34,994 nucleotides of DNA from contig WQRQ01000017.1 of NCBI GenBank assembly GCA_009786685.1, positions 1-34,994 on the forward strand. Reading direction: 5' to 3'. The notes beneath the pieces are model-generated. The model did no database searches and had not been told where the DNA came from. It worked only from the letters and a program-made list of their open reading frames with translations. A program made the translations under genes and the position numbers. Shown one piece after another: positions 1 through 34,994 of this stretch (its first letter is position 1; the number at the start of each line of letters is the position of its first letter). The DNA is from Defluviitaleaceae bacterium. Its GTDB lineage: Bacteria > Bacillota > Clostridia > Lachnospirales > WQUN01.

Positions 1-2046
1 TTGGATGAAAATGAAAAAAGCGCGCTAGCCCTGTATTTTCAAGGCCTAACCCCAAACGAGCCACTGGAAAAAGAAATAACCCGCTGCATAAAGCCCTCCG
101 CCGAAATCGCAGATAACGCAAGCCCAAAACTCGCAGAAATCCGCCGCAATATCCGCGTAGCCCACGACCGCGTACGCGACCACCTGCAAAGCGTAATCCA
201 CTCGGCGTCATACAAAAACATGCTGCAAGACGCTATAGTCACCTTACGCGGCGACCGATTTTGTGTGCCTGTCAAGGCGGAGTATCGCGGTTCGTTTCCG
301 GGCATGGTACACGACCAGTCCTCCACAGGCGCGACGGTATTTATGGAGCCACTAAGCGTGGTGGAGCTTAACAACAAAATAAAAGACCTCCACTTCGAAG
401 AAAAACGCGAAGAAGAAAAAATCCTACAAAAACTAAGCGGCCTGGTATGGGAAAACAGCGAATCCTTGGAAGCCAACATGGAGCTAATCACCACCCTCGA
501 TGTTATTTTTGCCAAAAGCTCGCTAGCCCTTGATATGAAAGCCTCGGAGCCGATTTTTAACACCCGCGGATATGTAAATATAAAAAAGGGGCGTCACCCC
601 CTTCTAAACCCGGACGCCGTAGTACCCACAGATATTTACCTGGGCGGCGATTTTTCCATGCTGTTAATCACAGGGCCAAACACCGGCGGAAAAACAGTTA
701 CATTAAAAACCGTAGGCCTTTTCACGCTGATGGGGCAGGCGGGCTTGCATATCCCCGCATTCGACAACTCGGAGCTTGCGGTTTTCGACGACGTTTTTGC
801 CGATATCGGTGACGAGCAAAGTATCGAGCAGAGCCTAAGCACCTTCTCATCGCATATGACAAACATTGTCGGCATTCTGGAAAACCTCCACCACAACGCA
901 CTCGTGCTGCTCGACGAACTCGGCGCAGGCACAGACCCCACAGAAGGTGCGGCCTTGGCAATCGCGCTGCTCTCCCACCTACATGCCCGCAAAATCCGCA
1001 CGGTAGTCACCACCCACTACAGCGAGCTAAAGCTCTACGCCCTGTCCACAGAAGCCGTAGAAAACGCAAGCTGCGAATTTAACGTAGAAACCCTACGCCC
1101 CACCTACCGCCTACTAATAGGAATCCCGGGCAAAAGCAACGCCTTCGCGATAGCAAAACGCTTGGGTCTCTCCGACGAAATAATAGAAGAAGCCCGCGCC
1201 CTGCTATCCCAAAAGGACATCCGTTTCGAAGACGTAATAACCGACCTGGAGGCAAGCAAAAAGCTGGTACTAATAGAACAAGACCGCGCAGCAGCAGCAG
1301 CCCGCGACGCAGAAAAGCTACAACAAGACGTAGCAAAGCTGGAAGAAAAGCTCCGCACCCAAAAAGAAAAAATCCTACAGCAAGCCCGAGAAGAAGCCGT
1401 CCAAGTAGTAAACGAGGCAAAAAAAGAATCCGAAAAATTAGTCGCCCAAATGCGAAAGCAACTGGAGCAAGCCCGCGACGGCGCAAGCCAACGCGAACTC
1501 GAAGAAGCCCGCCGCCAAGTTCGCGAAAACCTAACCGCCCTAGAATCCGCACTATCCCCGGTATCGGAAAAACCCCACCGCACGCCCCCACAAAACCTAC
1601 GCAAAGGCGACCGAGTATACATCCACTCCATGCAGCAGCACGGCACAGTCCAAACCCCACCCGACAACAGCGGCGAAACCCAAATCCAAGCCGGCATAAT
1701 GAAAATAAAAGTACATGTATCCGACCTATCCTTGGACGAAAAGCCCCCCGAAGAAAAAGCGGCCGCCTTCGTAAAAAAAAGAGCCGCCATGAAGTCCCTA
1801 AACATCTCCCCGGAAATCGACCTGCGAGGCCTAATGCCCGAAGAAGCAACAAACCAATCCGAACGCTACCTCGACGAAGCCTTCCTCGCGAGCCTGTCCA
1901 CGGTAACACTAATCCACGGCAAAGGCACAGGCGTACTGCGCACAGCCATCCACAACATGCTAAAACGCCAACCCAACGTAAAAGAATTCCGCTTGGGCAA
2001 ATACGGCGAAGGCGAAGACGGCGTAACAATTGTCACATTTAGGTAA
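1..2046 (+). CDS. mutS2: Endonuclease MutS2 (5' end cut off by window edge)
   Basis: Walker A region LLITGPNTGGKTVTLKTVGLFTLMGQAG, DELGAGTDPTEGAALA Walker B, coiled coil, and C-terminal Smr domain (DLRGLMPEEA...LIHGKGTGVLRTAI). The N-terminus starts inside the family, so the gene is partial. Confidence 0.97.
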   Translation: MDENEKSALALYFQGLTPNEPLEKEITRCIKPSAEIADNASPKLAEIRRNIRVAHDRVRDHLQSVIHSASYKNMLQDAIVTLRGDRFCVPVKAEYRGSFPGMVHDQSSTGATVFMEPLSVVELNNKIKDLHFEEKREEEKILQKLSGLVWENSESLEANMELITTLDVIFAKSSLALDMKASEPIFNTRGYVNIKKGRHPLLNPDAVVPTDIYLGGDFSMLLITGPNTGGKTVTLKTVGLFTLMGQAGLHIPAFDNSELAVFDDVFADIGDEQSIEQSLSTFSSHMTNIVGILENLHHNALVLLDELGAGTDPTEGAALAIALLSHLHARKIRTVVTTHYSELKLYALSTEAVENASCEFNVETLRPTYRLLIGIPGKSNAFAIAKRLGLSDEIIEEARALLSQKDIRFEDVITDLEASKKLVLIEQDRAAAAARDAEKLQQDVAKLEEKLRTQKEKILQQAREEAVQVVNEAKKESEKLVAQMRKQLEQARDGASQRELEEARRQVRENLTALESALSPVSEKPHRTPPQNLRKGDRVYIHSMQQHGTVQTPPDNSGETQIQAGIMKIKVHVSDLSLDEKPPEEKAAAFVKKRAAMKSLNISPEIDLRGLMPEEATNQSERYLDEAFLASLSTVTLIHGKGTGVLRTAIHNMLKRQPNVKEFRLGKYGEGEDGVTIVTFR

Positions 2047-2058
2047 AATATGTATAAT
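2030..2058 (+). promoter_or_regulatory. Sigma-A promoter TTGTCA-N17-TATAAT for the small toxin transcript
   Basis: TTGTCA at 2030-2035, 17-nt spacer, TATAAT at 2053-2058; overlaps the 3' end of mutS2 and lies ~105 nt upstream of the small ORF. Confidence 0.7.
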
Positions 2059-2165
2059 AAACGCAGCACAAAGCGATAGGCGGTACGAATTTTTCACGTT
2101 ACAAGGATTGCTTCTTGGAAGGGAGGGTAGAAAATACCCGCACCATCCCGAAGGGAGGTGAAGCC

Positions 2166-2267
2166 GTGACGATTTTCGAAGCCATAATGATTGCGTTGAC
2201 TTTCGGGATACTGATTGTTGAGCTTGTCAAGTTGGTCTTCATAATTGTCGAGAGCGTAAAAAAATAA
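2166..2267 (+). CDS. Putative type I holin-like toxin, 33 aa (TxpA/BsrG/BsrE-like); not in the ORF track
   Basis: GTG start after SD AGGGAGGTGAAGCC. Translation MTIFEAIMIALTFGILIVELVKLVFIIVESVKK: one hydrophobic helix, F/Y-E-[AS]-[LI]-M...FG signature and basic tail, as in B. subtilis BsrG/TxpA and Hol_Tox-type peptides. Confidence 0.8.
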   Translation: MTIFEAIMIALTFGILIVELVKLVFIIVESVKK

Positions 2268-2314
2268 CCGACCCCTAGTTTTCATTCATCGCTGGGTGAG
2301 CCGGTTATTTTTCT
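2263..2314. terminator. Bidirectional terminator-like stem shared by toxin mRNA and antisense RNA
   Basis: AAAAAAATAACCGAC...GCCGGTTATTTTT; a T run follows the stem on both strands. Confidence 0.6.
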
Positions 2315-2368
2315 GCTCTTTAGAAATTTAATCTTAGCAATCCCGCCGTCTTTTTAGCGGTTGTGTTA

Positions 2369-2397
2369 GGGGGACGTTAGCGCGTCTCCCGTTTTTT
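2369..2397 (+). terminator. Plus-strand intrinsic terminator (also the 5' hairpin of the antisense RNA)
   Basis: GGGGGACG-ttagcg-CGTCTCCC followed by GTTTTTT. Confidence 0.6.
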
Positions 2398-2408
2398 ATT
2401 ATACCGAC

Positions 2409-2437
2409 ATTATATTAAATACATACCCACTTGTAAA
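2409..2437 (-). promoter_or_regulatory. Near-consensus promoter TTTACA-N17-TATAAT (antisense RNA)
   Basis: Minus strand: TTTACA (2437-2432), 17 nt, TATAAT (2414-2409). Confidence 0.75.
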
Positions 2438-2445
2438 CAAAAATC

Positions 2446-2562
2446 TCAATATTTAACTTCCGCAAGCACCAGCCCCTGCCGGGGCATGGTTTTACCTGCT
2501 TTTTTGCGGTCGCGGAAATATATTATCGAGGCGGCGGCGACGCTCCGCGGTTTAAAATCAAC
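2446..2562 (-). pseudogene. truA: 3' remnant of tRNA pseudouridine synthase A
   Basis: Minus-strand reading frame ...FKPRSVAAASIIYFRDRKKAGKTMPRQGLVLAEVKY* matches the TruA C-terminal pattern (xxDRxxAGxTxPxxGLxLxxVxY). No TruA body is upstream because the intact SPOCS gene occupies that space. Confidence 0.65.
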
Positions 2563-4100
2563 AATTTCTGCCCGGTGGTAATCTTAGACGGATTTTCAAT
2601 TTCATTAACGGATAGCAACTCATCAAGCGGAGTGTTGTAGCGTTTAGCTATTTTCCACAGGTTGTCGCCGGGTTGTACGATGTATACGGTGAGGCTGGCT
2701 TGGTTGGCTAGGATTTCCGGGGCTATTTCAGAAAACTCTATGTCGTGGATTATGCGGGTTTCTTCTTGTTCCGTTACGCGGGTGTTAAAGGTTAGGAGAA
2801 GGCGTACTTCTGTTTCGGTTGGGGTTAGCATGTTAAAGGATACGTTGTCTATGGAGATTGCGATATCCGGCTGCATTGTGGGGTTTGCGCCTTTGGCTTC
2901 TATTACTTGGCGGTAAGGGATTACCGTGCTGAAGGAGGCCAAGGGCGTGCTGTCGCTTTCCGCTACGTATAGAATGCTTGTGTTTATCGCGCCTTCTACG
3001 ATGATTTTGTCTTCTATTGTTTTAATGTCGTCTATATGGGGCGTACCCTTTACGCGGAAAACTTGGAGCATGGGGGGTACTGTGTCGGAGAGGCTTACGA
3101 CTTCTTTTACGTTGGTTTGGTTGCGGTTATTGCATACTAAGCGCGGGTAACGGACGACGGTTTTTTGCAGGTTTAGTGTGGTGTCTATGATATATGCGTC
3201 TTCGAGGATGGGGAAGGTGTCGGTGCTGTATACTTTTAGCTCTACGCCTACGGAAATTTCTATGTCGAGCACGCGGTCCTCGCCGTCGTCGTCGGGGCGG
3301 ATTGTGATGTTTGTTTCCAGGATTTGCAGTGCAACATCCGCAAACATGTCGTCACGTGCGCCGCTGATATCCACCGGCCCGTTAAAGGGAATTTCGCTTT
3401 CTATGAACTCAATGAGGCTGTCGTCCGAGTCGCCCCGATATAAAGTGGTAAGCGAAATCTCGCCCGAGAGGTTTACGCGTCCGTTGGCAAGGCGTGTTTC
3501 TTGGTTTGTTATGCTTGCCGTGGACTGCAAAACTTCGCGGATATTTGGCTTTGCGGAGGGAAGAACGAGCTGCTCCTTTACGGCAAAGCGGTCTATGCGG
3601 TTGTCTACGGTGCGGTTTAGGTTTAGGCTGGTTTTAAGAAGCTGATTTTCTGGCACGTCATTGATATGTACAACCATCTCATGCGTATCGCTGCGCTCTG
3701 CGTTGATACGCACATTTACTATTGCGCGATAATTGACTTTGCGGTCGTTTACCACACGGAAGTCTATGTTTGCGATTGTGGCATTTGCTCGTACCCACAT
3801 ATCCTTTGTTACGCCGTCGAGGTTTACAAAGTCGTCGAGGGTGCGGCTTAGGTTTATCGTGTGGATGGCTTTGTCCGCGCTTTTTGCCACATACAGCACC
3901 GACAGGTTAAGCCTGCCTATGTAGTTTACGCGGTCCGTGCCTGCCTCTGTACGCTCTATCAGCACTTGTTCTTCCGTTTGCAGCAGGAGTGCCATGTCGG
4001 GCTTGGTATCGGGTACGATTAGGTCGCCTTCCAGCATTACCTGCACCTGCTCGTTGCCTACCAGTTGGTCCAGGTTTACTTGTTCTCTTACTAATTCCAT
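2523..4100 (-). CDS. DUF3794/SPOCS-domain protein with C-terminal LysM
   Basis: Repeated SPOCS-like segments (VQVMLEGDLIVPDTKPDM...) and LysM YIVQPGDNLWKIAKRYNTPLDELLSVNEIENPSKITTGQKLLI; SD AGGAGG upstream. Confidence 0.9.
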   Translation of the reverse strand: MELVREQVNLDQLVGNEQVQVMLEGDLIVPDTKPDMALLLQTEEQVLIERTEAGTDRVNYIGRLNLSVLYVAKSADKAIHTINLSRTLDDFVNLDGVTKDMWVRANATIANIDFRVVNDRKVNYRAIVNVRINAERSDTHEMVVHINDVPENQLLKTSLNLNRTVDNRIDRFAVKEQLVLPSAKPNIREVLQSTASITNQETRLANGRVNLSGEISLTTLYRGDSDDSLIEFIESEIPFNGPVDISGARDDMFADVALQILETNITIRPDDDGEDRVLDIEISVGVELKVYSTDTFPILEDAYIIDTTLNLQKTVVRYPRLVCNNRNQTNVKEVVSLSDTVPPMLQVFRVKGTPHIDDIKTIEDKIIVEGAINTSILYVAESDSTPLASFSTVIPYRQVIEAKGANPTMQPDIAISIDNVSFNMLTPTETEVRLLLTFNTRVTEQEETRIIHDIEFSEIAPEILANQASLTVYIVQPGDNLWKIAKRYNTPLDELLSVNEIENPSKITTGQKLLILNRGASPPPR

Positions 4101-4104
4101 AATA

Positions 4105-4155
4105 TAAAAAACCTCCTTTTACGTTGTCTCTTGAACAACATATGAAGGAGGCTTT
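4105..4155 (-). promoter_or_regulatory. Hairpin/terminator containing the SD of the SPOCS gene
   Basis: Minus strand AAGCCTCCTT...TTGTtcaagagACAA...AAGGAGGTTTTTTAT immediately before the ATG: the 3' arm is the SD and a U run follows. Confidence 0.6.
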
Positions 4156-4165
4156 GAAAATATTC

Positions 4166-4417
4166 CTAGTCGCAGAGTGTAATTTCTACCGCATTTGTTA
4201 ATACATCCGTATAGCTGAAAGAAAGTTTGCGAGAGGGGTCGGGGCCGTCGCTAAGTTGTACTGTAAAAATACTGGGGTAAACATTTGAAATAACACCTTT
4301 GCTGATTACCGATTTATGACGACCTTTATTTGTTTCCAATCTTACCTTGCTGCCGATATTTTTCTGAATATCGTTTCTTACGTGGAACACGTCGCTTCTG
4401 TCAAACAAGTGCCTCAC
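4166..4417 (-). CDS. veg: Veg family protein
   Basis: NDIQKNIGSKVRLETNKGRHKSVISKGVISNVYPSIFTVQLSDG..RKLSFSYTDVLTNAVEITLCD matches the Veg architecture. The true start may be an internal TTG after AGAGGTGAGG. Confidence 0.85.
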   Translation of the reverse strand: MRHLFDRSDVFHVRNDIQKNIGSKVRLETNKGRHKSVISKGVISNVYPSIFTVQLSDGPDPSRKLSFSYTDVLTNAVEITLCD

Positions 4418-4492
4418 CTCTCTGAGTTTTTTATTTTGGTATTGCGTGCGGTAAAATTACCCCCTTGTTTGTTAATATAATAGTCAATGGTT

Positions 4493-4521
4493 ATTATACA
4501 CTAACATGTAAAAAAAATCAA
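4493..4521 (-). promoter_or_regulatory. Promoter TTGATT-N17-TATAAT for the veg-like gene
   Basis: Motif and 17-nt spacing read directly on the minus strand. Confidence 0.6.
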
Positions 4522-4530
4522 GTTAAGCTT

Positions 4531-4839
4531 CTAGCCGCGCTTGCCGCCCAGTATGCTGTCCAGTTTTTCTATTTTGCCTTTCATTCTGTTTGTGTAGCCG
4601 GGGCGGATGTCTGCTTTTAGGGTGACGTTGGTACGGATTCCTTTTTCGGCAAGCACAAAGGTGGCGTCTTTTACTACCTGCATTACTTCGTCCCATTCGC
4701 CTTCGATTTCCGTAAACATTGAGGTGGTGCGGCTGGGTAAGCCCGAGGCTTCGATTACCTTTACTACTTGGGCGACGTATTCGGAAAGCTTGTCGCCTAC
4801 GCCAAACGGCGCGATGGAAACTGCTATTAATGTGTTCAT
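4531..4839 (-). CDS. MTH1187/YkoF-type thiamine-binding family protein
   Basis: MNTLIAVSIAPFGVGDKLSEYVAQVVKVIEASGLPSRTTSMFTEIEGEWDEVMQVV, a small ferredoxin-like family. Confidence 0.85.
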   Translation of the reverse strand: MNTLIAVSIAPFGVGDKLSEYVAQVVKVIEASGLPSRTTSMFTEIEGEWDEVMQVVKDATFVLAEKGIRTNVTLKADIRPGYTNRMKGKIEKLDSILGGKRG

Positions 4840-4858
4840 ACAATTCTGTCCCTTCGTC

Positions 4859-5419
4859 TTAGCTAAAATCGAAAATTTGACCCAGGTCTATGTCTAAACC
4901 GGGCAGGATTTGCACGGGGATTAGGTCGGTGTTGCCGTAGTAGCGCATGTGGTATTTTTCGTTTATCAGGAGGTGGACTTCTATTGTTTTAAGCTCGGGG
5001 TCTACTATCCAGTATTCTTTTACGCCCGCTTCCAGATATTTCTTGCATTTTAGTACGCGGTCTACATACGCGCTGGAGGGGGATAGTACCTCGATTACCA
5101 TGTCGGGCGCGCCTATTATACCTCTGCCGTCGTGGTCCAGCTTGTCTTTGTCGCAAAGCACCATTACATCGGGCTGCACGACGGTATCGTCGGCTTTGTC
5201 CGCATTTAAACGCACATCAAATGGCGACATGAATGCCTCACATTGCCTTCCTGATAAGAAAGTGTCCAGTTCTTTCCATAATCGCCCAACAGACCTCTGG
5301 TGGTTTGCTCTTGGTGAGGCCATGTTGTAAATTACCCCGTCAATCAATTCGCAACGTATGTCGTCGTCAAATTTTAGATAATCTGCGTATGTGTAGTATT
5401 CTAATTTTTCTGCGAGCAT
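4859..5419 (-). CDS. Uma2 family (DUF820) endonuclease-like protein
   Basis: YLKFDDDIRCELIDGVIYNMASPRANHQ...VQPDVMVLCDKDKLD...GAPDMVIEVLSPSSAYVDRVLKCKKYLEAGVKEYWIVDPELKTIEV. Confidence 0.92.
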   Translation of the reverse strand: MLAEKLEYYTYADYLKFDDDIRCELIDGVIYNMASPRANHQRSVGRLWKELDTFLSGRQCEAFMSPFDVRLNADKADDTVVQPDVMVLCDKDKLDHDGRGIIGAPDMVIEVLSPSSAYVDRVLKCKKYLEAGVKEYWIVDPELKTIEVHLLINEKYHMRYYGNTDLIPVQILPGLDIDLGQIFDFS

Positions 5420-5471
5420 ATTATCACTCCTTTGTTTTGATTATACGCAAAATGCCTGCGTTAGTAAACGC

Positions 5472-6560
5472 TTAGATAAAAATAATGTTCTCGTCGTCGG
5501 GGAAATCTTTGGGTTTGTCGCCTGCGATTATCCATGCTGTTCTCGCGCCGTTTTTGCGTAGGGTTTTGTAGGCGGATTGGGTGGTTTTTGCGTGGTAGGG
5601 GGAGATTAGCCAGTATTCTGTGGAGGCGGTGGGGTCTAGCTTTTTTAGGGCTTCTGTGATGGGGCTGTCTGTTTCGAAGGTGGTGTAGGCCAAGGCTTCC
5701 AGGATTTTTATGCTGTGGGCTGCTCCTTTGCCTTCGGGGATTTGGATGGGGGCGTTGCTTCTTATGCTTTTGCCGTTTGATATAAATGATAGCGGTACGC
5801 CTTGTGTTTGGAATTTTTCTGTTAGTGACGCCAGGATTTTTATTGCGCGTTCTTCGTAGTATTCGTTATACCATGCAGGGTGGCGTTCTGCATCTAGGAT
5901 TAGGGTGATTTCGCGGGCGTTGGAGAAATCTTGTATGTTTACCATGAGTTCTTGTGCTTTTGCCGAGGCTTTGAAATTTATGTTTTTCATGGGGTCGCTT
6001 GGGGAATACTCGCGAATGCCTCGGAATGAAAACGGGTCAGGGAAAATCGGATAAATAGTGCGCAAATGCCCGTATACTCGGGTACAAAGTTCGTTTGTCT
6101 CGTGTAGCGGAATGGTCGCGGGGTACACGGTTAGCGAGGTGCTTGTCTCGAAGTTGCGTATGTATTTGTTTTCCATCAGGATATCCCATGCGGTGACTTC
6201 CAGCCCGCGGATGGCGTAAAATCCGCGCTTTGTGCATGTAAAGCGCAGGCGGCGCGTTATTTTTTGGTGCATTAAAATATGAAAAAGGTCGTGACGATAG
6301 TACAGGTCGGAGACGGCATTGGCGGATTGGTCGGCAAACTCCAGCTCGCGGTCTATTTGGAATTTAACGGAAAGCCATGGCAGGGGCAGCCATTTTTGGT
6401 TTATTACGGTTTCTTTGAGAATCAGCTCGTCGCCTTCGGTGGCGGATGTCGCGGACATGGTTAGGGACACGCCAACTTTTTCCAAGCACGACGCATTGTA
6501 TGCCCTTCTTATGAAAACAAAAACTATGAAAAGCGCGATAAAAATGCCGGCGGTTGTCAT
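5472..6560 (-). CDS. DUF58 domain-containing protein
   Basis: N-terminal TM segment, FSFRGIREYSPSDPMKNINFKASAKAQELMVNI (DUF58 motif); downstream of and overlapping a MoxR ATPase. Confidence 0.9.
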   Translation of the reverse strand: MTTAGIFIALFIVFVFIRRAYNASCLEKVGVSLTMSATSATEGDELILKETVINQKWLPLPWLSVKFQIDRELEFADQSANAVSDLYYRHDLFHILMHQKITRRLRFTCTKRGFYAIRGLEVTAWDILMENKYIRNFETSTSLTVYPATIPLHETNELCTRVYGHLRTIYPIFPDPFSFRGIREYSPSDPMKNINFKASAKAQELMVNIQDFSNAREITLILDAERHPAWYNEYYEERAIKILASLTEKFQTQGVPLSFISNGKSIRSNAPIQIPEGKGAAHSIKILEALAYTTFETDSPITEALKKLDPTASTEYWLISPYHAKTTQSAYKTLRKNGARTAWIIAGDKPKDFPDDENIIFI

Positions 6561-7537
6561 TACGAGCGACCCCCGTGGTCGCTATGGAAATTCTCCGTGG
6601 GGACGGCAACGGCGGCGAGCGCGGACAGTACGGCCTGTCGCTTGCCCTGCGCCCTCATTGTGCTGCGCATGGAAAGCCTATGCGACCAACAAACAGGCGC
6701 GAGGTGCTTGATGTCCTCGGGCGTGACAAAATCCCGCCCGTTTAGCATGGCGAAGGCTTGTGCGGCTTGCGCGAGGTGCAGCGACGCACGGGGGCTTACG
6801 CCCAGTGCTATGTTTTCGTTTTGACGGATGTGGGTGGCTAGGTCTGTGATGTACATACATAGGTCGCGATGGACGGTGACTTCGCTTACGGCTTTGCGGA
6901 TTTCATTCCATTCTTCTGCGGTGGAAACGGGTTTTAGGGATTCAAGCGGGTTTTTTTCGTGAGGGGTTAGGAAGCGTTGTATTACGTCGGCTTCGCCTTC
7001 GCGTTGCGGGTAGCCGATTTCTACCTGCATTAGAAAGCGGTCGAGTTGTGCCTCGGGTAGCGGAAATGTGCCTTGTGTCTCGATAGGGTTTTGTGTGGCG
7101 ATTACGAAATACGGACTATCCAGCGGGTAAGTCTCTCCGTCTATGGAAATTTGCCGCTCCTCCATGCATTCCAGCAACCCCGACTGTGTGCGTGGCGTGG
7201 CGCGGTTTATTTCGTCTGCCAGTAGGATATTTGTGAAAAGCCCACCTCGGCGGAAGGTAAACTCACCTGTCTTGGGATTGTAGACATTAAGCCCCGTAAG
7301 GTCTGTCGGGAGAAGGTCGGGTGTAAACTGAATCCGCTTAAATGTCCCCGCGATAGACGCCGCGAGAGCTTTTGCAAGCGTTGTCTTGCCCGTGCCGGGT
7401 ACGTCTTCGATAAGGACATGGCCGCCTGCGGCCAGCGCGGTGAGTACCAGGTTTATTTCTTCGGTTTTGCCTATCATTACCTTTTTTATGTTGGTGCGTA
7501 CTGCGAGCATTTTTTCTTGTGCTGCTTTTATGTTCAT
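6560..7537 (-). CDS. MoxR family AAA+ ATPase
   Basis: GHVLIEDVPGTGKTTLAKALA, LLADEINRATPRTQSGLLECMEERQ, ATQNPIETQGTFPLPEAQLDRF. Start reassigned to ATG 7537 (overlaps the upstream stop as ATGA). Confidence 0.95.
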   Translation of the reverse strand: MNIKAAQEKMLAVRTNIKKVMIGKTEEINLVLTALAAGGHVLIEDVPGTGKTTLAKALAASIAGTFKRIQFTPDLLPTDLTGLNVYNPKTGEFTFRRGGLFTNILLADEINRATPRTQSGLLECMEERQISIDGETYPLDSPYFVIATQNPIETQGTFPLPEAQLDRFLMQVEIGYPQREGEADVIQRFLTPHEKNPLESLKPVSTAEEWNEIRKAVSEVTVHRDLCMYITDLATHIRQNENIALGVSPRASLHLAQAAQAFAMLNGRDFVTPEDIKHLAPVCWSHRLSMRSTMRAQGKRQAVLSALAAVAVPTENFHSDHGGRS

Positions 7538-8142
7538 AATTTTAGCTCCTCTATGATTTTCGCAAAAATCTTCTCCCGCTCCGTAGATGTATCGTACATG
7601 GTAAAGCCGTATTTGGGCAAATACTCCGTCATGTATTGGCTTAATGAGATACAATCCTCCGCGATTTCTCTTAGGCCGTTGTCGTCAAAGCCACGTGTCC
7701 AGTCGTGTTTTGTGTCGTGTTTTTTCATGTCGCTGATGATTTCATCTGCGGTTTTATTGTTTAGCACCAGCCCGATAAGTATAAAATTTTCTTTTAAATC
7801 ATCTATCCCGTACATTTTTAAGATAGGCACTATCTGCTCAAAATCGAATGACCAGCCTTCTATTACAAAGCGGTTTTCCTTTAGCCCGCCATGCGTGTAC
7901 GGAAATAACCCGCTCCCATCCACCGAAGAAAACATCCCAAGAAAATGGCCCAGAAACGGCGCAATGTTTTTTCTGGTTTCTTCGCCGTTGCCTATGCGGA
8001 TGTTTAACTGCGGATAGGCTTCTCCAAACGTGGCGACGAGCTTGTCGTTGTTTATGACAAAGTAGTCTAGCTCTTCGCTTATTTTGCGTGCTAAGGTTGA
8101 TTTGCCTGCTCGGCCTGTGCCTGCGATTATTATGTTTTTCAT
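7534..8142 (-). CDS. P-loop ATP-binding protein / small-molecule kinase-like
   Basis: MKNIIIAGTGRAGKSTLARKISEELDYFVINNDKLV; start reassigned to ATG at 8142. Confidence 0.75.
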   Translation of the reverse strand: MKNIIIAGTGRAGKSTLARKISEELDYFVINNDKLVATFGEAYPQLNIRIGNGEETRKNIAPFLGHFLGMFSSVDGSGLFPYTHGGLKENRFVIEGWSFDFEQIVPILKMYGIDDLKENFILIGLVLNNKTADEIISDMKKHDTKHDWTRGFDDNGLREIAEDCISLSQYMTEYLPKYGFTMYDTSTEREKIFAKIIEELKL

Positions 8143-8147
8143 ACGTA

Positions 8148-8513
8148 TCACTTCCATGTTGGGAGAATCTCTAACCAATACCCGTCGGGGTCTGCGATAT
8201 AATACACTCGCTCGGATTCTGTGTAGCAAATGCAGCCCATTTTTTCATGTAGTTCCCGTGCGGCGGCGTGGTCGTCAACCCTAAACGCAATGTGTGATTT
8301 GTTATCGCCAAGCGCGTATGTGCCTTCTTTGTCGTGAAGCCATGTGAGTTGTAAATGGTGTGTTGTTGATTCGTCCATCAGGAATACAAGTTCATCTCCT
8401 TCATCTGTTTTACGTCGCCGGTTGCATGTAAGACCCAGTGCTTTGTTGTAAAACTCCAGAGATTTTTCCATGTTTTTTACGTTGATATTTGTATGGCATA
8501 ATGTGAATTTCAT
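8148..8513 (-). CDS. VOC family protein (glyoxalase/lactoylglutathione lyase-like)
   Basis: HTNINVKNMEKSLEFYNKALGL...HIAFRVDDHAAARELHEKMG...YIADPDGYWLEILPTW. Confidence 0.93.
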   Translation of the reverse strand: MKFTLCHTNINVKNMEKSLEFYNKALGLTCNRRRKTDEGDELVFLMDESTTHHLQLTWLHDKEGTYALGDNKSHIAFRVDDHAAARELHEKMGCICYTESERVYYIADPDGYWLEILPTWK

Positions 8514-8524
8514 TGTTTCCCTCC

Positions 8525-8893
8525 TTAAAGTAACCCCTCTTGCTCCATTTTCTCCAGCGACCGGTTTATCGAGACGTCCAATTCTGCCTCTACGTCATAA
8601 TAAGCCGCGATTTGTGCCAGTGCGGCCAGTGCTTGTTTTATTTCGTTGGCGAGGTTTTCTTTTTTTGGCTCGCCGTATTTTTGGCGTTTGATTCCGCTGC
8701 CTTCGAATAGGTTAACCTCGCTTGCTACCTCTCCGCATTCTTCGAGTAAACGCGTTACCATTTGGAAAGGTTGGTTGCCTTCAGGGAAGCGGGTGCGATA
8801 GCCTTTTGCCAGTTGATACAGCTTACCCACTGTGTCACTTTTGTCACATGAATGCCCGCAGTTGGTGCATTTAAATTCGTACCCTATGCACAA
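8525..8893 (-). CDS. MazG-like nucleotide pyrophosphohydrolase-fold protein
   Basis: MVTRLLEECGEVASEVNLFEG...NLANEIKQALAALAQIAAYY (EExxE...E-type helices); N-terminal CTNCGHSC. Confidence 0.7.
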   Translation of the reverse strand: MCIGYEFKCTNCGHSCDKSDTVGKLYQLAKGYRTRFPEGNQPFQMVTRLLEECGEVASEVNLFEGSGIKRQKYGEPKKENLANEIKQALAALAQIAAYYDVEAELDVSINRSLEKMEQEGLL

Positions 8894-9002
8894 AGTACAG
8901 CCTCCTAACCCACATATTAAAGTTCTCTCAAAGCCGATAATTTAAAGGCGTTGCAAGCTTTTGGCAAAAACATCAAAAGTTTACCCGTTGCCAATATCGA
9001 GG

Positions 9003-9302
9003 CTATGTAGGCTTGAGGATTTCTGAAATGTTTCTGTTACAATGCAAGATTCGGAAAACATTTACCGTATCATTGTTTTCATCAACTTTATAAAAAGCAA
9101 CATAATCGTAAACCAAAACTGCCGCCCTAAACGCCGAATTATATTCGTACTCGGGGTACATCAGTGGCATTTTTGACACGTGTTTACGAAATTGGCTTAA
9201 TGTTTTACGAAAATTTACGGTGGGCATTTTGCCGTATTCTTTTAATATTTCGCGTATTATTTTTATATCTGAGTAAGCAGATTCGAGTACCACAACTCTC
9301 AT
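9003..9302 (-). CDS. RelE/ParE family toxin
   Basis: MRVVVLESAYSDIKIIREILKEYG...AAVLVYDYVAFYKVDENNDTVNVFRILHCNRNI; start at 9302 overlaps the antitoxin stop (ATGA). Confidence 0.85.
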   Translation of the reverse strand: MRVVVLESAYSDIKIIREILKEYGKMPTVNFRKTLSQFRKHVSKMPLMYPEYEYNSAFRAAVLVYDYVAFYKVDENNDTVNVFRILHCNRNISEILKPT

Positions 9303-9508
9303 AAATTCACCGTTTCCCATTCTTCCCATTCCGCGATAATATCGTCTATATCGTGCCATGCGTTGGGATTTGAGGCGGCTAATGCTTCCGCTTCCGCAAG
9401 TTTTTCATTAGTATGGCGAGTGTGTAAAAATTCGTTATATCGTTCCCGTTCTTCGGTGGTTATTCCAAACTCGACGTTCATATCAAACACAGCATTTTCT
9501 TGTGGCAT
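9299..9508 (-). CDS. Cognate small antitoxin of the RelE/ParE toxin
   Basis: 69-aa acidic helical protein, translationally coupled to the toxin; SD GGAG upstream. Confidence 0.75.
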   Translation of the reverse strand: MPQENAVFDMNVEFGITTEERERYNEFLHTRHTNEKLAEAEALAASNPNAWHDIDDIIAEWEEWETVNL

Positions 9509-9530
9509 AATATCAGCTCCTTAATCCATG

Positions 9531-9547
9531 TGATAATTATTTTATCA
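9531..9547 (-). promoter_or_regulatory. Palindrome TGATAA-N5-TTATCA overlapping the putative -10 of the TA operon
   Basis: 6-bp inverted repeat just upstream of the antitoxin gene; candidate autoregulatory operator. Confidence 0.4.
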
Positions 9548-9622
9548 TACTTTTAACCCTTTGATACAAAACCCGAGTAACCCCGCTAATTTACAGGCTT
9601 CGTTAGCTTTTATCCAAAACAT

Positions 9623-10183
9623 CTAAACCGGAAAAGTAACGCGGACAACCTCGTTTATTGATACAATTTTCTTTGGATTTTCACCATGTTCACCTATAGC
9701 CATTTCCAGCCACGTGACGTCATGCCATTTTCCAAATTTGTATCCTGTTTTGCGGAATGTGCCGACATATTCAAATCCAAATTTTTGATGAAATTTTCTG
9801 CTTTTTTCGTTTGGCTCGTTGTAGACGGCATATGCGTTTTTGTACCCGAGTTTATCGAGCAACTCGAACAGGCGCGTGTACAGTTTATCTGCGATTCCCG
9901 CGCCGTGGTGCTTTGGCGAGATATAGACGGAGACTTCTACATTGTACATATACGCGGCTCTTTCCCTGTGCTTTGCGGCATAGGCATAGCCTAGTATTTT
10001 ATTGTCGATTTCGTAAACGAGGAATGGGTAACGTTCGGAAATCTCCTTTACCCTGACGTAAAACTCTTGGGCGGTCGGTAATTCTGTTTCAAATGTAATC
10101 ACTGTGTCCGTTATAAACGGCGCGTAGATTTCCAGGATTTTGGCACTGTCGGCTGCTGTTGCTTGGCGTATATTATGTGTCAT
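9623..10183 (-). CDS. GNAT N-acetyltransferase (phosphinothricin acetyltransferase-like)
   Basis: IRQATAADSAKILEIYAPFITDTVITFETELP...YISPKHHGAGIADKLYTRLFELLDKLGYKNAYAVYNEPNEKSRKFHQKFGFEYVG; start at 10183. Confidence 0.93.
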   Translation of the reverse strand: MTHNIRQATAADSAKILEIYAPFITDTVITFETELPTAQEFYVRVKEISERYPFLVYEIDNKILGYAYAAKHRERAAYMYNVEVSVYISPKHHGAGIADKLYTRLFELLDKLGYKNAYAVYNEPNEKSRKFHQKFGFEYVGTFRKTGYKFGKWHDVTWLEMAIGEHGENPKKIVSINEVVRVTFPV

Positions 10184-10318
10184 TTTCTCACCTTTATCGA
10201 GCATTATAGCACTTTTCGCTTGAGCTGTAAAAAATTTTCCCGCCGGCGCGATTTGTTTTTTGTCTTGACGGCGCGAGGGTTTTCACGTAAAAATAAAGGC
10301 AGAAAGGAGAGTTTTTTT

Positions 10319-10582
10319 ATGTTGGAAAAAATTGAAACCAAGGAAATTATGACACACCGCGCAGCTTGTGAGAAATACCGCACAAAATATTTTCGTATGG
10401 TAATGACAGAGGAAGTCGACCAAGCAGATAATGACCTCGGATATGTAATTTATACAGCAGACACGGAAAAAGAGTTGCGTCAAATACCAAGAAGTGAGTA
10501 CAAAGGCAAATGTATAGTTTTTACCGCCGGTATAGCCGCCGAGCCTTATCCGCAAGTTGGAAACGTGGTGTACCATGACTAA
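10319..10582 (+). CDS. Hypothetical protein upstream of and overlapping a retropepsin-like gene
   Basis: SD AAAGGAGAG before ATG 10319; promoter TTGACG-N17-TAAAAA upstream; overlaps the next start (ATGACTAA). Confidence 0.75.
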   Translation: MLEKIETKEIMTHRAACEKYRTKYFRMVMTEEVDQADNDLGYVIYTADTEKELRQIPRSEYKGKCIVFTAGIAAEPYPQVGNVVYHD

Positions 10583-11054
10583 AATTAAGTTTGAAGAATA
10601 CAGCAGAGTTTATGTAAATATGAGTATAAAACCGATGGACGACATCACCTTATCCAAGGTAAAATTTAAGGTAGACACGGGGGCAGACAGGACAACTATA
10701 TCCAAAGAAGTATTGTTTGAACTGGGTTACGGCATGGACTGGATAAAACAAAATGCCGTTGTCTATAAAGATGATGATAAGCCTACCACAGCCACAGGGG
10801 ATAAGGTTGACGCAGGTTTTATACAGCTTCCGCTAATAAATATCCTTGGCTATGAAGGCAAAAATTGGGCATTTGAAATTATAATGGACGAAAAGCGTGA
10901 TTTTAGAAATCTTATGGGGCGAGATTTACTTACAGGATTTAATTATCAATTCGATAACGACGATGACATATTTACCATTTCCCGCACAAAAATATTTAAA
11001 CCACGCTACAAGTTTTTACCTGAACAACAAATAAACGAAATCGCAACACATTAA
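10575..11054 (+). CDS. Retropepsin-like aspartic protease domain protein
   Basis: KFKVDTGADRTTISKEVLFELGY (D-T-G-A catalytic motif), hydrophobic-hydrophobic-G motif LMGRDLLTGF. Confidence 0.85.
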   Translation: MTKIKFEEYSRVYVNMSIKPMDDITLSKVKFKVDTGADRTTISKEVLFELGYGMDWIKQNAVVYKDDDKPTTATGDKVDAGFIQLPLINILGYEGKNWAFEIIMDEKRDFRNLMGRDLLTGFNYQFDNDDDIFTISRTKIFKPRYKFLPEQQINEIATH

Positions 11055-11114
11055 AAAGCGTTACTTTTCCGGTTTGTACCAAAACACCAAAACCGGAAAA
11101 GTAACGCTTTTTTT
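11053..11114 (+). terminator. Very strong intrinsic terminator, 23-bp perfect stem
   Basis: AAAAAGCGTTACTTTTCCGGTTT / AAACCGGAAAAGTAACGCTTTTT with a 14-nt loop and a T7 tract. Confidence 0.85.
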
Positions 11115-11379
11115 GCCGAAGAAAAAAGATTATTTGCACCCGCGAGGGTATGTATGTTAAGATGTTTGTGCTACAAGAAGCGTAGCGGCTGTGAGGTGCG
11201 ACAACACCAAACAGCGCGTGTAGGGATAGTAGGACATCACCTCACACACACGGGCTTAGCCCGCCACTACAGCCATAGTTTAGCATTGTTTTATAACTGT
11301 TTCAATGATTGCCTTTTTCTATGTATCATTGTGCAGGGTGTATACATGTTTTATTTTGGTTTATGTATTTGGATTATTT

Positions 11380-11436
11380 AAGGTGTGTATGAGGATTGAT
11401 GGCAGATTTTTCTGCCATCCCTACACACCTTTTTGA
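11380..11436 (+). terminator. Long palindrome/terminator-like hairpin in the intergenic region
   Basis: AGGTGTGTA..GATGGCAGAttttTCTGCCATC..TACACACCTTTTT. Confidence 0.55.
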
Positions 11437-11470
11437 ATTGCGCAAGAATAAGGGAAGGGGGCAAAACGCG

Positions 11471-12148
11471 GTGACAGGCGGAAATATTTACGGCGGGAAG
11501 TTTTTTAGCAAGAATGAGCAAGAAATTTGTTCCATAGGCACGGGGTATGTAGCAAATTTTGTGTCGGGTGGCGGGGCTGACCGAGCAGGGGCAACGCTCA
11601 CAAACAAGCGGGTATATTTCAGCGGCTCTACTTTTTTTATTGACGCAAAAGGCGACCCTGTTCAGCTTAAACAGCGCAAAGTAATAAACACATGCGACAT
11701 TACGGGGACGAGTTACTTATTCTTCAATCCGATAAACTATGTAATATTTGCGGCAATTACAGTGCTTGGCGGGATTAGCTCTGTATTATTTTTTGGCGGT
11801 GCGGCAAGTTTAATAGGCTTGGTGGTTTCGTTGGTTGTTGCGGGCATTATGGGTGTTAAATATTACTTGGGACGTTTAACGCTAATCTCCATAGAATACG
11901 CGGGCGGTAGTATCGCATTTGATGTGCGGTGGATTCAACCGCATGAGCAGGATAATTTTATCCGGAATGTCCACCTTGCAAAAGACGCGATACATGGCGC
12001 GTTAACCGTTGCCAAGCCGCCGTCGCAAAGTACCAACCCTGTTCCTCCTAAAGCGGCTGCACAATCCTCATGCCCTCACTGCGGCGAAATAATAAGGAAA
12101 AGTGCTGTAACCCCGGGATTTTGCAGAAAATGCGGAGGAGAGCTATGA
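11471..12148 (+). CDS. Membrane protein with N-terminal PH-like region and C-terminal zinc ribbon
   Basis: TLTNKRVYFSGSTFF, two TM segments, C-terminal SCPHCGEIIRKSAVTPGFCRKCGGEL; start moved to GTG 11471, downstream of the palindrome. Confidence 0.7.
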   Translation: MTGGNIYGGKFFSKNEQEICSIGTGYVANFVSGGGADRAGATLTNKRVYFSGSTFFIDAKGDPVQLKQRKVINTCDITGTSYLFFNPINYVIFAAITVLGGISSVLFFGGAASLIGLVVSLVVAGIMGVKYYLGRLTLISIEYAGGSIAFDVRWIQPHEQDNFIRNVHLAKDAIHGALTVAKPPSQSTNPVPPKAAAQSSCPHCGEIIRKSAVTPGFCRKCGGEL

Positions 12149-12582
12149 CAACCCTATCGCGCTCTGACGACCATATTTGCATAAAAGGCGAATATTACAC
12201 CGTTACAAACGGATATTTAACAAAAAACACAGGCGAGGTTAACATACCGATAAATACAATACTTTCTGCCGAGTGTGTAAAGCGGCAGTCCAAGGAAACA
12301 TTACACATTATGTTGCTCATTTTTGGTGGAGGTTTGGCGGTTGTGGGGTTAGTTTATTGGCTGTACAACACATTATTTTTAATGTTCTTAGGGCTTACAA
12401 TGACCATGCTTGCAGTTATTATTGTCATTATTTTTGTTGTTTCCGTCCCCGCTGTACTTATTGGCGTAAAATATTTTTTCTCCGGCCAAAACTTTGCGGA
12501 GTTTACCACCCTTAACGGGATTTACTGCGTAAAAATCCCACCCGGTGATACGCAAATGGAAAATTTAATAAACACACTATAG
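12145..12582 (+). CDS. Membrane protein related to the preceding gene, without the zinc ribbon
   Basis: Two TM segments followed by IGVKYFFSGQNFAEFTT, similar to the IMGVKYYLGRLTLISIEY segment upstream; ATGA overlap. Confidence 0.7.
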   Translation: MTTLSRSDDHICIKGEYYTVTNGYLTKNTGEVNIPINTILSAECVKRQSKETLHIMLLIFGGGLAVVGLVYWLYNTLFLMFLGLTMTMLAVIIVIIFVVSVPAVLIGVKYFFSGQNFAEFTTLNGIYCVKIPPGDTQMENLINTL

Positions 12583-12597
12583 CCAAAGGAGAATCTC

Positions 12598-13506
12598 ATG
12601 CTTTGTAAAAATTGCGGCACAGCACTGGAAGCAGACGACAACTTCTGCGAAAACTGCGGACAAAAAGTCGAGGACGCAACCCCTGCCCCAACATTAGACC
12701 CCACTACACTCCTTAAACACGCTTTCCTAAAGTTGGAAGAAGGAAGATTTAGCGACGCAAATACATTAATCAATCAAATACTATCTGTAGACCCTGAAAA
12801 TTCAAAGGCATATGTAGCCCAGCTTTTGGCGGAGCATAAACTGTCGGAAGAAGCCATGCTAAATGATTGCGGAACAGAGCTACAAGAAAACATCTCATTT
12901 AAACGCGCCCTGCGTTTTGCAAATACCGCAGATAAAGAAATATTGCTAAATTATGCAGAAAACGGCAATAAAAATTTACTGCTAAGCAAACAAAGAACTT
13001 ATGAAAACGCAGAACACTTTTTGCGGACAGGAGATTATGCGTCTGCCCTGCTTAATTTTTCAGAATCAGGCGACTACAAAGACGCGGAAGAAAGAGCAAA
13101 ACAAACACAACATTTAGCACAACAAGAGGAAATGTACCTCAATGCGGAAAAACATTTACAATCAGGAAAATTCAAAAAAGCGTTACACCTTTTTACCCAT
13201 CTTGGGAACTACAAGAACTCACAAGAAAAAGTTAAGCAACTCCAAGAATTATCTGCAAAAGAACAGGAGGCAATAAAACGTGCGCAACAAGAGGAAGTAT
13301 ATATAATTGCAAAAAATTTTTTGCAATTGAATGAGTACGAAAAAGCACTGATATTGTTTGCAAAACTTGGCGATTACAAAGACGCGAAAGAAAAAGCAGA
13401 AGAACTCGAAAAATATAAAAAGCAGAAAGAAAAAATACGAGCCTATATAAGCTTGTCAATATTTGGCGTATTCATATTAATGATGATTTTGGCATTTATT
13501 AATTAA
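12598..13506 (+). CDS. Zinc-ribbon, TPR-like repeat, C-terminally TM-anchored protein
   Basis: CKNCGTALEADDNFCENCGQKV; repeats of the form AexflxxGxYxxALxlFxxlGdYKDAxEra; C-terminal TM helix. Confidence 0.8.
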   Translation: MLCKNCGTALEADDNFCENCGQKVEDATPAPTLDPTTLLKHAFLKLEEGRFSDANTLINQILSVDPENSKAYVAQLLAEHKLSEEAMLNDCGTELQENISFKRALRFANTADKEILLNYAENGNKNLLLSKQRTYENAEHFLRTGDYASALLNFSESGDYKDAEERAKQTQHLAQQEEMYLNAEKHLQSGKFKKALHLFTHLGNYKNSQEKVKQLQELSAKEQEAIKRAQQEEVYIIAKNFLQLNEYEKALILFAKLGDYKDAKEKAEELEKYKKQKEKIRAYISLSIFGVFILMMILAFIN

Positions 13507-13531
13507 TCCTGATAAAAAACTATAACCTAAG

Positions 13532-13555
13532 GAGACCAAAAACGGTCTCTTTTTT
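13532..13555 (+). terminator. Intrinsic terminator
   Basis: GAGACC-aaaaac-GGTCTC-TTTTTT. Confidence 0.75.
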
Positions 13556-13585
13556 GTTACCCCTGTAGATGTTTTGTCCCTCTTT

Positions 13586-14494
13586 CTACTCCTCAAACAA
13601 AGCCCGTGCAAACATATCAGCGTCGAATGGTTGCAGGTCGTCGATTCCTTCGCCGACGGTGATAAACCGCACGGGGATGTCCAGTTCATTTTTAATGGAA
13701 ACAACAATGCCGCCTTTGGTAGTGCCGTCTAACTTGGTTAGAATAATCCCCGTGATATCAGCCACCTCACGGAATAGCTTGGCCTGTTGCAAGGCATTTT
13801 GCCCCGTGGTTGCGTCAAGTACGAGGAAAACCTCTCGTTGTGCCTCGGGGAATTTATCCGAGACGATTCTGTTTATTTTGCGCAATTCTTCCATCAGGTT
13901 TTTTTTGTTATGAAGCCGCCCTGCTGTGTCGCAGATTAGCAAATCTACGCCGCGTGCCTTTGCTGCCGCCGCCGCGTCGAATACTACCGCCGCAGGGTCG
14001 GAGTTTTCTGCTTGGCGTACCATTGTTACATCTGCGCGTTCGCACCATACGGCAAGCTGGTCGATTGCTGCGGCGCGGAAGGTGTCTGCCGCCGCTACAA
14101 GCACGGATTTTCCTTCGGACTTATACCATTTTACGAGTTTTCCTACTGTTGTGGTTTTGCCTACGCCGTTTACGCCTATAATTAATAGTACGGCGGGCGT
14201 CGTTAGGTTAAACGGGGTTACGTCGTTGGTTAGGGTGGCGGAGATTTCTTCGGCAAGCATTTTTTTTACTTCTTCGCCGTCTTTTGCGTTTTCCAGCTTT
14301 ACGCGCTCGCGTAGTTTATTTAAAATTTCCATGGTGGTTTCTACGCCCATGTCTGCCATGATTAGGGCTTCTTCCAATTCTTCGAAAAGCTCCTCATCTA
14401 CAGCACGAAACGCGGCAAATACCTGGTTTACGCCGCCCATGATATTTTCTCGCGTTTTGGTTAATCCCTGTTTAATTTTAGCAAACAAATCCAT
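13586..14494 (-). CDS. ftsY: Signal recognition particle receptor FtsY
   Basis: GVNGVGKTTTVGKLVKWYKSEGKSVLVAAADTFRAAAIDQL, DTAGRLHNKKNLMEEL, TKLDGTTKGGIVVSI. Confidence 0.97.
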   Translation of the reverse strand: MDLFAKIKQGLTKTRENIMGGVNQVFAAFRAVDEELFEELEEALIMADMGVETTMEILNKLRERVKLENAKDGEEVKKMLAEEISATLTNDVTPFNLTTPAVLLIIGVNGVGKTTTVGKLVKWYKSEGKSVLVAAADTFRAAAIDQLAVWCERADVTMVRQAENSDPAAVVFDAAAAAKARGVDLLICDTAGRLHNKKNLMEELRKINRIVSDKFPEAQREVFLVLDATTGQNALQQAKLFREVADITGIILTKLDGTTKGGIVVSIKNELDIPVRFITVGEGIDDLQPFDADMFARALFEE

Positions 14495-14513
14495 TTATAT
14501 CGCTCCTTTTTAA

Positions 14514-14603
14514 GTAGGGGCTCTGCCCCTACGACCCCGCCGCACAGTCGGGCAAAGCCCGACAATGCTTCCTCGCTTTGCTCCGGAGTCGCGCTTGCGC
14601 GAC
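14514..14603. repeat. Cluster of three short perfect palindromes (REP-like)
   Basis: GTAGGGGCtctGCCCCTAC, GTCGGGCaaaGCCCGAC, GTCGCGCttGCGCGAC between the divergent ftsY and ddl genes. Confidence 0.6.
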
Positions 14604-14690
14604 AAAATCATTTTGATTATAATGCCGTCGCGTATTTACCGCAAGGCGCATATACTGTAGAATGCTAAAAAAACAACCCAGAGGTGGAAC

Positions 14691-15746
14691 ATGACAAAAA
14701 ACGTATTAGTACTTTTCGGGGGAGTATCGCCCGAGCATGATATATCAAAAAAAAGCGTAACATCGGTGCTGCACGCGTTAAACGGGCATACCGTTATTCC
14801 TGTGTATATTACACGCGAGGGCAAGTGGCTGATGTATGACGGAAAGCTCGACAATATCGCGGGTATTAACTGGGAAAAATTTGGGACACCGGCGATTTTA
14901 AGTCCCGACAGGGTAAATCGCGGGCTGCTGCGAATTGTTTCTGAGAAGGTAAAGGCAGTGCCTGTGGATGTTGTTTTCCCTGTTTTGCATGGGCCTAATG
15001 GCGAAGACGGCACTATTCAGGGGCTTTGTGACCTTGCGGGGATTCCGTATGTGGGCTGCAATGTGGCGGCGTCGGCGGTGGCCATGGACAAAGCTATTAT
15101 GAAGCTTGTGGTAAAGGGGCTAAAAATCCCGCAAGCCGATTACCTTGTGTTTGGCGCGGACGAAATAAAAACGGACATAAAAGAAGTAATGAAAAAAATC
15201 CGCTACAAAGCCGGTTATCCGTGCTTTGTAAAGCCCGCAGTGGGCGGTTCGGCTATCGGGGTTGCCAAGGTAAAGGATAAAAAAGAACTCCCCGCCGCAT
15301 TAAATGCTGCGTTAAAGCTTTCTTCCCGCGTGGTAGTGGAAAAAGCCGTAGAATGCCGCGAAATAGAAGTAGGCGTGCTGGGCAAAGGCATAACCGCAAA
15401 GGTCTCCGTTCCCGGAGAAGTGCTTAGCGCGAATGAATTCTACGACTACGAGGCAAAATACGAAAACCCGGAATCCAAAACCGTAGTACCCGCCGACCTT
15501 CCCAAAGAAACGGTAGAGCAGCTACAAAGCTACGCGCTGGAAATCTTCCGCGCAATCGGTGGCAGCGGCATGTCTCGCGTGGACTTTTTCATTGATACTA
15601 AGGGTAAGATTTTGTTTAACGAGATAAATACAGTCCCGGGCTTTACGTCTATCAGCATGTATGCGGATATGTGGAAGGCCAACGGCATACCATGGGATAA
15701 ATTAATCGGCCAGCTAATAGAAATTGCACTGGAAAGCCGCGCATGA
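14691..15746 (+). CDS. ddl: D-alanine--D-alanine ligase
   Basis: LFGGVSPEHDISKKSV, VFPVLHGPNGEDGTIQGL, PCFVKPAVGGSAIGV, NEFYDYEAKY, LFNEINTVPGFTSISMY. Confidence 0.97.
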   Translation: MTKNVLVLFGGVSPEHDISKKSVTSVLHALNGHTVIPVYITREGKWLMYDGKLDNIAGINWEKFGTPAILSPDRVNRGLLRIVSEKVKAVPVDVVFPVLHGPNGEDGTIQGLCDLAGIPYVGCNVAASAVAMDKAIMKLVVKGLKIPQADYLVFGADEIKTDIKEVMKKIRYKAGYPCFVKPAVGGSAIGVAKVKDKKELPAALNAALKLSSRVVVEKAVECREIEVGVLGKGITAKVSVPGEVLSANEFYDYEAKYENPESKTVVPADLPKETVEQLQSYALEIFRAIGGSGMSRVDFFIDTKGKILFNEINTVPGFTSISMYADMWKANGIPWDKLIGQLIEIALESRA

Positions 15747-16540
15747 ACAAGGATGCACCCATAGGGGTGTTTGATTCCGGAGTGGGTGGCCTTACGGTGG
15801 TGCAAGAAATACGACGGCTAATGCCAAACGAAAGCATAGTATATGTAGGTGACACAGCCCGTGCCCCATACGGCGGCAAGGATACGGAAACACTGATAAG
15901 CCACGGGCGAGAGATAATAAATTTTTTGGTAGACAAAAACGTAAAAATTGTGGTAATGGCCTGTGGAACAAGCTCGTCAACGTCGTATGAAATTCTTCTG
16001 AAGGAGTTTTGTGCGACCCCTATAATAGATACAATCCGCCCTGCGGCGTCGGAGCTTGTGCGAATAGCACAAACCAGGCCTGAGCTTAAACCCGTTTTTA
16101 TAGCCACTGCTGCTACGGTAAAAAGCGGGCTTTTTGCGAGGTTGTTTGCGGCGCAGTGTCCGCAGGTGGAGCTTTTTTCCAGAGCCTGTCCGCTTTTCGC
16201 GCCTATGGTGGAGGCGGGGCTTTCTACGGAGAAAAATAATCCGCTGTTGCAGTTTGCCTCGGACAATTATCTTGCCGACCTGAAGGGCAAGGTAAACGCC
16301 CTGGTGCTGGGCTGCACACACTATCCGCTTGTGCAAAACGCGCTAACCCGCACCCTGGGCGATATCACCTTTATAAATCCCGCAACAGCCACAGCCCTCG
16401 CCACAAAAGCCGCGATAACCCCCTCGCAATTTGCCATCCCGGAGATAAACTACTACACCAGCGGCGACCCGCAAAAGTTTTCCGAAATCGCACGATTTAT
16501 TATGGGTAAAGAGTGCAATGCAAAACCCTGCTGCCTGTGA
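15743..16540 (+). CDS. murI: Glutamate racemase
   Basis: IGVFDSGVGGLTVVQEIRRLMPNESIVYVGDTARAPYG, VMACGTSSS, LVLGCTHYPL; ATGA overlap with ddl. Confidence 0.97.
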   Translation: MNKDAPIGVFDSGVGGLTVVQEIRRLMPNESIVYVGDTARAPYGGKDTETLISHGREIINFLVDKNVKIVVMACGTSSSTSYEILLKEFCATPIIDTIRPAASELVRIAQTRPELKPVFIATAATVKSGLFARLFAAQCPQVELFSRACPLFAPMVEAGLSTEKNNPLLQFASDNYLADLKGKVNALVLGCTHYPLVQNALTRTLGDITFINPATATALATKAAITPSQFAIPEINYYTSGDPQKFSEIARFIMGKECNAKPCCL

Positions 16541-16582
16541 TAAATAAAGGGCGGGAGCGGTTTTTTCAAAAACATCAAAATT

Positions 16583-16611
16583 TTGACATCAAAAATTTCG
16601 TGTGGTAGAAT
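16583..16611 (+). promoter_or_regulatory. Promoter TTGACA-N17-TAGAAT
   Basis: Direct motif match upstream of the ABC transporter operon. Confidence 0.75.
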
Positions 16612-16649
16612 AAAGAGTGGTATTTTGCAAAAAATTGGGGGAAGCTTGG

Positions 16650-17603
16650 TTGAAATATATACTATTAGTGCTGTGCATGATGATTTTTGCGGCTTGTGCG
16701 GGGGATTACGCCTCGCGTGACGGTAGATATTATATTAGGGTAGGGTACTTGCCCATCACGCACGCTATGACGCTTTTTGTGACTAATGACATGGTTTCTG
16801 ACGACGCCCCGTTTGGTTTGGTTTTGGAGCGTTTCAGCTCTTGGCCGGATTTGATGGACGCGCTTAACGGCGGCCATATTGATGGTGCGTCGGTACTTAT
16901 TCAGCTTGCCATGGCGTCCAATGAGGCGGGTGTGGATTTGCGTGCAGTCGCTCTCGGCCACCGTGACGGTAATATCGTGGCTGTGGCAAACTATATCGAG
17001 ACAGTGCAGGATTTGCGCGGCAGAATCGTGGCGATTCCCAGCCCTATGTCCACGCATAGCTTTCTTTTGAAGATGCTGCTTTGGGAAAACGACATGACTG
17101 CCGACGATATCACGATTATCCAGTTGCCGCCTGCGGAAATGGTCCCTGCGCTGGCCAGCGGAAGTATCTCCGGCTACGTTGTAGCCGAGCCGTTTGGTGC
17201 AAGAGCCGTTACCCTCGGCGTCGGCAGAAAGCTTGCGGAGTCGGAGGAGATTTGGGAAAATTCGATTTGCTGTGCGTTGGTTTTTTCCTATGATTTTATT
17301 TCAAATAACGAGGAAATCGCAGACCTGTTTATGCAAAAATATCATCAGGCCGCGGCGTTTTTGCAGCAAAATATTAACCCCATGTCGGAAGAAATCCGCG
17401 AAATCGCCCTGCGCCACCTCCCCATAGACGAAGAAACACTCATATACTCGATGAAATGGATTTCCTTCAGCGAGCTGGATATATGCGAAAATGAATATGC
17501 CGAGCTTTACCGCCTTACCTTGGAGCTTGGTTTGCTTGCGTCGCCGCCTACCTTTGAAGATTTTGTGCTTAATCATTGCTGTATAGGCGAGCTTGCTCGC
17601 TAG
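16650..17603 (+). CDS. ABC transporter substrate-binding lipoprotein (SsuA/THI5-like)
   Basis: Lipobox LCMMIFAAC; RVGYLPITHAMTLF...LRGRIVAIPSPMSTHSFLL; TTG start after GGGGGAAGC. Confidence 0.88.
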   Translation: MKYILLVLCMMIFAACAGDYASRDGRYYIRVGYLPITHAMTLFVTNDMVSDDAPFGLVLERFSSWPDLMDALNGGHIDGASVLIQLAMASNEAGVDLRAVALGHRDGNIVAVANYIETVQDLRGRIVAIPSPMSTHSFLLKMLLWENDMTADDITIIQLPPAEMVPALASGSISGYVVAEPFGARAVTLGVGRKLAESEEIWENSICCALVFSYDFISNNEEIADLFMQKYHQAAAFLQQNINPMSEEIREIALRHLPIDEETLIYSMKWISFSELDICENEYAELYRLTLELGLLASPPTFEDFVLNHCCIGELAR

Positions 17604-17636
17604 GGTGAGCTTGCTTGCCGCGGGAGGCATGTTTTA

Positions 17637-18416
17637 ATGGGAAAATTGATTGGTTCGTTTTTGCATAAGCTTTTCTTTGCCGTTTGTGCGGTGGTTATTT
17701 TGCTGGTCGGTTGGCATTTAATCGTTGTGTTTGGCGGGTTTAATCATGCGTTGTTTCCGCCGCCCTTTGTTGTATTTGCTACGCTGGGGGAGATGATAAC
17801 CTCCGGCGAAATTTTTATTCATATTAGGATTAGCCTTTGGCGATTTTTTGTCGGATACTCGCTTGCGGTGTTTGTTGGTCTTGTTATGGGGCTTATCGTG
17901 GGAAGGTTGGACTTTTTGTCGCGGCTGGTTGAGCCTACTGTCCAGTTAATACGTCCTGTCGCACCTGTTGCTTGGATGCCGTTTATTGTTTTGCTTTTTG
18001 GCATTGGGGACATGCCTGCGATTATGGTTATTTTTCTTGCGGCCTTTTATCCTGTTTTAATGTCCACCATCAGCGGCTCAAAAAAAATTAATGTGAATTA
18101 TCTTAACATTGCTAAAATGTTTGAAATTAAGCAGCCACAGGTTTTTTTAAAGATTATTTTACCTGCTATTTTTCCATACATAGCTAACGGAATGCACATG
18201 GGGCTTGGTACTGCATGGGTTTTTCTTGTCGCGGGCGAGATGATGGGCGTGCGCTCGGGGCTGGGCTTTCTTATCATGGATTCGCGTAATAACATGCAGC
18301 CCGAGGTTTTGCTTGCGACTATTTGCGTGATTGCTCTGCTTGGGCTTTTGCTGGATAAAATCATCACGATGTTTGAAAGCCGAGTAAATAAACATTGGGG
18401 AATCAAGGGAGATTAG
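17637..18416 (+). CDS. ABC transporter permease (SsuC/TauC type)
   Basis: Multi-TM; VEPTVQLIRPVAPVAWMPFIVLLFGIGDMPAIMVIFLAAFYPVLMST. Confidence 0.93.
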   Translation: MGKLIGSFLHKLFFAVCAVVILLVGWHLIVVFGGFNHALFPPPFVVFATLGEMITSGEIFIHIRISLWRFFVGYSLAVFVGLVMGLIVGRLDFLSRLVEPTVQLIRPVAPVAWMPFIVLLFGIGDMPAIMVIFLAAFYPVLMSTISGSKKINVNYLNIAKMFEIKQPQVFLKIILPAIFPYIANGMHMGLGTAWVFLVAGEMMGVRSGLGFLIMDSRNNMQPEVLLATICVIALLGLLLDKIITMFESRVNKHWGIKGD

Positions 18417-18419
18417 GTT

Positions 18420-19163
18420 ATGTACATTGAGATTAATGGCGTGAGCAAGCAGTTTATGCATAATGAATCCCCGATTATGGCGTTAAAGGATATTAATTTG
18501 ACGATTGAAAAAGGGGAGTTTATCAGCTTTTTGGGGCCTTCCGGCTGTGGAAAAACTACGTTGTTAAACATGCTCGCGGGCTACGACAAGCCCACGGAAG
18601 GTGAAATAAAAATAGGCAGCAAAGTCGTGGAGGAGCCTTCTATAAAGCGTGTTACGGTATTCCAGGGCTACGGGCTTTTGCCGTGGCGCACCGCTCGGAA
18701 GAATATCGAGCTTGGCCTGGAATCCCTTAAAATGAAGAAAAAAGAACGAAAGCAGGTCGTTGACCATTTTATAGATATGGTGGGGCTTACGGATTTTGCC
18801 GACCACTTCCCGTATGAGATTTCCGGCGGAATGCGGCAGAAAGTGGCTATTGCGCGTGCCCTTGCCGTTGACCCCGAGATTATTTTTATGGACGAGCCTT
18901 TTAACGCGTTGGATTTGATTTCTCGTTCTATTATACAAAAAAGCATTTTAGACTTTTGGAATGAGCGAAAAAAGACCATAATATTTGTAACTCACTTTTT
19001 AAACGAGGCGATTAAGCTGGCTAATCGGATTGTTATTTTTTCGCCTTATCCCGGCAGAATCGTTAGGATTTTGGACGTGCCGCCCGGGGCTAAAATTGAT
19101 GACTCGCCCGAGTATCAGGAAATTAAAAATGAAATTATCAGTGTTTGTGAGGTTTTGTCGTAA
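18420..19163 (+). CDS. ABC transporter ATP-binding protein (SsuB/TauB type)
   Basis: FLGPSGCGKTTLLNMLAGYDKPTEG, ISGGMRQKVAIARALAVDPEIIFMDEPFNALD. Confidence 0.95.
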   Translation: MYIEINGVSKQFMHNESPIMALKDINLTIEKGEFISFLGPSGCGKTTLLNMLAGYDKPTEGEIKIGSKVVEEPSIKRVTVFQGYGLLPWRTARKNIELGLESLKMKKKERKQVVDHFIDMVGLTDFADHFPYEISGGMRQKVAIARALAVDPEIIFMDEPFNALDLISRSIIQKSILDFWNERKKTIIFVTHFLNEAIKLANRIVIFSPYPGRIVRILDVPPGAKIDDSPEYQEIKNEIISVCEVLS

Positions 19164-20287
19164 TGCTGACTTTGATAGCAACTGCTGCGTTTGGATTGGA
19201 AGCCGTAGTAAAACGCGAGGTAAGCGAACTGGGATTTAAGGATATTAAATGCTTGGACGGCAAGGTGGAGTTTGCGCCTCATAATGGGGATTTGTTTGAC
19301 GCGATTGCGCGGGCTAATTTGTGGCTGCGCTCTGCCGACCGTGTTTTGCTGAAAATCGGGGAGTTTCCCGCTACTACATTTGACGATTTGTTTGAGAAAA
19401 CTAAAGCTCTCGCATGGGATGAGTGGATTCCTGTTGACGGAAAATTTACCGTCACGGGGAAATCTGTGCGGTCGGGCTTATTTAGCGTGCCCGATGTGCA
19501 GTCCATTGTGAAAAAAGCCGTGGTGGAAAAGCTGCGGCAAAAATATAAGGTCGAGTGGTTTAAGGAGACAGGCGCGGAGTACACCATACAGGCCGCGCTT
19601 TTGAAGGACGTCGCTACGCTGACTATTGATACAACGGGAGTTGGTAACGGCCTGCATAAACGCGGCTACCGCGCCCGCGCAACCCGTGCGCCCATGAAGG
19701 AAACCATGGCTGCGGCGTTAATTTCTCTCGCGCACTATACCAGGAAAAAGCCATTTCTTGACCCATGCTGCGGAAGCGGTACATTGCCGATAGAGGCGGC
19801 GTTAATCGCAAAAAATATCGCGCCCGGCTTATCGCGCAAATTTGTATCGGAAAAATGGAAAATCATTCCGCAAAAGGCATGGAAGGACGCTCGCTCCGAC
19901 GCTTATGCCCAAATGCGAACGCAGGCCGAGCCAATCATCCACGCCGCCGACATCTCCCCGGAAGCCGTGGAGCTTGCACAGGCCAACGCGGAGCTTGCGG
20001 GTGTGGACGATTGCATTATCTTCCATAATCGACCAGCTTCCGAGACGGTTTTGCCTGCCGAAAACGGCATTGCCATCATAAACCCACCCTACGGCGAACG
20101 CCTAGGCGCAATAAAAGAAGCCGAGACACTGTACGCCGAGCTTGGGCGGCTGTTTAACCCCACACGCTGGAATGTGTATGTAATCACCCCCGACGAGTTT
20201 TTTGAATCGTCGTACAAAAAGAAGGCCAGAGCCAAGCGTAAGCTTTTTAACGGGATGATAAAAACGGATTACTACCAGTATTTCTAG
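19163..20287 (+). CDS. Class I SAM-dependent RNA methyltransferase (THUMP; RlmL/YpsC-like)
   Basis: N-terminal THUMP-like region, FLDPCCGSGTLPIEAALIAKNIAPG, IINPPYGERLG motif. Confidence 0.93.
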   Translation: MLTLIATAAFGLEAVVKREVSELGFKDIKCLDGKVEFAPHNGDLFDAIARANLWLRSADRVLLKIGEFPATTFDDLFEKTKALAWDEWIPVDGKFTVTGKSVRSGLFSVPDVQSIVKKAVVEKLRQKYKVEWFKETGAEYTIQAALLKDVATLTIDTTGVGNGLHKRGYRARATRAPMKETMAAALISLAHYTRKKPFLDPCCGSGTLPIEAALIAKNIAPGLSRKFVSEKWKIIPQKAWKDARSDAYAQMRTQAEPIIHAADISPEAVELAQANAELAGVDDCIIFHNRPASETVLPAENGIAIINPPYGERLGAIKEAETLYAELGRLFNPTRWNVYVITPDEFFESSYKKKARAKRKLFNGMIKTDYYQYF

Positions 20288-20307
20288 CGACTAAAGGAGT
20301 ATTACAC

Positions 20308-20721
20308 ATGAATTTAAAAAAATCTATAATGGCGTTGTTGTTTTCTGTTGTGCTGATTGCGGTCGCGCTTGTTGGGTGCGGCGGCGTGGAAATCCCCGAG
20401 CCGTACGAGGTAAATGCTATAGGGCAGGGGCAACAGACATTCCGTTTTGTTGTGGTGGACGACGAAGAAAACGCCACCGCATGGGACGTAAGCACCAACG
20501 AAAACACCGTAGGCGCGTCTTTATTGGAAGTTGGGCTTATCGTGGGTGATGTTTCTGCATGGGGCTTGCTTGTCACCGCCGTAAACGGTTTAACCGCCGA
20601 CTTTGACGCAGACGGAGCGTGGTGGGCCTTCTACATCAATGGCGAAATGGCTATGCAAGGCGTAGACGCCACTTATATCCAAGACGGCGATACCTATGCG
20701 TTCGTATTTACAGCAGGGTAG
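20308..20721 (+). CDS. DUF4430 domain lipoprotein
   Basis: Lipobox VALVGCGG; ENTVGASLLEVGLIVGD..WGLLVTAVNGLTADFDADGAWWAFYINGEMAMQGVDATYIQDGDTYAFVFTAG. Confidence 0.88.
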   Translation: MNLKKSIMALLFSVVLIAVALVGCGGVEIPEPYEVNAIGQGQQTFRFVVVDDEENATAWDVSTNENTVGASLLEVGLIVGDVSAWGLLVTAVNGLTADFDADGAWWAFYINGEMAMQGVDATYIQDGDTYAFVFTAG

Positions 20722-21241
20722 ACTGCCCGTACGCGATTTAACCATTTTCGCAATGCTCGGCGCGTTGATGTTTGTATCGCGTATTTTAATGATGGCGATT
20801 CCTAATGTGCATGTGCTGGGGCTTTTTATCGCCGCGTTTACGCTCACCTATCGGGTGCGGGCGTTGATTCCCCTTTATGTTTTTGTTTTGCTGGATGGTA
20901 TTTATTTTGGATTTTCTGTTTGGTGGATTCCGTACCTTTATGTATGGCTGCCGCTGTGGGCAGTGTTTATGGTCGTAGGGAAAGTTAATCTGCCGGATAA
21001 GGTAAAGCCCCCTGTTTATATGGTTTTATGCGCTTTGCACGGGCTTTCCTTCGGGACGCTTTATGCTCCCGTACACGCGCTGTTTTTTGGGTTAAGCTTA
21101 CACGGGATGTTGGCGTGGATAGCTGCAGGGCTTTACTTTGATATTGTACACGCGATAGGGAATTTTGTGGCAGCGGTTTTGGTTATACCGCTGGTTAAGC
21201 TTCTGCGTGTATTGGATAAGGGCGTGCATTTGAAGAAATAG
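20696..21241 (+). CDS. ECF transporter S component
   Basis: Multi-TM; LTIFAMLGALMFVSRILMMAIPNVHVLGLFIAAFTLTYRVRALIPLYVFVLLDG; overlaps the DUF4430 gene. Confidence 0.85.
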   Translation: MRSYLQQGRLPVRDLTIFAMLGALMFVSRILMMAIPNVHVLGLFIAAFTLTYRVRALIPLYVFVLLDGIYFGFSVWWIPYLYVWLPLWAVFMVVGKVNLPDKVKPPVYMVLCALHGLSFGTLYAPVHALFFGLSLHGMLAWIAAGLYFDIVHAIGNFVAAVLVIPLVKLLRVLDKGVHLKK

Positions 21242-21369
21242 TTCATTGTGCTATACTTGATTAAATTCCGTGCCATGGATTTGCCTAAACCTTTGCCGCA
21301 TAAATGTAGTATTTGGGAAGGACTGTCGCTGCAAAACGATGGGGTTGGACGAAATATGCTTTTAAAGCA

Positions 21370-21409
21370 AGAAGAAAGGCTGCCTATACTCCAAGGCAGC
21401 CTTTCTTCT
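21370..21409. terminator. Bidirectional terminator between convergent genes
   Basis: AGAAGAAAGGCTGCCT-8 nt-AGGCAGCCTTTCTTCT, 16-bp perfect stem. Confidence 0.8.
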
Positions 21410-22308
21410 TACTTATTTTTGCTAAATTGCCAAAGTTTGTTTAGTGACGGTATTATGCGAAATTCTGCATGGTTTAAATACATAGCATTGTAAAAATTAT
21501 ACCATAATCGGAAATCCGGAAATTTGGCATAATGACTTACGGAACGATGATTACGTTGCCAAGGTTTTAGCCCGGCATAATGGATTCCCCAAAGTACATC
21601 TATACGGGGATATCCCCCGATAGAGCAATAACGGATATCAATATTTGTCCATCTGCCCGACCATAGCATGGTTGCCATTTGCATTTCCGGCCAAAGGAAT
21701 TTATCCGTGTATTTTGTAATACTCGGGTTGTTTAAGGCGTGACGAAGTGTGCTGTATTCTTCCGTTGATGGCGCAAGCACCCACAAACCGGAGTTTACAC
21801 CCATATTGTGCGGGTTTTGTTTAACACGGTCTGTTATTTCCTTTGGGATTTTTTTGCCATGTGGGCATAGCGGCTCGTATAGCGTATGCCAGCTCCATTT
21901 TTGTAAATTTTTTGTTCCGTTGGAATAACAGTCGGTTTTATTCTCCATAAGAATGCCTGCCGGCGTGTCTAATTGAAACAATGAGTCGTAGCTGTGCAAC
22001 GGCAGCACATCGGCATCCAAAAGAATAATTTTGTCGTAGTCGCAAAGACGGAGTGCTTGGAATCGCGTCGGAAGTATTTTGCGGTCACTTCTGCCGCCGA
22101 CTGCCGTTTTGTTAAATCTCAACTCGTCTATGGTGATAACCTCATCATACAACACACGTAAAGCTTGTTTTGCTTTTTCGGAAACATCGTCTGTTACAAG
22201 GCATACACAATCTATTGTTGTTTGCATTTTTAGCGCGTACGCGAGAACCAAAGCCCCCGGTAGGTAGCCGTCCCCGCGCATAATAAATGTTACATAAGCA
22301 TATCGCAC
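21409..22308 (-). CDS. Glycosyltransferase family 8 / glycogenin-like protein
   Basis: YAYVTFIMRGDGYLPGALVLAYALK..., IILLDADVLPLHSYDSLF (DxD), GVNSGLWVLAPS; GTG start. Confidence 0.88.
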   Translation of the reverse strand: MRYAYVTFIMRGDGYLPGALVLAYALKMQTTIDCVCLVTDDVSEKAKQALRVLYDEVITIDELRFNKTAVGGRSDRKILPTRFQALRLCDYDKIILLDADVLPLHSYDSLFQLDTPAGILMENKTDCYSNGTKNLQKWSWHTLYEPLCPHGKKIPKEITDRVKQNPHNMGVNSGLWVLAPSTEEYSTLRHALNNPSITKYTDKFLWPEMQMATMLWSGRWTNIDIRYCSIGGYPRIDVLWGIHYAGLKPWQRNHRSVSHYAKFPDFRLWYNFYNAMYLNHAEFRIIPSLNKLWQFSKNK

Positions 22309-22309
22309 A

Positions 22310-22343
22310 GTGGAATCCTCCCATTATCAGAGGAATCCACCGT
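22310..22343 (-). promoter_or_regulatory. SD-sequestering hairpin upstream of the GT8 GTG start
   Basis: Minus strand GTGGATTCCTC-tgataatgg-GAGGATTCCAC: 10 of 11 positions pair, and the SD GGGAGG is at the loop/3' arm. Confidence 0.6.
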
Positions 22344-22391
22344 CCGTTACAATTTAATTTTAGGCATATTGCAGACATTGGGCATTCCCCT

Positions 22392-22466
22392 TTAATTTGC
22401 GTCTTGTTTGCTCCACAATATGCCAAAAGTGTCCCTTGTCGGGAATTTAAAACCGTACTGCATCAT
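22392..22466 (-). CDS. 24-codon ORF (leader peptide or secreted/modified peptide candidate); not in ORF track
   Basis: AAGGAG-AATCAACC-ATG; translation MMQYGFKFPTRDTFGILWSKQDAN*; lies between an intrinsic terminator and the GT8 gene. Confidence 0.5.
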   Translation of the reverse strand: MMQYGFKFPTRDTFGILWSKQDAN

Positions 22467-22503
22467 GGTTGATTCTCCTTCCAATAAAGCGAAATAATTC
22501 GCT

Positions 22504-22536
22504 ATAAAAAATAGCCGTGGGCGCACCACAGCCATA
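22504..22536 (-). terminator. Intrinsic terminator inside the GT8 leader
   Basis: Minus strand GGCTGTGG-tgcg-CCCACGGCTATTTTTTATAG. Confidence 0.65.
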
Positions 22537-22567
22537 ATAAACCATTCCATATTTTATGATGGACAGC

Positions 22568-22648
22568 AGATTATAGTTATGACACGCCAAAAAAGCCCTG
22601 TGATTTTTACACAGGAAAATCTAAGCTAAGCGTCACAACTATAAAATC
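22568..22648 (-). ncRNA. Candidate cis-regulatory structured RNA (aptamer-like)
   Basis: 15-bp stem UUAUAGUUGUGACGC/GUGUCAUAACUAUAA enclosing an inner hairpin CCUGUG-UAAAAAU-CACAGG. Confidence 0.45.
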
Positions 22649-22691
22649 ATCCTCTCACCCTTTCCATGCCTTGCGGGATATTTTTATCACG

Positions 22692-22710
22692 GATTGCATT
22701 TACATGTCAA
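22692..22710 (-). promoter_or_regulatory. Candidate promoter -35 region TTGACA (start of the GT8 leader transcript; AT-rich -10 just downstream)
   Basis: Minus strand TTGACATGTAAATGCAATCCGTGATAAAAAT; the -10 is weak, with spacing of 17-18. Confidence 0.45.
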
Positions 22711-22713
22711 ATA

Positions 22714-22755
22714 AAAAACGAGAGCGTCGGGGGTTTGCCCAACGCTCTCGTTTTT
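22714..22755. terminator. Terminator after the 22757-23707 gene
   Basis: AAAACGAGAGCGTcGGGggtttgCCCaACGCTCTCGTTTTT. Confidence 0.8.
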
Positions 22756-22756
22756 A

Positions 22757-23650
22757 TTAATGCATATGCAGGTTGCCGATGATATTGTTAAGAATTTGGG
22801 CTTTGTCCTCGGGAGGCAGGTCGCTCATTGCGCTTTCGAGGTCGAATCCTATGGCGGCCAGTTTGTCAATCATGGAGCTGCCGTCGTTGCTGTTTTGGAT
22901 TGCAACGTCGTCGCCAAAGATGAGATACGACCACCAAGCGTCTCGGGGAAAGCCGTCTTCGAATACAATATTGTGGCGTTGTGGGATACGTTTGTCGGGG
23001 GTGTCCTCGTTTGGCAGTTGGGCGAACTCGGGCTTGTCCGGCATTATGGCGCAATGGGCGTCCATCGCTGCAAATTGCAGCATTACAGGGATGATATCTG
23101 CGTCGGGGTCGTTTGCGCTGCCGGGGACGGTAAATGGGATTTGGTAGCGATACCAGCCGTTGTTGTGTCGCTCGGGTTTGATGTAGTGGCGGTTTAGCCT
23201 AAACACCATCGGGTTTTCTGTGTCTCCTGCGAAGTAGATTTTTAGCTTGCAGGTTTCCTGGCGGCGGTCGTTTTCTCCGCCGTTTAGCCAGAATGTGAAC
23301 ATGTAGTCCGTTTCCTTTTGCAATGCCATATGGGGCGAGTCGATTTGATGCCAATTCTTGTGCCAGTCGCCCAGGCAAAAAACCTCGGTTAGCCCTCCAC
23401 ACATGTCTGTTACATATACTCGTTCTTCTTTTTGCGAAGCCTTCCATTTACGTGGCTCAAATGCTATATAATTTTCCATGGTATCCTCCGATTTTTTCGG
23501 CGGACACGCCAACATAAGGGTGTTTTCTCCTACGAAGCGTGCCCTGCCGTTTTTTACGAGACCTTTGGCTCGTTTTGGGTAGGTTGCTTCATATTCTTGC
23601 CCACTTGAGTCGAAGACTCGAATAGTTTTAAGCGTTTCGTTTTTTGTGAT
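22757..23650 (-). CDS. Hypothetical protein with N-terminal 'YPKRAKGLVKNGRARFV' motif
   Basis: Long ORF with terminator; the ORF track extends to 23707 (TTG without SD). The best SD (GGGGGAG) precedes an in-frame ATC at 23650, so the start is uncertain. Confidence 0.75.
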   Translation of the reverse strand: MTKNETLKTIRVFDSSGQEYEATYPKRAKGLVKNGRARFVGENTLMLACPPKKSEDTMENYIAFEPRKWKASQKEERVYVTDMCGGLTEVFCLGDWHKNWHQIDSPHMALQKETDYMFTFWLNGGENDRRQETCKLKIYFAGDTENPMVFRLNRHYIKPERHNNGWYRYQIPFTVPGSANDPDADIIPVMLQFAAMDAHCAIMPDKPEFAQLPNEDTPDKRIPQRHNIVFEDGFPRDAWWSYLIFGDDVAIQNSNDGSSMIDKLAAIGFDLESAMSDLPPEDKAQILNNIIGNLHMH

Positions 23651-23739
23651 GGGTGTCTCCCCCTTTCGCTTATCGGAATAGTAGCATATAAATTGACTTT
23701 TGCGCAAGTTTGCGTGACAATGCGGGTGGAGGGATTTTT

Positions 23740-24741
23740 ATGCCCGCGTCACGTAAATTTGTCGTTAAAACTTTGGAAAATTTTATTTTAATCGCGCTGT
23801 TTGGCGGATTTTTTGCTGTGCCTGTTTATTTGAGTACATATACGCCGCGGTTTTTGTGGGTCGCGGGTGGGGTTTTTGTTTTGGTGCTTTTTGCTACTAC
23901 GTTTTTTAGGCGTGGGGTGGCTATCGGGCGCGGGTTTGCGGATTTTATGCCTGTGGCTTTTATTCCGCTTTCTGTTTGGGCGGCGCGGAGTGGGCATGGG
24001 GGGCTTGTTACGGTTTTTTCTGTTGTTATGGTGATTGTTATTATCGGGAGCTTTGTGCTTTTACATATGGCCAGGATGGACGAGACGTTGGAGGTTATGC
24101 CGCTTTCTTCTGCCGCGCCTGTGCGGCGGATTATTTCGTTTAACTATAAGCTGATGGCGGGGCTTGCAGGGTTGGTTTTGGTGCTTACGCTGGTTTTGTT
24201 TTTTGCGGTGGTAATGCCTGTGTTTGGCATTTTGGCGGAGATTTTCCCGGGGCTGCCGGAGTTTGTCCATCCCGAGAGGCCTGATATGGAGGTGGCGCAA
24301 AGACCCATGGGAGGGTTGCGCGATTTGGAAACGCCGGGAATGCTTTCTCGTGAGCAATCGCCCGTTATGCAGATTTTTGGGCTTGTTATACGGATTGTAT
24401 TTTCCGTGTTTATTGTTGTCGCTGTGGCATTTTGCGGCTATATGATAATCCGCGCTTTTTTGAAATGGAGCGGCACGCGCAAAATATACTATGAGCAGAT
24501 GGCAAAAGACATGGACGCCATAGACGAAAAGGAATTTATCCTACCCATACGCAAAAAAGAACGCACCCAACAGCCCGATAACGAAATCCGCCGCCGCTTT
24601 AAAGCCGCAGTAAAACGGCACATAAAAAACGGCGTACCGATTGAAAAATCAGATACGCCGTCGGATATGCAGGTGCGGATAACTGCGGAAGATATCGGGG
24701 TCGGGGAGTATGAACAAGTGCGTTACGGGGAAATCACATAA
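23740..24741 (+). CDS. Hypothetical multi-TM membrane protein
   Basis: Several TM segments and a charged cytoplasmic tail; SD GTGGAGGG before ATG 23740. Confidence 0.8.
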   Translation: MPASRKFVVKTLENFILIALFGGFFAVPVYLSTYTPRFLWVAGGVFVLVLFATTFFRRGVAIGRGFADFMPVAFIPLSVWAARSGHGGLVTVFSVVMVIVIIGSFVLLHMARMDETLEVMPLSSAAPVRRIISFNYKLMAGLAGLVLVLTLVLFFAVVMPVFGILAEIFPGLPEFVHPERPDMEVAQRPMGGLRDLETPGMLSREQSPVMQIFGLVIRIVFSVFIVVAVAFCGYMIIRAFLKWSGTRKIYYEQMAKDMDAIDEKEFILPIRKKERTQQPDNEIRRRFKAAVKRHIKNGVPIEKSDTPSDMQVRITAEDIGVGEYEQVRYGEIT

Positions 24742-26503
24742 CAACAGGTGCGGCGATTCCCAGCAGGCCGAGGCCTGTTTTTAGTACTTGGCGTACGGCG
24801 GCGGTGAGGGCCAGGCGTGCGCGGCGTACGGGTTCTTCTTCTGCGAGGATTTGGTGCTTGTGGTAGAAGGCGTTGTAGGCTTGGGCGAGTGCGATTAGGT
24901 GGCGGGCTATGATGTATGGCTCGTAGACTTCTGCGGCGTCTTGTATTTTTGCGGGGAAGTCGTGGATGATTCGCAGTACTTCGAATGGCTCGTCGTCGGC
25001 AAGCAGGTCTGCGTCAAAGGATGAGCCGGAGATAAGTGCCAGCCCAAGTGCGCCGAAGTCCATTCTGCTTTCGGCGGAGAGAGATTTTTTTAAGACACTG
25101 CACGCACGGGCGTGGGTGTATTGTACATACGGGCCTGTTTCGCCATCAAAGCTCAGCATTCTGTCCCAGTCGAATACAGTGTCTTTTATGCGCGAGTTGT
25201 AGAGCTTGTTAAATTTTAACGCGCCTATGCCTACTTGTTCGGCTACGCGTTCTTTGTTGTTTAGGTCGGGGTTTTTTTCGTTTATTATTTCAAGGGTTTT
25301 TGATACGGCTTCGTCGAGAAGGTCTTCTACTTTGATTACATCACCTCTGCGGGTGGACATTTTTCCTTTTTCGAAGAGATACATGCCGTAGGGGATATGC
25401 TCCAAGCCGCCTGCCCATGGGTAGCCCATAAGCTCCACTACCTTCATCCACTGGGCAAAGTGTAGGCTTTGCTCGTTGCCCGTGACATACAGGCATTTGT
25501 CAAATTTGAAGGTCTTGTAGCGGTCGATGGCGGCGGCTATGTCGCGGGTGGTGTACAGCGTGCCGCCGTCGGAGCGCAAAATAAGGCTTGGGGGCATGTT
25601 AAATGCCTCCAGGTCTACTATTTTCGCGCCTTCGCTTTCTTTTAGCAGGCCTTTTTTGTCGAGGGTTTCCGCTACGTCTTCCATCATTTTGCCGTTGTAG
25701 TAGCTTTCGCCGCGTACTAGGTCGAAGCTGATATCCAAGCGGTCGTATACCCTTTCGAACTCATACATGCTTAGCTCACAAAACCACTGCCATATGCGTA
25801 GGCTTTCTTCGTCGCCGTCCTGCATTTTTATTACCCATGAGCGGGCTTCGTCGTTTAGGGAGGGGTCTTTGTCGGCTTCTTCGTGAAATTTTACGTACAG
25901 GCGTACAAGCTCGGAGATTTCTTTCTTATTAACCTCGTCCTCGTTGCCCCATTTTAGATACGCCGTGATTAGCTTGCCAAACTGTGTTCCCCAGTCTCCG
26001 AGGTGATTTATGCTCGTCACGTCGTAGCCCAAAAAGCGGTATATGTTGTCCAATGTTTTGCCGATAATGGTTGTCCCAAGATGGCCGATATGAAAATGCT
26101 TTGCTATGTTTGGCGAAGAATACTCCACTACAATGGATTGGCCTTCTCCCTTGCCGTTTGCGCCGTATTCCGGCCCTGCGTCCAGCACCTCAAACAGAAC
26201 GGCATTTACAAACGCCGTGCGGTTTAAAAAGAAGTTTACATACGGGCCTGTTGACCTTGCCTCACCAAGCCAGCTTGGGCGATTGGCTTCTATTTTTTCT
26301 GCAAGCTCCGACGCTATGGCCGGTGGCGATTTTTTCAGCTTCTTGGCCAGCCCATAACATGGGAACGCAAAATGCCCCAGCTTAGAATCCGGTGGGGTCT
26401 CTATTGATATTTCCAGCTCCGCCTTTGGCAGCTTTGTGTGTGTGGACAGCACCTCCGCCAACGATTTTGTAAAGTCCAGGCGTTTTATTCCGTATTCATC
26501 CAT
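24734..26503 (-). CDS. argS: Arginine--tRNA ligase
   Basis: VVEYSSPNIAKHFHIGHLGTTIIG (HIGH motif), SILSFDGETGPYVQYTHAR, DALR domain C-terminus; SD GGGAGG before ATG 26503. Confidence 0.97.
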   Translation of the reverse strand: MDEYGIKRLDFTKSLAEVLSTHTKLPKAELEISIETPPDSKLGHFAFPCYGLAKKLKKSPPAIASELAEKIEANRPSWLGEARSTGPYVNFFLNRTAFVNAVLFEVLDAGPEYGANGKGEGQSIVVEYSSPNIAKHFHIGHLGTTIIGKTLDNIYRFLGYDVTSINHLGDWGTQFGKLITAYLKWGNEDEVNKKEISELVRLYVKFHEEADKDPSLNDEARSWVIKMQDGDEESLRIWQWFCELSMYEFERVYDRLDISFDLVRGESYYNGKMMEDVAETLDKKGLLKESEGAKIVDLEAFNMPPSLILRSDGGTLYTTRDIAAAIDRYKTFKFDKCLYVTGNEQSLHFAQWMKVVELMGYPWAGGLEHIPYGMYLFEKGKMSTRRGDVIKVEDLLDEAVSKTLEIINEKNPDLNNKERVAEQVGIGALKFNKLYNSRIKDTVFDWDRMLSFDGETGPYVQYTHARACSVLKKSLSAESRMDFGALGLALISGSSFDADLLADDEPFEVLRIIHDFPAKIQDAAEVYEPYIIARHLIALAQAYNAFYHKHQILAEEEPVRRARLALTAAVRQVLKTGLGLLGIAAPVVM

Positions 26504-26563
26504 GTTAAAAACCTCCCGCAACTCCGCGCGTTCTTTGCGCGGTACTTGTTATAGTACGATATT

Positions 26564-26761
26564 TTAGGTCATAATTGAGAATATCTCTAATAACTGATTA
26601 TACACATATCTTAGCATTAGGAAATAGCAAATTACGATACATGCCACATTTATTAACTTTATTATCCACTTTTGTCCGACTTCGTCAAGAAAAGTTGTGG
26701 ATATCATTTGAAAAACGGCGATAAAAAGTAATTCGCCCATGAGTATCATAAACTCGCGCAT
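26564..26761 (-). CDS. Small hypothetical membrane protein (65 aa)
   Basis: Two hydrophobic segments; AAGGGG-type SD upstream. Confidence 0.5.
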   Translation of the reverse strand: MREFMILMGELLFIAVFQMISTTFLDEVGQKWIIKLINVACIVICYFLMLRYVYNQLLEIFSIMT

Positions 26762-26861
26762 ATGTAAACCCCTTTTAGATAATTTTTTGGGAAGATGTAC
26801 CCGTAGTGTGTGGGTTGTGGTGTCGTGATTTTTTAGTATAATTTGTGGGGGGTGATGTTTT

Positions 26862-27149
26862 GTGGAAAATGATTATTCGAGGATTTTGAGCCAGCGGGAA
26901 ATTGATGGGCTGTTTTGTTTGGATAATGAAACGCTTGCCGGGATGTTGGATGAGATTATTAAGGAGCTTGGGTATAATCCCTGTGTTTTTGATGCAATGG
27001 GGGATGGTCAGGTTGAGTATAGGGAATGGGGTTCGGAGATAAGTGATGTTGATTGTGTGTTTGATGTGGGTGGATGGGTTAAAGCTTATGAAGGTGTAGC
27101 TATGTCGTCGGAGCGTACCGAGGTGTTTTGTGAGTGGAGGGATGAATGA
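26862..27149 (+). CDS. Hypothetical protein, coupled to a HAD hydrolase
   Basis: GTG start after GGGGGGTGA; ATGA overlap with the next gene. Confidence 0.65.
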   Translation: MENDYSRILSQREIDGLFCLDNETLAGMLDEIIKELGYNPCVFDAMGDGQVEYREWGSEISDVDCVFDVGGWVKAYEGVAMSSERTEVFCEWRDE

Positions 27150-27805
27150 TGGATTTTGAGGCTGTGTTGTTTGATTTGGATGGTACTTTGTTGGATAGGA
27201 GCAGGGCGGCGGATTCTATGTTTTTGGCTGTTGTTGGGGAATGTTATTCCGGTGTGTCTACCGAGGGGATGTTGCACAGCTTCAGAAAATACGATAACAA
27301 TGGTTATAGTAATAAAGTCGAGGTATTAAATAGTCTATTCGACGAGTACCCGCCCGATTACAGAATACCTTCTCCGGAGATTTATGATTTTTGGAATGCT
27401 CGTTTTATTGATTTTTTTTCGTTGGAAGAAGGCGTGCTTGACACGATAAGGTTAATCGTTAGCGGCGTCAAAACGGCGATAATAACGAATGGTTATACAA
27501 AAACGCAAAATGCAAAAATCGCTAAAGCGGGATTGGATAAAATTTTTGATACAGTAATCATATCCGAAGAAGCGGGCGTAAAAAAACCCGACCCGCAGAT
27601 ATTTAACCTCGCGCTGCAAAAGCTGGGCGTAAGTCCGCAAGAGGCGTTATATGTCGGGGATAATTTAGTAAACGACGTAGACGGCTGCCAAAAAGCGGGT
27701 ATGTACGGGGTTTGGTACAATCCCGAAAAATTAAAAAACGAAACGGACATAGTTCCCTTTAAGGAAATCACGGATTTTTCGCAAATCCTACAGATGATAG
27801 GGTAA
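27146..27805 (+). CDS. HAD-IA family hydrolase (YjjG-like)
   Basis: VLFDLDGTLLDRS, TAIITNGYTKTQNAKI, GVKKPDPQIFNLALQKLGV, YVGDNLVNDVDGCQKAGM. Confidence 0.93.
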   Translation: MMDFEAVLFDLDGTLLDRSRAADSMFLAVVGECYSGVSTEGMLHSFRKYDNNGYSNKVEVLNSLFDEYPPDYRIPSPEIYDFWNARFIDFFSLEEGVLDTIRLIVSGVKTAIITNGYTKTQNAKIAKAGLDKIFDTVIISEEAGVKKPDPQIFNLALQKLGVSPQEALYVGDNLVNDVDGCQKAGMYGVWYNPEKLKNETDIVPFKEITDFSQILQMIG

Positions 27806-27857
27806 GGGGTTGCAATGTATTTAAACTATGTAAAATCCCGCCCATCCCAGTAATCAC

Positions 27858-28012
27858 ATAGGCCGGCACGCTTTTGGTCAAAAAAACAAAAGTCTCTGCA
27901 ATGGACGTTGCCATTGCGACTTACACCAATGAAGCCGCTTAAATGCCGCCTAACCCTTTGTTTATATGGGCCGGAACGCTTTTAACCAAAAAAACAAGTA
28001 AAAAAATGGAAA
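27858..28012. repeat. Two degenerate direct copies of a ~32-nt intergenic repeat
   Basis: ATAGGCCGGCACGCTTTTGGTCAAAAAAACAA and ATGGGCCGGAACGCTTTTAACCAAAAAAACAA (27 of 32 identical). Confidence 0.6.
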
Positions 28013-28087
28013 TTACATATTCATGCCGTATTTTGTGGTATTTTGTTGTCATTTATTATTGACAACAAGCTACGCCGTTGGTATTCT

Positions 28088-28235
28088 TGCTCGCAAAGAA
28101 ACATCTCGGTTGCTGTTTTAACAGGTATCTCCACCATCGACGAGGGCATATTATCTACAATACGAGTGTGTTGGGAGATGTGCCATATGAACGACAATTA
28201 TCTCCCGCACAACGGCAGACGCCGTTAGCGAAGAC
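28088..28235 (+). ncRNA. Candidate small RNA with promoter TTGACA-N17-TATTCT at 28059-28087
   Basis: Consensus promoter followed by hairpins TGTG(T)TGGGAGAT...ATCTCCCGCACA and AACGGC-agac-GCCGTT; no convincing ORF. Confidence 0.35.
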
Positions 28236-28430
28236 CCATACCTCATAAATGTTCGCGACCTTGTTCTTTCACATATGTTATAATTATTAGGATTTTTGTT
28301 GTCAAGGTAGCTTTATAAATAACGGTAACGCTCAAGACCTCAATGAAGCGGGAAAATTGTCGCTATTGCTTGCCACCTTTCCATGATATAATTACTTTGT
28401 AGTAGAAAATTTATATTAGGCGGTGAAATT

Positions 28431-28946
28431 ATGCAAGTGGAATTACGGCGGGTTGAACTTGAGGATAGGGAAATCCTTGCAAACCTGTTAGAAAAATATG
28501 ATTATGAATTTTCGCAATATGATGGGCGGGGCGTAAATAAACTTGGCTTAATAGGTTATCCGTATCTTGATTTTTACTGGACAGACAAAGATAGGCGAGC
28601 GTATTTTATTGATGTAGACGGCAATTTAGCGGGGTTTATTATGATTTTTAATTACCGAGAGGAAGGCGACCCGGAGACGGATTATCAGATTTCTGAATTT
28701 TTTGTTATTCATAAATACCGCCGTTCGAGCGTTGGAAAGCAAGCATTTTTTCAAGTGCTTGATAAGCATAAAGGGCGGTGGGGATTAGGGACTCACCCCA
28801 AAAATGTTGCGGCAGTGAATTTTTGGGAAACATCCATCAATGAATACACAAAAGGCCAATATGAATCGAAAACAAATCCTGACGCTTATCCTGACGGTTC
28901 GCACGGTAATATGTTCTATTTTGATAACGGACAACGCGCAGTATAA
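28431..28946 (+). CDS. GNAT family N-acetyltransferase
   Basis: LRRVELEDREILANLLEKYDYEFSQYDG...ISEFFVIHKYRRSSVGKQAFFQVLDKHKGRW. Confidence 0.88.
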   Translation: MQVELRRVELEDREILANLLEKYDYEFSQYDGRGVNKLGLIGYPYLDFYWTDKDRRAYFIDVDGNLAGFIMIFNYREEGDPETDYQISEFFVIHKYRRSSVGKQAFFQVLDKHKGRWGLGTHPKNVAAVNFWETSINEYTKGQYESKTNPDAYPDGSHGNMFYFDNGQRAV

Positions 28947-29021
28947 GCATTTTCTTTACCGAGCGCACTTATACAGTAACCTTAAAACGGTGACTGTCGT
29001 GCGCCCCGTTGGGGATTAAAA

Positions 29022-29085
29022 AGATAGCGGTCTTCGCTCCTGTAAAGTCTAAAATATTCTCTTCAAGAGCAAAGACCCACTATCT
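29022..29085 (-). terminator. Terminator-like imperfect hairpin, minus orientation
   Basis: AGATAG.GGTCTT.GCTC ... GAGC.AAGACC..CTATCT (16 bp); on the minus strand it is followed by TTTTT. Confidence 0.45.
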
Positions 29086-29160
29086 GAAAAATAATATGCC
29101 CCCTTTCGCGTTTCCACTCAAAACCAATGTTTTACCGCAAACAGGGCAGTTGAGTATATT
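29083..29160 (-). pseudogene. Remnant of a zinc-ribbon protein
   Basis: Minus-strand frame ILNCPVCGKTLVLSGNAKGGILFFR*; no start or upstream ORF, one CxxC knuckle only. Confidence 0.35.
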
Positions 29161-29297
29161 TTAGTAGTGCTTCAAATTTGAAACACCCTTCATATCATAA
29201 ATCCTAGGAGTAGTGAATTGCCTATCATTAGCTATATCTACAAATGAATATGTAAGTAGGCATTATCTGTATTCTGTACAGAATGAGGGGAGCCGTT

Positions 29298-30707
29298 ATG
29301 AGCGGTTACAATAAAACCATTTACAAATTAGGAAATGAATCAATTGATTTTTCCATTTATGAAGAAGCTAAAAAATATGCTATTGATTATGTAAAAAATA
29401 TTGATTCAAGAAATGTTTACCCTACTGACAAAGCCATTGATAATTTAACGATATTTTTTGAAGATATGCCTGAAAGTGGTGCAGAAACTTTTGAGATATT
29501 AAGAATGCTCAATGATTACGGTTCTCCTGCTACTGTTGCACAAACTGGCGGTAGATACTTTGGACTTGTAAACGGCGGAGCGATTCCTGCCGCACTTGCG
29601 GCAAAATGGATTGCAGACGTGTGGGACCAAAATGCTGTTTTGAATGTTACATCGCCCATCGCTTCAGCATTGGAAGATGTATGTGAAAAATGGATTGTTA
29701 ATCTTTTAAAACTTCCACAAGGTACAGCCGTCGGATTTGTCGGGGGCAGTTCTGCTGCCACGCTTTGTGGCATTACCGCCGCAAGGAATTATTTGTTAAA
29801 GAAAAAGGGTTATGATGTCGCTAAAAAGGGGATTTTTAATGCACCGCCGATTAGAGTTGTTTTAAGCGAAGAAGCCCATTCTACTGTTTTTAAGGCTCTT
29901 TCAATACTGGGATTGGGTTCTGAGAGAGTTGAAATGGTAAAATCGGACAGTCAAGGACGGATAGACCACTCACAAATCCCTGCTCTTGATGATAATACTT
30001 TGCTAATATTGCAAGCAGGAAATGTTAATACAGGCGCATTTGATAACTTTGATTTGCTATGTAAAGAAGCTAATGCAAAGGGCGCATGGGTTCATGTTGA
30101 TGGGGCATTTGGATTATGGGCAAGAGTGTCAGACGAGTTTGGCCATCTAACAAAATCGCTTTCTTTGGCAGATTCATGGTCTGTAGATGCACATAAAACC
30201 TTAAATGTTCCTTATGACTGCGGAATCATTCTGTGTCGCAATCGTACTGCATTAACAGACGCATTGCATATGGAAGGCTCATATATAATTTACAGCGAAA
30301 AACGTGACGGTATGCTTTACACAATGGAAATGTCCAGACGTGCAAGAAGTGTGGAACTTTGGGCAACCTTAAAATCATTGGGCAAAAATGGCGTTAAGGC
30401 ACTTGTTGAAAACCTTTGCGAAAAGGCGAGATATTTTGCTGATAGATTAAAAGATAATGGCTTTGAGGTATTGAATGATGTTTGCTTTAACCAAGTGAAC
30501 GTATACGTTGGGGATGATACAGCTACACAAAATATCTTGTCAGCCATACAACATTCTGGTGTGTGTTGGTGCGGTGGAGCAAGCAGATTTGGAAAGCCAT
30601 TTATAAGGATAAGTGTTTGTTCGTATAAAACTACTTATGAGGATATTGATATGTCCGTCAAGGCGTTTGTTAATGCGAAAAACATCATATGTAGAATCAT
30701 TGTATAA
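29298..30707 (+). CDS. Group II PLP-dependent decarboxylase/aminotransferase-fold enzyme
   Basis: SLADSWSVDAHKTLNVPYDCGIILCRN (PLP lysine), VHVDGAFGLWA, GGSSAATLCGITAARN. Confidence 0.93.
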   Translation: MSGYNKTIYKLGNESIDFSIYEEAKKYAIDYVKNIDSRNVYPTDKAIDNLTIFFEDMPESGAETFEILRMLNDYGSPATVAQTGGRYFGLVNGGAIPAALAAKWIADVWDQNAVLNVTSPIASALEDVCEKWIVNLLKLPQGTAVGFVGGSSAATLCGITAARNYLLKKKGYDVAKKGIFNAPPIRVVLSEEAHSTVFKALSILGLGSERVEMVKSDSQGRIDHSQIPALDDNTLLILQAGNVNTGAFDNFDLLCKEANAKGAWVHVDGAFGLWARVSDEFGHLTKSLSLADSWSVDAHKTLNVPYDCGIILCRNRTALTDALHMEGSYIIYSEKRDGMLYTMEMSRRARSVELWATLKSLGKNGVKALVENLCEKARYFADRLKDNGFEVLNDVCFNQVNVYVGDDTATQNILSAIQHSGVCWCGGASRFGKPFIRISVCSYKTTYEDIDMSVKAFVNAKNIICRIIV

Positions 30708-30858
30708 CAAAGCAAGTATGCAAAAATACCGTTAAGTCCTTATGGTTGTAATTATGCCACGAGGCTTTTTTATTTGCCCGTTGTTTTTTATGAAAAAACG
30801 CGACAAAAGCCCCAACATAGTGTATACTTTGCATAAAAAAATTTATGGGGGTTAACGG

Positions 30859-32772
30859 ATGTTTAAGAGATTATTTATTGCCGCAATTTTGTTGAGTGTC
30901 GCGCTGGTTTTTTCTGCGTGTGCAGACAACAATGAAGAAACACCGCAACAAGAACAAACACAGGAAGACCGGACGGAACGGGAAGACGCTACACCGGTAG
31001 TAACCGAGCCTACACCCGCACCCGAGCCAACACCGCAACCTACGCCGGAGCCTACACCCGAGCCGCAAATCGAAGGCACGCTCCTATGGGCGATTGACTT
31101 TGATACGGATGATTTTCCGGGGTTTGGTGGTGCGCAGGTAGAGGCCGAGCGCGTTACGGATTTTGGGCGCGACGACGACTACTCACTTAGGCTTACTAAT
31201 GTCACGGGGGATTATACCAGTGGTAATGGTAACTTCTTCCGATTTAACCTTCCCGAGACTATTGTGCAGGGTGGTACTTATATTGTTTCGTGGTGGGTTT
31301 ATATCCCTAGCGACCGAAACCACGGCAAAACAACCATCCCCGGCAGTGGGCTAAACTTTGACGGGATTTTTGGGTCGGGTGCTCACCAGCCCACAAATGC
31401 TTGGGATTTGAATACCACTACGCGCATGGATTCTTGGGTGCATTTTCAGCAGGAGTTTACGCTCGACCATCATTCCGGTGACGTTAACGCGATTATCTTC
31501 CGATTTCGTGTAAACGAGCCTGAGCGCGTACCCACCGTTTGGTACATCGACAATATCCGCGTTTTCGAGCTTGGTATAGAAGAGCATGTCATTCCCGAGT
31601 GGGACACCGACCTGCCATCACTCGCCGCACGCTGGGCGGATTATTTCTACTTTGGCAACATTCTTGAGCCTGCAATCATCCGCGACAATCCTCGCGGTGT
31701 AATAGAAATGTTTCTGCACCACTACAACTCCGTCACCGCAGAAAACGCCATGAAGGTAGACGCCATCTCAGGTGGCCGTACCCAGGCCACACGTCCTTCA
31801 GGCCTTACCCTCGGCGGCGCACGCGCCATGGTTAACTTTGCGGAGCAAAACAACCTTTACATGGTAGGCCACACCCTTGTATGGCATTCTCAGTCCGCAC
31901 CGTGGCTATATCGCAACGCTGCCACAGGCGAATATCTAACCCGCGCAGAAGCCAAAGAAAACATGCGCTGGTTTATCGAGCAATACGCGGGCTACTTTGG
32001 TGACCGCATACATGCATGGGACGTCACAAACGAGGTGTTCACAAACGGCGGCGGCGGAAACCGCGCAGCAGAAAGCCCCGAGGGCAGCCCCGTATACGAC
32101 GTAGGCACATGGCAACGCTCACTCCGAAACTACGTACCCTGGTACAACGCCTTCGCAAACGGCGCGGACTTCGAAGCGGGCGAGCGTGCATATGACTACA
32201 TTTACTATGCCTTTGTATTTGCCCGTCGCTACGCGCCTTCTGCCCTTCTTATCTACAACGATTTTAACGAAGAATTCCCGCACAAGCGCAACGCGATGGC
32301 AAACATGACAGAAGAACTCAACGAACGCTGGCACAACGACGCAACAAACAACCCTGCCTACGGCAATCCCAACCATCCCGACTACGGTCGCCTTCTGATA
32401 GAAGCAATAGGAATGCAAGCCCATTACAACAGCGGCACAAACATGGATAATGTACGTGCGTCAATAGAACGCTTTTCCCAAACAGGCGCACGCATTCACG
32501 TCACAGAACTCGACATCCACTTCTCCGGCCACGTTAACCCCGACGGCAGCATGACACCCGCCATCCAAGAACGTCAGGCCACCATGTTTGCACAACTATT
32601 CCAATGGTATCGCGAATTCTCCGACTACATCGACCGCGTAACCATCTGGGGACGCGACGACAGCACTAGCTGGAGAAGTACTAATGCACCAACTCACTTC
32701 GACCGCCTTTACCGCCCCAAAGCTGCTTTCTGGGCTATTTACGACCCTGATGGGTGGAGGGATAGGATATAG
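30859..32772 (+). CDS. Endo-1,4-beta-xylanase, GH10, lipoprotein with N-terminal CBM-like module
   Basis: Lipobox VFSAC; Pro/Thr/Glu linker; GHTLVWHSQSAPWLY, WDVTNEVF (acid/base), HVTELDIHFSG (nucleophile). Confidence 0.95.
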   Translation: MFKRLFIAAILLSVALVFSACADNNEETPQQEQTQEDRTEREDATPVVTEPTPAPEPTPQPTPEPTPEPQIEGTLLWAIDFDTDDFPGFGGAQVEAERVTDFGRDDDYSLRLTNVTGDYTSGNGNFFRFNLPETIVQGGTYIVSWWVYIPSDRNHGKTTIPGSGLNFDGIFGSGAHQPTNAWDLNTTTRMDSWVHFQQEFTLDHHSGDVNAIIFRFRVNEPERVPTVWYIDNIRVFELGIEEHVIPEWDTDLPSLAARWADYFYFGNILEPAIIRDNPRGVIEMFLHHYNSVTAENAMKVDAISGGRTQATRPSGLTLGGARAMVNFAEQNNLYMVGHTLVWHSQSAPWLYRNAATGEYLTRAEAKENMRWFIEQYAGYFGDRIHAWDVTNEVFTNGGGGNRAAESPEGSPVYDVGTWQRSLRNYVPWYNAFANGADFEAGERAYDYIYYAFVFARRYAPSALLIYNDFNEEFPHKRNAMANMTEELNERWHNDATNNPAYGNPNHPDYGRLLIEAIGMQAHYNSGTNMDNVRASIERFSQTGARIHVTELDIHFSGHVNPDGSMTPAIQERQATMFAQLFQWYREFSDYIDRVTIWGRDDSTSWRSTNAPTHFDRLYRPKAAFWAIYDPDGWRDRI

Positions 32773-32795
32773 TTTTAGGTCAAAACCGTAGGACC

Positions 32796-32839
32796 TTGGG
32801 ACGCTGTCCCAAACCCTGCAAGGGGGCATTGCCCCCTTG
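32796..32839. repeat. Two adjacent palindromes between the xylanase genes
   Basis: TTGGGACgctGTCCCAA and CAAGGGGGCattGCCCCCTTG. Confidence 0.65.
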
Positions 32840-32865
32840 ACCCCTAACATTTGGAGGATGATTAC

Positions 32866-34752
32866 ATGTACAAGAAATTTACAGTGGTTGCGCTTTTTGC
32901 ATTTGTACTTGCGTTTGCTTTTACGGCTTGCGGAGGTCGGGATATTGGTGGGCGGGCGTTTAGTTATGTGCGTGATAGTGCGCCGGCTGCTACGCCCGAG
33001 CCTACGCCTGCACCTATACCTATTTTGCCGCCCGAGCCTGAGGTTATTGATTTTGAGGCTATGTATGTGCCTGCGGCGGGTAGTGTTTCGTTGCGGGTTG
33101 AGACTATGGGCAGCCAGCAGTGGGATGGGGCGCAGGTTCCTATTGCTACTTTGGGGCTGGAGTCAGGTAATGCTTATGAGTTTACTTTTGATATCTTTAC
33201 TGCGGTTACGCAGGACGAGGTTGATATTAGTATTTTGTTGCAAACCAGTGGGCCGCTTTGGAGGCATATAGTGCCTACTCATGTGTTTACGCCCGATTGT
33301 GCCATGGAGTGGCATACGATTACGGGGGTGCTTGACCTTACGGGGGTTGCTTCATTGCCTGATAATATTCAAATTGTTAAAAATGCAAGTGGGCCTAATC
33401 CAAGCTCTAATGCTACGTTTTATATTGATAATTTTACCGTGCGTCATGGCGGTGAGATTATTGCGTTTTTTAACTTTGAGGATGATAGGATTGCGCCGTT
33501 TTTTGATAGTGGACAGGCACTTGTTATGACGGCGGTTGCGGACGCGGACACCGAGCGTGCGCCTACGCCGGAGTGGGATATGACATTGCCGTCGTTGGCG
33601 GCTCGTTGGCAGGATTATTTTATCATTGGTAATATTATTGAGCCGCACCAGATTAGGGACAATACGCGTAATGTATTAGAAATGTTCTTGCACCACTACG
33701 CGGCAGTTACCGCAGAAAACGCCATGAAGGTAGACGCAGTCTCCGGCGGCGGAAACCAACGTACACGCCCTGCAAGCCTTAACCTTACGGGGGCGCGTGC
33801 TGTCGTTGAGTTTGCGGAGCAAAACAACCTTTATATGGTTGGGCATACGTTGGTATGGCATTCGCAGTCTGCGCCTTGGTTGTATCGCGACCCCGGCACA
33901 GACGAATACCTAACCCGTGCCGAGGCCATGGAAAACATGCGTTGGTTTATTGAGCAATACGCGGGCTATTTTGGCGACCGCATTGACGCATGGGATGTAA
34001 CAAACGAGGTGTTTACAAACTCGGGCGGCGCAAACCGTCCTGCGGACAGCCCCGAAGACAGTCCTGTGTATGATATCGGTACATGGCAGCGTGCGCTTCG
34101 TAACTACGTGCCGTGGTATCATGCGTTTGCAAACGGCGCGGATTTTGACGCGGGCGAGCGTGGGTATGATTATATCTACTATGCATTTGTGTTTGCGCGT
34201 CGTTACGCGCCTACCGCGCTTCTTATTTACAACGATTTTAATGAAGAAAACCCGCATAAGCGTAATGCAATGGCAAATATGACAGAGCAGTTAAATGAGC
34301 GTTGGCACGCCGATAGTGTTAATAATCCCGCCTACGGCAATCCTGCCCACGCGGATTATGGCAGGCTGCTAATCGAAGTAATCGGAATGCAGGCGCACTA
34401 CAACAGCGGCACAGATATGGAGCATATCCGTATGGCAATCGAGCGTTTTGTGCAAACGGGTGCGCGGATTCATGTTACGGAGTTGGATATTCACTTCCGT
34501 GGGCGTATGCACGCGCCGTTTACCATGACGGATATGGGCGCAATGCAACAGGCCGAAATGTTTAGCCAGCTATTCCAATGGTATTATGAATTCTCCGACT
34601 ATATAGACCGTATTTCCATCTGGGGACGCGAAGACGCAAGTAGCTGGCGCGGCGACGCAGGTGCTACGCACTTCGACCGTTTTTACCGCCCCAAGCCTGC
34701 ATTTTGGGCAATTTACGACCCCTGGGGTTGGCGCGACAGGGTTGGTGGGTAA
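32866..34752 (+). CDS. Second GH10 xylanase lipoprotein (tandem paralogue)
   Basis: Lipobox FTACGG; same GH10 motifs as the upstream gene; different N-terminal module; SD TTGGAGG. Confidence 0.95.
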   Translation: MYKKFTVVALFAFVLAFAFTACGGRDIGGRAFSYVRDSAPAATPEPTPAPIPILPPEPEVIDFEAMYVPAAGSVSLRVETMGSQQWDGAQVPIATLGLESGNAYEFTFDIFTAVTQDEVDISILLQTSGPLWRHIVPTHVFTPDCAMEWHTITGVLDLTGVASLPDNIQIVKNASGPNPSSNATFYIDNFTVRHGGEIIAFFNFEDDRIAPFFDSGQALVMTAVADADTERAPTPEWDMTLPSLAARWQDYFIIGNIIEPHQIRDNTRNVLEMFLHHYAAVTAENAMKVDAVSGGGNQRTRPASLNLTGARAVVEFAEQNNLYMVGHTLVWHSQSAPWLYRDPGTDEYLTRAEAMENMRWFIEQYAGYFGDRIDAWDVTNEVFTNSGGANRPADSPEDSPVYDIGTWQRALRNYVPWYHAFANGADFDAGERGYDYIYYAFVFARRYAPTALLIYNDFNEENPHKRNAMANMTEQLNERWHADSVNNPAYGNPAHADYGRLLIEVIGMQAHYNSGTDMEHIRMAIERFVQTGARIHVTELDIHFRGRMHAPFTMTDMGAMQQAEMFSQLFQWYYEFSDYIDRISIWGREDASSWRGDAGATHFDRFYRPKPAFWAIYDPWGWRDRVGG

Positions 34753-34753
34753 T

Positions 34754-34993
34754 ATGGCACGCTCAGTATCGGGCTACAACGAAGAAGCCCGCATAAGCCG
34801 CGAACACGCCATGAAATATGTACAAATATGGCAGTTTGAACTTACAAAAATAGGCACGGCACTCACCGCCGACCTAACAGGAAAAAAAATAACCAAAGCC
34901 GTATACGACATGCGCAAAGCAGAGCTCGTAAAATCCACCGAAGACCTAAACAAGTGCATAAAGGCACTAAATGCACAACATGCAAAGATGTGA
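34754..34993 (+). CDS. Hypothetical 79-aa protein
   Basis: MARSVSGYNEEARISREHAMKYVQIWQFELTKIGTALTADLTGKKITKAVYDMRKAELVKSTEDLNKCIKALNAQHAKM; starts immediately after the xylanase stop. Confidence 0.6.
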   Translation: MARSVSGYNEEARISREHAMKYVQIWQFELTKIGTALTADLTGKKITKAVYDMRKAELVKSTEDLNKCIKALNAQHAKM

Positions 34994-34994
34994 T

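Follow-up and report, generated by a model that had tools for sequence, protein, structure and literature searches.

The GT8 locus and its leader

The window is a 34,994-nt stretch of DNA (contig WQRQ01000017.1) from a Defluviitaleaceae bacterium, referred to here as G000, whose genome was searched as a 2.93-Mb draft. A GT8 glycosyltransferase of 299 aa is encoded on the minus strand at positions 21409-22308. Its product matches PF01501 (E 6.6e-9), and the closest solved structures by sequence are glycogenins (E 2e-13). A search for a phage or plasmid origin of the gene gave no match. Upstream of the leader are two ORFs, 22757-23707 on the minus strand (316 aa) and 23710-24741 on the plus strand (343 aa), neither of which has a Pfam or NCBIfam match.

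The leader of the GT8 gene occupies positions 22710-22308 of the minus strand. An earlier note had described in it a promoter element, a long stem with an inner hairpin, a terminator, a further short hairpin, a 24-codon ORF (sORF1) and a hairpin over the GT8 ribosome site. A check of the sequence found every one of these in place. Three elements are added to that description here: sORF2, a stem between sORF1 and sORF2, and an antiterminator. As a whole, the leader folds at -130.8 kcal/mol, compared with -101 +/- 5.8 kcal/mol for its shuffles (z -5.2, 0/100).

GT8 orthologues are present in 5 of the 38 genomes of the family. In two of these, each from another genus, a homologous leader lies upstream of the gene: G019, with 69% protein identity, and G035, with 64%. 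Homologous leaders thus precede orthologous GT8 genes in three genera. The two leader-bearing relatives are MAGs labelled Defluviitaleaceae (WQRX01000001 and WQVY01000098; Clostridia, Lachnospirales by NCBI), and we take their record series to be of termite-gut origin. The GT8 start codon is GTG in G000, TTG in G035 and ATG in G019, and the gene upstream of the leader differs as well, being that of the 316-aa protein in G000, a cardiolipin synthase in G035 and a small unassigned ORF in G019. Upstream of the orthologues of G031 and G036 (59-60% identity), no such leader was found. The GT8 homologues of G184 and G202, from another family of the order (46-47% identity), are without the translation relay described below. 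Their long leaders (L046/L047) each hold two terminator-like hairpins, which in G184 are GGCATGCTTGAGGCATG-T7 and AGGCTATAAATG..CATTTACAGCCT-T7.

The earlier note could match the leader to no riboswitch class, and the Rfam scan agrees, with 0 matches at the gathering threshold. When E values up to 10 were admitted, only below-threshold matches appeared, none of them a T-box. Two covariance models, R1 and R2, were run on the 38 family genomes and on 392 genomes of the order; they were built from the same leaders, and their scores on these are circular. In both sets, the confident matches were the known GT8 leaders only, three in all. Weaker matches in the order genomes had best E values between 2.6e-4 and 0.01, and those inspected in the family genomes gave no consistent alignment. 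Scanned with a DNA pattern, genome contigs yielded the same two relatives only and viral contigs none.

The 5' domain and a plausible transcription switch

The promoter consists of TTGACA (22710-22705), an 18-nt spacer and TAAAAA (22686-22681), all on the minus strand. The promoter scan of the window missed it because its -10 element ends in A. At the aligned place, the G035 leader has TTGCTA-17-TAAAAT, and in G019 no forward promoter was scored. Downstream of the promoter lies the block CGCAAGGCATGGAAAGG (22659-22675, minus strand), which is identical in G035 at 17/17 positions, was not found in G019 and probably lies at the transcript's 5' end or close to it. Within this domain, AUGGAAAG can pair with CUGUCCAU to form a helix, P0, all of whose pairs are kept between G000 and G035, with 6/7 invariant.

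A possible three-codon ORF, uORF0 (ATG ATT TTA TAG; 22639-22650, minus strand), overlaps the 5' arm of the next stem, P1. Its counterpart in G035 reads ATG TTC ATA TAA, and the peptides would be MIL* and MFI*, respectively. In both leaders, AAAGG stands 8-10 nt upstream of the ATG, and the stop codon falls within the P1 arm. Translation of uORF0, judged from the two leaders compared, is speculative. No conserved long ORF was found in the 5' domain, where the frames differ between G000 and G035.

P1 is a 15-bp stem between TTATAGTTGTGACGC (22630-22644, minus strand), the anti-antiterminator strand, and GTGTCATAACTATAA at 22585-22571. It is followed by an intrinsic terminator, ATGGCTGTGG-TGCGC-CCACGGCTAT plus a T-run (22506-22535, minus strand; hairpin 22535-22511), which lies ~40 nt ahead of the start codon of sORF1. 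The 3' strand of P1, GGCGTGTCATAACTATAAT (22570-22588, minus strand), has two possible partners. It can pair with the P1 5' arm, which is the OFF state, or with the antiterminator 3' strand ATTATGGCTGTGGTGCGCC (22520-22538, minus strand), which includes the terminator 5' arm, and this is the ON state. In this strand, GGCGUGUCAUAACUAUAAU is complementary to two segments, the P1 5' arm and AUUAUGGCUGUGGUGCGCC, the latter holding the terminator 5' arm. The antiterminator pairs at 18/19 positions in G000 and by 17 bp in G035. When the 3' half is folded alone, the antiterminator forms and the terminator does not, at -25.9 kcal/mol in G000 and -39.1 kcal/mol in G035. Among 500 shuffles, the duplex was equalled or bettered in 0.2% (G000) and 0% (G035). 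These alternative pairings are established by sequence or calculation, as are the reading frames and the conservation seen in the leader.

Comparison of G000 with G035 shows that all 15 homologous pairs of the antiterminator are kept, through one double and five single changes, and that sliding the partner by 1-3 columns lowers the pairing to 20-53%. Of the P1 pairs, 12 are homologous and kept by G000 and G035 alike, through one double and three single compensated changes. One G035 change loses a P1 pair (A.G) and gains an antiterminator pair (G-C), where G000 has A.C. P1 is flanked by the near-invariant GCUGUC(C/U)AUC and CUUANNUUAG/UUGG, and its apical hairpin varies. The inner CCUGUG/CACAGG hairpin, which the earlier note described with the long stem, is present in G000 and is not conserved in G035. 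The terminator has the same 10-bp stem and 5-nt loop in G000, G035 and G019, with compensated changes. Conservation, which the earlier note had named as a test of its reading, is thus borne out. The covariation at the pairs of this stage, drawn from two sequences (2-3 for the leader as a whole), appears real, if thin, and carries no statistical claim; with two sequences, a within-column shuffle control is uninformative (255/500).

In the free leader, the calculated probability of the terminator is 0.998 in G000 and 0.994 in G035. Covering the P1 5' arm with a 31-nt footprint brings it down to at most 0.017 and 0.002, and a modelled ribosome on the uORF0 codons over that arm to at most 0.012 and 0.002. 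In 200 shuffles of the P1-3'-strand/spacer region, the terminator stays at ~0.95, and the observed value is reached in 2/200 (G000) and 0/200 (G035). A GC-rich hairpin with a U-run upstream of the gene, as in intrinsic-terminator attenuators, is found in all three leaders, and a mutually exclusive antiterminator that uses the terminator 5' arm in G000 and G035. A search for an antiterminator in G019 found none; its terminator is kept without the 5' switch domain. On these model folds, P1 and the terminator are plausibly parts of a transcription switch, carried by two of the three genera.

Between the terminator and sORF1 is the AGCGAA/TTCGCT hairpin, a short palindrome (TATAGCGAATTATTTCGCTTTA; 22485-22506, minus strand) that the earlier note had listed as part of the architecture. 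The palindrome is repeated in the genome. Its family, TATAGCGAATTAATTCG...CGAATTAATTCGCTATA, has ~30 partial matches in the G000 genome, and the copy in the window is the short form. From its sequence, the hairpin is a remnant of a mobile palindrome, of the MITE kind, and lies outside the regulator. It is absent from G019.

Members of the family (contigs L009, L012, L015, L016 and L019 of G000) are either short and solo or long with a GC-rich palindrome inside, and related matches occur in other genomes of the family. At the same spot, G035 has a different, longer palindrome, TATAGCAATTC...GAATTGCTATAG (L023 ~2600-2720, minus strand). Because two different palindromes occupy one spot, the site appears to have been struck twice by mobile palindromes.

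A predicted translation relay

sORF1 encodes 24 aa, MMQYGFKFPTRDTFGILWSKQDAN (22392-22466, minus strand), and has its Shine-Dalgarno (SD) sequence GGAAGGAG 8 nt upstream, at 22482-22475. Counterparts with an SD exist in G019 (MDRGKKHPIRKGKGILQRK) and G035, their frame matching that of G000 with respect to the stem arm described below, and in all three leaders the sORF1 stop lies 13-18 nt before ATG2, the start codon of sORF2. The G035 copy (L023 2610-2490, minus strand) has a strong SD, GGAGGGAAGGGCC, but at the expected start only ATT, a rare start codon. Conservation of the peptide is limited to GIL(W/Q), whose codons double as the stem arm, and no repeated codon was found in the peptides, which therefore do not reveal a signal amino acid.

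The relay stem joins GGCATATTG (22424-22416) to CAATATGCC (22371-22363) and so spans 22363-22424 of the minus strand. It encloses the sORF1 stop, the ribosome site of sORF2 (SD2) and ATG2, and covers the first codons of sORF2. Both arms are identical in the three genera, amid divergent sequence, and the stem is stronger than its shuffles in all three leaders (z -3.2, -5.1 and -6.2). SD2, AGGGG at 22391-22387, directly follows the sORF1 stop. sORF2 itself is 77 aa long (ATG TCT GCA ATA TGC...; 22145-22378, minus strand). It passes through the GT8 SD hairpin and stops 164 nt inside the GT8 gene in another frame (overlap 22145-22308). ATG2 lies 70 nt from the GT8 start in G000, 67 nt in G019 and 103 nt in G035. 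All three distances are 1 mod 3, so the sORF2 frame, open and the same in the three genomes, has survived indels of 3 nt and 33 nt. A cysteine-containing stretch of sORF2, AICxCN, is seen in all three genera.

A hairpin over 22310-22341 of the minus strand hides the GT8 SD (GGAGG, 22321-22317); its z scores are -5.0, -4.4 and -3.2 in the three leaders. Opening the GT8 initiation region is calculated to cost 19.4 kcal/mol, making it the least accessible of 22 genes compared in the window (the next costs 17.5); several of the starts compared come from uncertain ORF calls. A modelled ribosome on sORF1 lowers the cost of opening ATG2 from 13.3, 12.9 and 9.5 kcal/mol in the three leaders to minima of 3.8, 2.9 and 2.0, and leaves the GT8 SD shut. 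With the modelled ribosome on sORF2, the cost of opening the GT8 SD falls from 18.0, 18.5 and 12.9 to 9.4, 5.7 and 5.6 kcal/mol. The calculation thus gives a serial relay, in which sORF1 would open sORF2 and sORF2 would open GT8.

Proposed mechanism and alternatives

The earlier note's reading of the leader as an attenuator acting on both transcription and translation finds support in the exclusive antiterminator of two genera and in a translation layer conserved in three. The best explanation is a two-stage, cis-acting attenuator of the single GT8 gene, an explanation to which we give a probability of about 0.6. The two-stage architecture taken by itself is likely. That the leader is triggered by ribosomes occupying it or translating it slowly, the trigger we prefer, is more tentative, at somewhat under even odds.

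The new transcript would fold P1 and leave the terminator free, so that most RNA polymerase would halt ~170 nt from the start. Were the P1 5' arm occupied, the P1 3' strand would take the terminator 5' arm and transcription would go on. The ribosome site of sORF1 is open, and a ribosome on the last third of sORF1 would melt the relay stem and expose the sORF2 start. A ribosome on sORF2 would in turn melt the hairpin over the GT8 ribosome site. This sequence of events rests on three inferences: the terminator is active in the cell, its readthrough is under regulation, and both sORF1 and sORF2 are translated. The ribosome trigger is preferred because P1 is stable without a ligand and every gate opens with a ribosome on its closing strand. 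A minimal uORF0 could even make the leader a set of three serial ribosome-operated locks, in which uORF0 flips the antiterminator ahead of the two relay uORFs. The shortness of uORF0, three codons, counts against the ribosome trigger. The version with three locks is unlikely. If it were true, GT8 expression would need several independent reports of ribosomes present or slowed, and the leader would be a new class of translation-status sensor over a sugar-transferring enzyme.

The main rival to the ribosome trigger is control by a ligand or protein at the invariant 5' block, a reading we consider possible and somewhat improbable. The 5' domain would then be an orphan riboswitch binding a small molecule or protein, whose aptamer, made of the 5' block, P0 and the conserved P1 bases, chooses between P1 with the terminator and the antiterminator, and the relay would only couple GT8 translation. 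A 17-nt invariant block exceeds the needs of a ribosome site and therefore fits a ligand or protein better, and near-invariance on both sides of P1 beside a variable apical hairpin, together with classical alternative pairing and an expression platform, points the same way. Against this, P1 is 12-17 bp long and stable unaided, which typical ligand-gated P1 helices are not; no Rfam family reaches threshold; and the leader was found before no other gene in the 392 order genomes, whereas most riboswitches precede several genes.

It is unlikely that the relay is constitutive translational coupling that holds GT8 expression low and senses nothing. Such an arrangement would be in keeping with the weak start codons of GT8 (GTG, TTG), its buried SD and the poor conservation of the sORF1 and sORF2 peptides, from which no signal can be identified. 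Constitutive coupling, however, leaves unexplained both an alternative antiterminator kept in two genera and relay-stem arms conserved exactly amid divergent sequence. It is less probable again that the 5' part makes a small RNA in its own right, with a promoter and terminator to itself and no relation to GT8, and that GT8 is regulated by the relay only. The promoter, compact fold and strong terminator do delimit a ~170-nt unit, but the terminator stands just before the sORF1 ribosome site in G000 and G019, and homologously in G035 apart from the inserted palindrome. In G019, the gap from terminator to SD is ~22 nt and leaves no room for a second promoter. The 5' unit, moreover, is found beside GT8 only, and a small RNA has no need of an antiterminator. 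A decayed MITE with copies elsewhere, the refutation offered by the earlier note, or chance palindromes can be set aside as very improbable. The mobile family does supply the 22506-22485 hairpin, but only this 22-nt palindrome is repeated, while P1, the terminator and the relay are single in the genome and hold the same place before orthologous GT8 genes elsewhere.

Significance and comparison with known systems

In the GT8 leader, an intrinsic-terminator switch is joined to a two-step translation relay before one gene. The leader is kept across three genera while flanking genes and small peptides vary, and it is apparently the regulatory logic itself that is conserved. Uncultured gut Clostridia thus carry compact leader regulators that are absent from Rfam.

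The mgtCBR leader of Salmonella (PMC3641672) is likewise long and has two short ORFs, mgtM and mgtP, whose translation picks between alternative stems and so sets transcription of the operon. Each of these ORFs senses its own signal, ATP or charged tRNA-Pro, at the level of transcription (PMC3641672). In the GT8 leader, by contrast, the relay is a serial one of translation and the transcription switch lies upstream, and the two are likened by arrangement, not by sequence.

Like Erm-type translational attenuators, the GT8 leader places a short ORF with an SD ahead of a gene with a sequestered SD, but the downstream gene is a GT8 and not one that protects the ribosome. In the usual ermA model, the second leader peptide ends before erm, whereas sORF2 overlaps the gene start, and the GT8 leader has an extra transcription switch. 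ermA (PMC8615237) and ermB (PMC8274638) likewise have two leader ORFs and a hidden ribosome site that is opened by leader-bound ribosomes; their genes are resistance methylases induced by macrolide stalling.

In toiL-topAI (PMC12121999), a proposed sensor of translation stress, a uORF likewise lies within a stem that hides the next ribosome site, and the state of translation is tied to premature termination. That system has one uORF and Rho-dependent termination, whereas the GT8 leader chains two uORFs and has an intrinsic terminator opposed by an antiterminator. In translational coupling by RNA unfolding (reviewed in PMC12548453), upstream translation melts the structure over the next start, as it would here. 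Such coupling is usually between full genes, and in the GT8 leader it would run through a chain of two dedicated small ORFs. Lying outside all RNA families tested, the GT8 leader combines parts of known kinds in a new way.
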